Source: Spirochaetae bacterium HGW-Spirochaetae-4 (lineage in GTDB: Bacteria; Spirochaetota; Spirochaetia; Sphaerochaetales; Sphaerochaetaceae). Taken from it: a stretch of 57,209 bases of DNA. A program made the position numbers and the translations under genes. The notes below the pieces were generated by a model. That model was not told where the DNA came from, did no database searches, and worked only from the letters and a program-made list of their open reading frames with translations. Every line of letters begins with the position of its first letter. Within the stretch, counting starts at the first letter, position 1. Positions 1 to 57,209 of the stretch are shown piece by piece. The stretch spans positions 1 to 57,209 of the forward strand of contig PGXU01000017.1 in assembly GCA_002839335.1 (NCBI GenBank), given 5' to 3'.

Positions 1-103
1 CCGCGCCAGTCTTTATCTGTAGGCATTGCCCGCCATAAAGCCCGACACCAGTATGTACAATCAACCGTGCGTAGTCTTCGATCATCTGTCCAATAGTTTT
101 CAT
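1..103 (-). CDS. M29-type aminopeptidase, N-terminal fragment (runs off window)
   Basis: The ATG is at 103-101 on the minus strand, preceded by a GAGGTG ribosome site. The 34 visible codons read MKTIGQMIEDYARLIVHTG and continue VGLYGGQCLQIKTGA. This matches the start of M29 metalloaminopeptidases, where a 'YA.LIV..G..v..GQ.l.I' helix-strand opens the protein. The rest lies beyond base 1, so catalytic residues cannot be checked. The upstream gene, also M29-like and on the same strand, ends 32 bp before it, so the two are probably co-transcribed paralogues. Confidence 0.7.
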   Translation of the reverse strand, partial: MKTIGQMIEDYARLIVHTGVGLYGGQCLQIKTGA

Positions 104-135
104 ATGCACCTCAAGTATTACCTGAATGTAGGAAA

Positions 136-1329
136 TTACGTTAGAAACACTCCATTTTGCATGAACACAATTTCAGATCCATCTTCCAGCCGGGCAGAAA
201 CCTGTAGATTTCCAGTTCCGATGGGAATCCTGGCCCGCAGGGTGCTGACATTGCAGCCGGTCTGCTCCTGCAATTCCATTTCGTCCGCATAGGTGTCCAA
301 GGCTTCCAGGTGATACGTTTCACCCATGCCAATGGTTATCGAGCTGGTAAGGTTCTCGTCGAATCCACCATAGCCGAAATGATGGGCCAGGGTACCCAAC
401 TGGGAATGTTCGTCGACCAACGACAATTCACCTAGCTTTGCAGAGCCGCTGTCCATGGACAAGGCGAGGGCCAACAATTCTTTTCCCCTGTCGGCATCGA
501 AATCCACAATGGTTCCCTGTGAAAGCTCGAAGCTGGCTCCTTCCACCATACCACCCAGCAGTCGGAAGGGACTGGAGGCCTTGACAATGCCCCGACCTTG
601 CAACCGTTCGACCAGCATGCTGACTCGTTCCAAGGGAAGCAACGGGATGAATGATCGTCCGCTTTCGAGTCTGCGCACCCCTCCGCGCCAACGTGATTGG
701 TCGACAGCGGAAACGGTAAAGTCGGTACCATTGTCGGAGCGTATGTGCCAGGATACCACGTCATGCCGGTTCAGCAGCGACAACCTGTGGTCTATCCATG
801 TGACCTGGTCTTGCCATGCGCGAAGCGGATTCGACGTATCGAGTTTGAATACCGGTCCAAGTGCTTTCCAGAGGTCTTCCTCAGAGGCCTTTTTTCCCAG
901 GATCCTCCGTGCCCACACCGGGCCGGGAACCGGTACGACAGCCCATGGTGCGACCTGCTTGTCCAATTGGGGCGGGGCCAGGTTGCCCACCTTCTGCAGC
1001 AACCCCATATTCTGGACTATATCGACAGGATCTGCGGTGAAATCCCAATCGCGGTCCTCCGTATCGTCCAGACGAAGCAATGCGGCACCTGTCGGAGGAG
1101 CCAGCGACTGTTCATGGATGACTGGAGTCACTTCCAGCACATCACCGGGGACGCCGTCCTCGATGACTACGATATGGACCGCTTGCCGGGTCGTTTCACT
1201 GGCTGATTGCGCCAATTCCCGGGCAAAGTCAAGATGTGAAGGGTTTGTATTGATAGACAGGGAATCCCCTTCCTGGATGCGGATAGCCACCCGAAGTAGG
1301 ATTTCCATATAGGTAGAACGATAATCCAT
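136..1329 (-). CDS. M29 aminopeptidase-like protein with missing metal ligands
   Basis: A 397-residue protein with the length and layout of M29 aminopeptidases (AmpS/AmpT type), including a PGPVWARRI segment near 135 and the FDEN motif near 323. I chose the ATG at 1329, which has GGGAGG three bases upstream, over an in-frame TTG at 1347. Known M29 enzymes bind two metals through Glu, Glu, His, His and Asp. Here the Glu of LGEL (about 301) and a Tyr (339) are kept. The His after the FDEN motif reads Ser330, and the H-x-D pair in the N-x-S-x-x-H-x-D motif reads Arg365 and Arg367. Hydrolase activity is therefore doubtful, by inference from an eye alignment. It lies upstream of a second M29 gene, perhaps as a partner subunit. 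Confidence 0.65.
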   Translation of the reverse strand: MDYRSTYMEILLRVAIRIQEGDSLSINTNPSHLDFARELAQSASETTRQAVHIVVIEDGVPGDVLEVTPVIHEQSLAPPTGAALLRLDDTEDRDWDFTADPVDIVQNMGLLQKVGNLAPPQLDKQVAPWAVVPVPGPVWARRILGKKASEEDLWKALGPVFKLDTSNPLRAWQDQVTWIDHRLSLLNRHDVVSWHIRSDNGTDFTVSAVDQSRWRGGVRRLESGRSFIPLLPLERVSMLVERLQGRGIVKASSPFRLLGGMVEGASFELSQGTIVDFDADRGKELLALALSMDSGSAKLGELSLVDEHSQLGTLAHHFGYGGFDENLTSSITIGMGETYHLEALDTYADEMELQEQTGCNVSTLRARIPIGTGNLQVSARLEDGSEIVFMQNGVFLT

Positions 1330-1402
1330 ATTCCTCCCAAACTGCAATTCCGATCCGATCCAAGCTCACCCATACGGTTCCGCCGGTACAGATCTCTAGA
1401 GA

Positions 1403-1431
1403 ATCATAGTGTACAATATATCCGGTGGAAA
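1403..1431 (-). promoter_or_regulatory. Candidate promoter for the M29-like pair
   Basis: On the minus strand TTTCCA is followed after 17 bp by TATGAT. This would start transcription about 70 nt before the ATG at 1329. The -35 box is a weak match (4 of 6). Confidence 0.35.
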
Positions 1432-1474
1432 GACCAAGCATCTGCCGATAGAATGGGAAATTTGGCAGGGGCTC

Positions 1475-1503
1475 TTGACCATCGGCCCACTTTCCGCTAT
1501 TAA
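1475..1503 (+). promoter_or_regulatory. Candidate promoter for tRNA-Gly
   Basis: TTGACC, 17 bp spacer, TATTAA. The expected start lies about 20 nt before the tRNA 5' end, which is a normal short tRNA leader. Confidence 0.6.
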
Positions 1504-1528
1504 TATGTTCCATACGAAACCGAAGCGT

Positions 1529-1599
1529 GCGCCTGTGGTATAGTGGTATTACCTCAGCCTTCCAAGCTGAAGAGGCGGGTTCGATTCCCGTCGGGCGCT
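1529..1599 (+). tRNA. tRNA-Gly (anticodon TCC)
   Basis: A 71-nt cloverleaf. The acceptor arms GCGCCTG and CGGGCGC pair with one G-T wobble. The anticodon stem TCAGC/GCTGA encloses the loop CTTCCAA, giving anticodon TCC for GGA codons. The T-arm is GCGGG/CCCGT-like with TTCGATT. No 3' CCA is encoded, so a CCA-adding enzyme is needed; one candidate lies at 11848-13200. Confidence 0.93.
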
Positions 1600-1609
1600 T
1601 TACCGGGAG

Positions 1610-1630
1610 CCTGGCACAGCCAGGTTTTTT
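1610..1630 (+). terminator. Intrinsic terminator after tRNA-Gly
   Basis: CCTGGC, loop ACA, GCCAGG, then six T residues, starting 11 bp after the tRNA. Confidence 0.8.
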
Positions 1631-1660
1631 CATGTCCAGCAGGGGAATCCCCCCAGGACG

Positions 1661-1695
1661 CTTGCAGCGGGATGGAGGCAGTCGCCTCCTGCAAG
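1661..1695 (+). promoter_or_regulatory. Stem-loop in the leader of the Bpur-like gene
   Basis: Outer arms CTTGCA (1661-1666) and TGCAAG (1690-1695) flank a perfect inner hairpin GGAGGC-AGTC-GCCTCC (1674-1689), with a 7-nt bulge on the 5' side. A smaller GGGG-AAT-CCCC hairpin lies just upstream. No T run follows, so this is not a terminator. It precedes a gene whose Borrelia homologue binds RNA. Confidence 0.45.
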
Positions 1696-1733
1696 TGAAT
1701 CCGATAGACTGCCGATATTACAAGAGGTGTACA

Positions 1734-1976
1734 ATGGGAGTTCGTGGAGAAGTCTATTCAACGAAACTTGTTACCAATGACAGGACGTATTTCTTCAATG
1801 TGAAGGAAAATGTCTATGGTGATTTGTTTCTCAATATTGTGGAAAGCAAGGGAATGGAAGGGGGCTCGGGAAAATTCATCCGCCAGTCCATCCTGGTGTA
1901 TCAAGAGGACCTCGGGGAATTTGTCCAAGAGTTCCAGAAGACGCTCGATTTCCTCAAGCAGACCGCAAAGAAGTAA
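1734..1976 (+). CDS. Bpur-like PUR-domain nucleic-acid-binding protein (DUF3276)
   Basis: An 80-residue protein, [19 protein letters not shown] onward, with the compact beta-beta-beta-alpha PUR repeat that dimerises to form a full PUR fold. The [27 protein letters not shown] and F-R-SI-VY motifs match Bpur of Borrelia, which binds single-stranded DNA and RNA and affects gene expression. The start is the ATG at 1734 after AAGAGGTG; the frame is open further upstream only because it crosses the tRNA. No clear promoter is visible between the tRNA terminator and this gene, so it may depend on read-through. Confidence 0.85.
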
Positions 1977-1985
1977 GTAAAATCG

Positions 1986-2011
1986 ATACCCTGGGGCAAG
2001 CGGCAGGGTAT
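1986..2011. terminator. Probable bidirectional terminator between the Bpur-like gene and rnhB
   Basis: Perfect 8-bp arms ATACCCTG and CAGGGTAT with a 10-nt loop lie between two convergent genes. On the minus strand an A/T-rich CGATTTTAC follows; on the plus strand the T run is poor. Confidence 0.45.
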
Positions 2012-2063
2012 TCGTATAACTCCGATCGTAATCGCTCGGGAATTACCGCAAGTCCCATCCCAT

Positions 2064-2618
2064 TCAATATCTGAACGTCAGACGTTGGATGGGGCTGGGT
2101 CCGAATGTTCGGCAAGCTTCCAAATGGGCTTTCGTCGGGTAGCCCTTATGACCGGCGTATCCCCATTGCGGATATTTCCTATCCATCAACACCATCAAAT
2201 TGTCACGTGCAGTCTTGGCCAAGATCGAAGCGGCCATAATCTCGAAGACGGAATCGTCACCTTTCACCACAGCCTGGCAGGGTAGCGTAAACGGGGGAGT
2301 CCTGTTTCCATCGACCAGGATGAGGTCGACATGAACTCCGCTACGTTCGATTTTCGCATACGCCCGTTGCATGGCATGCATCGTCGCTTGCAGGATATTC
2401 ACCGTATCGATTTCCGCTCTGCTCGACCATGCGACCGCCCATGCCAGCGAGCGCTGCTTTATGACAATCTCGGCCGCTTCCCGGCGCTTCTGGGACAGCT
2501 TCTTTGAATCGGCGAGTATCTCGAAGGGGAAGTCTTTCGGCAACACGACCGCAGCGGCACACACCGGACCTGCGATCGGTCCCCGTCCAGCTTCATCGAT
2601 ACCACATATGTTGACCAT
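2064..2618 (-). CDS. rnhB: Ribonuclease HII
   Basis: A 184-residue enzyme that cuts RNA in RNA-DNA hybrids and removes misincorporated ribonucleotides. The N-terminal GIDEAGRG motif supplies the first Asp-Glu pair, the LVDGN segment the third acidic residue, and ASILAKTARD the fourth Asp region. The length fits a compact RNase HII without extensions. The ATG at 2618 has no ribosome site but follows a -10 box by 7 nt, suggesting a leaderless transcript. It is divergent from smc, with overlapping promoters. Confidence 0.95.
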   Translation of the reverse strand: MVNICGIDEAGRGPIAGPVCAAAVVLPKDFPFEILADSKKLSQKRREAAEIVIKQRSLAWAVAWSSRAEIDTVNILQATMHAMQRAYAKIERSGVHVDLILVDGNRTPPFTLPCQAVVKGDDSVFEIMAASILAKTARDNLMVLMDRKYPQWGYAGHKGYPTKAHLEACRTFGPSPIQRLTFRY

Positions 2619-2625
2619 GACTGCG

Positions 2626-2655
2626 ATAGTAGTGTGCCCAGATGCAATTTGTCAA
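2626..2655 (-). promoter_or_regulatory. rnhB promoter, leaderless arrangement
   Basis: On the minus strand TTGACA (2655-2650), 18 bp, TACTAT (2631-2626), then 7 nt to the ATG. The expected start site is at or next to the A of ATG. The -35 lies in the same TTGTCAA heptamer used by the smc promoter in the other direction. Confidence 0.6.
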
Positions 2656-2677
2656 TTCCAGACAGGTGTGGTATACT
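2649..2677 (+). promoter_or_regulatory. smc operon promoter
   Basis: TTGTCA (2649-2654), 17 bp, TATACT (2672-2677). The start would be about 80 nt before the smc start codon. It shares its -35 heptamer with the rnhB promoter. Confidence 0.7.
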
Positions 2678-2762
2678 CGCCCTCGTGGACGGCTGGTCTC
2701 TCGTCTCGTATGCAGCGGGAGTATCCGGTCGCGTTTATTGTTCAAGCAAGTGGGAGATCCGG

Positions 2763-5603
2763 TTGTTCCTCAAAAGCCTAGAATTATATGGATTCAAATC
2801 GTTCGCCGACAAGACCCGTCTGGAATTCGCAGATGGGACCACGTCGTTGCTCGGACCCAACGGATGCGGCAAAAGCAATATCGTGGATGCCATCAAATGG
2901 GTGCTCGGCGAACAATCCACCAAGACCCTCCGTGCGGGAAAAATGGAAGATGTGATCTTCAATGGCACCGAAACGCGCAAACCGTTGAATGTCGCGGAAG
3001 TCACGCTCGTCGTGAGCAACGAAGCAGGCCTGTTGCCGACCGAGCACACCGAGGTAGAGATCAAACGCCGGTTGTTCCGCAGCGGGGAAAGCGAGTTCTA
3101 CATAAACCGCAACCCTGTTCGCCTCAAGGATATCCGGGAACTGTTCTTCGATACCGGGGTCGGGAAATCGGCCTACTCGATACTCGAGCAGGGCAAGATA
3201 GACCAGATTTTGAGCCATAAGCCCGAAGATCGGCGCTATATCTTCGAGGAAGCCGCAGGAATCACCCGGTACAAGCTGAGGAGTTTGGAGGCGGCCCGGA
3301 AACTCGAACGGACCGAGGAGAATATCGAACAGGTCGATACCCTGCTGGGTGAGATCAAGCGGCAATATGATTCGCGCAAGGCGCAGGCCGCCAAGGCTGC
3401 CCGATACCGCGAGCTTGAGAAAGAGCAGTCTGTCATGGAAGTCGATGTGCAGTTGTCCACGGTCAAGTCGTTCCTGTTGCTCATAGATTCCAGAAAGGAA
3501 CAACTCTCCAAATCCCAGGCGGCCTACGACCAGCTCAAGGATGATATCGCATTTCAGACCCAGCAGATGGAGGATGAGCAGAGCGAGATCCGCCACCATG
3601 CCGAGACCCGGGTGAATATCCAGACAAGGATACAGCGGCTGGAGGAACAGCTCAACGGCAAGCGGGACCAATTGGAATTGCTCCAACAACGGTACCGCGA
3701 CTTCCTGCGCAGCAAGGATGAGGCCGATTCGCGCGCATCGCAGATATTGGAACGTATCGAGCGGGACGAGGAGGAACTCGAAACGCAACGTGACCATGCC
3801 CAGGTGCTGGCCGACACGATCGAGGAACTCGCCGAAAAGATCACGCACCATGAAACGCAGATGGCAGGCACCCAAAATCTCATCAAGGACCACGACCGGG
3901 AAATCGAGGAGCGCGAGGCGGCAATCTTGGCCGAGGAGGACATCCAGAAGGAACTCGGGTTGCAGTTGCAGGAGCTTACGGACAGGATAGTCGTCGAATT
4001 GGATGCGAAGATCAGTGAGAGCGGGTATTCGACCCAAGCACGCAAGAAAGCCGAGACAGCCTTCTCCGAGCGTTTGGAACGGATCAAGGTCGCCATGGCC
4101 GAACGGAAGGAATTCGGGAAGAAGCTCCAGGCGATGGTCGAATCCAAGGCTACGGAACCGAAGAGCGCCATGCAGGACTGGCAACGGTTCCTCGATGAGC
4201 TTGCACGATCGGTCGATGCCCTTTTCGAGCTGTTCGCCACCTATGGGAGGAGCCTCCCCAGTTTCATCGACGATTTGCTTGCTCCCGAAGGCATCATCAC
4301 CAAAAAGCATGCGATCGACAAGGATATGGCCGATTCCAGGGCAAAGACAACCGCACATCGGCAGTCCATTTCCACCTTGCGCGAGGAGAATCGCGGGTTG
4401 GCCGAATTGCTCGAGCAGTACAGGGAGCGGTTGACGCAACTGAAGGTTTCGTTGGGTGAGCACACTGCCCGGAGCGTCAGCACGAAGTCGTTGATAGAGA
4501 ATCTCGAGAAGAATGCCACCGAACAACGCTATCTGCATGGTGATGCCATCCGCGATGCCCAAGTCGCCCAACAGCGGGTCGAGGAGGCTGTCGAGCAGAT
4601 GGCGGTAGTCAGGGACGACCAGCAGCGCATCCACGATGAGAAGGACTCGCTCGAGGGACAACTTGTCGAGATTATCGAGGTCATAGAGCGCGAGAACGAA
4701 CGGATCAGCGGAGAGCGGCAGAAGATCAACCAGCGGTATACCGAATTGAACGAACTGCGTGGCACCATAGACAAGTATACATTCCACATCGAATCGATAC
4801 ACGAACAGATCCAAGGTGTCTACCGGAACTTCTTCGATACCTATGGCAAGAGCCTGAAGGAATTCGACGAACGTCTCGGTGAGGAAATCGGAGATATCGC
4901 CCAGTTGCGCGAGCGCCTGGCGCAGGTCAAGAAACAGATCCAAGGCATGGGGTACATCAACCACATGGCCGAGGAGGAGTTCGCCGAGATCAAGGAACGG
5001 TACGATTTCTTGACCCGGCAGATGGACGATCTGGTGAAGGCCAAGAACGACCTGACACGGGTTATCGAGGAGATCAAGAAGCGTTCGGAGGAGATGTTCC
5101 TCGATTCCTACCAGAAGATACGGGTGAATTTCCAACAGATGTTCCATCGCATGTTCGGTGGCGGACGTGCCGAGTTGCGTCTGCTTGATCCGGAGAATAT
5201 CCTGGAGTGCGGCATAGATATACTTGCCCAGCCACCCGGCAAGAAACTGGACCGGTTGGCACCGCTTTCCGGTGGTGAGAAGTCGTTGACCGCAGTCGCG
5301 CTGCTGTTCGCGACCTACAAGGTGAAACCTTCCCCGTTCTGTATCCTCGACGAGATCGACGCCGCATTGGATGATCGGAATATCGGGTATTTCCTGAGTG
5401 TCCTGGAGGATTTCAGTACATCCTCCCAGTTCATCATCATCACACACAACAAGCATACCGTCATGGGTTCCCAGACGTTGCTGGGGGTCACCATGCAGGA
5501 GCGGGGTGTGTCGAAGGCGATCAGCTATCGCATGGGATGGGAGGCCGACCAGGAGGTTATCCATGACATGCAGGTTGACACTGGCTCAGAAAATACAGTA
5601 TAA
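2763..5603 (+). CDS. smc: SMC-family chromosome segregation ATPase, short, no recognisable hinge
   Basis: A 946-residue protein with an ABC-type head split between its ends. Walker A GPNGCGKSN is at 31-39, the signature LSGGEKS near 835, Walker B CILDEID near 860, and two long coiled-coil arms lie between. I start at TTG 2763 (MFLKSLELYGFKSF), with GGGAG six bases upstream, because homologues begin there; the frame is open further upstream. Bacterial SMCs are usually about 1170-1190 residues with a globular hinge of about 150-200 residues. Here the middle (about 455-525) holds only a short segment including MQDWQRFLDELARS and LPSFIDDLL, with no glycine-rich hinge motif. It heads a probable operon with ffh. 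Confidence 0.9.
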   Translation: MFLKSLELYGFKSFADKTRLEFADGTTSLLGPNGCGKSNIVDAIKWVLGEQSTKTLRAGKMEDVIFNGTETRKPLNVAEVTLVVSNEAGLLPTEHTEVEIKRRLFRSGESEFYINRNPVRLKDIRELFFDTGVGKSAYSILEQGKIDQILSHKPEDRRYIFEEAAGITRYKLRSLEAARKLERTEENIEQVDTLLGEIKRQYDSRKAQAAKAARYRELEKEQSVMEVDVQLSTVKSFLLLIDSRKEQLSKSQAAYDQLKDDIAFQTQQMEDEQSEIRHHAETRVNIQTRIQRLEEQLNGKRDQLELLQQRYRDFLRSKDEADSRASQILERIERDEEELETQRDHAQVLADTIEELAEKITHHETQMAGTQNLIKDHDREIEEREAAILAEEDIQKELGLQLQELTDRIVVELDAKISESGYSTQARKKAETAFSERLERIKVAMAERKEFGKKLQAMVESKATEPKSAMQDWQRFLDELARSVDALFELFATYGRSLPSFIDDLLAPEGIITKKHAIDKDMADSRAKTTAHRQSISTLREENRGLAELLEQYRERLTQLKVSLGEHTARSVSTKSLIENLEKNATEQRYLHGDAIRDAQVAQQRVEEAVEQMAVVRDDQQRIHDEKDSLEGQLVEIIEVIERENERISGERQKINQRYTELNELRGTIDKYTFHIESIHEQIQGVYRNFFDTYGKSLKEFDERLGEEIGDIAQLRERLAQVKKQIQGMGYINHMAEEEFAEIKERYDFLTRQMDDLVKAKNDLTRVIEEIKKRSEEMFLDSYQKIRVNFQQMFHRMFGGGRAELRLLDPENILECGIDILAQPPGKKLDRLAPLSGGEKSLTAVALLFATYKVKPSPFCILDEIDAALDDRNIGYFLSVLEDFSTSSQFIIITHNKHTVMGSQTLLGVTMQERGVSKAISYRMGWEADQEVIHDMQVDTGSENTV

Positions 5604-5638
5604 ATCTTTACCGTAACGCAGATAGATTTGGATGGATA

Positions 5639-6970
5639 ATGTTTGATTCAATAAGCGAGAAATTTACTGGGATCGTCAGGTCGTTCAGCGGCAAGGCGAA
5701 AATCACCGAGAAAAATATTCAGGATGCAGTCGAAGAGATCAAGATTGCGCTGCTTGAGGCAGACGTAAATCTTCGTGTCGTCAGACGTTTTATCAATCGG
5801 ACCATGGAAGAGGCTACCGGTGAGAAGGTGCTCAAATCCATCGATCCGGGCCAGCAGTTCATCAAGATCGTGTACGACAAGATGGTGCAATTGCTTGGTG
5901 ACGAAGAGAGCCAGCACTTGAACCTGAAGGGGCCGGACACCACCAGTGTCATCCTCATGATGGGCTTGCAGGGTTCCGGAAAGACGACTACCGCTGCGAA
6001 ATTGGCCGCAAGATTGAAGAAGCAGGGAAGAAGACCCCTTTTGGTAGCCGCGGACCTTGTCCGGCCGGCCGCCGTGTTGCAGCTCCAGGTCCTTGGTGAA
6101 AAGATCGATGTTCCCGTATACGCCGAAGACTCCAAGGATCCCGTATCGGTTGCGCGCAATGCGTTGGCAAAGGCAAAGCGGGACCAATTCGACATTCTGA
6201 TCGTCGACACGTCGGGACGCATGCACCTGGACGAGACCATGATGGACGAGATCAAACGGATCCACCAGGCGGTTTCTCCCGACGAGACTCTGTTCGTCGC
6301 CGATGCGATGACTGGCCAGAATGCCGTCACCATCGCACAGGAATTCGAAGAGAAGGTCGGAATCTCCGGCGTCATATTGAGCAAGTTCGATTCCGACACA
6401 CGTGGTGGTGCAGCCCTTTCGTTGCGTTCCATTGTCGGAAAGCCGATCAAATTCATCGGTGTCGGGGAAAAGGTGGAGGATCTCGATCCTTTCTACCCGG
6501 AGCGTATCGCTTCCCGTATCCTCGGCATGGGCGACGTCGTCTCATTGGTGGAGAAAGCCCAGGAGACCATCGACCAGGCTGAGGCTGAACGGATGCAGGA
6601 GAAGATGAGCAAGAACACCTTCGACCTGCAGGATTATCTCGACCAGCTCGACCGCATGGACAAGATGGGTTCCATCGACAAGATCATCGACATGATCCCC
6701 GGAGCAAAGGGAACTGTCAGTGAGGACGACATAGATACTGCGGAAATGAATCGGGAAAAGGCAATCATCCAGTCTATGACCTATGCGGAACGTACGAATT
6801 ACCGTATACTGGGTCCGACGAGACGGAAACGGATCGCACGGGGCAGCGGAACATCGGTGAACGATGTGAACCGGATGCTGAAGAAATTTGAGAAGATGCG
6901 GCTTACCATGAAGAAGTTCGCAAAAAATAAAAAATACCAAGCTTCAATGTTGAAACACATGGGTATGTAA
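5639..6970 (+). CDS. ffh: Signal recognition particle protein Ffh
   Basis: A 443-residue SRP54-type GTPase that binds 4.5S RNA and signal sequences of nascent membrane proteins and docks with FtsY (36697-37569). An N-domain helical bundle comes first. The G domain carries GLQGSGKTT near 108, DTSGR, and TKFD-like '[11 protein letters not shown]'. The C-terminal M domain (from about 320) is methionine-rich and ends in lysines. ATG 5639 follows GGATGGAT. It is 35 bp after smc and 22 bp before rpsP, so likely in one transcript. Confidence 0.97.
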
Positions 6971-6992
6971 TTGCGTTGAGCAGGAGGAAGTT

Positions 6993-7259
6993 GTGAGTAC
7001 GAGTATTAGGCTGAAGAGGTTCGGATCGAAAAAGAGACCATACTATCGTTTGGTGGTCATCGATTCCCAGGCAGCACGGGACAGCCGTTCGATTGAAGAA
7101 GTCGGACAATATCATCCCATCGAGGCTGAAGACAAGCAGGTTGTTCTCAAAGAGGATCGTATCAAGGACTGGATTGCAAAAGGCGCACAGCCTTCCGCGA
7201 CCGTCAAGAAGATCCTAAACAAACACCACATCACACTGAATAGAACTCTTCAAGATTAA
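6993..7259 (+). CDS. rpsP: 30S ribosomal protein bS16
   Basis: An 88-residue protein, [20 protein letters not shown] onward, the standard bS16 start, with the expected [14 protein letters not shown] segment. It stabilises 16S rRNA in the small subunit. The start is GTG at 6993, supported by AGGAGG eight bases upstream. It sits in the common order ffh-rpsP-khpA-rimM-trmD-rplS. Confidence 0.96.
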
Positions 7260-7274
7260 TCGGAGGGTTTTGTC

Positions 7275-7508
7275 GTGGAAAAGGATCTAGTGGAATACAT
7301 TGCGAAATCGCTCGTGGACCAACCCGACGAAGTGGTGGTGAATGTGATCGAGGGTGAGCAATCGACCATCCTCGAGCTCAAGGTAGCCGCCGACGACGTC
7401 GGAAAGGTAATCGGCAAGCAGGGGCGGATAGCCAATGCGGTACGCGTCATCCTCAGTGCTTCGGCAGCCAAGGGTGGCAAGCATGTGCAATTGGAAATTC
7501 TCGACTGA
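7275..7508 (+). CDS. khpA: KH-domain RNA-binding protein KhpA
   Basis: A 77-residue single KH-domain protein. The GxxG-type loop is GKQGR in VIGKQGRIANAVRVIL, typical of the YlqC/KhpA family found between rpsP and rimM. The family binds RNA and, with KhpB, influences cell division in Gram-positives; here that role is only inferred. The start is GTG 7275 after GGAGG. Its TGA overlaps the rimM ATG by one base. Confidence 0.93.
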   Translation: MEKDLVEYIAKSLVDQPDEVVVNVIEGEQSTILELKVAADDVGKVIGKQGRIANAVRVILSASAAKGGKHVQLEILD

Positions 7509-8011
7509 TGGAATATCTTGCAACGGGGGTCCTCAAAGGCCCCCACGGTGTACAAGGGTTCGTCAAGGTGCATTCCTATTCGCAGGAATATGGGCATCTG
7601 GTTTCGTTGCGTTCCGTTTCCTTACGTAAGGACGGTACCCAGCGGGAACTGAAGATAGAGGCCGTCAAGTCCTCCGGAAAGGAGCTCCTCGTCAAGTTCG
7701 AGGGAATCGACACTCCGGAGGTCGCCCGGACATACAATGGCTGGGAAATCTGGGTTCCGCGGCAATCGGCCGCGAATCTGGAGGATGGCGAGTACTATGT
7801 GGCCGACTTGGCCGCCTGTAGCCTGCGTGTGGCCGACAGTATAGTGGGAAAGGTGGTTGGTGTTGTCGAGGGACCCCAGGCTTTGTTGCTCGAGGTCGAA
7901 TCGGCGGCTGACCAGAAACGGTATCTTGTGCCCTTCATGGGACAATATATCGGAGACGTCGATATGGAGAAGAAGGAGTTGGAACTGCTGGTTCCGGAAT
8001 TGCTCGCATGA
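7508..8011 (+). CDS. rimM: Ribosome maturation factor RimM
   Basis: A 167-residue protein with the N-terminal RimM barrel (GVLKGPHGVQGFVKVHSYS) and a C-terminal PRC-barrel (EYYVADLAACSLRV then YLVPFMGQYIGDVDMEKKEL). It helps assemble the 30S head and acts on free 16S precursors with bS16/uS19. The start overlaps the khpA stop (TGATG) and its own stop overlaps the trmD ATG by four bases, indicating translational coupling. Confidence 0.96.
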   Translation: MEYLATGVLKGPHGVQGFVKVHSYSQEYGHLVSLRSVSLRKDGTQRELKIEAVKSSGKELLVKFEGIDTPEVARTYNGWEIWVPRQSAANLEDGEYYVADLAACSLRVADSIVGKVVGVVEGPQALLLEVESAADQKRYLVPFMGQYIGDVDMEKKELELLVPELLA

Positions 8012-8769
8012 ATTTCGATATCGTCACATTGTTTCCCGAAATCGTGGAATCCTTTTTCACAAGTTCGATCATGGCAAAGAGTGTCCAGGCCGGATCGGTC
8101 TCCTACAACCTGGTGAATTTCCGGGACTGGGCACAGGACAAGCACAAGACTTGTGACGATGCCCCATACGGTGGCGGAGCCGGCATGGTGATAAAACCCG
8201 AACCGTTGGGACGGGCTTTGGATGCCATTGGAGCGAAGCACAAGCGGGTGGTGTATCCAACCCCGAGCGGCAAGCCTTTCACGCAGGAGTATGCGCGCGA
8301 GTTGAGCCGCGAGGAGGATCTGGTCATTATCTGTGGTCGATACGAGGGTATTGACCAAAGAATCATTGACCTGTATGTTGATGACGAGATTTGCATAGGT
8401 GACTATGTGATTTCGTCTGGCGAAGTTGCTGCGTTGGTTATTGTCGATGCGGTCTATCGCTTGCTGGAAGGTGTGATCAGCGGGGAATCGCTGGTTGAGG
8501 AGAGTTTCACCGACGGATTGTTGGAATATCCTCACTACACGAGACCTGAAACCTATTGCGGAATTAACGTTCCTACGATATTATTGTCGGGTCATCACGC
8601 ACGCATCAACCAGTGGCGTTTACGGAAACGGTTGGAAAAGACCCTGTTGAACCGTCCTGAACTGTTGGACAATGCCGAGCTGGACGAATTTGCGAAACGA
8701 ATAGTAACTGAATTGAAACCATATGTTGCGAAGGGGACTGAAAAAGATGGATGTGATCAAGGCGATTGA
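8008..8769 (+). CDS. trmD: tRNA (guanine-N1-)-methyltransferase TrmD
   Basis: A 253-residue knotted SPOUT enzyme that methylates G37 of tRNAs reading CNN codons, preventing +1 slippage. Visible motifs are [33 protein letters not shown] and the knot segment [19 protein letters not shown], with HYTRPETY after it. ATG 8008 overlaps rimM. The gene's 3' end contains the rplS start. Confidence 0.97.
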
Positions 8770-9100
8770 GTCGGAGCAGATGAAAGAAAACGCGGAGAAT
8801 TTCCACGTTGGAGATACGGTGAAAGTGTATTTCACCATTAAGGAAGGCGACAAGGAACGCGTACAGGTATATGAAGGGTTGGTGATCGCATTCAAGAATG
8901 GCGGCATCCGCAAGACCTTCACCGTGCGGAAGAATTCCTATGGTGTTGGCGTGGAAAGAATTTTCCCACTCCATTCACCTCGGATCGAGAAAGTCGAAGT
9001 CACTCGCCGTGGTCGGGTCAGAAGAGCCAAGCTCTACTACATCCGCACCAAGATCGGTAAGGCTGCGAAAGTACCCGAACTCATCGTCAAGAAGAGATAA
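8747..9100 (+). CDS. rplS: 50S ribosomal protein bL19
   Basis: A 117-residue protein with [51 protein letters not shown] and the [14 protein letters not shown] tail of bL19, which lies at the subunit interface. I chose ATG 8747, which overlaps trmD by 23 bp, since AAGGGGA precedes it and the family N terminus starts here. A hairpin terminator follows at 9124-9156. Confidence 0.96.
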
Positions 9101-9123
9101 GGGAATTTCTCTGTTGCTTCGGA

Positions 9124-9156
9124 AAGGGACGGTTGCCAAGCGCTACCGTCCTTTTG
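9124..9156 (+). terminator. Terminator after rplS
   Basis: Arms AAGGGACGGT (9124-9133) and ACCGTCCTTTT (9145-9155) pair over 10 positions with one wobble; the T run is part of the 3' arm. It ends the smc-rplS unit and places the yraN start downstream of it. Confidence 0.65.
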
Positions 9157-9186
9157 TTGTGTCCGGACAGCGGCAGGCCCACAACC

Positions 9187-9552
9187 ATGGGGTGGCATGA
9201 ACACACGACCCGTACCGGTCGTGCGGGAGAGGCAGCTGGTGCGGCGTACCTTGAGGGGAAGGGCTATGAGATACTGGCCAGGAACTACCGGACGCACGAT
9301 AGCGAGCTGGATATCGTGGCATTCGATCCGCGGGACCGTACCCTGGTATGCGTCGAGGTGAAGACCTGGAGGCGACCCTATTTCCCGATGGATGACCTGC
9401 GGTATGCGATTCCACCGGCCAAATACCACAGGTTGCGCAGGGGATTGGCACAGTTCATTGCATCTCAATTACAATTGCAGTATGATTTCATTCGTATCGA
9501 TGTACTATTGCACTATGGTGAGCAGACTGTCCATATCGAAGGGGAAGCTTAA
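9187..9552 (+). CDS. yraN: YraN family (UPF0102) nuclease-like protein
   Basis: A 121-residue protein with the UPF0102 core: GEAAGAAYLEGKGYEIL, ARNYRTHDSELDIVAFD and LVCVEVKTW. The spaced E, D and E-x-K residues form the restriction-endonuclease-like PD-(D/E)xK pattern. The family's cellular role is not settled. I start at ATG 9187 because an in-frame ATG at 9133 would lie inside the rplS terminator; the ribosome site is weak. The next gene overlaps by one base. Confidence 0.85.
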   Translation: MGWHEHTTRTGRAGEAAGAAYLEGKGYEILARNYRTHDSELDIVAFDPRDRTLVCVEVKTWRRPYFPMDDLRYAIPPAKYHRLRRGLAQFIASQLQLQYDFIRIDVLLHYGEQTVHIEGEA

Positions 9553-10055
9553 TGAACAACGGTCCTGAGAGTAAAAATACCGATAAGAACCCGAGCAGAT
9601 CGGCCAAACGGAATGAGAACCGACGCAAACGCCGTCGACAAAACAAACAGGCTCCGAAGAGTCTCAAGGCCGAGGTGGCGAACCAACAGAAGGCCGAACA
9701 GGTGCAGTCGGAGCGCAAGAAGCGCATCGACAAGCAAATGGCGCCGATCGTGGTTCCACGGGTACAGGAGCCTATTCCCACGTGTGCCATCTGTGGAAAA
9801 CCTATCGACGCGATTGCCCAGGCGATTTGTGGACCCCAGCCTGATTCGTTCAACCATTTCGACTGCGTGTTGAGAAAGATCGCCGACGACGAGCGGATAT
9901 TGCCGACCCAGAAGGTCTCCTATATCGGCAAGGGGGTTTTTGCGATCGTGGAGACCGATGCCGAGGGACATTTCGTGTTTGTCAAACGCATCCCCTTTGA
10001 GAGTCCGGAGGTTTTCCAATCGATGAAACGGTTCGTGGAGGACCACAAGCGATGA
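9552..10055 (+). CDS. Basic protein with a zinc-knuckle-like motif, unknown function
   Basis: A 167-residue protein. Residues 1-62 are a highly basic, probably disordered tail (RNENRRKRRRQNKQ). A compact domain follows with CAICGKPID near 79 and a later H-F-D-C (NHFDCV), a possible C2HC zinc site, and a C-terminal alpha/beta part (YIGKGVFAIVETDAEGHF). I do not recognise a named family. The basic tail and zinc site suggest RNA or ribosome binding, by inference. It is coupled to yraN (1 bp overlap) and coaD (4 bp overlap). Confidence 0.7.
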   Translation: MNNGPESKNTDKNPSRSAKRNENRRKRRRQNKQAPKSLKAEVANQQKAEQVQSERKKRIDKQMAPIVVPRVQEPIPTCAICGKPIDAIAQAICGPQPDSFNHFDCVLRKIADDERILPTQKVSYIGKGVFAIVETDAEGHFVFVKRIPFESPEVFQSMKRFVEDHKR

Positions 10056-10558
10056 TCAATCTGGAAGGGAATCCGATACGGGCAATGTTGCCGGGTACAT
10101 TCGACCCCCCTACGAATGGACATTTGAATCTTATCGAGCGGTCGGCGCGGCTGTTCGGACATCTGGATATCGTCGTTGCAGACAATACCAGCAAAAAATG
10201 TCTCTTTACCGGCGAGGAACGTATGGCGATGCTGCGTGACATACTCGAACCGTTTCCCAATGTACGTGTCGTATCCTGGAACGGACTGGTAGTCGATTAT
10301 GCGAGGAAGGAAGGCATCAATGTCATGATTCGCGGAGTCAGGGCGCTGGTGGATTTCGGATACGAGTTCGAATTGGCGATGACCAACAAGCAACTCTATC
10401 CGAATCTTGAAGTGTTGTTCATGCCCACCGATCCGAATTATTTTGTCCTCAGGTCGTCGGCGATCAAGGAGATGGCTGCCTTCGGGGCAGATATCAGTAC
10501 GATGGTGCCAAAGTCTGTGGCCGAAAAGCTCAGAAGCAGGGTCAAGTTGTTGACATAA
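10052..10558 (+). CDS. coaD: Phosphopantetheine adenylyltransferase
   Basis: A 168-residue nucleotidyltransferase making dephospho-CoA from 4'-phosphopantetheine and ATP. The T/HxGH motif appears as GTFDPPTNGHLNLIERSA; VMIRGVRALVDFGYEFEL and FVLRSSAIKEMAAFGADIS are the usual later motifs. CoA supplies the 4'-phosphopantetheine arm of AcpP, encoded close by. ATG 10052 overlaps the previous stop (ATGA). Its stop codon lies inside the next promoter. Confidence 0.96.
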   Translation: MINLEGNPIRAMLPGTFDPPTNGHLNLIERSARLFGHLDIVVADNTSKKCLFTGEERMAMLRDILEPFPNVRVVSWNGLVVDYARKEGINVMIRGVRALVDFGYEFELAMTNKQLYPNLEVLFMPTDPNYFVLRSSAIKEMAAFGADISTMVPKSVAEKLRSRVKLLT

Positions 10559-10578
10559 TCATTTGTTTTCGTTATTCT
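10550..10578 (+). promoter_or_regulatory. Promoter for rpmF-acpP-rnc
   Basis: TTGACA (10550-10555), 17 bp, TATTCT (10573-10578). The -35 box overlaps the last codons of coaD. The leader to the rpmF ATG is about 30 nt. Confidence 0.75.
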
Positions 10579-10613
10579 CACAAAAGCACATTTACGATTG
10601 AAGAGGTTAAAAT

Positions 10614-10802
10614 ATGGCGGTACCTAAACATAAGACTTCGAAGGCGAGCGCAGCCTCCAGAAAAACGGCTAACATGCGTCTTGCGACTCCCACACTTTGC
10701 GTGTGTGGAACCTGTGGCAACCTGGTGGTTCCCCATCGCGTTTGCCCAAAATGCGGTTTTTACCGTGGAAAGCAGATCATTGATCAGGAAAAGATGGCAT
10801 AG
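10614..10802 (+). CDS. rpmF: 50S ribosomal protein bL32
   Basis: A 62-residue zinc-binding ribosomal protein. It begins MAVPKHKTSKA, the standard bL32 start, and has four cysteines in CVCGTCG and CPKCGFY. Keeping all four means the zinc-bound (C+) form. AGAGGTTAAAAT precedes the ATG. The order rpmF then acpP echoes the rpmF-fatty-acid gene link of other bacteria. Confidence 0.96.
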   Translation: MAVPKHKTSKASAASRKTANMRLATPTLCVCGTCGNLVVPHRVCPKCGFYRGKQIIDQEKMA

Positions 10803-10838
10803 GCGTTTGCTGAGTCATAGAATTCAGGAGGATAAATC

Positions 10839-11081
10839 ATGGATGCAAATACAGTATTTGATAAGCTGAAGAGCTTGATCGCTGAAAAGTTGGAAATTGA
10901 AGACAGCAAGATTACTCTTGATTCTTCGTTCCGCAAGGACCTTGGAGCCGACAGTCTCGATACCTACGAACTGGTGTATGCGATTGAAGAAGAGTTGGGC
11001 GTATCGATTCCCGATGAAAAAGCCAACGAATTCGAAACGGTGCGCGACGCTGTTGATTTCCTGGCAAAATTGTTGAAATAG
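10839..11081 (+). CDS. acpP: Acyl carrier protein
   Basis: An 80-residue acidic helical protein carrying growing fatty acyl chains. The phosphopantetheine site is the Ser of GADSLDTYELV (near 37); Tyr replaces the usual Val in this helix. The terminal helices match AcpP. AGGAGG precedes ATG 10839. It lies 36 bp after rpmF and 13 bp before rnc. Confidence 0.96.
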   Translation: MDANTVFDKLKSLIAEKLEIEDSKITLDSSFRKDLGADSLDTYELVYAIEEELGVSIPDEKANEFETVRDAVDFLAKLLK

Positions 11082-11094
11082 TACGTCTCCTTAT

Positions 11095-11844
11095 ATGTCT
11101 GTTTTTCCTAAGACAGTATCGTATGGCAAAGCTCCTGAAATCTCTTCGGAGAGAAAGCGGGAGCTTTCTTTGTTTCAAAAGCAAGCGGATATCAAGTTCA
11201 AGAATCCCGAGCTTTTGAACCTGGCTTTTTGCCATCGTTCCTTCGCAAACGAAAGCACCACCGATGTCGACAACAACGAGCGTCTCGAATTCCTTGGGGA
11301 CAGTGTGTTGGGGTTGATTGTCGCCGATTGGCTGTTCATACACTTGCCCGATTCCGACGAAGGCGACTTTTCCAGAATCAAGTCCTTCGTGGTCAGCGAG
11401 GAGAGTCTTGCCTCGATCGCGAAGAAGCTGCGTGTGGACAACTTTATCCTGATTGGGAAAGGCGAGGAGTTTTCTGGCGGCAGGAACAAGAAGGCCTTGC
11501 TCGCAGACTGCATGGAAGCAATTTTCGGTGCATATTTCCTCGATTCCGGCTATAAGGCGGCAACGGACCTCGTCCAACGGTTGCTCGTTCCGGAGATCAA
11601 GGTCGTACTCGCCAACAAGCACAGGAAGGACTACAAGACCTTGTTGCAGGAACATGTGCAGAAGATGTACAAGACCTATCCCCGGTATGAAGTTGCCAAG
11701 AAGACCGGACCTGAACATGACAACACCTTTTGGGTGAAGGTCATGGTCCAGAAGAAGGTGTTCGGCCCGGCTCCCGGAAACAATAAGAAAGAGGGTGAAC
11801 AGGCTGCGGCGAAGATTGCCTACGAGGAATTGGTCGGCGAATAG
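11095..11844 (+). CDS. rnc: Ribonuclease III
   Basis: A 249-residue double-strand RNA endonuclease for rRNA and mRNA processing. The signature is ERLEFLGDSVLGLIVADWL near 62-80, with a downstream D-x-x-E pair (LLADCMEAIFGAYFLD). A C-terminal double-stranded RNA-binding domain (YKTLLQEHVQKMY to the GEQAAAKIAYEEL helix) follows. The ATG at 11095 has no strong ribosome site, so coupling to acpP is likely. It converges on cca with a 3-bp gap. Confidence 0.96.
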   Translation: MSVFPKTVSYGKAPEISSERKRELSLFQKQADIKFKNPELLNLAFCHRSFANESTTDVDNNERLEFLGDSVLGLIVADWLFIHLPDSDEGDFSRIKSFVVSEESLASIAKKLRVDNFILIGKGEEFSGGRNKKALLADCMEAIFGAYFLDSGYKAATDLVQRLLVPEIKVVLANKHRKDYKTLLQEHVQKMYKTYPRYEVAKKTGPEHDNTFWVKVMVQKKVFGPAPGNNKKEGEQAAAKIAYEELVGE

Positions 11845-11847
11845 GCG

Positions 11848-13200
11848 TCAGTGGTCCATTCGCTGCCTATAGAAGTTCATGGCGATAGTCTTGAGTTTGC
11901 CTGCCTCGTTCTCGGTCGGATCATCCAGCACAGTATCGAGCAACTCCTTGAGCACCAAACCCATCGCAGGCCCTTTGGGGATGCCCAGATCGGCAAGATC
12001 GTTCCCATCGATCGCCAGGTCCCTGTAGGACAGTGCCGACCCGGCATCCAGCACCCGTTTGATCCGTTTCTCGAATTCGATCAGATGTCCGGGTGAGACA
12101 AACCCATGGATAGCGACCTGGTCGGCCAGACGCAGCGCGAAGAGATCGTCGATGGAGTCGAGCCCGACACGGTTGACGAACCGACGTACGGCACCATCGG
12201 TCCAATCCTGCGTGTAATGGAACATATGGTTGCCGATCAGATTCAACACAGCCGATTTCTCTTCGTTGGAACATTTCAACCGTTGCAGGATATCCTCGGC
12301 CATCCGTTGGGAATGGGCCTCATGGTGATAGAAGGTGACCTCCCCGTCGGCTTGTATCGTCTTGGTTGGGACTTTCCCTATATCGTGCAGCAGGGCGGCA
12401 AGCCGCACCAATGGTTTGGATCTTGGAGCAGCATCGCAACTTTGGATGCCGTGCATCATCACATCATACACATGTGCTCCCTTCTGTTGCACACCGTGTC
12501 CCGCCGCCAATTCGGGCAATAGCACCTCCAACGCACCACAATCGTGCATCGCAAGCAATCCGACAGAGGGTTTTTCCGATTCTAGGATCTTGAACAACTC
12601 GGCATGGACGCGTTCCCCCGAAACCATGACCAGGTTCTTGGAAAGCAATCGCATGGCTTCCATCGTCTGGGGGTGGATGGAAAAGGCCAGTTGGGCTGCG
12701 AACCTGCAAGCACGGAGGATCCTCAACGCATCTTCCCCGAAGCGTTGCCTCGCCTCTCCGATAGCCCTGATGGTCTTCATCCCAAGATCATCCAGACCAC
12801 CATGCATATCGACAACTTCACCGGTGGATGCATTGGCGGCCAATGCGTTGATCGTGAAATCACGCCGCCGCAAATCGTCTTCAAGCGAACGCACGAACAC
12901 CACATTCTCGGGGTGCCTGTGGTCGCCGTAGGTGCCGTCTGTCCTGAATGTGGTGACTTCGTACGAATTGCCCTTGAACAGGACCGTCACGGTCCCATGT
13001 TTGATTCCGGTGGGGATCACTGTCCTGAACAGCCGCATGACTTGTGAAGGCAACGCATCGGTGGCAAAGTCGAAATCGTTGGTGGGACGGTGGAGGAAAT
13101 GGTCCCGTACGGCGCCACCGACAATGAATATCGAAAACCCTGCCTCGACGAAATGGGATGCGAATTGTTTGATGGGCGGGGAAATCGTAAAATTATTCAT
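11848..13200 (-). CDS. cca: CCA tRNA nucleotidyltransferase with HD domain
   Basis: A 450-residue class II nucleotidyltransferase. The head has IVGGAVRDHFL and D-x-D in DFDFATDA, then RRDFTINALA, and later a metal-type HD motif in LAALLHDIGK with H residues downstream. The HD domain and lack of a PcnB-type basic tail favour CCA addition over polyadenylation; a separate PcnB is at 25061-26350. The tRNA-Gly here lacks an encoded CCA, so the enzyme is needed. The ATG has no ribosome site and sits 6 nt from a -10 box. Confidence 0.85.
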   Translation of the reverse strand: MNNFTISPPIKQFASHFVEAGFSIFIVGGAVRDHFLHRPTNDFDFATDALPSQVMRLFRTVIPTGIKHGTVTVLFKGNSYEVTTFRTDGTYGDHRHPENVVFVRSLEDDLRRRDFTINALAANASTGEVVDMHGGLDDLGMKTIRAIGEARQRFGEDALRILRACRFAAQLAFSIHPQTMEAMRLLSKNLVMVSGERVHAELFKILESEKPSVGLLAMHDCGALEVLLPELAAGHGVQQKGAHVYDVMMHGIQSCDAAPRSKPLVRLAALLHDIGKVPTKTIQADGEVTFYHHEAHSQRMAEDILQRLKCSNEEKSAVLNLIGNHMFHYTQDWTDGAVRRFVNRVGLDSIDDLFALRLADQVAIHGFVSPGHLIEFEKRIKRVLDAGSALSYRDLAIDGNDLADLGIPKGPAMGLVLKELLDTVLDDPTENEAGKLKTIAMNFYRQRMDH

Positions 13201-13206
13201 GGCGCA

Positions 13207-13236
13207 ATGCTACCGGCGCTTCGATACTATTGTCAA
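13207..13236 (-). promoter_or_regulatory. cca promoter, leaderless arrangement
   Basis: On the minus strand TTGACA (13236-13231), 18 bp, TAGCAT (13212-13207), then 6 nt to the ATG. It is back to back with the ileS promoter; the -35 boxes are 6 bp apart. Confidence 0.55.
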
Positions 13237-13242
13237 TACAGA

Positions 13243-13271
13243 TTGAATATAACGCGTAAAATGTCTATAGT
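13243..13271 (+). promoter_or_regulatory. ileS promoter
   Basis: TTGAAT (13243-13248), 17 bp, TATAGT (13266-13271). The leader to ATG 13339 is about 60 nt; I see no T-box specifier structure or terminator in it. Confidence 0.6.
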
Positions 13272-13338
13272 TGACCCTATGCTCGCCAGTGGTGCAGCCA
13301 TTGGCCTGCCTTATTCATTTTGTGTAGGAGTTCCAGCA

Positions 13339-16300
13339 ATGTTCAATCCGGTTGATCCGAAAACAGATTTCCCTAAGATGGAAGAAAAAATCCAGAAGTT
13401 CTGGGAAGATAACGATATCTATCGCAAATCGGTGGAGTATAGGAGTGCGGACAACGAGTATGTCTTCTACGACGGTCCTCCGTTCGCAACCGGTCTTCCA
13501 CACTTCGGACATCTCGTTCCCGGTACCATCAAGGATCTGTATCCCCGTTACCAGACCATGAAGGGAAAGCGGGTCAACAGGCGCTTCGGATGGGATTGCC
13601 ACGGGTTGCCGGTCGAGTATGAAATCGAGAAATCCTTGAATATCAGCGGACATAAGGCCGTCGAGGAATATGGGGTCGCCAAATTCAACGAGCAATGCCG
13701 CTCCATTGTGCTCCGTTATACCTCCGAGTGGAAAGCCACCATCAACCGTATGGGCCGTTGGGTCGACTTCGAACATGGATACCGGACCATGGATACCGAC
13801 TACATGGAATCGATCTGGTGGGTATTCAAAACGCTGTATGAACGGGGCATGATCTACGAAGGGTACAATATCCTGCCGTACAGTCCTGCGTTGGCTACTC
13901 CCTTGTCCAACTTCGAAGTGAATCTCGGGGGATACCAGGATGTCGTCGACCAGGCGGTGACCGTGCGGTTCAAGGTTGATGGTACCGACGATACCTATTT
14001 CCTCGCTTGGACGACCACACCTTGGACACTCCCATCCAACCTTGCGCTGGCGCTTGGACCCGAGATCGACTATGTGAAGGTGAAGGATCTCGCCGAGCAG
14101 GTGCACTATATCCTTGGGAAGGACCGGCTGAAGAACTACTACCAGGATCCCGCCACCTATGAGATTGTGGAGACCTACAAGGGTTCACAGCTCGCCGGTA
14201 TGCGCTACGAACCATTGTTCCCCTTCTTTGCCCATTTGAAGAAGGAGGGGGCGTTCCTGACTGTCGTTGGCGACTATGTGACCGTCGAGGACGGTTGTGG
14301 AATTGTCCACACAGCACCTGGCTTCGGCGAGGACGACTACCAGGTCCTCAAGGGGACCGGAATTCCAGTGGTTTGTCCGATCGACGACGATTGCCGGTTC
14401 ACCAGCGAGGTACCGCTGTTCGAAGGTGTGTTCGTCAAGGATGCCGATTCGGCGATCATCAAATGGTTGAAGGAGAACGGGAAGTTGGTGAAACGTGAGA
14501 ATTACCTGCATAGCTATCCGTTCTGCTACCGCACCCATAAGCCGCTGATCTATCGGGCCATGGCTTGCTGGTATGTCGACGTGACCAAACTCAAAACTTC
14601 CATGCTAGCGGCCAACGACCAGATCACCTGGATGCCCGGACATCTTAAGAACGGCCGTTTCGGCAAATGGCTCGAAGGGGCCCGCGACTGGGCTATCAGC
14701 CGTAACAGGTTCTGGGGCAATCCGATTCCCGTATGGAAATGCGATGGTTCGGACCATCTCGAGGTCATCGGATCCATCGATGAGCTGGAGGAGAAGAGTG
14801 GGGTACGCGTCACCGATCTGCACAAGCATTTTGTCGACGACATCACCTGGCCGAGTCCCGATGGGAAAGGCACCATGCGTCGCATTCCCGACGTCTTGGA
14901 TTGTTGGTTCGAATCGGGCTCGATGCCCTATGCCCAGAACCACTATCCGTTCGAGAACAAGGAGTTCGTCGAAGAGCATTTTCCCGCAGACTTCATCTGC
15001 GAGGGCTTGGACCAGACACGGGGTTGGTTCTATACCCTGGTCATCCTAGGGGCGGCTCTCTTCGACAAGCCGGCCTTCTACAATTGTGTGACCAACGGTA
15101 TTGTCCTCAATGCCGACGGCAAGAAGATGTCCAAGTCGTTGAAGAACTACTCCGACCCCATGGATATCGTCAACCAATACGGAGCCGACGCATTGCGTTT
15201 CGCATTGATGAACAGCGCGGTCACCCGTGCCGAGGACCTCAAGTTCTCCGAGGACAGTGTGAAGGAAGTCCTCAAGACGCTCATCATCCCCCTGTGGAAC
15301 GCCTATTCGTTCTTCGTGACCTACGCGAATATCGACGGGTACGAACCGTCGGGCACACCATTCGACAAGCTGGACAATCCCATGGACCGCTGGATAGTAT
15401 CCTCCAGTGAAGCCTTGGTCGCCGAAGTCACCGAAGCTTGGGACAATTATGAGACCCAGCGTGCGTGCTCGGCTATCGTTTCGTTCCTCGATTCGTTGAA
15501 CAACTGGTATATCCGCAGAAGTCGACGGAGATTCTGGCGGTCCGAGAACGACATCGACAAGAAGATGGCCTATGACACGCTCTATCGGGTGCTCATGACC
15601 GTCGTGCATGTGGCTGCTCCGGTCATACCGTTCACCACGGATGAAATCTATTTGAATCTCAAGACCTCGGAGATGCCCGAGTCGATCCATCTGGGAGATT
15701 TCCCGGTTTGCGACTCCAACCAGCGCGATTACGAGCTTGAGAAGAAGATGGCCCTTACCCGGCAAGCGATCACCATGGGCCGCTCGCTCCGCAGTGTGCA
15801 CAACCTGAAGATCCGTCAGCCGCTGAAGCGTCTGTTCCTGGTGAACAGGGATGCCGAAGAACGCGCGATCCTCGCCTCCATGCAGGCGATTGTCGAAGAA
15901 GAACTCAATGTGAAGGAGATATCGATCCAAGCCGATGAAAGCGGGTTGGTCTCCTACCAGGCGAAGGCAAACTTCAAGGTACTCGGCAGCCAGTTGGGAA
16001 AACACATGAAGGACGTTGCCGCGAAGATCCAACAGCTTCCCAGCGAGACCATCGCCTCGTTGCTGGATGGCGGAAGTGTGGCAATCTCCTACGCGGAAGG
16101 TGAGATCACCATAGGACTTGACGATGTGATCGTACAGCGTTCCGAGATGGAGGACATGAAGGTTCTCAACGAAGGTCAGCTGACAGTCGGTTTCGACACG
16201 AAGATATCGCACGAATTGCTTTTGGAAGGCATTGCCCGGGATATTGTGAGGGCAGTACAGAACCTTCGCAAGGAACTGGGATTCGATGTCTCCGACCGGA

Positions 16301-16470
16301 TACATCTGCAAGTCCACGGCGACGAGTTGGTAGCCGAGGCCTTTGCGGTCTTTGGCGATTATATCGCTCGGGAAACCTTGGCTGCGGATGCGAAGCTGGC
16401 CGACCATGCCGAAGCTGTGGAAGTTCCTTGTGGAGACTCGGTGGCACGGATCCATGCGACGAAGGAGTGA
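13339..16470 (+). CDS. ileS: Isoleucyl-tRNA synthetase (eukaryote-like type)
   Basis: A 1043-residue class Ia synthetase. The HIGH motif is HFGH in GLPHFGHLVPGTIKD and the KMSKS motif is KKMSKSLKNY near 595. The CP1 editing domain lies between, with TTTPWTLPSN. HFGH and the length of about 1040 point to the second IleRS type, shared with eukaryotes and often less sensitive to mupirocin; that trait is inference. I chose ATG 13339 after TAGGAG because the protein then begins FNPVDPKTDFPKMEEKI as in the family, though the frame is open upstream. Confidence 0.96.
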   Translation: MFNPVDPKTDFPKMEEKIQKFWEDNDIYRKSVEYRSADNEYVFYDGPPFATGLPHFGHLVPGTIKDLYPRYQTMKGKRVNRRFGWDCHGLPVEYEIEKSLNISGHKAVEEYGVAKFNEQCRSIVLRYTSEWKATINRMGRWVDFEHGYRTMDTDYMESIWWVFKTLYERGMIYEGYNILPYSPALATPLSNFEVNLGGYQDVVDQAVTVRFKVDGTDDTYFLAWTTTPWTLPSNLALALGPEIDYVKVKDLAEQVHYILGKDRLKNYYQDPATYEIVETYKGSQLAGMRYEPLFPFFAHLKKEGAFLTVVGDYVTVEDGCGIVHTAPGFGEDDYQVLKGTGIPVVCPIDDDCRFTSEVPLFEGVFVKDADSAIIKWLKENGKLVKRENYLHSYPFCYRTHKPLIYRAMACWYVDVTKLKTSMLAANDQITWMPGHLKNGRFGKWLEGARDWAISRNRFWGNPIPVWKCDGSDHLEVIGSIDELEEKSGVRVTDLHKHFVDDITWPSPDGKGTMRRIPDVLDCWFESGSMPYAQNHYPFENKEFVEEHFPADFICEGLDQTRGWFYTLVILGAALFDKPAFYNCVTNGIVLNADGKKMSKSLKNYSDPMDIVNQYGADALRFALMNSAVTRAEDLKFSEDSVKEVLKTLIIPLWNAYSFFVTYANIDGYEPSGTPFDKLDNPMDRWIVSSSEALVAEVTEAWDNYETQRACSAIVSFLDSLNNWYIRRSRRRFWRSENDIDKKMAYDTLYRVLMTVVHVAAPVIPFTTDEIYLNLKTSEMPESIHLGDFPVCDSNQRDYELEKKMALTRQAITMGRSLRSVHNLKIRQPLKRLFLVNRDAEERAILASMQAIVEEELNVKEISIQADESGLVSYQAKANFKVLGSQLGKHMKDVAAKIQQLPSETIASLLDGGSVAISYAEGEITIGLDDVIVQRSEMEDMKVLNEGQLTVGFDTKISHELLLEGIARDIVRAVQNLRKELGFDVSDRIHLQVHGDELVAEAFAVFGDYIARETLAADAKLADHAEAVEVPCGDSVARIHATKE

Positions 16471-16474
16471 ATCG

Positions 16475-17416
16475 GTGAGATGCACGATTCCAGGCACATG
16501 GAAGGTTGCCCTGCTTGGGGCAGCCGTCACGATGGTCCTGACATCTTGCGTACACCGGTCTCCGTTCGTAGAAGAGCAGTATTTCCAGGCAATGGGTGCT
16601 CCTGGGGAAATCGTCGTGACAGTCGATACCCGGGCCCCTGAGAAATTGCCCGGATCGTTTTCCGTGCAGGACGGTTCTTTCGCCACCTTGCTTTCCCGCA
16701 TCGACCGGCTTTCCGTCTCCTTGTACGACCCGAGTGGACGTGCGGAGTCCGATGGTGTGGTGCAGGCGGACGAGCTGGCGGCGTATGAGTACTACGGAGG
16801 TGCGGAGGGCAATATTCCGGCCTTCCTCACCAACTCCATGCTGTTGTGGGACGATGCCTGGGAGAAGATCGAAGAGGGGAAGATACGGTATTATCGCAAC
16901 GAATGGTTGGGCTTGGATGTCTATGCGCCGAAAAACGGTTTGTTGCTTTTTGCGAGCGACAATTACATGAAGGCATACGAGACAACCTACAAGAACAGGA
17001 CCACCCGGATTCCCGCGGCTCTGGCCGACCGTATGGCAAAATCCCTGTTCGGGTTTTACGTCGGAAGTCCAAAGGCCATGATGGAAATCGGTCTCGCAAT
17101 TCCGCAATCTGTCCTCGCGCAGACCGATTCGATGGTTTTGGTCATCGAGGAACAGGAGCAAAAGGGGATGACCTTGGGTGGGATCGTCACCATGAAGAGC
17201 CCGAAATTGGCCAACTCCCTTTCCATTTTATTGAAAAGTTCGTATATTTCAGACAAACGGCGAAACAAGGAACCACTCGGAGATTTGACGAATTTGTTCA
17301 TATTGGAAGACGATGCTGTCCATATCAACGGCATGGAACTTTCCGATGAACAGTACGCGGCATTTTCGACGATGTTCGGGTCGCTGGCAGCATTGACAAC
17401 AGGAGATAAACGGTAA
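16475..17416 (+). CDS. Predicted lipoprotein, unknown function
   Basis: A 313-residue protein starting at GTG 16475, with AGGAG overlapping the ileS stop. The N terminus is a short signal segment ending in the lipobox LTSC (Cys25), so an acylated exported protein is expected. The mature part has no motif I recognise; it contains charged helices and an IVVTVDTRAPEKLPGSF strand region. It is 4 bp after ileS and overlaps the FmdB-type gene by one base. Both are probably expressed with ileS. Confidence 0.7.
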   Translation: MRCTIPGTWKVALLGAAVTMVLTSCVHRSPFVEEQYFQAMGAPGEIVVTVDTRAPEKLPGSFSVQDGSFATLLSRIDRLSVSLYDPSGRAESDGVVQADELAAYEYYGGAEGNIPAFLTNSMLLWDDAWEKIEEGKIRYYRNEWLGLDVYAPKNGLLLFASDNYMKAYETTYKNRTTRIPAALADRMAKSLFGFYVGSPKAMMEIGLAIPQSVLAQTDSMVLVIEEQEQKGMTLGGIVTMKSPKLANSLSILLKSSYISDKRRNKEPLGDLTNLFILEDDAVHINGMELSDEQYAAFSTMFGSLAALTTGDKR

Positions 17417-17664
17417 TGCCTATCTATGAATATGAATGTGATTCCTGCGACCACCACTTTGAAGTGGAGCAAAGCATGCGTGACAATCCGTTGACGGAAT
17501 GCCCCGAGTGTTCGGGTCACATACGACGAGTGTTCGGCTTGAGCTCCGTAATTTTCAAAGGCAGTGGCTTCTACTGTACCGATACCAAGAAATCGGGTGG
17601 GAACAAGGAAGCGCCAAGCGCAGCCTGCGCGACCTGTCCGGCCGCGACAGGCTCGTCCTCATAG
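17416..17664 (+). CDS. FmdB-family zinc-ribbon protein
   Basis: An 82-residue protein of the FmdB/CxxC regulatory type: MPIYEYECDSCDHHFEV with CDSC, then CPECSG, forming a zinc ribbon. The family's function is poorly defined. An unusual cysteine-containing tail (ACATCPAATGSSS) follows a Gly/Ser stretch. The ATG overlaps the lipoprotein stop by one base. The 3' end overlaps the convergent thiI gene by 6 bp. Confidence 0.85.
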   Translation: MPIYEYECDSCDHHFEVEQSMRDNPLTECPECSGHIRRVFGLSSVIFKGSGFYCTDTKKSGGNKEAPSAACATCPAATGSSS

Positions 17665-18825
17665 GGCAAAGACCTCGGCAGCCTCGACCGCCTGGTCCAA
17701 CAACGCCTCGATTCCCATACTGTCGTACACCTCGGTGAGTTTTTCCTTCTCCGGTCGGACCAACGGATGCTTGGGACTGAAAATCGTGCAACAATCCTCG
17801 TAGGGAAGAATCGAAGTCTCGTACGTTCCGATCATCCTGCTGGTGACTACGATTTCTCCCTTGTCCATGCCGACCAGCGGTCTGAATACCGGAAGGTCTG
17901 ACATGCTGTTGGTGAAGGCAAGGCTTTCCAGGGTCTGTGAAGCTACTTGGCTGAGCGACTCGCCGGTTACTATCGCCAGACAATTACGCTTTTTCGCCAA
18001 TGCATTGGCGATACGCATCATACAAGCACGCATGAGCAGGGTATTCTCCTCCTCATGACTGTGGGTCTTGATATGGAGCTGGACATCGGTGAAGGGAACA
18101 ACGTGCAACGTTATGCCGCTGCAGTAGGGGCTCAGGATCTTGGCCAGCGAGATGACCTTTTCCTTCGCCTCGTCCGATGTGTAGGGGTAGGCATGGAAAT
18201 AGACCGCTTCCTGCCGTAGCCCACGTTTGGCCATGCGGTAGGCGGCGACTGGACTGTCGATTCCTCCGGAAAGCATGAGCATCCCTCGACCTGCCGTGCC
18301 CACCGGCAATCCTCCGGGACCCGGTTCCGGCGATGCGTACAAATAGGCGTGGTCACGGATCTCGACATGGAGAATTCGGTCGGGTTGCCTCACATTCACT
18401 TTCAACTGCGGGTTGGCCGTGAGTATCTCATATCCCAATTGGCCGGAGATATCATACGATTGCATCGGGAACTTCTTATCTGCACGGACTGTCTCCACCT
18501 TGAATGTCTGCACACCATCCAGGAAGGACGGTCGCGATGTCAACGTGGCCGCGGCTTTGCTGACGGCCTCCATGTTCTTGGCACATTTCAGCGCCTTCGA
18601 GAATCCGACGACCCCGAACGATGTGGAGATCGCAAGCCTGACCAGTTCTTCAGGAGCTTCGGCATCCACTTCGATAAACAACCGTCCCTTCTGTTTGGTG
18701 AAGCGGCTGCGGTACGGACGCAACTTGTATTTTATATTGTCCTTGAGCTTACGTTCGAAAAAATCGCGATTCTGGCCTTTGAGTGATATCTCACCCAATC
18801 TCACCAGATATAAAGTCATCTCCAT
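17659..18825 (-). CDS. thiI: tRNA 4-thiouridine synthetase ThiI
   Basis: A 388-residue protein that adenylates U8 of tRNA and inserts sulfur; family members also serve thiazole synthesis. An N-terminal ferredoxin-like and THUMP domain is followed by a PP-loop SGGIDSPVA near 188 and the AANH core, ending with the CCTIFSPKHP cysteine segment. There is no C-terminal rhodanese domain, so sulfur relay must use another protein. The cysteine desulfurase gene abuts directly upstream with no gap, a fitting sulfur donor. Confidence 0.93.
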   Translation of the reverse strand: MEMTLYLVRLGEISLKGQNRDFFERKLKDNIKYKLRPYRSRFTKQKGRLFIEVDAEAPEELVRLAISTSFGVVGFSKALKCAKNMEAVSKAAATLTSRPSFLDGVQTFKVETVRADKKFPMQSYDISGQLGYEILTANPQLKVNVRQPDRILHVEIRDHAYLYASPEPGPGGLPVGTAGRGMLMLSGGIDSPVAAYRMAKRGLRQEAVYFHAYPYTSDEAKEKVISLAKILSPYCSGITLHVVPFTDVQLHIKTHSHEEENTLLMRACMMRIANALAKKRNCLAIVTGESLSQVASQTLESLAFTNSMSDLPVFRPLVGMDKGEIVVTSRMIGTYETSILPYEDCCTIFSPKHPLVRPEKEKLTEVYDSMGIEALLDQAVEAAEVFAL

Positions 18826-19998
18826 CTATCGTCTCCTTGTCAACCTTCCCATGGTTTGGGATTCTTTTCCAATAGTCTGTGCCAGCGTCCTGATCTCATC
18901 CTCGGTGGTATCGTGGCCGAAGGATACCCTGATCGCCGAAGAGGCTTTGTCTGGCGAGACTTGGCATGCCGCCAAGAGTGTCTCGCCTTTCTTCGGGGTA
19001 TTGTTCGAACATGCCGATCCGCTGGAAACGCAGAACCCCTTGTCGAACAGGATGCGGGTAAACACTTCGGAAGGTATTCCTTCCACCGTGATCGTGCATA
19101 TGTTCGGTACAATCTCTCCCGGTCCATCGGAAGGGGGACTGAGAAGGGAAATGGTACCGAATCGGGCCAGTTCCTGTTCGAACACCCGCCTCAGATTGTT
19201 CGCATGGGCAAGACGGTCGTCCAGATTGGAGAGGGTGTCCTCCAATGCCGCATTCATGGCAGCGATCGCCGCGACATGTTCCGTTCCCGCACGCAGGCCC
19301 AGTTCCTGTCCGCCTCCACGCGAAAGCGGCTGGAGTGTTTCGCCGCGTTGGTACAGTATGCCGGTACCACGGGGACCTTGGAACTTGTGGGCACTGAACG
19401 AAGCCGAATCGATATCGAGCGACGATACGTCCACCTGCATTTTTCCGATTCCCTGCACCGCATCGCAGTGGAAGTGGATGGGCCTGCCGGTTGTCGCCTG
19501 GAATGTGCGTATCGAGTGGGCGATCCCCTTGATATCCTGCACGGTCCCCAGGACATTGTTCACCAGCATGACACAGACCATATTGGTATTTTCGGTTAGT
19601 TTCTCGGCGATATCACCAGGAGTCACATACCCGCCGGGAGCAGGGACGAACACGACATCGAACCCCTTGGATTCGAACAGGTGCCGGTATTGCAGGATCG
19701 AATCGTGCTCGATCGCACTGATGATTATCCTACCGGGTGTTCGACGCCACAACAGGGAATTGCAAACGATGGCATTGCTTTCGGTCGCGCCACCGGTGTA
19801 TACGATTTGTCTTGCCGATGCACCCAGCAAACGGGCAGTCTTGTTACGTTCCTGTTGCAAGAACCGCGCGGCATCCTTTCCATCCTTGTGCAAGGAGGAC
19901 GGATTGCCCCTATATGTTTTAGCCGTCTCGACATAGATATCGAGTGACCTGTCGCTCATGGGAGAGGTCGCGGCCCAATCGAAGTAGTGTGGAATCAT
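18826..19998 (-). CDS. Cysteine desulfurase (NifS/IscS-like)
   Basis: A 390-residue PLP enzyme turning cysteine into alanine and protein-bound sulfur. The PLP lysine is in SAHKFQGPRGTG, the substrate-binding GATESNA motif is near 70, and the reactive cysteine is in SSGSACSNNTPKKG. Adjacency to thiI suggests it feeds tRNA thiolation; a role in Fe-S assembly cannot be excluded. I chose ATG 19998 (MIPHYFDWAATSPM), where the family starts. No ribosome site precedes it and a weak -10 box lies 6 nt upstream. Confidence 0.9.
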   Translation of the reverse strand: MIPHYFDWAATSPMSDRSLDIYVETAKTYRGNPSSLHKDGKDAARFLQQERNKTARLLGASARQIVYTGGATESNAIVCNSLLWRRTPGRIIISAIEHDSILQYRHLFESKGFDVVFVPAPGGYVTPGDIAEKLTENTNMVCVMLVNNVLGTVQDIKGIAHSIRTFQATTGRPIHFHCDAVQGIGKMQVDVSSLDIDSASFSAHKFQGPRGTGILYQRGETLQPLSRGGGQELGLRAGTEHVAAIAAMNAALEDTLSNLDDRLAHANNLRRVFEQELARFGTISLLSPPSDGPGEIVPNICTITVEGIPSEVFTRILFDKGFCVSSGSACSNNTPKKGETLLAACQVSPDKASSAIRVSFGHDTTEDEIRTLAQTIGKESQTMGRLTRRR

Positions 19999-20004
19999 AG
20001 CTGT

Positions 20005-20033
20005 ATCATGGGCTAAAACGATGCATTTTGCAA
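20005..20033 (-). promoter_or_regulatory. Candidate nifS-thiI promoter, leaderless arrangement
   Basis: On the minus strand TTGCAA (20033-20028), 17 bp, CATGAT (20010-20005), 6 nt before the ATG. Each box matches only 4 of 6, so this is the weakest of the leaderless set. Confidence 0.35.
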
Positions 20034-20042
20034 TAAGGCGAC

Positions 20043-20071
20043 TTGTCGACCACCGCCATTCGGAGTATAAC
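20043..20071 (+). promoter_or_regulatory. aroB promoter, leaderless arrangement
   Basis: TTGTCG (20043-20048), 17 bp, TATAAC (20066-20071), then 5 nt to the ATG. It is back to back with the nifS promoter, about 9 bp apart at the -35 boxes. Confidence 0.55.
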
Positions 20072-20076
20072 AAACT

Positions 20077-21114
20077 ATGCAAAACCTATTCAGTTGTAGC
20101 TTGGGCCAACATGTCACGCAGGTAGTCTCAGTCGATTCGATCGATGAAGTCGTACGGATGCACGCCGATATCGACCGGTCCGTCCTCTGGGTATGCGATA
20201 CCAATACCCGACAATTTTTACCTGCGAACCTGCAGGTTGTGGTGCTCCCCTGTGGAGAAGTCTCCAAGAATTGGACAAGCATAGAGCGAATTGTCTCGGT
20301 TGCCAAGGAACGCGGACTTGCCAGGGACAGCAAGTTCCTGGCTGTCGGGGGTGGGGTGGTCTGTGACATGACAGCGTTCGCCGCGTCCATCTACATGCGC
20401 GGATGTTCCGTAAGCCTCGTGCCCACGACATTGTTGGCCATGGTGGATGCTTCCTTGGGAGGCAAGACCGCGATAGACCTGTTGGGTGCCAAGAACCTGG
20501 TTGGTACGTTCTATCCTGCGAAAGAGGTGTATGTCTGCGCACAGACTCTCGAGACCCTCGGGGATACCGAATTCCGCAATGGACTCGGCGAGGTGCTCAA
20601 ACATGCCGTATTGAGTCCGGACGACTCGTTGGCAACATTCCTTACGGACAATCGGATGTCGATACTGCAACGCAGCACTGGAGTATTGGAACAGATGATC
20701 ATGGCATCGCTTGCCGTAAAACGCCAGTATATCGAGCGGGATCCTACCGAGAAACAGGGAATCCGCGATGCGTTGAACCTGGGGCACACCTTTGCCCATG
20801 CCTTGGAGTCGGTCGGGAACCTCAGCACCTGGTCACATGGCGAGGCGGTCGCGTGGGGCGTAGTCAGGGCATTGCAGGCCGGTGTCGCCGTAGGAACAAC
20901 CCGTACTGATTTTGCCCGACGATACAGCGACCTGTTTACCGAATACGGTTTTGGGATAGATTGGAAAGTCTCCGATGTCCCGGCGTTTCTGGCCGCACTG
21001 GAAAGCGACAAGAAGAAACGTGGATCGAATGTCAGGTTTGTGCTCATGGCAGGCCAAGGCGAGCATATCCTGCGAACCTTGGATGCACAGCTGGTAACCG
21101 AACTTGTTTCCTAA
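20077..21114 (+). CDS. aroB: 3-dehydroquinate synthase
   Basis: A 345-residue NAD- and metal-dependent enzyme making 3-dehydroquinate from DAHP, the second step to chorismate. Motifs include AVGGGVVCDMTAFAAS for NAD, TTLLAMVDASLGGKTAIDL, and the metal ligands in NGLGEVLKH, LGHTFAHALE and SHGEAVAWG. The chorismate mutase AroH is encoded at 51352. ATG 20077 lies 5 nt after a -10 box; a CGGAG sequence is 11 nt upstream, too far to be a good ribosome site. Confidence 0.95.
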   Translation: MQNLFSCSLGQHVTQVVSVDSIDEVVRMHADIDRSVLWVCDTNTRQFLPANLQVVVLPCGEVSKNWTSIERIVSVAKERGLARDSKFLAVGGGVVCDMTAFAASIYMRGCSVSLVPTTLLAMVDASLGGKTAIDLLGAKNLVGTFYPAKEVYVCAQTLETLGDTEFRNGLGEVLKHAVLSPDDSLATFLTDNRMSILQRSTGVLEQMIMASLAVKRQYIERDPTEKQGIRDALNLGHTFAHALESVGNLSTWSHGEAVAWGVVRALQAGVAVGTTRTDFARRYSDLFTEYGFGIDWKVSDVPAFLAALESDKKKRGSNVRFVLMAGQGEHILRTLDAQLVTELVS

Positions 21115-21150
21115 CCGGACAAGTCCGGCCATTCTTGGTGCCAAGGGGTA

Positions 21151-23655
21151 TCAGGAATCGAACGATCGGAGCAACTTCTCGAACATTTTCTTGGCCAGAC
21201 GCAATTCTTGCGGATAGGTCTTCCCGTCGATCTCGTCGACCAGCTGTCCGAGTGCGTACAAGGATGAGTCCAGTGCCTCGAAACAATTCCTGGTGCTGCT
21301 GAAGCGGTAGGTGCCGGTGCTGTGGGTATCCAGTTGCACGAATCCCAGCTGGTGCGTTTTCTTCTTTATCCTGCTGAAGGCCAGTATCCATTCGAGGTTG
21401 TCGATCAACAGTCGTGGTTGGTCGGCCGTGAAAGTTCCTGCCGGTGGATTCTCTAGGATTCCCTTCTCTGGAGCCAATTTCCCATTCAACTCCAGGATCG
21501 AGAACAACTTGTCTCCGAAATGGATGAAATGGCCCTGGAATTCGACTGCCGCAGGTATGTTCTTCACTCGTCTAGCGGCTCCGGCATGCGCGGAGGCAAG
21601 GAATGGAAGGTCTGCCAAAGGTATCACCACGACCTTCCTGTTTCCCTTGGGAACATTGATGAGCTTGTAGTCGCGTGCATAGAGTGTGAAGAACTCGCCA
21701 TCCTGTTTCGGTGTGCGTTCTTCCCTGCGTTCGATCCGTTCCTTCTTCTCAGTCTTCGCATCAGGACCGCGCATGCCCATAAGCCGTTGTCTCAGGTCAC
21801 CGGAGATGATATCCAACCATTCCTTCTTGAGCGGAGAAACGGTACGTGCGTACATCCTGCTGGTCTGGACAATTTCCCCCGCCAAAAGGAACTGGGGCAA
21901 ATCCTTGAACCATGCCGATCCGGGATGGATGAATATCTGGTCGGTGGTAAGGGATTTGTACATGTTCCTGTTCGCCTTGATGCATACGAACTGCAACAGT
22001 CCGGAGGCGAGGCAGCACATGTAGTCCTTCATGGTCCCCCCGCTGGAGATGGGAAAGCCCATTTCGGAAACTATCTGCGACAATTGCTCGGTCACATGGT
22101 GGATCTCGGCCATCGAGGGATAATCGAGATATTTCTTCTTGCAGTATGCCTCCCGTGCCTCGTTCGAGGGGAGGCTGCGGATATGCCGGTAGATGGTGAG
22201 GTACGAGACGAAATCCCCTTCCTCGGAATTGAACGACTGGTGGGCCTTGCGGGCCTCGTCCTCCAAACCCGGAGGGAGTATGAACGGAGTCTTGGATGAG
22301 AGGAAGGCCACTGCGATTATGACCTCTTCAAGCACCGAAGGATAGCGCAGCATGGCTTCGACTATCACCCGCGCATGGCGGGGTAGCAACGGGAACCGCA
22401 CCATGTGTTCTCCGATCGTGGTGAGGCGTCGCTCGGAGTCGATCGCCCCGATGAATTTCAATGTCTGTTCCGCACTTGCGATCGCACTCGCCTTGGGACG
22501 TGTGATGAAAGGGAAGTGCTCATAGTCGTAGATATCCAATTCACTCATTCTCAAAACGACTTCCGAAAGGTCGGTCCGCAGTATCTCTTCAAGTCCAAAT
22601 TGTTGCCGGGTCGTGAAATCTCCCTTCTGGTACAGGCGGACACAGACTCCGGGAGCTGTCCGGCCGGCTCTACCCGCGCGTTGTTCGCAGGAGCTGCGGC
22701 TAACCGGAAGACTGATCAACGAAGAGGTGAAATTCTTCTGGTTATAGTAGTTTGTCTTGGCGATGCCAGAGTCGATGACGGTGGTGATCTTGTCGATGGT
22801 AACACTTGTCTCCGCTATGTTGGTCGCGACGACGATCTTGGTCTTTCCAGCGGGGGTCGGTATGAATACCAGCTCCTGTTCCTCCTTGGACAATCTGCCG
22901 AACAATGGCATGACCAGGAGTTTCTTGCTGAATGGGGCCTGCTGGAGATGCTGCATGCAGGTCTTGATATCGAATTCTCCGGGAAGGAATACGAGCATAT
23001 CACCACTCGATTCCTGCATACGCTTGCCGACGACCGCGACAATCGTCTCGAATATCTCGTTGCGGTCCTGCTGGTTCTTCAGTGGCCGGTAGACGATATC
23101 GACCGGATGGATGCGTGCATCGATGCTGATGATCGGAGCTTGGTCGAAGTAATCGCTGAAAATCTTGGTGTTGATGGTCGCCGATGAGACGATAACCTTG
23201 AAATCGGGTCTTTGTTCCAACACATGCTTGAGTAGTCCGAGGACAAAGTCGATGTTCAGGCTGCGTTCGTGGGCTTCGTCGACAAGCATGACCGAATAGG
23301 CTGAAAGCAACGGATCGGCCTTCAGTTCCATCAGGAGAATGCCGTCGGTCATCACCTTGATCCGCGTGGACCGGTCGGTGGTATCGCTGAAACGCATCTT
23401 GTATCCGACATATCCCGGTTCGGCGTCGAGCTGTCGGGTTATGAATTCCGATACCGACAGTGTGGCGATACGTCTTGGTTGGGTAACGCCGACCACTCTC
23501 TCGGAGGTGTAGCCGGCTTCATGCAGTATAAGGGGTATCTGGGTGGTCTTTCCCGAACCGGTCGGGCTTTCGACGATGATGACTTGGTTTTTTCCAAGCG
23601 CATCCAGAATTTCCTGCCGGTGTTGATACACCGGAAGATGTGTCATGGTGAACAC
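21151..23655 (-). CDS. hrpA: HrpA-type DEAH-box RNA helicase
   Basis: An 834-residue superfamily 2 helicase. Motif I is SPTGSGKTTQIP, motif II VDEAHERSLNIDF (DEAH), motif III SAT, and motif VI EQRAGRAGRTAPG; helicase-associated and OB-like domains follow. The ERSLNIDF context is that of HrpA, but the length is well under the roughly 1300 residues of E. coli HrpA, so a shorter clade is likely. The start is GTG 23655, with AAGGA seven bases upstream, overlapping the hisS stop by one base. A role in mRNA processing or ribosome rescue is family inference. Confidence 0.88.
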   Translation of the reverse strand: MFTMTHLPVYQHRQEILDALGKNQVIIVESPTGSGKTTQIPLILHEAGYTSERVVGVTQPRRIATLSVSEFITRQLDAEPGYVGYKMRFSDTTDRSTRIKVMTDGILLMELKADPLLSAYSVMLVDEAHERSLNIDFVLGLLKHVLEQRPDFKVIVSSATINTKIFSDYFDQAPIISIDARIHPVDIVYRPLKNQQDRNEIFETIVAVVGKRMQESSGDMLVFLPGEFDIKTCMQHLQQAPFSKKLLVMPLFGRLSKEEQELVFIPTPAGKTKIVVATNIAETSVTIDKITTVIDSGIAKTNYYNQKNFTSSLISLPVSRSSCEQRAGRAGRTAPGVCVRLYQKGDFTTRQQFGLEEILRTDLSEVVLRMSELDIYDYEHFPFITRPKASAIASAEQTLKFIGAIDSERRLTTIGEHMVRFPLLPRHARVIVEAMLRYPSVLEEVIIAVAFLSSKTPFILPPGLEDEARKAHQSFNSEEGDFVSYLTIYRHIRSLPSNEAREAYCKKKYLDYPSMAEIHHVTEQLSQIVSEMGFPISSGGTMKDYMCCLASGLLQFVCIKANRNMYKSLTTDQIFIHPGSAWFKDLPQFLLAGEIVQTSRMYARTVSPLKKEWLDIISGDLRQRLMGMRGPDAKTEKKERIERREERTPKQDGEFFTLYARDYKLINVPKGNRKVVVIPLADLPFLASAHAGAARRVKNIPAAVEFQGHFIHFGDKLFSILELNGKLAPEKGILENPPAGTFTADQPRLLIDNLEWILAFSRIKKKTHQLGFVQLDTHSTGTYRFSSTRNCFEALDSSLYALGQLVDEIDGKTYPQELRLAKKMFEKLLRSFDS

Positions 23656-24962
23656 TATCGGTTCCTTTCAATGTTCTCCACTACCTGGGAAAGTGTAAGA
23701 GCTGGCATGTCGTTGCGTGTTGCCAGATGTCGCAACGTACATGTTCCACGCAACACGTCTTCTTCGTTGAAGAGAATGGCGTAGGGAATACGGTTCTGCT
23801 CGGCGTACTTGAACTGCGCAACTTGCTTCTTGTCGGCAAGGTACACGTCGCAGCGGACACCGGATTCGCGTAATTGTGCGGCAAAGCGATGGTAGTGGTA
23901 ACGATGGTTTTCGTTTTGATTCAGAATGATGACATCGCTGCTTGCGACATCCTGTATGAGGGGGCTGTCCAACTCTTCCAAAGCCGCAAGCAAGCGGTCC
24001 AATCCAATGGATGAGCCGACACCCGGCAAATGTTCTTTCGTATAGAGGGAAGCGAGATCATTGTATCTTCCTCCCGAACAGATGGAACCGATTTCAGGCA
24101 AGTCATCGAGGAACGTCTCGTAGACGACCCCAGTATAATAATCGAGTCCGCGCGTGATCGACGGGTCGATCGAGAATCTCCCGGCAATCCCCAACTGCCC
24201 AAGCGTGGAGAAGATTGTCCGCATCCTTTGCGTGTGTTCCTGCTCGTCCCCAGCCAGTGCCGATAGGACCGACAGTGTCTCGAGGGGATCATCCGAAGAT
24301 TCGGCATTGATATAGGAAAGTATCGCCGATGCAGCTGTTGGGGATTTGGTGATTTCCTGCAGTTGGGACTCCACCTCGGCGGCACCTATCTTGCGCAACT
24401 TGTCGACGGTCCGGAGGATCTCGACCGACTGCTGCAGACAACCGATATGCGATAGGAAGGCATTGAACAATCCCCTATGGGCAACCCGGATGGAGAATCT
24501 GTGCAACCCCAAGGAAGAGAGCGCGCTGTGCATCATGGTGAGGATCTCGACATCGGCATAGGCGCTGTCAATTCCCACGATATCGAAATCGCATTGGAAG
24601 AATTCGCGGAACCGACCTTTCTGCGGATTCTCTCCCCGCCACACCTTGGCGATGTGGAACCGCTTGAAGGGCAGGGCCAACTCGTTCAGGTGTCCCGCCA
24701 TGAAGCGTGCGAAGGGAACGGTGAGGTCGAAACGGAGCGCGACGTCCCTTCCTCCGTTGTCGGCGAAGTGGAAGATCTGCTTGTCCGTTTCCCCGCCGCC
24801 CTTGCCGAGCAGAACTTCCGTATATTCGAGCACAGGAGTGTCGATGGGAACGAACCCATGGAGGGAGAAATCCCTTTCCAATGTAGATATTACCTGTTTT
24901 TTGATGATTTCTTGTGAAGGGACTGAATCCCTGAAGCCTTTGAGTACTTTAGGTTGAATCAT
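23655..24962 (-). CDS. hisS: Histidyl-tRNA synthetase
   Basis: A 435-residue class II synthetase. It begins MIQPKVLKGFRDSVPSQ, with motif 2 around ALRFDLTVPFARF and KVWRGENPQKGRFREFFQCD, the histidine motif RGLDYYTG, and motif 3 SIGLDRLLAALEEL. A C-terminal anticodon-binding domain ends the protein. ATG 24962 is preceded by AGGAG at 9 nt; the reading frame extends upstream without family similarity. It is followed by the helicase with a 1-bp overlap, suggesting one operon. Confidence 0.96.
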   Translation of the reverse strand: MIQPKVLKGFRDSVPSQEIIKKQVISTLERDFSLHGFVPIDTPVLEYTEVLLGKGGGETDKQIFHFADNGGRDVALRFDLTVPFARFMAGHLNELALPFKRFHIAKVWRGENPQKGRFREFFQCDFDIVGIDSAYADVEILTMMHSALSSLGLHRFSIRVAHRGLFNAFLSHIGCLQQSVEILRTVDKLRKIGAAEVESQLQEITKSPTAASAILSYINAESSDDPLETLSVLSALAGDEQEHTQRMRTIFSTLGQLGIAGRFSIDPSITRGLDYYTGVVYETFLDDLPEIGSICSGGRYNDLASLYTKEHLPGVGSSIGLDRLLAALEELDSPLIQDVASSDVIILNQNENHRYHYHRFAAQLRESGVRCDVYLADKKQVAQFKYAEQNRIPYAILFNEEDVLRGTCTLRHLATRNDMPALTLSQVVENIERNR

Positions 24963-25060
24963 GCGAAACAGCTCCTGTTGCATTTTTGGATGAGATGGTA
25001 TACACAATGTAGTGTAAACAAATCCCCGGGAAACTGCAATAAGCCGGATGGTGTGCACTG

Positions 25061-26350
25061 ATGCTGAAACGTTATAAGAAAGATCACGATGGGTCGAATG
25101 TGCCGGTGGCCGATATCTATTTTGCCAAGGAACATGGGATCGACTCCCGAAATATCGACCTCGACGCTGTGTGGGCTGTCCGTAAATTGAAACAGTCCGG
25201 AGCCGAGGCATATGTAGTCGGTGGAGCCGTCCGGGACCTGCTGTTGGGCCGGAAACCGAAGGACTTCGATATCTCCACATCCGCATCCCCCCGTCAGGTC
25301 CAGAAGATTTTCTGGAATGCCCGGATCATCGGCAAACGGTTCAAGCTGGTCCATCTGGTATTCAAGGACAAGATCCTCGAGGTCTCGACGTTCCGTTCCG
25401 GCGAGGACGGAATCGAGGAAGGGTCCTCCATCTATGGAAATGTGGAGCAGGATGCCAAACGGCGTGATTTTACCATCAACTCGCTCTATTATGACCCTAC
25501 CGATGGACAATTGCTCGATTTCAACAATGCCATGGCCGATTTCAAGAAGAAGCGGGTCCGTTCGATACTTCCCTTGCCCGCCTCCTTCTCGGAGGACCCG
25601 GTCCGCATGATACGTGCCGTGAAGTATTCGGTTACCACCGGATTTCCCTTGCAGTTCGATGTGAAGCGGGCTATCAAGAAGAGTGCCAACGAACTGGCGC
25701 GTGTTTCCAGCTCCCGACTGACCGAAGAGGTCTCGAAGATTCTCTCCTCCGGTGATTCGGCGAAGATCATCGCCGAGCTGCACCGCTATAAACTGCTGGT
25801 CTACCTATTGCCCTGTGTCAGCGTGTTTTCCCGTCTTCACGAAGTCTACGCATCATTGCAGGTATTGGATGAACAGATTCGGGTACTGAAGGAAACGGAT
25901 GAAGCCGTGGATGAGGGGATGAAGGGGCAGATGCTGGTGGCTTTGGTCAAACCGATCATGAGCGTTTCACCAACGGAACTCACTCCGGAGGAATCGTTCA
26001 AGGAAATCTTCGGGCAGGTCAAGACATTGATCAGTCCGTTGACGCCACCGAATTATGACGTGGAACATGCCGCTGTAATCATACTGGAAGAAGCGGGAAC
26101 AGCAGTTCCGAAAAATTGTCTTCGCGCCAGACGGCCTGTCAGACAACCTGGAAAACCTGGCTTCCGGGCAAAACAACAGAAGCATGGGGAAACTCCAAGA
26201 AAGGGCAAGAAGGTCACGGCGACCGTAGCTGCCGCACCGGTAAAGAGCGGGCCTTCGAGCACCTCCAACAAAAAGCGGAGGAGAAGAAAACCCAAGGCTG
26301 CGACAAACGCTATCCATGTGAAACCGGAATTGCCTGCTACGGACGATTAG
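25061..26350 (+). CDS. pcnB: Poly(A) polymerase PcnB with long basic tail
   Basis: A 429-residue class II nucleotidyltransferase. AYVVGGAVRDLLLGRKPKDF with the DFD acidic pair, GKRFKLVHLVFKDKILEVST and RRDFTINSLYYDP are the PcnB pattern, distinct from the HD-containing CCA enzyme at 11848. From about residue 355 the protein becomes an RNA-binding-like basic tail (RRPVRQPGKPGFRAKQQKHG, then NKKRRRRKPK). It adds 3' A tails to RNA for decay. It is divergent from hisS and overlaps the convergent P-loop gene by 4 bp. Confidence 0.9.
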   Translation: MLKRYKKDHDGSNVPVADIYFAKEHGIDSRNIDLDAVWAVRKLKQSGAEAYVVGGAVRDLLLGRKPKDFDISTSASPRQVQKIFWNARIIGKRFKLVHLVFKDKILEVSTFRSGEDGIEEGSSIYGNVEQDAKRRDFTINSLYYDPTDGQLLDFNNAMADFKKKRVRSILPLPASFSEDPVRMIRAVKYSVTTGFPLQFDVKRAIKKSANELARVSSSRLTEEVSKILSSGDSAKIIAELHRYKLLVYLLPCVSVFSRLHEVYASLQVLDEQIRVLKETDEAVDEGMKGQMLVALVKPIMSVSPTELTPEESFKEIFGQVKTLISPLTPPNYDVEHAAVIILEEAGTAVPKNCLRARRPVRQPGKPGFRAKQQKHGETPRKGKKVTATVAAAPVKSGPSSTSNKKRRRRKPKAATNAIHVKPELPATDD

Positions 26351-27207
26351 GCCCATTCCTCGATTTCGATATTCACCCCAGCGACGAAAATGCCGCCATA
26401 TTTCTCCAGGGAGTCGGCGATATATTCCTGCAATTCCGCCAACGTGGTGGAAATCTGGTGCTTGATCGGTACCCGAAGCTTAACCGTCAGATTATATCCT
26501 TCCGGTTCGACTTTCATGGCAACCTTCTTCACCTTGATCATGTTGTCGAATTCATCGAGGCAATGGATCACCATTTGGGTGAGGGCTGCCTCGCTCATGG
26601 TGATCTTTCCGTATTTGCTGAATTCAGGACGCACGATCGTCTTTTCGAATACCTGATTCTTCATCCAGGGAAGTTTCGACTTGTTCTTGAAGAATACCCG
26701 CATCGAATCGTAGACTATCTGGGGATAATTTCTTGTTATTTCAATAGAAGGAACCGGGATGACATGTTTTCCCTCGGAAAAGCGGATACGCATGGCCATT
26801 TCGATCTCCTCTTTCGAGGCGATATCCTCGATACGGAAAATCCTTTCCGGTTCCGGCAGCTTCAAGCGGGCGGCGATCTTGTGGACCATCTTTTCAGAGG
26901 TTCCGATAATCAAGAGCCGGTGGTACTTCTCGTTTTGCAACGCGGTCATGGTTTCCCGTTGGTGATCGTCCTCATCGAACAACGCCGTACGGACCGCCGT
27001 CAGGAAGTTCTGTTCCCGTTTGGCCGATCGTCCTGCGATGATCCTGTCACCTCTAATGAGTAGTCCGTCATCTATGATGAGTTCGATATTATGCTTCTCT
27101 GCAACCAATTTGGAGCGAAAACTCTTGCCTGTGCCGCTTCGGCCGACCAACGCAAAGACTTTTACTCCTTTTAATTTCCAAAAAGCATAACGGAATATGC
27201 GGTTCAT
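26347..27207 (-). CDS. P-loop NTPase with C-terminal Asp23-like domain
   Basis: A 286-residue protein. Walker A is GRSGTGKS at 22-29, followed by an NTPase-like domain with LIIDDGLLIRGDRI. The last 75 or so residues (VAMKVEPEGYNLTVKLRV to AGVNIEIEEW) resemble the Asp23/Gls24 fold of strands and helices ending in V-x-V-N-I-x-I. I know Asp23 proteins as envelope-stress scaffolds in Gram-positives. The role here is unknown; the fusion is my reading by eye. I chose ATG 27207, which has no ribosome site but a -10 box 7 nt upstream. It diverges from the rnf operon. Confidence 0.7.
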   Translation of the reverse strand: MNRIFRYAFWKLKGVKVFALVGRSGTGKSFRSKLVAEKHNIELIIDDGLLIRGDRIIAGRSAKREQNFLTAVRTALFDEDDHQRETMTALQNEKYHRLLIIGTSEKMVHKIAARLKLPEPERIFRIEDIASKEEIEMAMRIRFSEGKHVIPVPSIEITRNYPQIVYDSMRVFFKNKSKLPWMKNQVFEKTIVRPEFSKYGKITMSEAALTQMVIHCLDEFDNMIKVKKVAMKVEPEGYNLTVKLRVPIKHQISTTLAELQEYIADSLEKYGGIFVAGVNIEIEEWA

Positions 27208-27208
27208 A

Positions 27209-27236
27209 TTTACTGTTATACTGTTTTTCCTATAAT
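27209..27236 (+). promoter_or_regulatory. rnf operon promoter
   Basis: TTTACT (27209-27214), 16 bp, TATAAT (27231-27236), a perfect -10. The start would be near 27243. It is nested with the opposite-strand promoter at 27215-27243. Confidence 0.65.
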
Positions 27237-27243
27237 ATATGAA
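27215..27243 (-). promoter_or_regulatory. Promoter of the P-loop/Asp23-like gene, leaderless arrangement
   Basis: On the minus strand TTCATA (27243-27238), 17 bp, TATAAC (27220-27215), then 7 nt to ATG 27207. It occupies the same DNA as the rnf promoter. Confidence 0.45.
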
Positions 27244-27271
27244 GACGTTTGAACGAGAACCCCACAAATCC

Positions 27272-27293
27272 CCTCTCACGGGGAGAGGTTTTA
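27272..27293 (+). terminator. Terminator-like hairpin in the rnfC leader (possible attenuator)
   Basis: CCTCTC, loop ACGGG, GAGAGG, then TTTTA. It lies between the rnf promoter and the rnfC start, 30 bp before the ATG, so it could attenuate rnf transcription. The T run is only four residues. Confidence 0.4.
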
Positions 27294-27324
27294 TCGTGTC
27301 TTGATCACAAAGGAGTACCACGGA

Positions 27325-28635
27325 ATGGAGAGAATACCGACATTCAGGAAGGGTGGAGTTCATCCCGACGATAAAAAGGTATTGAGCAACGGCATGGCAA
27401 TCGAACGGTTGCCTGTACCTGCTGAATTGATAGTTCCGCTTTCACAGCATCTCGGAGCACCGGCAACACCGTTGAAACAAAAGGGCGATACCGTAGTCGC
27501 CGGCGAAAAGATCGGCCAGGCTTCAAGCTTTATTTCCGCCGATATCCACTCGCCCGTGAACGGTGCCATTGTAGATATCAAGAAGGTGAACTTGGCGAAC
27601 AGTGTCGTCACCGAGGCCTTCGTCATAGTTCCAGATGCCGAGAATCCACTTGGGAATTGGCCGGAGCAACCGTACGATATGCTTTCGCCGCAGGAAATGT
27701 TGGCGATAATAAAGGATATGGGCGTCGTCGGAACCGGTGGCGCAACATTCCCGACACATGTCAAGTTGGCTGTTCCCAAAGGGAAGTCGGTCGATGCCTT
27801 GGTAGTCAACGGTGTCGAGTGCGAACCGTACCTCACCGCGGACCATCGGCTCATGCTGGAGCAGACCGACCTGGTATTGCGCGGCATCATGATCGTTGCC
27901 AAGATTACCCAGCCCAAACGGATCATAATCGGCGTGGAGAACAACAAGAAGGATGCGATCGAGACGTTGCGACAGGTGATAGCCTCAAACAGCTATCCGA
28001 TAACCGTCACCCCCTTGAAGGTGAAATATCCGCAGGGTGATGAAAAACAGCTGCTCAAGGCTACCATCAATCGCGAGATTCCCTCCGGAAAACTTCCGCT
28101 GGATGTAGGCGCTGTGGTCTTGAATATCGGGACCTCGTTCGCGATCTACGAAGCCGTCGCGCTTCGCAAGCCGCTTGTCGAACGGGTGGTCACCGTCAGT
28201 GGTGAAGCCATGTCGACAAAACGGAATCTCCGAGTCTTGTTGGGAAGCAAGGTGGCCGACCTCATCGCATTCGCCGGTGGTGTGGCCCACGAGCCCGACA
28301 AATACATTTCAGGCGGTCCCATGATGGGGTTCGCATTCCATGACGACCAGATTCCTGTGATAAAGGGAACCAGTGGGATTCTTGCCTTGGACAACGATCC
28401 GGCGATGAAAGCTCCCCAGACTCCATGTATTTCATGTGGACGCTGTGTAGCGGCGTGCCCGATGGGATTGCAGCCGACAAAATTATTCCGGTTGATCGAC
28501 AACCGCATGTATGCGGATGCCATGGGAATGAATCTCATGGATTGCAAGGAATGTGGCTGCTGTTCGTATTCTTGTCCGGCGCATTTGCCTTTGGTGCACG
28601 GAATGAAACTTGGTAAAAGATTGGGGAGGAAGTAA
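27325..28635 (+). CDS. rnfC: Rnf complex subunit RnfC
   Basis: A 436-residue NADH- and flavin-binding peripheral subunit of the Rnf ferredoxin:NAD+ oxidoreductase. An N-terminal biotinyl-like barrel (DIHSPVNGAIVDI) precedes the NADH/FMN site GVVGTGGATFPTHVKL with VNGVECEPYLTAD. Two [4Fe-4S] motifs end the protein: CISCGRCVAACP and CKECGCCSYSCP. I chose ATG 27325, with AGGAG nine bases upstream. The operon order C-D-G-E-A-B is that of anaerobes such as clostridia. Confidence 0.95.
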   Translation: MERIPTFRKGGVHPDDKKVLSNGMAIERLPVPAELIVPLSQHLGAPATPLKQKGDTVVAGEKIGQASSFISADIHSPVNGAIVDIKKVNLANSVVTEAFVIVPDAENPLGNWPEQPYDMLSPQEMLAIIKDMGVVGTGGATFPTHVKLAVPKGKSVDALVVNGVECEPYLTADHRLMLEQTDLVLRGIMIVAKITQPKRIIIGVENNKKDAIETLRQVIASNSYPITVTPLKVKYPQGDEKQLLKATINREIPSGKLPLDVGAVVLNIGTSFAIYEAVALRKPLVERVVTVSGEAMSTKRNLRVLLGSKVADLIAFAGGVAHEPDKYISGGPMMGFAFHDDQIPVIKGTSGILALDNDPAMKAPQTPCISCGRCVAACPMGLQPTKLFRLIDNRMYADAMGMNLMDCKECGCCSYSCPAHLPLVHGMKLGKRLGRK

Positions 28636-29745
28636 ATGGACGTACCAAAGACAATAGTTTCATCGTCGCCGCATCTCCATGCCCGTTCGAGCACGGCATC
28701 GATCATGTGGGATGTCTCGATAGCATTGACACCGGCAGCCCTCTGGGGTGTGTACGTATTCGGCTTCAGGGCGTTGGCGATCCTGCTCGTCTCGATAGCG
28801 ACAGCGGTACTTGTGGAATACCTTTTGAACATGAAGGGGAACAATCCCAAGACCATTTTGGACGGTTCCGCGTTCCTTACCGGATTGCTGGTCGGCATGA
28901 ACATGCCTGCGGATGCGGCTTTTGCCGTTCCGGTGATTGCTTCGGCATTCGCGATATTCGTAGTCAAATGGACCTTTGGCGGATTGGGTGCGAACTGGGT
29001 CAACCCGGCACTGGCCGGACGGGTCTTCGTGTTCTTCTCTTTCACGGGACTCATGAATACCTACCGGATGCCGCGCACCCTTGCGACGGTCGACGCGGTC
29101 GGTTCGGCGACAGTCCTCACCGAGATCAAACTTGCGATAGGCGAGGGTGCTGTCAACGGCCTGTCGTCCGCCGGAGTCCTGGCTGAAACGGGGTATCCGT
29201 TCACCGGATTCGCCGGTTCGGTGAGTTCCTGGTTCCAGCAGACGTTGGGTATCGGACTTTCTCCCTATACGGTGGATGCCTTCTTTGGAAATATCGCCGG
29301 ATGCATCGGCGAGGTGTCGGCATTCCTGCTGATTGCCGGTGCACTCTACCTTATGGTCAAGAAGATCATCACCTGGCACATCCCCGTGTCGTTTCTCGCG
29401 ACGTTCAGCATGTTGGCCTGGCTGTTCGGCGGAGTCCGCAACGGGCTCGGTCTCTTCCAGGGAGATTTCGTACTGCAATTGTTCAGCGGCGGTATGATGT
29501 TGGGAGCGTTCTTCATGGCCACGGATATGGTCACCAGTCCCACGACCCACAAGGGTATGGTCATATTCGGTGTTGGAATCGGGTTCTTCGCATTCCTGTT
29601 GCGATTCTTCGGTTCCCTGCCCGAATCGGTCTCGTTGGCGATCATACTCATGAACATCTTCGTTCCGATGATCGACCGGTATATCCTGCCGAAACGATTC
29701 GGTGAGACAATCAAGGAACCCAAGAAGCAGGAGGCGAAGGCATGA
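28636..29745 (+). CDS. rnfD: Rnf complex subunit RnfD
   Basis: A 369-residue integral membrane subunit of the NqrB/RnfD family. About nine hydrophobic segments are visible, with the typical ILDGSAFLTGLLVGMNMP region, GANWVNPALAGRVF and FMATDMVTSPTTHKG. Family members carry a covalent FMN and take part in Na+ or H+ pumping. It starts directly after the rnfC stop, and its end overlaps rnfG by 4 bp. Confidence 0.95.
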   Translation: MDVPKTIVSSSPHLHARSSTASIMWDVSIALTPAALWGVYVFGFRALAILLVSIATAVLVEYLLNMKGNNPKTILDGSAFLTGLLVGMNMPADAAFAVPVIASAFAIFVVKWTFGGLGANWVNPALAGRVFVFFSFTGLMNTYRMPRTLATVDAVGSATVLTEIKLAIGEGAVNGLSSAGVLAETGYPFTGFAGSVSSWFQQTLGIGLSPYTVDAFFGNIAGCIGEVSAFLLIAGALYLMVKKIITWHIPVSFLATFSMLAWLFGGVRNGLGLFQGDFVLQLFSGGMMLGAFFMATDMVTSPTTHKGMVIFGVGIGFFAFLLRFFGSLPESVSLAIILMNIFVPMIDRYILPKRFGETIKEPKKQEAKA

Positions 29746-30299
29746 GACAGTTTGCACGGGTTGGCATAACACTTTCGCTCATCGCGGCTATCGCGGCCAC
29801 GGCTCTTGCCATGGTCAATGCGGTCACCGCACCAAAGATCGCAGCATATGAACTGCAGGTAATCCAGAATGCCCTCACCGAGGTTTCCGGTGGATTCGCC
29901 TTGGGCGATTCCAACACCGAAACGGGAGATACGTCGGTATCGGCAGTACATGCCTTGAACGACACGGACGGATCGGTCGCAGGATACATCCTCCAGCTCA
30001 ACGGAGTCGGATATGGCGGTTCCATGACGATCATGGCCAGCTATCTCGTCACCGGCGAGGTAATCGATGCGCGTCTATTGGCAAATGCAGAGACGCCGGG
30101 GTTGGGCAAGAAGGCAGAGGTTCCCGCATACATGGAGAAATTCCAAGGTACAGGCGGTGATACTGCCGTCCCACAGAAGAAGGATGCCTTGGAGAAGAGC
30201 GATGCCGATAGTATCAGCGGCGCAACAGTAACCTTCTCGGGAGTCGCGAAAAGCATCGCCTACGGATCCGACTTTGTGAAGTCATTGGGAGGCAAGTAA
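29742..30299 (+). CDS. rnfG: Rnf complex subunit RnfG
   Basis: A 185-residue membrane-anchored subunit with one N-terminal segment (ARVGITLSLIAAIAATALA) and an outward FMN-binding domain. The flavinylation motif S(T)GAT is present as SISGATVTFSGV near 164, where the threonine binds FMN through a phosphoester. AETPGLGKKAE is the other family mark. A matching flavin transferase (ApbE) is not in the window. It overlaps rnfD by 4 bp and rnfE by 1 bp. Confidence 0.94.
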   Translation: MRQFARVGITLSLIAAIAATALAMVNAVTAPKIAAYELQVIQNALTEVSGGFALGDSNTETGDTSVSAVHALNDTDGSVAGYILQLNGVGYGGSMTIMASYLVTGEVIDARLLANAETPGLGKKAEVPAYMEKFQGTGGDTAVPQKKDALEKSDADSISGATVTFSGVAKSIAYGSDFVKSLGGK

Positions 30300-30928
30300 T
30301 GGCAACAGAACGAATGCAAGTCCTGACCAAGGGCTTTTTCAAGGAAAATCCGGTATTCATCATCATGCTGGGTCTCTGTCCGACGCTGGGAGTCACCACA
30401 CAGGTTATCAACGGCATCGGCATGGGTCTCAGCGTAATCTTTGTACTCGTGTTCTCCAATATCTTCATCTCGATGTTGAAGAATATAATTCCCAACAGTG
30501 TTCGTATTCCCTCGTACATCGTGATCATCGCCGCATTCGTCACCATTGTGGAAATGGTCATGCATGCGTTCGCTCCCTCGATCTACCAGGCACTTGGAAT
30601 CTTTCTCCCGTTGATCGTCGTCAATTGCATCATCCTTGGCCGTGCGGAGGCATTCGCCAACAAGAATACGGTTCTCGATTCTTTCCTCGACGGTGTGGGC
30701 ATGGGCGTGGGGTTCACCATGGCCTTGACGTTGATCGCGTTCATCCGCGAGGTCTTCGGCGCAGGAACCATCACGTTGGTTCCCATGGGTGGTTTCGATG
30801 GTGTCATTGAAATTCCCCTGTTCTATACCTACCCGGTACGTGTGTTGACCTTGGCTGCCGGAGCGTTGCTGCTCATGGGATATCTCAAGGCATTCTTCGA
30901 GTGGAATGCAAACAGGAAGAGGGGGTAA
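30299..30928 (+). CDS. rnfE: Rnf complex subunit RnfE
   Basis: A 209-residue integral membrane protein with six hydrophobic segments. It contains NPVFIIMLGLCPTLGVTTQV, with the membrane cysteine conserved in this family, and LGIFLPLIVVNCIILGRAEA, with the second cysteine. RnfE and RnfA form an inverted pair of subunits sharing an iron-sulfur site in the membrane. The ATG overlaps the rnfG stop by one base; rnfA follows after 6 bp. Confidence 0.95.
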   Translation: MATERMQVLTKGFFKENPVFIIMLGLCPTLGVTTQVINGIGMGLSVIFVLVFSNIFISMLKNIIPNSVRIPSYIVIIAAFVTIVEMVMHAFAPSIYQALGIFLPLIVVNCIILGRAEAFANKNTVLDSFLDGVGMGVGFTMALTLIAFIREVFGAGTITLVPMGGFDGVIEIPLFYTYPVRVLTLAAGALLLMGYLKAFFEWNANRKRG

Positions 30929-30934
30929 CGCATC

Positions 30935-31525
30935 ATGGCATATGTAGCAATCTTCATTACCTATATTTTCATAAACAACTTTATCCTCACCCAATTCCTT
31001 GGGCTTTGTCCGTTCATCGGTGTCTCGAAGAACAGCGAATCCGCAATCGGTATGGGCATGGCGGTCACCTTCGTCATGGGTATCGCCTCGATCATCACCT
31101 GGTTGGTCTACAACCTGTTGCTGTTGCCCTTGGACCTGGCATACCTGCAGACCCTGTCCTTTATCCTGGTCATCGCGGCGTTGGTCCAATTCGTGGAAAT
31201 GATCATACAGAAGAATTCACCGGCATTGTACCAGGCTCTGGGTATCTTCCTGCCATTGATCACCACCAACTGTGCCGTTCTCGGTATCGCCATCATGAAT
31301 ATCACCGAAGGGTACAATCTGATGGAGAGCTTCAGCGCGGGAATCGCAGCGGGAATCGGTTTTACGTTGGCACTGGTCCTTATGAGCAACATCCGTGAGC
31401 GTATGGACCTGCATCCGGTGAGGAAAGCTTTCAAGGGCGTGCCCATAGCATTCATTTCCGGTGGCCTGATGGCTTTGGCTTTCATGGCATTCGACAAAGC
31501 ACTTTTGACTAATCTTCTGGGGTAA
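30935..31525 (+). CDS. rnfA: Rnf complex subunit RnfA
   Basis: A 196-residue integral membrane subunit homologous to RnfE. NNFILTQFLGLCPFIGVSKN and LGIFLPLITTNCAVLGIAI carry the paired cysteines, and the later FSAGIAAGIGFTLALVLMS segment ends in a conserved SNIRER loop. With RnfE it makes the membrane core passing electrons between the two sides. GGGGGTAACGC precedes the ATG. Confidence 0.95.
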   Translation: MAYVAIFITYIFINNFILTQFLGLCPFIGVSKNSESAIGMGMAVTFVMGIASIITWLVYNLLLLPLDLAYLQTLSFILVIAALVQFVEMIIQKNSPALYQALGIFLPLITTNCAVLGIAIMNITEGYNLMESFSAGIAAGIGFTLALVLMSNIRERMDLHPVRKAFKGVPIAFISGGLMALAFMAFDKALLTNLLG

Positions 31526-31532
31526 TCGATTT

Positions 31533-32330
31533 ATGAATATATTGTTTGCATTTTTGATCATAGCTTCGTTGGGACTTCTGCTCGGTATGGGTCTTGCCTT
31601 GGCCGCGAAGAAATTCGCGGTTGAGAAAGACGAACGGGCCGAGCAAATACTTGCGATACTTCCTGGTGCCAACTGTGGAGCGTGCGGGTATCCCGGTTGT
31701 TCAGGGTATGCGGGTGCGTTGTCTTCCGGCAAAGCCCAAAACGGATTGTGTTCGCCGGGTGGGGCAAAGACCTCCGCATTGGTTTCCAAGATTCTCGGAA
31801 TTGCCGATGGTGGAGCCGGTGAACGCATGGTGGCCTTTGTCCATTGCCGCGGAAACAACGAATTGACCAAACGCGACTTCCAGTATGAGGGCATTGAGGA
31901 CTGCAGTGCAGCCCATATGCTGTTCCAAGGCGAGAGCTCCTGCAAATACGGGTGCCTCCATTTGGGTTCCTGCATACGGGTGTGTCCGACGAACGCCATA
32001 CATCGGGACGAGAAGGGCAATGTATCGGTGGATCCCGATGCCTGTATCGGTTGTCTGAAATGTACGCTTGTCTGTCCGACCAAGGTGATTCGGATGATCC
32101 CGGCCAGAGGTTCGCATGCCATTGCTTGCAATAGCCACGATCCTGGCCCGGTGGTGAGGAAAATCTGTCAGGTCGGTTGTATCGCCTGTAAGATATGTGA
32201 AAAGAAATTTCCCGATTCGGGCTGTACGGTCACCAATTTCCTCTCGGATATCGATTATGGCAAACCCATGACGCAAATCGCCGACGCGGCCCTGGCTTGC
32301 CCGACGAAATGTATCGTAGAAGCACGGTAA
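31533..32330 (+). CDS. rnfB: Rnf complex subunit RnfB (ferredoxin-type)
   Basis: A 265-residue cytoplasmic-facing electron entry subunit. An N-terminal membrane helix is followed by a [4Fe-4S] domain, CGACGYPGCSGYA near 49-61. A dicluster ferredoxin follows (CIRVCPTNAI and CIGCLKCTLVCPTKVI), then more cysteines (CQVGCIACKICEKKFP). It is the last subunit of rnfCDGEAB. Only 3 bp separate its stop from the next gene. Confidence 0.95.
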   Translation: MNILFAFLIIASLGLLLGMGLALAAKKFAVEKDERAEQILAILPGANCGACGYPGCSGYAGALSSGKAQNGLCSPGGAKTSALVSKILGIADGGAGERMVAFVHCRGNNELTKRDFQYEGIEDCSAAHMLFQGESSCKYGCLHLGSCIRVCPTNAIHRDEKGNVSVDPDACIGCLKCTLVCPTKVIRMIPARGSHAIACNSHDPGPVVRKICQVGCIACKICEKKFPDSGCTVTNFLSDIDYGKPMTQIADAALACPTKCIVEAR

Positions 32331-32333
32331 CAT

Positions 32334-34298
32334 ATGCCTTTGATAGTGGGAGCATACAGTCAATTGTCTCCGGGGACCCCGCTTCCATTGTTGGAGCGGG
32401 CGTTGACGGATGCCTACAAACCGTTGCTCACCTATATCTACAAACATCCGGAATTGCACATCCATGTCTACATTCCGGGTTCCATCCTGGAGTGGTTCGA
32501 GCAGAACCACCCCGAGATGAATATGCTTATCGCCGATCTGGTGAAAAAGGAGCAGGTGGAATTGACGACCGGCCCGTACCAACAACCGGTACTTCAGGTC
32601 GTTCCCGGCAAGGACAGGTCGTCGCAACTCGAATCCACCACCACGTTCATCCGCAAACGCTTCGGAAAAAGGGCGCGGACAGCATGGTTCTACAACCAGA
32701 TATGGAATCCCTCCTTCGTCTCCACCATGGGTATGGGGATGCTCGATCGTCTGCTCATATCCTCCTATGACCGGCTGCATGGAATCCAAGTGGCGACCGA
32801 ACCGTTTGTCATGCAGGATTTGGGAAAGACGATAGAGGTGTTCCCGTTCGACGACAGGATCGATGCATTGGTGGAATCCCTGGGAAACGCCACCTGTGGA
32901 TTCAAGGAGTTCGCCGAGACATTGTTGAAGATGACCTTCGACGAATCCGACATGTACAAGACGGTGATGATCAATCTCGACCGGCTCCTGCAGGGCTGCG
33001 CCCTCAACCAGGGGCTGCCGCCACCAATCGATCTGATCATCATGATATTGGATCGCCTGGCGAAGGTCCCGGATTCGGATACCGTCCTGCTTTCCTCGAT
33101 TCCGACGGGCATAATTTCCACACGTGGATACTTGGGAAGCGCCTGGTATGGCCGCGACAGTTCCGTGCTCGACCTTGGTTCCTACAACGACATGTTCATC
33201 AAATACGAGGAGCTGAACCATCTGTACGGACGGCTTTTGTACCTGATCGACCTGGCGAAACTCTACCGGAAAAACAAGGATACGAAAAAACGGGTGGAGT
33301 CTCTGTTGGTGAAAGCCACCAGCGGAGGGGCCCTGGTCCTCGATCCCTCGGGGGGATGCTATCGGAACGCGTACCGCAAATATGTCTACCGCTACCTGAA
33401 CGATGCCGAGAAGATATTGGCTGCCACCGAGGAGATTCCCTACCCAAGGGAACTGGATTTGGATTTCGATGGGCACAACGAGTTGATCTGGATGGGCAGG
33501 AATATCGGGGTCGTCGTTGATGCCAAGGGTGGAACCCTCGCCGAGATCAACTATCTGCCCACCGGTTGGAACTATGGGGACACCTTCACCGGATACGCGG
33601 CCGAATCCGATCGATTGTCCTTTCCATCCATCCGCGACGGGTCCTTCCAACGCTCGTTCAACGATGTGTTCCTCCCACATGACGGGCGCATAGAATTCTA
33701 TGCCAAGCATATCGGGCGGCAAACGTTCGATGCCGGCTCGCATATATACGATTTGTCAATCGTGGACAGGAGCCAGAACGAGATACAAACACGATGCATA
33801 TTCGAGAACCTTCCGTTCGGACTCGGTTCATTGGAGCTGACCAAGCGGTATCGCTTCAGGACCCATACCGTCGTAGTCGATTTTTCCATTCATAATATCG
33901 GCAAACACAGGTCGAGGGGCCTGTTCGGCAGCGAATTGAACCTCTCGATCGGGATAAAGGACCAGAAGGAACTGACACTGTATACGGTTGAGAAGAGCCG
34001 GAACAGGAACTTGGCCGAGGGGAGGGTGGTCGCCCCCAACCTGAAGAATTTCAGGATCCCCGACGATGTGAACAAGACACTCATTTCCTTCGCATCCGAC
34101 AACCGTTTCACCTTGTACAAGGATGATTTCCGGGTAAAGCTTGCCACAGTGATGGGAATGGAAGTATTGTATGAATACACGCAGGTACTTCCGTTATGGG
34201 ATTTCGACCTGCAACCCGAGGAGTCGCTGGAGTGGACCATCGGCTTTAGAATAGAACGGCGTTTGCGCGTCTCGACCGCAAACAAGGAGCAATCATGA
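32334..34298 (+). CDS. GH57-like glucanotransferase homologue lacking catalytic residues
   Basis: A 654-residue protein with the layout of GH57 4-alpha-glucanotransferases. The N-terminal barrel part has AYKPLLTYIYKHPELH and ILEWFEQNHPEM, and the C-terminal beta-sandwich has GGTLAEINYLPTGWNYGDT. In active enzymes the first strand ends HxHQP and the nucleophile is Glu in a W-L-x-E-R-x-W motif. Here these read AYSQ (7-10) and WFYNQIW with Asn121. I also see no DDGEKFG-type acid/base motif. The fold may bind glycans without hydrolysis, by inference. It lies 3 bp after rnfB and overlaps prfB by 4 bp. Confidence 0.7.
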   Translation: MPLIVGAYSQLSPGTPLPLLERALTDAYKPLLTYIYKHPELHIHVYIPGSILEWFEQNHPEMNMLIADLVKKEQVELTTGPYQQPVLQVVPGKDRSSQLESTTTFIRKRFGKRARTAWFYNQIWNPSFVSTMGMGMLDRLLISSYDRLHGIQVATEPFVMQDLGKTIEVFPFDDRIDALVESLGNATCGFKEFAETLLKMTFDESDMYKTVMINLDRLLQGCALNQGLPPPIDLIIMILDRLAKVPDSDTVLLSSIPTGIISTRGYLGSAWYGRDSSVLDLGSYNDMFIKYEELNHLYGRLLYLIDLAKLYRKNKDTKKRVESLLVKATSGGALVLDPSGGCYRNAYRKYVYRYLNDAEKILAATEEIPYPRELDLDFDGHNELIWMGRNIGVVVDAKGGTLAEINYLPTGWNYGDTFTGYAAESDRLSFPSIRDGSFQRSFNDVFLPHDGRIEFYAKHIGRQTFDAGSHIYDLSIVDRSQNEIQTRCIFENLPFGLGSLELTKRYRFRTHTVVVDFSIHNIGKHRSRGLFGSELNLSIGIKDQKELTLYTVEKSRNRNLAEGRVVAPNLKNFRIPDDVNKTLISFASDNRFTLYKDDFRVKLATVMGMEVLYEYTQVLPLWDFDLQPEESLEWTIGFRIERRLRVSTANKEQS

Positions 34299-35393
34299 CC
34301 ATTCAGAACCAACAACTGTTCGATACGATAAAAGAAGAAGCCTACGACGTCTGGAGGCGTCTTTGACTCCGAAGGATTGAGACGCAAGATCACTGCCTTG
34401 GAGCAGGAATCGGGAGCTCCCGATTTTTGGAACGACAAGTCGAGGGCAGAGGCGTTGTTCGCCGAGATGAACGAATTGAAGGATGCCCTGGTTCCTTGGG
34501 AAGATCTGATCCATGCGATCGACGATGTATCGGAATTGTTGGAACTCTATGCCGACGAGGAAGACCCCTCGGTCGATGCCGAAGTCGACCAGCAGATACT
34601 CGATATCCAAAAGACCTATCAGCCGCTGAGGTTGAAGAAGCTGTTGTCGGGAAAATACGACAAGAACGACTGCTTCCTCTCGGTCCATGCCGGTGCAGGT
34701 GGGACAGAATCGTGCGATTGGGCCCAAATGCTCATGCGCATGTATCTCCGCTGGTGCGAACGCAACGGATTCAAGGTGGATATCGTCGACTTGCTCGAAG
34801 CCGAGGGTGGTGTCAAATCCGTCACCATGCAAGTGAAGGGCGCCTATGCCTACGGATACCTGCAAGGGGAAGCCGGAGTGCACCGGTTGGTCCGTATATC
34901 TCCCTTCGATGCCAACAAGCGTCGCCACACCTCCTTCACCTCCGTGTATGCATCGCCTGTGATCGAGGACACCATCGAGGTGAATATCGATCCATCCGAA
35001 CTGCGTGTGGACACCTACCGTTCCGGTGGCGCGGGTGGACAGCACGTCAACAAGACCGATTCCGCCGTGCGACTCACACACCTGAAAACCGGGCTTGTCG
35101 TTGCGTGCCAGAACGAACGGTCGCAGCATATGAACCGTGAATTGGCCATGAAACTCCTTACCAGCCGCCTGTACGAGTATTATCGTCAGGAAGCCAAGGC
35201 GGAACACGCGCAATATGCCGTCGAGAAGAAGGAGATCAGCTGGGGTAACCAAATCCGCTCGTATGTGTTCCAACCCTACACCATGGTGAAGGACCACAGG
35301 ACCAACGAGCAGATAGGAAATATCCAGGCAGTCATGGATGGTGAGATATCCCCATTCATCGAATCGTTCCTCAAGTGGCAGTCGGAGGTATAG
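34295..35393 (+). CDS. prfB: Peptide chain release factor 2 (programmed +1 frameshift)
   Basis: Release factor for UGA and UAA. The gene is in two frames: codons 1-23 from ATG 34295 end at an in-frame TGA (34364-34366), and the rest reads in the +1 frame from 34365 to 35393, giving 365 residues. The peptidyl-tRNA hydrolysis motif is GGAGGQHVNKTDSAVRL, and the stop-recognition tripeptide region is SPFDANKRRH. The SPF tripeptide marks RF2. The ATG overlaps the GH57-like stop. Translation continues when RF2 is scarce, a known autoregulatory loop. Confidence 0.95.
34353..34366 (+). promoter_or_regulatory. RF2 programmed frameshift site
   Basis: GGAGG lies three bases before the slippery CTT codon (34361-34363), which is followed by TGA then C. 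The CTT-TGA-C core and the upstream internal ribosome-binding sequence match the known RF2 recoding signal. The shift skips T34364. Confidence 0.9.
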
Positions 35394-35396
35394 CGG

Positions 35397-36674
35397 ATGG
35401 GACGGGGAGGAACTAGAAATCTTATCCTCGTACTTGTTCTTGTGCTCTGTAGCGACCCGTTGTATTCCCAGGAGTTGCGATTCGGCTTCCTGACCGTGGA
35501 CCATACCGGAACCCAATCGAATTTTGGCGATAGGATAGCCCGTTATGTCTCGTTTCATCTTGGGGATGTATTGGAAACGGGACGTTTCTCCTATCTTGGT
35601 GAACAACGGATTACCCGGGAAAAGCAGTTGCAGGAACTGCAGGCGCTGCACAGCGCGCTTTCCACTTCCGATGGCTATATCGAACAGACGGAACCAGACC
35701 CGATTGAAGAACCTGACGATTCGTCCTTTTCCGTAGAGTGGGAAACCATCACCATGGAACCTCCCCTATCCCTTTCCGCTTCTTCTGGAGATCCGGTTGT
35801 CCTGGACTATATCAAGAACTCCATGCGTCTCGATGTCCTGCTGATCTGTTCGATCGAACCCTTCAATTCCTTATATCGCGTACGGATCGATCAATATATC
35901 GGTCCAGGGCCGGAGCACACCAGGCTTTTCGATGCAGTGGCGCAACCTTTCGAGGTCTATGCGTTGCTACCGCAGGTCTTTCTCGATCTGCTGGACCACT
36001 ATAGCGGCACCGGGATGGGACTGGTGGATTTTGCCTCTACTGTTCCCGGTATATCGGTTGCTGTTGATGGAAAACAGTTCCCACTGGTCGATACATTCCT
36101 TCCCCTGCCAGATGGTACCTATTCGATAACCGCTTCAGCTCCCGGATATGCGGATGTATCGGCAATCCAGCGTGTAGAGGCGGGAACCATCGTCGAGTTT
36201 CCCCTTTCGATTTCGCAAATCGACGGCCCCCCTGTACTGGTAGTAAGCGATTCCCACCTGTCGACGATTTCGATTCCCGGTGGACCGACAGGTATGTCGC
36301 CGTTGGTATGGAATGCGCAAAAGACGCCATTCGTGTTGTATGCCGAAGGGGAAGGGCAAAGGTCCCTGACGATGCAATTCTCGGAGCCTGTGGAATTTGT
36401 CCGGATAGCACCCCAACCGGTTTGGATGGATCAGACCTATGGGATCGGAAGAAACCAATCGGCATTGTATGGATCGTTGGGAAGGACGCTCCTGTTCGGA
36501 GCCGCGGCAATCATCGTGGATAGCATCTCGCGGTCGGTCGCATCCTATACACAGGACCTTGTGTTGTGGCAGCCGATACTGTTGGCATCGGTGGGAGCGC
36601 TGGCTGTTTCTTCAATCGATACCGGTGTGCGATTATTTGCATATTACCAAAAAACAAAGTATAGTTCTCGTTAA
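35397..36674 (+). CDS. Exported protein with PEGA-like domain, unknown function
   Basis: A 425-residue protein. It has a signal peptide (NLILVLVLVLCSDPLYSQ, likely cut after SQ or nearby). A domain near 25-200 has no clear match. A PEGA-like beta repeat near 215-275 (GISVAVDGKQFPL, DGTYSITASAPGYA) and two hydrophobic segments near 360 and 390 follow. PEGA domains are surface or carbohydrate-linked modules. It follows prfB by 3 bp, and its end carries the ftsY promoter. The function is not known to me. Confidence 0.65.
   Translation: MGRGGTRNLILVLVLVLCSDPLYSQELRFGFLTVDHTGTQSNFGDRIARYVSFHLGDVLETGRFSYLGEQRITREKQLQELQALHSALSTSDGYIEQTEPDPIEEPDDSSFSVEWETITMEPPLSLSASSGDPVVLDYIKNSMRLDVLLICSIEPFNSLYRVRIDQYIGPGPEHTRLFDAVAQPFEVYALLPQVFLDLLDHYSGTGMGLVDFASTVPGISVAVDGKQFPLVDTFLPLPDGTYSITASAPGYADVSAIQRVEAGTIVEFPLSISQIDGPPVLVVSDSHLSTISIPGGPTGMSPLVWNAQKTPFVLYAEGEGQRSLTMQFSEPVEFVRIAPQPVWMDQTYGIGRNQSALYGSLGRTLLFGAAAIIVDSISRSVASYTQDLVLWQPILLASVGALAVSSIDTGVRLFAYYQKTKYSSR
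36637..36665 (+). promoter_or_regulatory. ftsY promoter
   Basis: TTGCAT (36637-36642), 17 bp, TATAGT (36660-36665), inside the 3' end of the preceding gene and about 30 nt before the ftsY ATG. Confidence 0.6.
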
Positions 36675-36696
36675 CATGTGAAGAGGTACGTTTGAG

Positions 36697-37569
36697 ATGA
36701 AAAAAAGTTTTGGCGCTCGGTTGAAGGCGCTTTTCGGTATAAAGACATTCGATGAGAATTTTTTCGAGGAACTCGAGGATATGCTGATCGAAGGCGATCT
36801 CGGTGCAAAGACTGCCATGGAGGTCTCCGATGCGGTCAGAAAGCTTGCCAAGGCCGAGAAAAGCACATCGCAAGATGCATTGCAACAGCTTATGAAAAGA
36901 ATCCTCTCGGACAAGATCGCCGCCTATGTTCCCGAGTTGGTGCCCGAGACGACCAATATTTTCCTCATTCTGGGAGTCAATGGTGTGGGCAAGACCACTT
37001 CGATCGCAAAATTGGCCACCTACTACAAGAACCGGGGGGAAACGGTGCTGCTGGCGGCTGCCGATACGTTTCGCGCAGCGGCGATCGACCAGCTTGAACT
37101 GCACGCCCAACGGACAGGTTGCCGAATCGTGAAGCAGTCGCATGGATCCGATCCGGGGGCGGTGATTTTCGATGCGATGCAAAGCGCGAAGGCGAAGGGG
37201 GAGCATCTGGTGTTGGCCGATACCGCAGGACGGATGCACAACAAGGAAAACCTGCTTCGCGAATTGCAGAAGATCGACAAGGTCGTCAATTCGAAGATAT
37301 CCGAACCTGCCTGCTACAAGCGGTTTTTGGTGATCGATGCCACCACCGGTCAAAACGGCCTCAGTCAAGCGCAATTGTTCCATCAGGCAATCGGTATCGA
37401 CGCGTTGATACTCACCAAATACGACTCTGCCGCCAAAGGTGGTTCCCTCGTGCAGATCGGCGAAAAATTGGGGATTCCCATAGCCTTCGTCGGGGTCGGT
37501 GAACGCTATGGGGATTTGTATCCTTTCGATAAGGACGAGTTCCTCGATTCCTTGGTTGGTATCGCATAA
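36697..37569 (+). CDS. ftsY: Signal recognition particle receptor FtsY
   Basis: A 290-residue SRP GTPase that docks Ffh-ribosome complexes at the membrane. It has an N helical bundle, then GVNGVGKTTSIAKLA for the P-loop, the DTFRAAAIDQL and DTAGRMHNKENL motifs, and TKYDSAAKGG. The acidic A domain of E. coli FtsY is absent, as in many short FtsY proteins. GAAGAGG lies upstream of ATG 36697. Its stop overlaps the next gene by one base. Confidence 0.97.
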   Translation: MKKSFGARLKALFGIKTFDENFFEELEDMLIEGDLGAKTAMEVSDAVRKLAKAEKSTSQDALQQLMKRILSDKIAAYVPELVPETTNIFLILGVNGVGKTTSIAKLATYYKNRGETVLLAAADTFRAAAIDQLELHAQRTGCRIVKQSHGSDPGAVIFDAMQSAKAKGEHLVLADTAGRMHNKENLLRELQKIDKVVNSKISEPACYKRFLVIDATTGQNGLSQAQLFHQAIGIDALILTKYDSAAKGGSLVQIGEKLGIPIAFVGVGERYGDLYPFDKDEFLDSLVGIA

Positions 37570-38633
37570 TGATCAGACATGGTGGATTCCGACTGGTGGT
37601 GATAGGGTTGTTCCTCTCGACCTTGCCACTGTTCGGAGCCCTCTATCGTTCGAACAGCCTCGGACAAATGTTGGAAGCTATAGAAACGTCGCAACGCCAC
37701 GACTTCCCCTATGTGCTGGAAACGAACGAGATTCCTGGACAAGGCGCAGAACGTGTCCTGTACGACAATGGTGTGATGGTCGGGAAAGTCGAAATCGAGG
37801 CGGATGCCAAGAATCCCGCTACCCGGATCGTAACCGAATACAGCTTTGGTGCCGACGGAGCCATATCATCGAAAGTCCAGACGCTGTATGAGCATGGCTT
37901 GCCGCAAAGCACCGCATGGATGGAAGGCGAAACGGTCAATTTGACGTTGCATACCTACGTCGATGGAAAGATGGTGGAGACCAAGGAATTGGTGGATGGG
38001 GAACTGGTGAATCTCATAACCTATTATCGGGGTTCGGACGGCATGCTATCCGGTTTGCGGATTGTGGGGCTCGAGGGGATTGCCACACAGACCATATATT
38101 CACAGGACCGTGGTGTGTCGGTATATGGGGAGAATATCCAGGGAGCATTCACCAAACTGTCGTTCTATCCGGGGAATCTGGTGGTACGCGACGTGTGGAC
38201 GAACGAAGAACGCAATGTGGAGACTGCGGTCGCCTTTGACGATGCCGGCCGTCTGGTGATCGATGAGACGATCGGAACAATGCGGATACGGAAGACCTAT
38301 GGTCCCGATGGGATGCTGGTGAAAAGCGAATCGGAAGATGCCGATGGGAAGAAGACCACCATCGCCTATGTCTACGACCACAATGGCGTATTGGACCAAT
38401 CCATGGAGCTGGTGGTCGGTGAGCATACCAGAAGGATCGAACGGTGGTACAAGAACGGATTGCTGGAAACCCAGACCGAATGGTTGGACGACTCGCCAGT
38501 AAAGGCGACACGCTACCTTGCCGATGGTACTTCGGTGGTCACTTTGTTCGACAACGGCCGGCCGTATGCGGATGTCACCTATGCTCCAGATGGAAAGCGT
38601 GTCTTGAGCCTTGAATATCGCAAGGAGCGTTGA
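37569..38633 (+). CDS. Exported repeat protein (YwqK/MORN-like strands), unknown function
   Basis: A 354-residue protein with an N-terminal signal segment (LVVIGLFLSTLPLFGALY). The rest is a ladder of short beta strands of the form Y-x-x-x-G-x-x, such as TEYSFGADGAISSK, KTYGPDGMLVKSESEDADGK and RRIERWYKNGLLETQTEW. This recalls YwqK or MORN-type repeats. A periplasmic or surface location is likely. It overlaps ftsY by 1 bp and the next permease by 1 bp. It may assist the adjacent LolCDE-type transporter, an inference from position only. Confidence 0.6.
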   Translation: MIRHGGFRLVVIGLFLSTLPLFGALYRSNSLGQMLEAIETSQRHDFPYVLETNEIPGQGAERVLYDNGVMVGKVEIEADAKNPATRIVTEYSFGADGAISSKVQTLYEHGLPQSTAWMEGETVNLTLHTYVDGKMVETKELVDGELVNLITYYRGSDGMLSGLRIVGLEGIATQTIYSQDRGVSVYGENIQGAFTKLSFYPGNLVVRDVWTNEERNVETAVAFDDAGRLVIDETIGTMRIRKTYGPDGMLVKSESEDADGKKTTIAYVYDHNGVLDQSMELVVGEHTRRIERWYKNGLLETQTEWLDDSPVKATRYLADGTSVVTLFDNGRPYADVTYAPDGKRVLSLEYRKER

Positions 38634-39868
38634 TGTTCACCCTTAAATTGGCCTGGCGGTATGCGTTCTCCCGTAGCAACAGGCATCGCAGTGCAACCAT
38701 CGTGATCATGTTGGGGATTGCCGTGGGAATGCTGGCGATCATCATCATGTTGTCATTGATGAACAGATTGCAATCCGATTTGCTCGATCAGGTCAAATCC
38801 ATAGAATCCTTCCATGTCCAGGTGACATTCCCCGCGAATGAGAGCGATGCGCGAACGGTGGATGATATTGTTGCGGCCTTGCGCGGGACGCCGGGAGTTG
38901 CCCAGGTCTACCCGCAGGTGAACACCCAGGTCCTGATTCAGAATCCGGCGACCAATAGGTCGACGACGGCAAGACTGCGGATAATCGATTCCTCCATCTG
39001 GAAAACCGAGAATCCCTTCTCCGACAGGACCCATATGGTCAGGGGTTCGTATCCTACACCATTGCATATTGCGACCGGCACGGCGTTGGCGACGAAGCTA
39101 TCGTTGGCATTGGGCGATTCTATCAATATGACGGTATTGGGAGCTGGAAAGACCGTGGTGCTGGCACCAACCACAATCGCGGTGACCGCAAGCGGGGTAT
39201 TCAGGACAGGACTTCCCGAGTTCGATTCCTCGACGTTGGTTACGGATTTGGATCCACTTGTTTCGACGATCGGTGCCAAGCGTATCATGTATGGACTCTA
39301 TCTTGAGGATGGGTATGTCGACAATTCGAAGCAGGTGTTGCGTTCCATCACGGAAACATTTCCAAGTGCGACGATCAGGACCTGGCAGCAGGTCAACAGT
39401 GCTTTCTACTCCGCATTGACATTGGAAAAGGTCCTGATGTACCTGTTCCTGTTCTTCATGTTCATCATACTGGCGGTAAATATGAAGAATGCATCCTCGC
39501 GGTTGCTCCATGTCAAACAACGCGAGTTGGCTATCCTGCGTGCTGTCGGAGCCCAGAAAACGACTGCGACAAAAGTCTTTCTTGGTCAAACCATCATTAT
39601 AACCGTACTTGGTGAGACCCTCGGGATCATTGGAGGGGTGTATCTGGGTAAATATATCGGGAATGTGTTTTCATGGCTCAATTCCCTCCAATACCTGTTC
39701 ACCCGAAGGGACAACCTGTTGCTGGCCTACCCATTCACTACCGAAGTGAAAGCCATGGAGGTCGCGCTGATCGCCATCTCGGTACTCGTGCTCTCCCTGG
39801 GATTCACCTACCTGGGATGCAGGCGGCTATTTCGAAAAGAACCCATGGAGATGTTGTACCATGACTAA
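38633..39868 (+). CDS. LolC/E-type ABC transporter permease (first copy)
   Basis: A 411-residue FtsX-family permease. One membrane helix is near the N terminus (TIVIMLGIAVGMLAIIIML), then a large outward domain of about 220 residues, then three helices at the C terminus with a MacB/FtsX coupling segment RELAILRAVGAQKTTATKVF. This is the LolC/LolE arrangement for lifting lipoproteins from the inner membrane. I use ATG 38633 after AAGGAG rather than TTG 38630. It overlaps lolD by 8 bp. Confidence 0.85.
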   Translation: MFTLKLAWRYAFSRSNRHRSATIVIMLGIAVGMLAIIIMLSLMNRLQSDLLDQVKSIESFHVQVTFPANESDARTVDDIVAALRGTPGVAQVYPQVNTQVLIQNPATNRSTTARLRIIDSSIWKTENPFSDRTHMVRGSYPTPLHIATGTALATKLSLALGDSINMTVLGAGKTVVLAPTTIAVTASGVFRTGLPEFDSSTLVTDLDPLVSTIGAKRIMYGLYLEDGYVDNSKQVLRSITETFPSATIRTWQQVNSAFYSALTLEKVLMYLFLFFMFIILAVNMKNASSRLLHVKQRELAILRAVGAQKTTATKVFLGQTIIITVLGETLGIIGGVYLGKYIGNVFSWLNSLQYLFTRRDNLLLAYPFTTEVKAMEVALIAISVLVLSLGFTYLGCRRLFRKEPMEMLYHD

Positions 39869-40544
39869 AGAATTGTTGCGTTTTCATACAGTCACAAAGA
39901 CCTTTGTCTCAGGACAGTCGCAACTGGTTATCTTGGAAGATCTGGATTTTGTGCTGTACAGCGGTACGTCGGTTGCCATTACCGGAAAGAGTGGTTCGGG
40001 AAAAAGTACCTTGCTGAATATTGCGGGAGGTTTGGACAAGCCATCCGCCGGTTCGGTATCCTTCCTTGGACGGGAGCTGGGTGCGTTGAACGACAAGGAC
40101 CTTTCCGCATTCAGGAACAGGCACATCGGATTCGTGTTCCAATCGCATATCCTATTGGATGATTTCACTGCGTTGGAAAATGTGTGTGTCCCTGCCTTGA
40201 TACGGGGAGCGCGGCAAGCGGATGCGGTGAAACGCGCCAAGGAACTGCTGGATAGGGTGGGATTGTCGGACCGTCTCCAGCATCGTCCCCAGAAATTGTC
40301 GGGCGGTGAGCGGCAACGCGTGGCAATTTGCAGGGCTCTGGTCAATGCCCCCGACTTGATAATCGCCGACGAGCCCACAGGGTCTCTCGATGAGGAATCG
40401 TCGAGTGGTATCGAGACGTTGCTCACCGATATCGTACGTGAGGAAGGGAAGACACTGCTGATGGTTACCCATGACACCCAGTTGGCTTCCCGTTGCTCAA
40501 CGGTATATCTGCTGCACAACCGGACCTTGCAGGAGATGGAATGA
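39861..40544 (+). CDS. lolD: LolD-type ABC transporter ATPase
   Basis: A 227-residue ATPase of the LolD/MacB-FtsE group. It has Walker A GKSGSGKST near 41, a Q-loop FVFQSHILLDDFTALENV, the signature LSGGERQRVAICRAL, and Walker B LIIADEPTGSLDEE. It powers the two flanking permeases. The gene overlaps both (8 bp and 4 bp), so equal synthesis is likely. FVFQSHxLL is a mark of LolD-like proteins. Confidence 0.9.
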   Translation: MTKELLRFHTVTKTFVSGQSQLVILEDLDFVLYSGTSVAITGKSGSGKSTLLNIAGGLDKPSAGSVSFLGRELGALNDKDLSAFRNRHIGFVFQSHILLDDFTALENVCVPALIRGARQADAVKRAKELLDRVGLSDRLQHRPQKLSGGERQRVAICRALVNAPDLIIADEPTGSLDEESSSGIETLLTDIVREEGKTLLMVTHDTQLASRCSTVYLLHNRTLQEME

Positions 40545-41761
40545 CTATGCGCTTCAGCATGTGGCTGTCGGGACGTCTTTTGGTTCCCAAAGGGGAATCG
40601 AAGTATGCCAGGTTGCGTCTGGTCCGTTCCGCGGCGCTCATAGCCATTGTCATGATACCGTTGGTACTTGCCCTCATCTTCATGGATGGCATGATGAATG
40701 GAATCACAGACAAGTACATCCTCCTGCAGGATGGACATATCCAACTCCATGTCGAGGATCCGCTCTTCGATTCGCAATATGATGTGTCTGCGATCGATCC
40801 TCGCCTGGAGAGTGCCGATTACGTCGTTTCCGGGTATGGGATAGTCTATTCCCGCGATACGACCGCTGAAGTGCGGATCAAGGGTGTGGACATATCCTAC
40901 TTCAATGAAAACAGGATGACCCAATTGGAGTTCACCGGTGAACCTTTGAAAAAGGAAGGTTCGTTGGCCGCTGTGATGCTCAGCACGACCATTGCACAAA
41001 AATTGGGGGTGGAGGTCGGCCAACGCGTCGCTTTCATGGTTGTACCCGATTCGTCCAGTTCCGTTGTCCGACCGGTGCTCGCAAACGTGACTGCGTTGTA
41101 TGATTCAGGATATCACGAGTTGGATTCGTCGCTTTTGTTCATGAATCGGGACGACGCGATGCGCTATTTCCCCAAGGACAGGAATGCCTACACCGAACTG
41201 CTGGTCTCCCGTGACCATGTGGATGATCTGGGTGCTATCGTAGCCACCTTGGAATCGGCGATGGACAAGAATTTCCCCTATGCGACGTGGGATGAGTTCA
41301 ACGGAACCGTGTATCAGAATTTCATAACCAGCCGCCAAGTCATCCTGTTGGTGTTCATGATGATCCTGCTTGTGGCAGGCGTCTATGTCTCCTCCATCGC
41401 CCAGGAGATGATTCAGGATTCCATGCAATCCATCGCATTGTTCAAGACACTCGGAGCGACCAACAGCAACCTTTCCTGGGCATATTTCTGCTCGGTCATG
41501 GTGGTCACATCGATCGGTCTGGTTGCCGGTGTGTCACTGGGCTTGCTCATCGGATCCCAGATCGGTGTGTTGTTGCATTGGTTGGGGAATTCCGGTCTGG
41601 CGGGTCTGCAATATTATCTGTTGGATTTTCGTATCGTGATATCTTGGCGGGACATACTGGCCATAAGCTTTTCCATGCTTGTCATCTCCAGTGTGACAGT
41701 CAGGCTTTCGTTGGGAAGAATCAGAAGAATTTCACCGTTGGAGATGTTGCAACAAGATTAA
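40541..41761 (+). CDS. LolC/E-type ABC transporter permease (second copy)
   Basis: A 406-residue FtsX-family permease like that at 38633: an N-terminal helix (AALIAIVMIPLVLALIFMDG), an outward domain to about 265, and three C-terminal helices with the coupling segment SIALFKTLGATNSNLSW. The two permeases likely form a LolC-LolE style heterodimer. ATG 40541 overlaps the lolD stop (ATGA). A large lipoprotein complement, as in spirochaetes, fits this transporter. Confidence 0.85.
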   Translation: MTMRFSMWLSGRLLVPKGESKYARLRLVRSAALIAIVMIPLVLALIFMDGMMNGITDKYILLQDGHIQLHVEDPLFDSQYDVSAIDPRLESADYVVSGYGIVYSRDTTAEVRIKGVDISYFNENRMTQLEFTGEPLKKEGSLAAVMLSTTIAQKLGVEVGQRVAFMVVPDSSSSVVRPVLANVTALYDSGYHELDSSLLFMNRDDAMRYFPKDRNAYTELLVSRDHVDDLGAIVATLESAMDKNFPYATWDEFNGTVYQNFITSRQVILLVFMMILLVAGVYVSSIAQEMIQDSMQSIALFKTLGATNSNLSWAYFCSVMVVTSIGLVAGVSLGLLIGSQIGVLLHWLGNSGLAGLQYYLLDFRIVISWRDILAISFSMLVISSVTVRLSLGRIRRISPLEMLQQD

Positions 41762-41781
41762 TTCACCTGTAGGCTAACGAC

Positions 41782-42705
41782 ATGAATTTTGAAGTCTTTG
41801 TTCTTGGTACCAGTGGTATGATGCCTCTTCCCGGAAGGTTCCTGACTTCTGCCATAGTGCGAAGGGAAGGGGAATTGTTCCTGTTCGATTGCGGGGAAGG
41901 GACCCAGATATCCTTGAAGATGCTGAACATCAAATGGAAGAAGATATCCGCCATCTTCATTTCCCATATGCACGCCGACCATGTCACCGGTCTTCCGGGA
42001 ATGCTGATGCTCAGCTCCCAAGTGGATCGTGAAGATCCCTTGGTCATCTACGGTCCTGCGAGATTGCATGAATATATCAATCAGACGAGAAAACTACTCG
42101 ACATGTACATCAACTACGAGATAATCGTCAAGACGATCGAACCCGGTACCATTGTGGAGAACGACGAGTTCACGGTCGAGGCTTTCCGTCTCGACCATAC
42201 GAAACCTTGTTTCGGATACACCATGCGTGAGAAATCGCGACCGGGGATGTTCCATCCTGAGAAGGCGGTCGAACTGGGTGTTCCCCGTGGACCGCTCTGG
42301 TCAGCCCTTCAGCATGGACAATCGGTGGTCCTGGAAGACGGGCGGACCATTGAACCCACCGACATCATGGGAGAACCGAGGGGCGGCAGGACCTTCTCCT
42401 ATGTCACCGATACCCTCTACTCCGAAAAGATAGCGAGACATGTGACCAACGCCGACTTGCTGCTCTGTGAAGGGATGTTCGATGAATCGTTGGTGGAGAG
42501 TGCGAGGGAGAAGAAACATATGACGGCACGTCAGGCGGCCATGATTGCCCGTGACGCGCAAGTCGCTTCCATGGGCCTGCTCCATTACAGTCCACGGTAT
42601 ACGGACAGGGATCTGAAGGTATTGTTGCAAGAGGCACGTGAAGTCTTTCCTCCTGCGTTCCTGGCAAGGGACAGGATGGCTTTCGATATCCCGTTGAAAG
42701 ATTGA
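41782..42705 (+). CDS. rnz: Ribonuclease Z (tRNA 3'-processing)
   Basis: A 307-residue metallo-beta-lactamase-fold endonuclease that trims 3' trailers from tRNA precursors lacking CCA. The metal motif is SHMHADHVTGLPG (HxHxDH) near 61-66, with a later RLDHTKPCFGY and the C-terminal HYSPRY. It fits tRNA genes without encoded CCA and the cca gene of this window. The ATG has no strong ribosome site. It is 20 bp after the transporter operon. Confidence 0.93.
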   Translation: MNFEVFVLGTSGMMPLPGRFLTSAIVRREGELFLFDCGEGTQISLKMLNIKWKKISAIFISHMHADHVTGLPGMLMLSSQVDREDPLVIYGPARLHEYINQTRKLLDMYINYEIIVKTIEPGTIVENDEFTVEAFRLDHTKPCFGYTMREKSRPGMFHPEKAVELGVPRGPLWSALQHGQSVVLEDGRTIEPTDIMGEPRGGRTFSYVTDTLYSEKIARHVTNADLLLCEGMFDESLVESAREKKHMTARQAAMIARDAQVASMGLLHYSPRYTDRDLKVLLQEAREVFPPAFLARDRMAFDIPLKD

Positions 42706-42737
42706 ATCCTCTCCGATACAAGGAGACACATGACAGA

Positions 42738-43922
42738 CTATTGCTCTTGCTCTTCGTCGGTCTCCAGATTGGAATCGTATCCGATCAGGTTGTATCCTGA
42801 ACGTTCGGTGGCCAAGTCGATGGCGATGGACGCTTCCCGCAATATAGCTTCGGATTCCAGGATTCGGCCATGCAAGCTGGTGAAACCGATCTTGACAGCT
42901 GTCTGTGGATGGTTCTTCCGTAAACTTTCCAATAAAGCGGCAAAGTAACGTCTGGACTGTTCGAATCCATGGAAAGGTAATATCGCCGATACCCGTCTGG
43001 TCTCGGTCAAATAGAAGAGGGAGACTACACCAAGTTTGTTGAAAAGGTTTTGCACGACGGTCGAATCCACCGAATGCGGATCCGAGCCGACGGACGGAAT
43101 CTCGATGATCGCAACAGACAACTCGTAGCCGGATTCGATGGCTCCTTCCAATTCTACCCGCAACCGTTCGTCGAAGGTGTCCTCGATCAATTCCGTGTAC
43201 TCTTGTGGCAGCGAATCCTCCACTTCGGTTTCATCGATCGGTTCAAGTAATTGTGCTATTTCGGATCCGGGTGCTATCGGGAAAGGATACTCGCTGAACA
43301 AAACAGCACGCGACAACCTCTGACGGATGTCTCCATCCATTTCGGATAGTATGGTGCCAACCGCTTCGGGTGCTGCGATCGTATCGGTTTCCGGGAACAA
43401 TTGGTCCTCTTCCAACGATGGGGGAAGTTCCATATCTGTGGTGAGGCTATCGACTGCCTCAAGCTCAACAGGAATTTCCCGCCCGTATGTCGGCATGACC
43501 GGCTGTTTTCCCGCAAAGGGTTTGATTTCCGGAACTTCGGCAACTACAATCTTCGTTTCACGAGCCACCATTGCGGATGCCGGTTCGACCGGTAGTTGGG
43601 CCCGGCCCGGGTGGATCGAATCCTCTTCCTTGGGAAGGTTGAAGAGCGGACCTGTGTAGTCGTCCTTCTCCAAGGCGTCCATCTTGTCGGTATCTTTCGG
43701 GACTTGCGGTGGATGTATGATTATGGCGATCTGGACCAGGATAAGACCGATAATTATGGGGAGGAGCCGGATCAACACCGAGTAGAGGGTCTCTGCCGAG
43801 ACCTTGTAATAGGGTAGGACGTAGGTTATAAGGACATATGACAATACTACGAGCACGAGCATGGTTGCTAGCGCTGATATGACGATTATGCCTGTGGGGC
43901 TCTTCTCTCGCTGTTTTTGCAT
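42738..43922 (-). CDS. Membrane protein with degenerate GGDEF-like domain
   Basis: A 394-residue protein. Two hydrophobic segments (about 11-37 and 46-70) are followed by a disordered, Pro/Glu-rich linker (75-240). A C-terminal domain (about 249-383) has the order of a GGDEF fold: DERLRVELEGAIESGYELSV, then KIGFTSLHGR, and SEAILREASIAIDLATERSG near the end. Where the GG(D/E)EF motif should be, the sequence is TETRRVSAIL, so diguanylate cyclase activity is unlikely. This is an eye alignment. GGAGGGAGAG lies upstream of ATG 43922. It converges on rnz. Confidence 0.6.
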   Translation of the reverse strand: MQKQREKSPTGIIVISALATMLVLVVLSYVLITYVLPYYKVSAETLYSVLIRLLPIIIGLILVQIAIIIHPPQVPKDTDKMDALEKDDYTGPLFNLPKEEDSIHPGRAQLPVEPASAMVARETKIVVAEVPEIKPFAGKQPVMPTYGREIPVELEAVDSLTTDMELPPSLEEDQLFPETDTIAAPEAVGTILSEMDGDIRQRLSRAVLFSEYPFPIAPGSEIAQLLEPIDETEVEDSLPQEYTELIEDTFDERLRVELEGAIESGYELSVAIIEIPSVGSDPHSVDSTVVQNLFNKLGVVSLFYLTETRRVSAILPFHGFEQSRRYFAALLESLRKNHPQTAVKIGFTSLHGRILESEAILREASIAIDLATERSGYNLIGYDSNLETDEEQEQ

Positions 43923-43960
43923 TGGTCCTCGAGCTCTCCCTCCGGCAGAAGCGGCATCGC

Positions 43961-43989
43961 TTTACAACGCCACCAGCTGTCAGTATGAT
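43961..43989 (+). promoter_or_regulatory. Promoter for the FtsB/DivIC-like gene
   Basis: TTTACA (43961-43966), 17 bp, TATGAT (43984-43989). The start would be near 43996, about 26 nt before the ATG at 44022. Confidence 0.6.
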
Positions 43990-43999
43990 ATTGTAATCC

Positions 44000-44028
44000 A
44001 TTATAGCGTTTCGGTAGGTATATGACAA
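44000..44028 (-). promoter_or_regulatory. Promoter for the degenerate GGDEF-like gene
   Basis: On the minus strand TTGTCA (44028-44023), 17 bp, TATAAT (44005-44000), a near-consensus promoter. Its -35 box overlaps the opposite gene's ATG. Confidence 0.7.
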
Positions 44029-44525
44029 GGAATTATGTCGCTTTATTCATCAGTATAATTATAGTTCTGACAGCTTTGTTTGAAGGTTTTCTCGGAATTC
44101 ACGGCATGGTTGTGAATACCCGACTGGCGAACCTTGTGGAAAAGAAACAACAACTGTTGGATGTGCAAAAACTTGAATTGTACAATTTGGAGCAACGTTT
44201 GGAACATGTCTGGGACGAGGATGAACTGCTGGATAGGGCCAAGATGATGGGGTATATACAAAACGGAGAGACCCCTTACTATTTTATACATGCCGAAGAA
44301 AATACCTCGTTTGGCGAGGGATCCGTCGCAAGCTGGCAAGGCGGAAGGAGCTTTGCGGATCCGGTCGCCACACATACCTTCAGGGGAATTTCCCTGTGGC
44401 TCAACCTTGTGCTTGCGTCCATCGTTTCCTGTGTTCTTGTCGGTATCCTGAAAATTGTTGGAAGAGCCCACAAGGACAAGGACTTTCCAAAGCGGGTTGG
44501 AAAGGGTCATGGCAACTATCGTTGA
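44022..44525 (+). CDS. FtsB/DivIC-like septum protein with extra C-terminal helix
   Basis: A 167-residue protein. An N-terminal membrane helix (VALFISIIIVLTALFEGFLG) leads into a coiled coil (LANLVEKKQQLLDVQKLELYN). A segment follows as in FtsB/DivIC proteins (DEDELLDRAKMMGYIQNGE; 'E..AR..g.v..gE' in the family). A second hydrophobic segment near 124-145 is unusual for the family. The role in divisome assembly is inferred. It overlaps the tsaC start by 17 bp. Confidence 0.65.
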   Translation: MTRNYVALFISIIIVLTALFEGFLGIHGMVVNTRLANLVEKKQQLLDVQKLELYNLEQRLEHVWDEDELLDRAKMMGYIQNGETPYYFIHAEENTSFGEGSVASWQGGRSFADPVATHTFRGISLWLNLVLASIVSCVLVGILKIVGRAHKDKDFPKRVGKGHGNYR

Positions 44526-45235
44526 GAAGAACACGGACGGTGCGGCTGAAGTGCTTTCCAGACATTTGAAATCGGGTGCACTGGCGATTATTCCTTGCGA
44601 TACGATCTATGGAATTGTAGGTGTTGTCCCTTCGTCCGAGTCGGCGTTGAGGACCGTCAAGGGACGGCCGGAAACCAAGCCGTTCATCCAACTTGTCACA
44701 CTGGACATGGCCAAAAAGATTGCCGTGAAGCCGATTCCATCGGAAATTCTCGCATTATGGCCCGGTCCGCTGACAGTGATTGCCAAACGAAGTGAGAGGA
44801 AAGGGACCGTGAAACGGTCACTCTCCCGAGCGAGTGCAGGCAACGTAAGGATCCATACCTCGCCCCTTGGGGCGGAAAAGGAGGCTTAGCCTCCTGGGTC
44901 CAGGGCTTGCCCTGGGGGTATTGATACCTTTCATTGTCGAGACCGTATCTGGAGCGACCGTCGCCATAAGGGTTCCGGCGGATACGTTCCTTCAACAGGT
45001 TCTCGAAAAGGTGGGTGCTCCCCTCAATAGTACCAGTGTGAACGTCTCGGGAGAAGAAGCTTGTACGCGATTCGATGATATGGTCGAACGTTTCGGGGAT
45101 ACCATTCCCCTCTACGTGAAGGGCGATGAATTCCAGGGTACTGTGCCGTCGACAATCATCGATGTTGTGAAGAATCCATATGTTCTTATAAGAAAAGGAA
45201 TTGTTGACGTTTCAAATTTGATCGGAACAGGTTGA
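44509..45235 (+). pseudogene. tsaC: tsaC/yrdC (threonylcarbamoyl-AMP synthase), split by an insertion
   Basis: YrdC/TsaC makes the threonylcarbamoyl-AMP used for t6A37 of tRNA. The 5' part (from ATG 44509) has PCDTIYGIVG, the K-x-R of VKGRPETKPF and the WPGPLTVI strand. It then enters an insertion and stops at 44889. The 3' part resumes in the +1 frame with SGATVAIRVPADTFL and the S-x-N motif STSVNVSGE, ending at 45235. Removing 44781-44925 (145 bp) restores one frame of 193 residues reading TVIPFIVETVSGATVAIRVP across the joint, the normal family length. It could be dead, or made in two parts. Confidence 0.85.
44781..44925 (+). mobile_element. 145-bp palindromic mini-element inserted in tsaC (IS200/IS605-like ends)
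   Basis: The element lies just 3' of TGAT (44777-44780) and ends in TTGAT (44921-44925). It is packed with hairpins: 44805-44819 (GACCG/CGGTC), 44861-44874 (CGCCCC/GGGGCG), 44879-44895 (AGGAGGC/GCCTCCT) and 44900-44915 (CCAGGGC/GCCCTGG), the last three with 2-3 nt loops. There is no coding capacity. The first 70 bp recur at 49353-49424. Insertion beside a short fixed target, terminal hairpins and exact frame restoration on removal fit a non-autonomous IS200/IS605 derivative. A 4-bp target duplication (TGAT) would look the same. Confidence 0.6.
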
Positions 45236-45285
45236 GCAAAATCCGACTCCTCCATATTTATGGTAATTTCCTTAAAAGTCAATTT

Positions 45286-45315
45286 TTGACATGCATTCCC
45301 ATTTTTTGATATTGT
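45286..45315 (+). promoter_or_regulatory. Promoter for the chvE-mmsAB operon
   Basis: TTGACA (45286-45291), 18 bp, TATTGT (45310-45315). It leaves a leader of about 115 nt before chvE. The leader contains an imperfect ATACG/CGTAT stem, but I see no known riboswitch. Confidence 0.5.
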
Positions 45316-45439
45316 GTTGCCCTCCACCAGGACTTACGATTGGATTAGGAGTTACGAAATCGGTTTCTTAAGGAAGAATCGATACGAATTCCAGATACCG
45401 ATCGTATGACGGTTCATCAATGACTCAAAGGAGTGGAAC

Positions 45440-46537
45440 ATGAAAAAACTTACTGTACTGTGTCTTATCTTGTTGCTCGCAGGATCGATGGTGTTTGCCC
45501 AGGGCGCCCAAGAAGGCGGAAAGAAGTTCATCGGACTAGCAATGCCCGAGACCCATGTGGAACGCTGGCAAATGGATGGCGCCGCGCTACAAGCGGCTGC
45601 GATCGAATTGGGCTACGAGGCTGAAGTCGCGTATGGAGATGCGGACCAGACCAAACAGAATGCCCAGATTTCCGATTTTATCACCAAGGGTGCGGACCTG
45701 CTGATAATCGGTTCTGTGAATGAAGGTGTCTTGTCGGCAGTCGCCGATGCCCGACGCGATGGCGTTGAAGTCATTGCTTACGACAGGCTGATCACCGGTT
45801 CCGACCAATATGATTATTACATCACGTTCGACAACTTCAAGGTCGGTCAGTTCCAGGGTGGCGCGATCGTCAAGGCTTTGCAGCTCGACAAGGCAACAAC
45901 CGCCAATCCCAAGTACATCACCTTGTTCGCCGGCAGCCCAACCGACAACAATGCATTCTTCTTCTTCGATGGCGCCATGAGTGAATTGCGTCCGTTCGTT
46001 GAGAAGGGCGTACTCAAGATTGTCGGCCCGGCACCACTTTCCTCGAAAGACACTGCCAACTTCACCAGGATCGCAACCGAAAACTGGAGAGCCGACCTTG
46101 CCAAGCAAAGGATGGAAAACCTGCTCAACGGCGATGCGAAGAATTACAAACTCGATGCGGTTCTCGCTCCCAACGACACACTTGCCCGTGCGATCATCGA
46201 GGCTCTGTTGACAGATGCCAAATACATCAACGCCATTCCAGTCGTAACCGGCCAGGACGGTGAATTGGCTTCCATCCAGTTCATCAAGGACGGAAAACAG
46301 GCCATGACAGTCTTCAAGGATACCCGTGATCTCGCAAAGGCCGCCATCAAACTCGCGGATGCTATCCTCAAGGGCGAAGCTCCTGTGATTGCTGGTGCGA
46401 GACTCGATACAGAGACTTACGATACCGGCAAAAAGGTGGTAAAATCCTACTTGCTCGAACCTGTCAATGTAACGAAGGACAATTATGTCCAAGTCATGAT
46501 TGACAGTGGGTACTACAAGGCAGATCAGATTCGCTAA
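45440..46537 (+). CDS. chvE: Multiple-monosaccharide ABC transporter substrate-binding protein
   Basis: A 365-residue periplasmic binding protein of the ChvE/XylF group. It has a signal peptide (LTVLCLILLLAGSMVFAQ), then KFIGLAMPETHVERWQMDG with the Arg-Trp sugar-contact segment, GADLLIIGSVNEGVLS, VIAYDRLI and APNDTLARAIIEAL. Ligand range is not deducible beyond aldose-type sugars such as xylose, glucose, galactose or arabinose. AAAGGAG precedes the ATG. A strong hairpin separates it from mmsA, as expected when the binding protein is made in excess. Confidence 0.9.
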   Translation: MKKLTVLCLILLLAGSMVFAQGAQEGGKKFIGLAMPETHVERWQMDGAALQAAAIELGYEAEVAYGDADQTKQNAQISDFITKGADLLIIGSVNEGVLSAVADARRDGVEVIAYDRLITGSDQYDYYITFDNFKVGQFQGGAIVKALQLDKATTANPKYITLFAGSPTDNNAFFFFDGAMSELRPFVEKGVLKIVGPAPLSSKDTANFTRIATENWRADLAKQRMENLLNGDAKNYKLDAVLAPNDTLARAIIEALLTDAKYINAIPVVTGQDGELASIQFIKDGKQAMTVFKDTRDLAKAAIKLADAILKGEAPVIAGARLDTETYDTGKKVVKSYLLEPVNVTKDNYVQVMIDSGYYKADQIR

Positions 46538-46571
46538 TACGGGTCTGGCTTTCAATGCAAATCGCGATCTT

Positions 46572-46595
46572 CCGGCAATGGGCAACCATTGCCGG
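46572..46595 (+). promoter_or_regulatory. Perfect 10-bp hairpin with GCAA tetraloop between chvE and mmsA
   Basis: CCGGCAATGG, loop GCAA (a GNRA loop), CCATTGCCGG. No T run follows, so it probably stabilises the 3' end of a processed chvE mRNA rather than ending transcription. Confidence 0.6.
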
Positions 46596-46621
46596 TTGGT
46601 TGCATCATCGGGTGGAGTGGC

Positions 46622-48148
46622 ATGAGTGAGCAATACATTCTCGAAGTGAATAACTTGACAAAAGATTTTCCCGGTGTCAGAGCACTGGACAATGTCGATT
46701 TCAAGGTGCGCAGGGGTGAAATACATTGTCTTGTGGGTGAGAACGGGGCTGGAAAATCTACCCTCATGAATGTTGTCAGTGGTGTGTATCCCAAAGGATC
46801 GTATGAAGGGCACGTGGTTTTCAAGGGCAAGGAAACACATTATAGAAGCACCAAAGACAGTGAATTGGACGGATTGGCTATCATCCATCAGGAATTGACG
46901 CTGAGTCCGTATCTATCGATTTATGAGAATCTGTTCCTCGGACATATGGAAACCAGATTCGGAATCATCAACTGGGACAAGTGTCTCAAGGATTCGTATC
47001 CATTATTGAAGAGGGTCGGACTGAACGAGAAGCCGCAAACCATTGTCAGCAAGATGAGCGTCGGCAAGCAACAATTGGTCGAGATTGCCAGGGCGATATC
47101 GCAAAAGGCCGAATTGTTGATTTTCGACGAACCGACATCCTCCTTGAATGACGATGAGAGTCAAAAACTGCTCGACCTTATGCGGGAATTCCGTAAAGAG
47201 GGAATCACGTGTGTAATGATCTCACACAAATTGGACGAGGTCCTTTCGGTAGCGGATTCCATTACCATTCTTCGCGATGGACAATCCATCGTTTCGTTCG
47301 ATCTTCGCGAGCGGAGAGTGACCGAACAGGAAATCATCAAGGAGATGGTCGGGCGTGAGTTGAAAAACCTCTTTCCCCAGAAGGAACCGGACATTGGTGA
47401 GGTTGTTTTCGAAGTGAAGGATTGGAATGTGTACCATCCCGATTACCACACGATGAAGATAATCGACAATGCGTCTTTCCATGTGAAGAAAGGGGAAATC
47501 GTGAGTTTTTGCGGTCCTATGGGAGCCGGCAGGACCGAGATGATGATGAGTATTTTCGGAAACTCCTACGGATATGGAGCTACAGGGGAAATATTCTTGA
47601 AAGGTGAGAAAGTCTCGTTCAGGAATCCCAAGGATGCTATCGAGAAGGGTGTCGGATACGTTTCGGAGGATCGCAAGTCTCTCGGGCTGATATTGATCCA
47701 GGATGTGAAGACCAACATCACCAACTCGAGCCTGAGGCGATTGGCCAAGCATGGAATCATCGACAAGGACCTTGAATTGCGGAAAGCGGAACAATATAAG
47801 GAAACACTGCAGATCAAGACACCTTCGTTGCAGCAATTGGTCCGCAACCTGTCGGGAGGAAACCAGCAGAAGGTGGTCCTGAGCAGATGCCTGCTCGCCG
47901 ACCCCGACATATTCATCGTAGACGAACCGACACGTGGTATCGATGTCGGTGCGAAATTCGAAATATACAGTATTTTGAACGATATGGTAAAAGAAGGGAA
48001 AAGTGTAATTGTCGTCTCATCGGAATTGGCGGAGGCTATCAGCATGTCCGACCGTATCTATGTGATGAACGAAGGGAAGATCAAAGGGGTGTTGAACCGC
48101 GACGAGGCTACCCAGGAACGCATCATGCATATGGCTCTGATCGATTAG
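46622..48148 (+). CDS. mmsA: Multiple-monosaccharide ABC transporter ATPase (two ABC domains)
   Basis: A 508-residue fused ATPase of the GguA/MmsA type. The first half has Walker A GENGAGKST near 38 and the family insert GSYEGHVVFKGKE; its signature reads MSVGKQQLVEIARAI. The second half has a non-canonical P-loop GPMGAGRTEMM but a good signature LSGGNQQKVVLSRCL and Walker B IFIVDEPTRGIDVG. Degenerate second sites are normal in this family. I use ATG 46622 after GGTGGAG. It pairs with the permease 10 bp downstream. Confidence 0.93.
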   Translation: MSEQYILEVNNLTKDFPGVRALDNVDFKVRRGEIHCLVGENGAGKSTLMNVVSGVYPKGSYEGHVVFKGKETHYRSTKDSELDGLAIIHQELTLSPYLSIYENLFLGHMETRFGIINWDKCLKDSYPLLKRVGLNEKPQTIVSKMSVGKQQLVEIARAISQKAELLIFDEPTSSLNDDESQKLLDLMREFRKEGITCVMISHKLDEVLSVADSITILRDGQSIVSFDLRERRVTEQEIIKEMVGRELKNLFPQKEPDIGEVVFEVKDWNVYHPDYHTMKIIDNASFHVKKGEIVSFCGPMGAGRTEMMMSIFGNSYGYGATGEIFLKGEKVSFRNPKDAIEKGVGYVSEDRKSLGLILIQDVKTNITNSSLRRLAKHGIIDKDLELRKAEQYKETLQIKTPSLQQLVRNLSGGNQQKVVLSRCLLADPDIFIVDEPTRGIDVGAKFEIYSILNDMVKEGKSVIVVSSELAEAISMSDRIYVMNEGKIKGVLNRDEATQERIMHMALID

Positions 48149-48157
48149 GAGGAATAC

Positions 48158-49351
48158 ATGTCAAACGGAGTACACATAGAACAGATATCTTTCTTAGGAT
48201 TGGCCAAGCAGAACATGCGCAAGCTTTCCATGTTCATCATGTTGGGGATGATCCTGATTGTTTTCGCCGTCCTTACCGGCGGGGTAAATCTGACACCACG
48301 GAATATCACGAACATCTTCATACAGAACAGTTATATTTTGATACTGGCAGTAGGGATGGTGTTGGTCATAATCATTGGGAACATCGACTTGTCGGTTGGT
48401 TCCGTCGTAGCTTTTTCCGGAGCCATCAGTGCGATGCTATACAATACCGGTATGGGGTTGATCCCTACATTGCTGTTGTCTCTGGTTATCGGTGGCCTTA
48501 TCGGATGCTTCCAGGCGTTTTGGATCGCATACATGCGGATACCGGCTTTTATCGTGACCTTGGCAGGCATGCTGTTGTTTCGTGGTCTGACATATATCAT
48601 CACGAATGTCACGCCGATTTCCTTACGTGACGATGGTTTCAAGCAAATCGCCTCCGGCTCCTTGAATATCAAGGGGTTCTCGGTTGGCGGGCTCGACGGT
48701 CTGTCCCTGTTGGTCATGGTGGTGGTCATACTATTGTTGGTCTGGTTCACCCTGCATCAAAGACGGAGAAAGATACACAATGGATTCACTGTCTTGGCTT
48801 TCCGGTTCGATGTCTATAAGATCGTCGCCCTGTCAGCCTTGGTCATGTTCGTTTTCACTCGGTTTGCCGCCTACCGTGGCATTCCCACAGTCGTTCTCGT
48901 CCTGTTCCTCGTTACGGCATTGTTTGTGTTCATCACCAACAACACGGTTTTGGGTCGTTATATCTATGCGGTTGGAGGAAACGCCAAATCCGCAAAACTT
49001 TCGGGTATCAATGCAGAGCAAGTAACATTCATCACCCATGTGATCATGGGCGTCATTTGTGGCCTATCCGGATTGGTTTTTACCGCATATATGAATTCGG
49101 CGCTTCCACAGGCCGGTGACAAGTTCGAGCTCGATGCGATCGCATCCTGTTTTATCGGTGGAGCAGCGGCCTCCGGTGGTATCGGGACGATAATCGGTGC
49201 CATTACCGGTGGTCTCGTCATGGGAGCCATAAACAACGGTATGTCCCTTATGAATATCGGAGCCGACTGGCAGTACGTGGTGAAGGCATCGATCCTGTTG
49301 CTCGCTGTATTCTACGATATCTGGAGTAGGAAGAAGTCCGGTCTCGGTTGA
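48158..49351 (+). CDS. mmsB: Multiple-monosaccharide ABC transporter permease
   Basis: A 397-residue BPD_transp_2 family permease (GguB/MmsB) with about ten hydrophobic segments. The family loop IGNIDLSVGSVVAFSGAISA, the coupling region NTVLGRYIYAVGGNAKSAKLSGI and FIGGAAASGGIGTIIGAI are clear. AGGAGG lies before ATG 48158. Its stop codon TGA lies within a TTGAT sequence after which the repeat at 49353 begins. Confidence 0.94.
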   Translation: MSNGVHIEQISFLGLAKQNMRKLSMFIMLGMILIVFAVLTGGVNLTPRNITNIFIQNSYILILAVGMVLVIIIGNIDLSVGSVVAFSGAISAMLYNTGMGLIPTLLLSLVIGGLIGCFQAFWIAYMRIPAFIVTLAGMLLFRGLTYIITNVTPISLRDDGFKQIASGSLNIKGFSVGGLDGLSLLVMVVVILLLVWFTLHQRRRKIHNGFTVLAFRFDVYKIVALSALVMFVFTRFAAYRGIPTVVLVLFLVTALFVFITNNTVLGRYIYAVGGNAKSAKLSGINAEQVTFITHVIMGVICGLSGLVFTAYMNSALPQAGDKFELDAIASCFIGGAAASGGIGTIIGAITGGLVMGAINNGMSLMNIGADWQYVVKASILLLAVFYDIWSRKKSGLG

Positions 49352-49352
49352 T

Positions 49353-49424
49353 TGCCAAACGAAGCGAGGGGAGAGGGACCATGAAAATGGTCCACTCTTC
49401 CGAGCGAGTGCAGGCAACGTGAGG
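49353..49424 (+). repeat. Decayed second copy of the tsaC mini-element
   Basis: It matches 44781-44850 over about 72 positions with roughly seven substitutions, all transitions, and two single-base gaps. It also starts right after TGAT (here TTGAT). The central hairpin is GGACCA/TGGTCC (49376-49393) where the other copy has GACCG/CGGTC, so both sides of the stem's inner pair change together. The G/C hairpin array of the right half is missing. A third short GCCGAGCGAGTGAGG motif is at 49445-49459. Confidence 0.8.
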
Positions 49425-49463
49425 TGACCGGAGGAACCTTTCATGCCGAGCGAGTGAGGAAAC

Positions 49464-49491
49464 AGAAGGCGGGTCGATCGACCCGCCTTTA
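49464..49491. terminator. Bidirectional terminator between mmsB and the DUF1015 gene
   Basis: A perfect 24-nt palindrome (49466-49489), with AAGGCGGGTC as the left arm, is flanked by A and T runs on both strands. It lies between convergent genes. Confidence 0.8.
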
Positions 49492-49510
49492 CAATGAACA
49501 GTTCTTTCAG

Positions 49511-50827
49511 TCACTTGATCTTCCTGGCTTCCATGTAGAATCTCTTCTCATGGGCTTCACCCATGGAAAAGGTTTTTCTCGGTAGGGCGCCATCGGTGAT
49601 GATTGTCTCGAAGAAGGTGCTTTTATCGATCGCTGGAAGGAACAACCCGATATTACCTTTCTTGGACCCGATATTTTTCGTTACATCCGCACCGTGGATA
49701 TAATCGACTTGGATACCGTTGTCGGCATCGAGCAAAGCATCGATAACCGATTGCAAGGTACCTGCGGGAATCGTGGCGGTAGGTTCGGTCAGGGAAACTA
49801 CCATCAAATCATCGGCATCGACATATCCGAACCGTTGCAGTCCACCGCGTTGTCCAATTGTGGATACGACTTCAGGGACCGAATCGACCGATTCGATTTG
49901 GTAGGAAACGCAATGTCTTGCCAACTCATCCAGGAATTGTTGCCTGTCGATGTTGAACAAAACCCGGTGTATCGGTTCGAATACCAGTCCAGGATCAAAG
50001 ATGTTTTCCAATTCAACCAAAGCATACCGGGCAGGGTGGGTTTGACGTTCCTTGTCGCCCAGTCCAACCTTGATATCTTCCCAACAGGACTTGGCTGTCG
50101 CAAGGGAATGGTTTCCGTCACCCATCGCAAACAACAGGGGATTTGTTGGGTTCAGGGATGCCTGCAATTCTTCGAAGGCAGATGCCACTTGTCCAAGCAG
50201 CGCTTCCCCACATACGCGGAAGGCTTGGATATGCCCACCACCTTCCATGAGGTCTGTGTCATATACGTTTTCCAATGACCCCTTGGCTGAAACCAATGGT
50301 TCGATAACCGACCTGTTCGCATCACTGATCAATACAAGGATATGGGGTAGTTCCAGAGGTGCATCTTTTCTGATTTCCTTGCGTGGGGGAATCCTGCTGA
50401 TGATAGTGCCTTCGGTAGCCCGGATCGGAGTCCTGGAATCCTTGGCATAGTCATAGTGCTCGAGATCCAGCGCAACTACCAGTCCCCATCGACCTGGACC
50501 GGCTCCGGTTGTCCGGTGGACAAGGAAGAAGCTCTCGTCGAATGTCGTGAAGAGGTCCTTGCCGATATACTCTGCCATGGCAGCATTGATCCGATGTATC
50601 CGCGCTTGCGGATTCTTCTCTTCCAGGTATGCCTCCGGGAAAATTAGTCGCAATGTCGACGGATCGTTGCCAACGTACGTGTCGACACGTTCCCAGTAAT
50701 CATGTTCGGATGTGTATTGGTCACACGCCACCACGGCCCATTTCTGTAGATCTATTCCTTCGTGAGGAATGAGGATATCGGGGGTTCCTATACCCAGTGC
50801 CTTCAACCTTTCGATTGCGTTTCCCAT
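49511..50827 (-). CDS. DUF1015 family protein (SerK-like)
   Basis: A 438-residue protein of the DUF1015 family, which includes the archaeal free-serine kinase SerK. The N-terminal ILIPHEGIDLQKWAVVACDQYTSEHDYW and the central nucleotide-type MGDGNHSLATAK, equivalent to the DGHHR-like motif of the family, support this. The function in bacteria is not established. GAAAGGAAG precedes ATG 50827. It stands alone with its own promoter and terminator. Confidence 0.85.
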   Translation of the reverse strand: MGNAIERLKALGIGTPDILIPHEGIDLQKWAVVACDQYTSEHDYWERVDTYVGNDPSTLRLIFPEAYLEEKNPQARIHRINAAMAEYIGKDLFTTFDESFFLVHRTTGAGPGRWGLVVALDLEHYDYAKDSRTPIRATEGTIISRIPPRKEIRKDAPLELPHILVLISDANRSVIEPLVSAKGSLENVYDTDLMEGGGHIQAFRVCGEALLGQVASAFEELQASLNPTNPLLFAMGDGNHSLATAKSCWEDIKVGLGDKERQTHPARYALVELENIFDPGLVFEPIHRVLFNIDRQQFLDELARHCVSYQIESVDSVPEVVSTIGQRGGLQRFGYVDADDLMVVSLTEPTATIPAGTLQSVIDALLDADNGIQVDYIHGADVTKNIGSKKGNIGLFLPAIDKSTFFETIITDGALPRKTFSMGEAHEKRFYMEARKIK

Positions 50828-50864
50828 ATATGCTTCCTTTCAATAAATTGTGAGATTAGTGAAT

Positions 50865-50893
50865 ATTGTATGTGAAAAATGCCAATACCGCAA
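50865..50893 (-). promoter_or_regulatory. Candidate promoter for the DUF1015 gene
   Basis: On the minus strand TTGCGG (50893-50888), 17 bp, TACAAT (50870-50865). The leader is about 30 nt. The -35 matches only 3 of 6. Confidence 0.4.
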
Positions 50894-50958
50894 TATTTAA
50901 TTCCAAATATACGCATGAGCACAATGTTGATGTAAAGTGTCATTCACTTGCATGCTTA

Positions 50959-50988
50959 CTGTCCGTGCCCCGGTCTCTGTGCTATACT
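50959..50988 (+). promoter_or_regulatory. Candidate promoter for the small membrane protein, leaderless arrangement
   Basis: CTGTCC (50959-50964, weak), 18 bp, TATACT (50983-50988), then 7 nt to ATG 50996. Confidence 0.4.
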
Positions 50989-50995
50989 CAAATCC

Positions 50996-51340
50996 ATGTT
51001 ACGGATGCGGCGAAATCTCGCTTTCGGTACGAGAATACACAATTATCTCCTGTTGCTCTACCTGTTTCTTCTAGGTTTGTTCTTTTCACAATTGTGGTGG
51101 GACGTCACGCCCGAGTTCGCGGGTATCGTGCATCGGGCGACATCCTTCTTGTCACTGGTGGGACTCTGGTATGCGGCGTTGCTTCTCTTGATGGCCTTGT
51201 TCCTGTGGGCTGTGGACAAATTGTTTCCCGCTTGGGATGTTGTAGGTACCCTATTGCGTGGGGCTGCATTCTTCGTGGGGTATGTACTCGTGACATTCTT
51301 TTCGACAATAACCCAAGAGGGTTTGGTATTACATTTTTAA
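50996..51340 (+). CDS. Small membrane protein, unknown function
   Basis: A 114-residue protein with three hydrophobic segments: IHNYLLLLYLFLLGLFFSQL, LSLVGLWYAALLLLMALFLW and AAFFVGYVLVTFFSTI. It has a basic N terminus (MLRMRRNLAFGTR), so that end should be cytoplasmic. No family is recognised. I chose ATG 50996, which has no ribosome site but a TATACT 7 nt upstream. aroH follows after 11 bp, so the two are likely co-expressed. Confidence 0.6.
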   Translation: MLRMRRNLAFGTRIHNYLLLLYLFLLGLFFSQLWWDVTPEFAGIVHRATSFLSLVGLWYAALLLLMALFLWAVDKLFPAWDVVGTLLRGAAFFVGYVLVTFFSTITQEGLVLHF

Positions 51341-51351
51341 CGAGGATGGAT

Positions 51352-51720
51352 ATGGAACGAAGATTGTTTGCCGTGAGAGCAGCGACCCAGTTAGATCGTG
51401 ACAACCGTGAGGAGATCATCGATGCTGTCTGCGATATGTATGACCGCGTTTGTGAAACGAATGGTATAGGTGTTCCGGATATGGTATCGATCATGTTCAC
51501 CATGACGAGTGACCTTCGGACCACGAATCCAGCGACAGCACTCCGATCGAGGGATGAACGATTTGCGGTACCATTGTTTTGCATGCAGGAACCGGATGTG
51601 GACAACATGTTGGCGCGCACCATTCGGTTGATCATCCATTATTATGCTCCCGGGCACCATGTCCCCAAAGCGGTATATTTGCATGGAGCGACCAGGCTTC
51701 GTCCCGACTTGTCCCGATAG
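51352..51720 (+). CDS. aroH: Chorismate mutase, AroH class
   Basis: A 122-residue monofunctional enzyme turning chorismate into prephenate for Phe and Tyr. Family residues are visible: Arg in FAVRAATQLD, DMVSIMFTMTSDL, the Glu of CMQEPDV, the Arg of RTIRLIIHY and the Tyr of VYLHGATRLRPDL. The latter ends the protein as in B. subtilis AroH. GAGG lies six bases before ATG 51352; another in-frame ATG at 51346 is less well placed. It complements aroB elsewhere in the window. Confidence 0.92.
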   Translation: MERRLFAVRAATQLDRDNREEIIDAVCDMYDRVCETNGIGVPDMVSIMFTMTSDLRTTNPATALRSRDERFAVPLFCMQEPDVDNMLARTIRLIIHYYAPGHHVPKAVYLHGATRLRPDLSR

Positions 51721-51823
51721 GATCCTGCCAGTGTGGAAGCGCATGGCAATTCCCGTGTGGCAAGAAAAGAATTGACACGAACGAATTGCGAAGGCTTTTC
51801 AAACAACTGGAATCGTTCTTTTC

Positions 51824-51851
51824 TTGACATCTTGAATCGCTTGTGTATGAT
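51824..51851 (+). promoter_or_regulatory. Promoter for the TPR-like exported protein
   Basis: TTGACA (51824-51829), 16 bp, TATGAT (51846-51851). The leader to ATG 51885 is about 27 nt. Between aroH and this promoter I see only a weak TGCCA/TGGCA stem. Confidence 0.65.
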
Positions 51852-51884
51852 AAAAACATAGATATAAAAAGGGGAGTTGTGAAT

Positions 51885-52802
51885 ATGGGAAAAAAGACGT
51901 TTGCCGTCCTTTTGATTGTATTGTTCTGCATGTCGATGCTTGTTGCCGCCGAGTCTGTCACAAAACAAGCGGATGATTTGTATTGGGGCGACCGATATGA
52001 GGATGCCAAGAATCTTCTGCTGGGGGCACTCCCCGGCACTACCGATGCGACCGAGAAAGCCGAAATCCTCTGGAGGATTTCCCGTGCGACCTTGGCAATC
52101 GGTGACGAATTGAAGGAAGAAGGTGCTTCCGACGAGGTGCTGTTCGCCACCTATGAGGAAGCCGAGGGATATGCGCTGGAAGCGATAGCATCCGCACCCG
52201 TTCCCAGAGCATATGTATACCGTGCTTCGAGCAGTGGCCGGTGGGGTGAGACGAAGGGTCCATTGAATGCACTGTCGAAAGCGAAGCCGATGCGTGACGA
52301 CATGTTCTACGTGATCGATACGTTGGGCGTAATGGACGATACGATCAGCTGGTATGTCCTCGGTCAGTTGTATTTCAAGTTGCCCGGCTGGCCGCTCTCC
52401 TTTGGTGATCTGGATATTGCGATTTCCTATGCGAGAAAGGCGATCGACACCATTCCTTCCGAGAATTTGTACCACGGACACTTCAAGGCTTTGGCTGAAA
52501 TGTTGTGGAAACGGGATTTGTCGGCTTCCAAACGCAATTCCAAGATCAATTCTCTGGAGAAGGATTGGAAAAAGGCCAACGGGAAACCGCTCGACCAGAA
52601 TGCCTATTATGAAGGCTCCCAAGGTCCGTCCCTGGTTCCATTCTATTCACCGGTTGCCTTGAACAAGATGAGCGACCGCCAGGAAGCCGGCATGCTGCTC
52701 AAATATGCAAGCGCCAAATACGATGCATGGCCATTCCACACCAGGGCGGATGTTCGTACCTATGATGAAATTCAAGCCTTATTGAAAGAATGGGGATTTT
52801 GA
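51885..52802 (+). CDS. Exported TPR-like protein, unknown function
   Basis: A 305-residue protein with a signal peptide (TFAVLLIVLFCMSMLVAAES). The remainder is helical, in pairs resembling tetratricopeptide repeats: ADDLYWGDRYEDAKNLLLGA, AEILWRISRATLAIGDEL, EEAEGYALEAIASAPVPRAY, WYVLGQLYFKLPG and DLDIAISYARKAIDTIPS. The arrangement recalls periplasmic TatT-type or RMD-like TPR proteins. No transporter genes adjoin. ATG 51885 follows GGGGAG at 8 nt. Confidence 0.7.
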   Translation: MGKKTFAVLLIVLFCMSMLVAAESVTKQADDLYWGDRYEDAKNLLLGALPGTTDATEKAEILWRISRATLAIGDELKEEGASDEVLFATYEEAEGYALEAIASAPVPRAYVYRASSSGRWGETKGPLNALSKAKPMRDDMFYVIDTLGVMDDTISWYVLGQLYFKLPGWPLSFGDLDIAISYARKAIDTIPSENLYHGHFKALAEMLWKRDLSASKRNSKINSLEKDWKKANGKPLDQNAYYEGSQGPSLVPFYSPVALNKMSDRQEAGMLLKYASAKYDAWPFHTRADVRTYDEIQALLKEWGF

Positions 52803-52803
52803 C

Positions 52804-52833
52804 TTGACATTCGGTGGTGATTTTCCGTATCCT
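52804..52833 (+). promoter_or_regulatory. tRNA-Thr promoter
   Basis: TTGACA (52804-52809), 18 bp, TATCCT (52828-52833), about 11 bp before the tRNA. It starts inside the gap right after the preceding stop codon. Confidence 0.6.
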
Positions 52834-52844
52834 AGCACGGAAAC

Positions 52845-52918
52845 GCCGCCTTAGCTCAGCTGGCCAGAGCACGTGACTTGTAATCTCGGGGTCATCAGTT
52901 CGAATCTGATAGGCGGCT
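52845..52918 (+). tRNA. tRNA-Thr (anticodon TGT)
   Basis: 74 nt. Acceptor arms GCCGCCT and AGGCGGC, D-stem GCTC/GAGC, anticodon loop CTTGTAA (anticodon TGT, ACA codons), T-arm ATCAG/CTGAT. The anticodon stem CGTGA/TCTCG has a T-T mismatch at the third pair (29-41). No encoded CCA. Confidence 0.9.
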
Positions 52919-52927
52919 GGAAATTGG

Positions 52928-52957
52928 ACGCACACCTGATCAAAGGGTGTGCGTTTT
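52928..52957 (+). terminator. Terminator after tRNA-Thr
   Basis: ACGCACACC (52928-52936), 9-nt loop, GGTGTGCGT (52946-52954) running into TTTT then C. Confidence 0.75.
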
Positions 52958-53033
52958 CTCTTGAAAACCTGCATACAGACCCTTCAATCACGTAGTGGCA
53001 AGACGTTTCCCATAATTTTATTTTAGACGAGAC

Positions 53034-53062
53034 TTGACATATCTCTACGTTTTGGGTATGGT
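53034..53062 (+). promoter_or_regulatory. tRNA-Tyr promoter
   Basis: TTGACA (53034-53039), 17 bp, TATGGT (53057-53062), 18 bp before the tRNA. Confidence 0.65.
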
Positions 53063-53080
53063 GAGCGAGTCGTTTGACAG

Positions 53081-53162
53081 GGGGAGGTTCCCGAGCGGTC
53101 AAAGGGGGCAGACTGTAAATCTGTTGGCTCAGCCTTCGAAGGTTCAAATCCTTCTCTCCCCA
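53081..53162 (+). tRNA. tRNA-Tyr (anticodon GTA)
   Basis: 82 nt with a long variable arm, as in bacterial class II tRNAs. Acceptor arms GGGGAGG and TCTCCCC; anticodon stem GCAGA/TCTGT with loop CTGTAAA (anticodon GTA); T-arm GAAGG/CCTTC with TTCAAAT. No encoded CCA. Confidence 0.93.
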
Positions 53163-53165
53163 TTC

Positions 53166-53201
53166 AACAGGTCTTCTCCTTCGGGACGGCCTGTTTTTTT
53201 T
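53166..53201 (+). terminator. Terminator after tRNA-Tyr
   Basis: Outer arms AACAGG and CCTGTT enclose an inner TCC-TTCG-GGA hairpin and run into eight T residues. It is close to the next ATG at 53219. Confidence 0.75.
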
Positions 53202-53218
53202 GTTTTCAAGGGGGTGCA

Positions 53219-53671
53219 ATGGGCTGTTTTTACCAAGAAGGGCTTCGCTTCACCTGCCAGAGTGGTTGCCGATATTGTTGCGGAGTAGAGCCGGGGTTTG
53301 TATTCGTCTCGCAGGATGATATCCGCCGATTATGCCTCTATCTGCAACTTTCAACCAACGAATTTCTCCAACGCTATTGCCGAAAAGTACCTATGGGTAG
53401 TATCTCTTATGTAAGCCTTGTTGAAAGGGAGAACCATGATTGCGTGTTTCTCAATCAACAGGGGTGCGGTGTGTATGCTGCCAGACCCCTGCAATGTGCG
53501 ACATATCCGTTTTGGCCAACCGTATTGGCAGATAAGAAATCGTGGGAACTTGAAGCCGACTGGTGCCCGGGATTGGGGAAAGGCGAGCTTCATACGAAGT
53601 CGGAAATAGATAAGCTCCTCGCGATGCGTGAAGGAGTTGAACCGGCTGTTTGGGACGAGGTCTTTGCATGA
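53219..53671 (+). CDS. YkgJ-family cysteine cluster protein
   Basis: A 150-residue protein of the Fe-S/zinc-type CxxCC cluster family: CQSGCRYCCG near 13-22, then CVFLNQQGCGVYAARPLQCATYPFWP and a late WCPG. The C-x3-C-x2-CC plus C-x7-C-x8-C layout is the family pattern. The function is not settled. AAGGGGGT precedes ATG 53219. It lies 45 bp before dnaG and may be co-transcribed with it. Confidence 0.85.
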   Translation: MGCFYQEGLRFTCQSGCRYCCGVEPGFVFVSQDDIRRLCLYLQLSTNEFLQRYCRKVPMGSISYVSLVERENHDCVFLNQQGCGVYAARPLQCATYPFWPTVLADKKSWELEADWCPGLGKGELHTKSEIDKLLAMREGVEPAVWDEVFA

Positions 53672-53716
53672 TGGCATGCATGTGCCTGTAACCAGGCGAC
53701 GGATTGTTGGGAGTGT

Positions 53717-55519
53717 ATGGCGAAATATTCAGAAACGGTTTTGGAAGAGATAAAATCTCGTATTTCTATTGTCGATATGGCATCGAAATATCTCACCCTA
53801 TCACGGAAGGGTGACCGTTTTTGGGGTCTTTGTCCCTTCCACGATGAAAAGACACCCTCGTTTTCCGTATTGCCCGACAAAGGGTTTTTCCACTGTTTCG
53901 GTTGCGGCAAAAGTGGCTCGTTATTCGACTTTGTCATGGAGATGGAGCATCTTACGTTTCCTGAAGCTATCCGCCATCTAGCGGAACAAGCCGGTATAGC
54001 TTTGGAGGAAGAAACAGAGGAAGACCGTCAGAAACGCACAGAATTGGAGACATTGCGCGATCTCTACGAGAAACTTGCAGCGAGCTTCAATTACATCCTG
54101 GTGAATACCAATGCTGCCACCGAAGCCCAACAATACCTGAAGGATCGTGGCTTCACCACCGGATCGATGGAAAAGTTCCTTCTGGGATTCGCTCCGGACG
54201 ATCCGGGTTGGCTGTATGCCTTTTTGCGTTCCAAGCAGTACAGTGATACGATTCTCGCAAAATCGGGGTTGTTTTCCAAGAACAACAAGGACTATCCGAT
54301 TTTCCGCAATAGACTCATCTTTCCAATCAGGGACTGGCAAGGACGGGTAGTCGCTTTTGGCGGCAGGGATTTGTCCGGGAACTCCCAGGCAAAGTATATT
54401 AACACGCCGGAAACAATGCTGTATCGCAAACGGGAAATCGTATACGGCTTGTTTGAAAGTCTTCCAACAGTGAAGACAGAGAATTCCTGCATCCTTTGCG
54501 AAGGGTACTTCGATGTCATTGCGATGCATCAGGCCGGACTCAGTACCGCCATGGCCCCCTTGGGAACTGCTTTTACCCATGATCAGGGAAAATTGATCAG
54601 ACGGTATGCTGAAAAGGTCTTCACCATGTTCGATAGCGACGACGCGGGAAGAGCTGCCACCAAAAAGGCTCTGGTCGTATGCGAGTCCATGGGATTCGAA
54701 TCACGGGTAATCACCTTGGAAGGGGCAAAGGATCCCGCTGAAATGCTCCAGGAAAAGGGTCCTGAAGTATTGGCAAAAGCATGCCTGAACAGTAAAAGCG
54801 GCTTCGATCATCTTGTACATTCGGCAATTTCCCTGTATGATGGCAAGAAGGCGACTGGTAAATTGCAGATTTTTACCGAAGTCAAACCATATTTGGACGC
54901 TGTCGAATCGGAAATTGTGAGGCAAAGCTATCTTCGTGATCTGGCAAGTTACCTACAACTGGACGAATCGACCCTTTTGCGTGATTACATGAATCGGACT
55001 ACCGATAAATCCATAGGGAAACGGGAGGAGCAATTTCGCAGTGGAAAAGGATTCGATCCCTCGCTCGGTGGATGGAAACGATCCTCGGATCTCTATGCAA
55101 TGTTGACATTGATGAACAACAGGTTCCTATTTCCTACCATTCGCAACAGGTTGCGTGTGGATGATCTTATCGATGAACAGGCGGTAGAACTATACACTGT
55201 CCTGGAGGATGCCTCCCGAGAAGGGGTTGGAGCATCGGATGAGTTGGTATTGAACATGATAGGGAATGAGGATTTGCGTCGCATTGTCTCCATGAGCTTC
55301 CAGACGGAAGAGTTCACTGCCCAGGCCGAACCAATACTTGAAGAGTCCATCAAACGGATTATGCTCAGGAGATTGGAAAAGGTCAGGAAGAATGTCGAGA
55401 ACCTGATACGGCTCGCAGAAAAGGATGGATCTGTCTCTGTGGAGCTGTCGCATCTGCTTCTAGAAAAGAAATCGTTGGATGAGAAGATTGCGGGAATGAG
55501 GAAGCCAGAACATGTCTGA
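53717..55519 (+). CDS. dnaG: DNA primase
   Basis: A 600-residue enzyme making RNA primers for replication. An N-terminal CHC2 zinc finger ([13 protein letters not shown], then [10 protein letters not shown]) precedes the RNA polymerase domain and TOPRIM core ([14 protein letters not shown], then [10 protein letters not shown]), with a C-terminal helicase-binding region. GGGAG lies three bases before ATG 53717, a short spacing. It is followed by rpoD with an 8-bp overlap, the familiar macromolecular-synthesis pairing. Confidence 0.96.
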
Positions 55520-57209
55520 AATGGAGAATCAAGAATATTTCATTGCGTTGGTCGCCAAAGGGAAACGAAAAGGACATCTCTCGTTGAAGGAAGTGTACTC
55601 GTTGTTGCCCGATGAAATGCGGGATGATGAGAATTTTTTAGAAGAAATACTTACTTTGCTGGAAAGCCATCATGGCATTCTTGTAAGTGAAGAGGATATG
55701 GAGAAGGATTTGTTGAATAACATCAAAGAAGAGCAATCGGTTGCACCACACGACGAAATTGATCATGAGGGTGAATTGGATCATGAAGTCGATGAACCAA
55801 TGATTGATGATGAGCTTGACGAAGATGAAGATGCTATAGAAGAGGATCTGGACGAGTCCATCATCGATGGTGATTTGGCCGGATTTTCGGGAATTTCCAC
55901 ACCTCGTCGCGGTATCGATGATCTGGATGACGAAAAACTCATTGAAGATCACGATGAAGAGATCGACGACGAGGAAGTCGATGATGAAGAGCTTGAGGAT
56001 GAAGACGGCGGCATAGACAAGAACTACAGCAAGGCCGACATGGGTTCATACGACGATGTCAGCGGCTATGAGAGCCGCAAGTCGATCATGGATATCGAGG
56101 ATGACAGCGATGCCGACAATGCGCGTGAAAGCGGTGGTCGTCGTTCGGGTATTCTCGGAAGTGACAAGAGCGATTCTTCGGTCGACGACCCGATACGATT
56201 GTATCTTCGGGAAATCGGTCGTGAAAACCTTCTGAACGCTGAACAGGAAGTCGAGCTTTCCAAGCGAATGGAAGAGGGCGCCGAAATCATCAAGAATGTG
56301 ATTCTTAAATCCGGTGTGCTCATTTCCAGTTTCAATGACATAATGGAAGTGGTGAATACCCGATTCGATGAAGAGGAGCTTGAGTTTTCACCGAAAGAAT
56401 TGAAGGAGAAGATGAACGATCAGAAACGATACGTTCAATTCTACCGTGAGGTTCTCAAGGACATTTCCGCGCCACTGAAGAATTATATCGAGTTGAAGAA
56501 GAAGACTGTCGCAACGGGTGGAGAAATCCTGTTGGATGAGAGTTTCAGCAAGAAACGGGTGACATTGCTGAAGAAATTGTCCAAGGTTGAGTTGCAGCCT
56601 GAGGAAATCAGCGGTTTCACCGACCGGTACCTTTCGGCGGAACGCAGCATATTCGAATTGCAGCGCAAGAAATCTTCCATTGAGAGTCAGCTTGGAGTAG
56701 GGAGCGTCCGTGAGTTGCGACTCATGGGGAGGAATCTGGCGGTACCGACACAACGCTTGGAACTCGAAAGACGCCTCAATATGCCCGCCGACAAGATCAA
56801 GGAACTCATTCGGGATGTCCAACTCACAGAAAAGCAATTGAAGAATATCGAATATGAATTCGAGGAGTCCTGTAAGGAAATCATTGCGAACGCCAAGGAA
56901 ATCATGCGCGGCCGAGAGATGATGAAGAGTGCGAAGGACCGTTTGATCCAAGCAAACCTCAGGCTTGTCGTGAGCATAGCAAAAAAATATACGAATAGAG
57001 GCTTGCATTTCTTCGATCTGGTACAGGAAGGAAATATCGGTCTGATCAAGGCTGTCGAAAAATTCGAGTACCGGAAAGGATATAAATTCTCCACCTATGC
57101 GACATGGTGGATTCGCCAGGCGATCACCAGGTCGATAAGCGACCAGGCAAGGACCATTCGGGTACCTGTCCATATGATCGAACAGATCAACAAGGTTGTC
57201 AGGGAATCC
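55512..57209 (+). CDS. rpoD: Primary sigma factor RpoD, 5' part (runs off window)
   Basis: 566 codons are visible. ATG 55512 overlaps the dnaG stop and has GAGGAA upstream. Residues 1-75 resemble sigma region 1.1. A long acidic stretch (about 78-160) is rich in Asp/Glu runs such as [17 protein letters not shown]. Region 1.2 starts near 224 ([20 protein letters not shown]). The region 2 core [21 protein letters not shown], then [20 protein letters not shown] and [17 protein letters not shown], gives the -10-binding surface. Regions 3 and 4 lie outside. The -35/-10 boxes seen across this window fit a sigma70-type factor. Confidence 0.96.

Follow-up and report, generated by a model that had tools for sequence, protein, structure and literature searches.

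A chromosomal SMC protein without a canonical hinge, and with a conserved, predicted helical tip in its place, in Spirochaetota

Results

The smc locus and its product

The window, meaning the whole stretch of 57,209 nucleotides analysed here (contig PGXU01000017.1 of Spirochaetae bacterium HGW-Spirochaetae-4), carries near its left end an smc gene preceded by rnhB and by a gene for a DUF3276 protein. The features of interest are the following.

1635-1976, forward strand: DUF3276 (PUR-domain-like) protein (Pfam DUF3276, 2.5e-13)
2064-2618, reverse strand: rnhB (RNase HII), upstream of smc and divergent from it (Pfam RNase_HII, 9e-33)
2763-5603, forward strand: smc, 946 aa, with a TTG start and ending at the stop at 5603
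2763-3257, forward strand: N-terminal ATPase head with Walker A, aligning with B. subtilis Smc (5xg3, 3zgx) through residue 217
3258-4022, forward strand: N-terminal coiled-coil arm, residues 166-420, about 255 residues (from AlphaFold2 helices and conservation)
4023-4292, forward strand: predicted helical tip in place of the hinge, residues 421-510 (from AlphaFold2 and profile comparisons)
4257-4328, forward strand: conserved motif 2 of the tip, residues 499-522, consensus PxFIDEFLAPEGIITKKRxID
4293-5072, forward strand: C-terminal coiled-coil arm, residues 511-770, about 260 residues
5073-5600, forward strand: C-terminal ATPase head with the SGGE signature (836) and Walker B LDEID (862)

A purine-rich ribosome-binding site, GTGGGAG, lies at 2750-2756, just 5' of the TTG start. 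Pfam identified the neighbours of smc as DUF3276, RNase HII, SRP54, ribosomal protein S16 and RimM, and the jetA, jetB and jetD genes that accompany a Wadjet JetC were not among them. The order DUF3276/PUR, rnhB, smc recurs in a Borreliaceae-like genome (L215), where a homologous DUF3276 reading frame stands beside rnhB-smc.

The protein scored 813.7 bits against TIGR02168 (SMC_prok_B; cut-off 567.35) and matched Pfam SMC_N at 1e-70. Walker A (GPNGCGKS, residue 31), the signature and Walker B are all intact, as had been stated in the initial annotation, so that the split ABC ATPase head of bacterial SMC proteins is complete, and both head halves align with the heads of B. subtilis Smc in the PDB. 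It is the only chromosomal SMC of its genome. The kleisin and kite partners of a bacterial SMC, for which the initial annotation had advised a search, are both encoded elsewhere in the source genome by adjoining genes, scpA at C102:5649-6287 (E 4e-30) and scpB at C102:6521-6997 (E 1e-45). With 946 aa against 1186 aa in the control SMCs of Bacillus velezensis and Listeria, the protein is indeed some 240 residues short. Truncation, frameshift or assembly error was ruled out as the cause, the architecture being shared by 80 named contigs and by 53 sequences from about 50 families. By heads, partners and family score the protein is a bona fide SMC, but a hinge-less variant.

Absence of the canonical hinge

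No match to SMC_hinge (PF06470) was obtained in the 946-aa protein, either in a scan at E<=1 or in a second scan at E<=10. A search of the whole genome (3.6 Mb) at E<=10 gave none either, and no second, hinge-bearing SMC was found elsewhere in that genome. The same genome search returned PF06470 matches in 12 of the 14 named control genomes, E. coli and Sulfolobus being silent. Neither of these two is known to have a canonical SMC. In canonical control SMCs of Listeria, Bacillus, Fusobacterium, Tsukamurella and Azospirillum the hinge was matched at E-values between 1.6e-32 and 2e-5. A full hinge is also retained by two mycoplasma SMCs which, at 978-979 aa, are little longer than the spirochaete protein (PF06470 E 1e-27 and 5e-30), and shortness alone therefore does not remove the hinge. 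However, a genuine gammaproteobacterial SMC, that of Acinetobacter, used as a control, was missed by PF06470, so that silence of the model is weak evidence when taken alone and not decisive.

In the alignment the canonical hinge block including GGxxTGG falls against gaps in the spirochaete sequences, in which GGxxTGG is absent. Residues 440-540, which the initial annotation had singled out for a check, contain neither a hinge match nor a hinge fold, and only helices, not an alpha/beta arrangement, were predicted there. The canonical alpha/beta SMC_hinge of bacterial SMC proteins is thus missing, and the initial claim to this effect is borne out by the searches of protein and genome and by an all-helical predicted fold. 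Its description of the midpoint stands only for the missing glycine-rich pattern; the supposed 60 or so residues outside the coiled coil are instead a structured module, conserved and helical, which spans some 90-125 residues and has no predicted strand.

A conserved helical tip at the junction of the arms

This module, residues ~400-525 (positions 3957-4337), consists of a helical hairpin and a short turn helix. Motif 1, LxxITDDIVxxLDxxL (~402-417), marks the end of the N-terminal arm, within its last ~20 residues, and the consensus of motif 2 (499-519) forms the start of the C-terminal arm. Mean column entropy is 1.07 at 501-520 against ~2.0-2.7 in the surrounding arms, and, the heads apart, few stretches are as well conserved as the motif-2 turn; G510 and K515 are kept in all close relatives (80/80), and among the family representatives in 43/53 and 47/53, respectively.

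An AlphaFold2 model of the tip, a monomer prediction built on 76 aligned homologues, had a mean pLDDT of 90, a pTM of 0.62, helices only and zero strand. Its elements are an arm helix to residue 420, a hairpin of 424-460 and 466-497, a turn helix at 501-506 and an arm helix from 511; pLDDT by block ranged from 68 to 97, with the hairpin as the least confident part (68-88). The full-length model displayed the same all-helical tip.

In profile comparisons by hhalign the tip of Spirochaetia gave 97.7% against the tip of the other Spirochaetota classes, and against the long-arm families 88.5% were obtained from the Spirochaetia tip and 95.5% from that of the other classes. Values were ~1% against arm coiled coil and 0.3% against the Borreliaceae-like SMC, in which the motif is barely recognisable. 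As the tip matches other spirochaete tips and neither hinges nor arms, it is to be regarded as a specific domain, neither a hinge remnant nor a plain turn. That it could be an eroded canonical hinge, which kept a partial alpha/beta fold and diverged too far for profile models, draws some support from the missed Acinetobacter SMC, but is very improbable in view of the complete lack of predicted strand at high mean pLDDT, of profile values of 0.2-0.5% against canonical hinges versus 98% among spirochaetes, and of a length of ~90 residues versus ~115-120 for the Pfam hinge match alone in the controls.

Fold searches with the tip returned matches to long helices only (arms of B. subtilis and Pyrococcus Smc, the dynein stalk, PI3K iSH2, chemoreceptors), and since long helices reach their Z of ~12-13.5 as background, these matches neither single out a fold relative of the tip nor prove that its fold is new. 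A sequence search of the PDB with the profile of the tip retrieved generic coiled coils and designed bundles only, and relatives of the tip were found neither in a scan of viral contigs nor in a plasmid tblastn search. A zinc hook of the Rad50/SbcC kind was ruled out, CxxC being absent from the tips of the 53 family representatives and from the 946-aa protein.

Distribution across Spirochaetota

An SMC (TIGR02168, E<=1e-30) was detected in 371 of 393 Spirochaetota genomes, whose PF06470 matches over the Pfam cut-off numbered only two. Neither is an SMC, both being JetC of a near-identical Wadjet (anti-plasmid) operon. These JetC-like proteins (L198 857-3190 in G319:C22; L199 1038-4304 in G116:C27) are nearly identical in genomes of different families, which suggests recent horizontal transfer or contamination. 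Eight further matches below threshold occurred in the Borreliaceae-like family (f5); the one examined was phosphofructokinase-like and not an SMC, and the remaining seven share its position and frame length (561-573 aa). All representatives (53 sequences, ~50 families) have a hinge-less middle, and in a scan of 46 family representatives at E<=10 SMC_hinge was outside the 25 most frequent Pfam families. The conjecture in the initial annotation of a spirochaete-wide type holds for practically the entire phylum, given the 371 genomes with SMC and the assignment of both over-cut-off hinge matches to JetC.

Spirochaete SMCs range from ~817 to ~1120 aa, the long forms having longer arms and a longer hairpin with the same motif. 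Those of ~1070-1120 aa (L188-L191 and L193, from families f34, f51, f44, f52 and f47) are hinge-less with a tip segment of 113-123 residues, and the shortest, of 817 aa, is that of the Borreliaceae-like genome, a label inferred partly from its gene order (DUF3276-rnhB-smc) and its TTG start codon. The length of the hairpin is variable, and in one lineage it is nearly lost: an 864-aa SMC from the family of the source genome (L196 266-2857, in G319:C19) has a hairpin of ~32 residues and keeps the turn as PVFVDELL.

In a tree of the head domains Spirochaetota stood together, except that Fusobacterium was placed within them, beside the long Borreliaceae-like branch, with a low support of 71, which is probably due to long-branch attraction. 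The tree agrees with a single origin of the hinge-less spirochaete SMC, which is likely, not proven.

ScpA was present in 212 and ScpB in 214 of 247 Spirochaetota genomes. Neither was found by Pfam in the Borreliaceae-like family, the ScpA of which may be too diverged for the Pfam model, given the homologue reported in B. burgdorferi (PMC10406323). Five genomes of one family of the same class (f9; G149, G238, G266, G298 and G318; 94-99% complete, 1.5-2.4 Mb) had no SMC at TIGR02168 E<=1e-30, and in the two of them tested, G149 and G238, ScpA and ScpB were absent as well. In G246 (family f13), with an 892-aa SMC in which the tip motif is hard to recognise, ScpB was found and ScpA was not (E<=0.001). 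ScpA and ScpB were present and no SMC was found in G011 (family f31), possibly owing to assembly loss or to a very divergent SMC.

Discussion

Computational analysis establishes that the canonical hinge is absent from spirochaete SMC and that a conserved, homologous and predicted all-helical tip is found phylum-wide, with heads intact and ScpA and ScpB retained. The initial observation is borne out, and it extends further than was first described. Searches of open-access full text brought up no mention of a hinge-less spirochaete SMC, and earlier notice in subscription literature or preprints is possible.

The explanation that we consider quite probable is that of an ordinary SMC-ScpAB condensin in which the hinge toroid was replaced early in Spirochaetota by a helical tip that likely serves as dimerisation point. 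The 946-aa protein would then be orthologous to the chromosomal condensin SMC that acts with ScpAB, except that, where the two arms meet, the alpha/beta toroid gave way to an all-helical tip of ~90-125 residues, while the heads would bind ATP and ScpAB as usual. Since ScpAB and heads were kept, the complex should stay an SMC dimer closed by the kleisin, which calls for another contact in place of the hinge. For this contact the conserved turn is the obvious candidate: its hydrophobic residues F501, L505 and L506, together with G510 and K515 and the surrounding helices, may join two SMC chains, and a closed SMC-kleisin ring with arms of ~255-260 residues would still form. That a foreign dimerising element can take over from the hinge is known from B. 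subtilis, where Smc carrying a Rad50 zinc hook for its hinge supported normal growth on rich medium, and where arms of 253-267 aa, the size estimated for the spirochaete arms, were functional (PMC5344682). Against the explanation stand the pTM of 0.62 of the tip model with the hairpin as its least confident part, the varying length of the hairpin and its near loss in one lineage, and the barely recognisable motif of the Borreliaceae-like SMC.

Two other roles of the tip have to be considered. If it were not a dimerisation domain at all, permanent contact at a hinge would be lacking, the chains would touch each other just at their heads, by way of ATP and ScpAB, or with their arms, and an open clamp would form instead of a ring. 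The variable hairpin, nearly lost in one lineage, would agree with this, but a passive end-cap would not need so strongly conserved a turn motif, ScpA and ScpB have been kept, and B. subtilis Smc is inactive once hinge dimerisation is lost (PMC5344682); an open clamp is hence unlikely. Alternatively, the tip might dock a separate partner protein which links two SMCs or loads DNA, and the conserved turn, with its G and K, could serve protein binding; the MukB hinge binds topoisomerase IV and MatP according to a reference title in PMC10123090. Against this hetero-hinge, which we regard as very improbable, stands that no candidate partner was identified, short of a systematic search.

Under the preferred explanation, replacement of the toroid by a dimerising helical tip, the ring would fold and tether DNA, presumably without a single-strand gate for passing obstacles. 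In Wadjet the hinge toroid was shown to be the gate through which large obstacles are bypassed, and loops are extruded without it (PMC12647877). Lack of the toroid means lack of its central channel, and should hence mean lack of the single-strand bypass gate of canonical hinges. Spirochaete SMCs, with a helical tip that has no known channel, should consequently extrude loops but not bypass via the hinge. The wider statement, that the whole phylum runs an SMC-ScpAB free of the hinge toroid, following a single replacement by an unrelated helical dimerisation fold and without a single-strand bypass gate, appears rather probable.

The hinge is treated as universal among SMC motors and as part of their definition, and there is debate about what it does. 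In recent work the toroid was proposed as a gate for obstacle bypass that is not required for loop extrusion (PMC12647877), and it was proposed that in B. subtilis chromosomes segregate irrespective of the hinge fold (PMC5344682). Both ideas become testable in nature with a phylum that lost the toroid and kept ScpAB: spirochaete SMC would be expected to compact DNA and to be poor in the passage of transcription complexes. If true, this would amount to an ancient, natural hinge-swap experiment.

Comparison with known systems

With the B. subtilis-type SMC-ScpAB (TIGR02168) the spirochaete complex has in common the heads, the ATPase motifs, antiparallel arms and the partners ScpA and ScpB, whereas SMC_hinge is missing, a helical tip is predicted instead and the arms measure ~255-260 versus 344 residues.

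The SMC of Borrelia burgdorferi (BB0045), published as a 'canonical Smc protein' (PMC10406323), shares the TTG start and a smc gene that follows DUF3276 and rnhB (as seen in the Borreliaceae-like genome; for the start codon of B. burgdorferi smc see also PMC9712426), and no hinge domain was found in it either. Unlike the source SMC, the Borrelia-type protein has 817 aa and a shorter tip, a hairpin segment of ~58 residues, and ScpA and ScpB, present with the source SMC, were not found in the Borreliaceae-like family, though PMC10406323 reports an ScpA homologue in B. burgdorferi. In B. burgdorferi SMC is brought to the origin by ParB (PMC9712426), and the chromosome-arm alignment absent from Hi-C maps was ascribed to the missing ScpB (PMC10406323); lack of the hinge toroid may be an alternative or additional cause.

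Like the Rad50/SbcC zinc hook and the B. subtilis zinc-hook Smc chimera (PMC5344682), the tip would be a dimerisation element unrelated to the hinge that ends SMC-like arms. It differs from both in having no CxxC and in being natural, phylum-wide and, as predicted, helical.

MukB, MksB and Wadjet JetC are likewise SMC-like proteins with non-standard hinges, but in spirochaetes the protein is a genuine SMC, accompanied by ScpAB. Some Wadjet hinges are without a channel, and the lengthened arms of these Wadjets were read as compensation (PMC12647877), whereas spirochaete arms are short, and it is this opposite direction of arm length that makes the spirochaete case informative.
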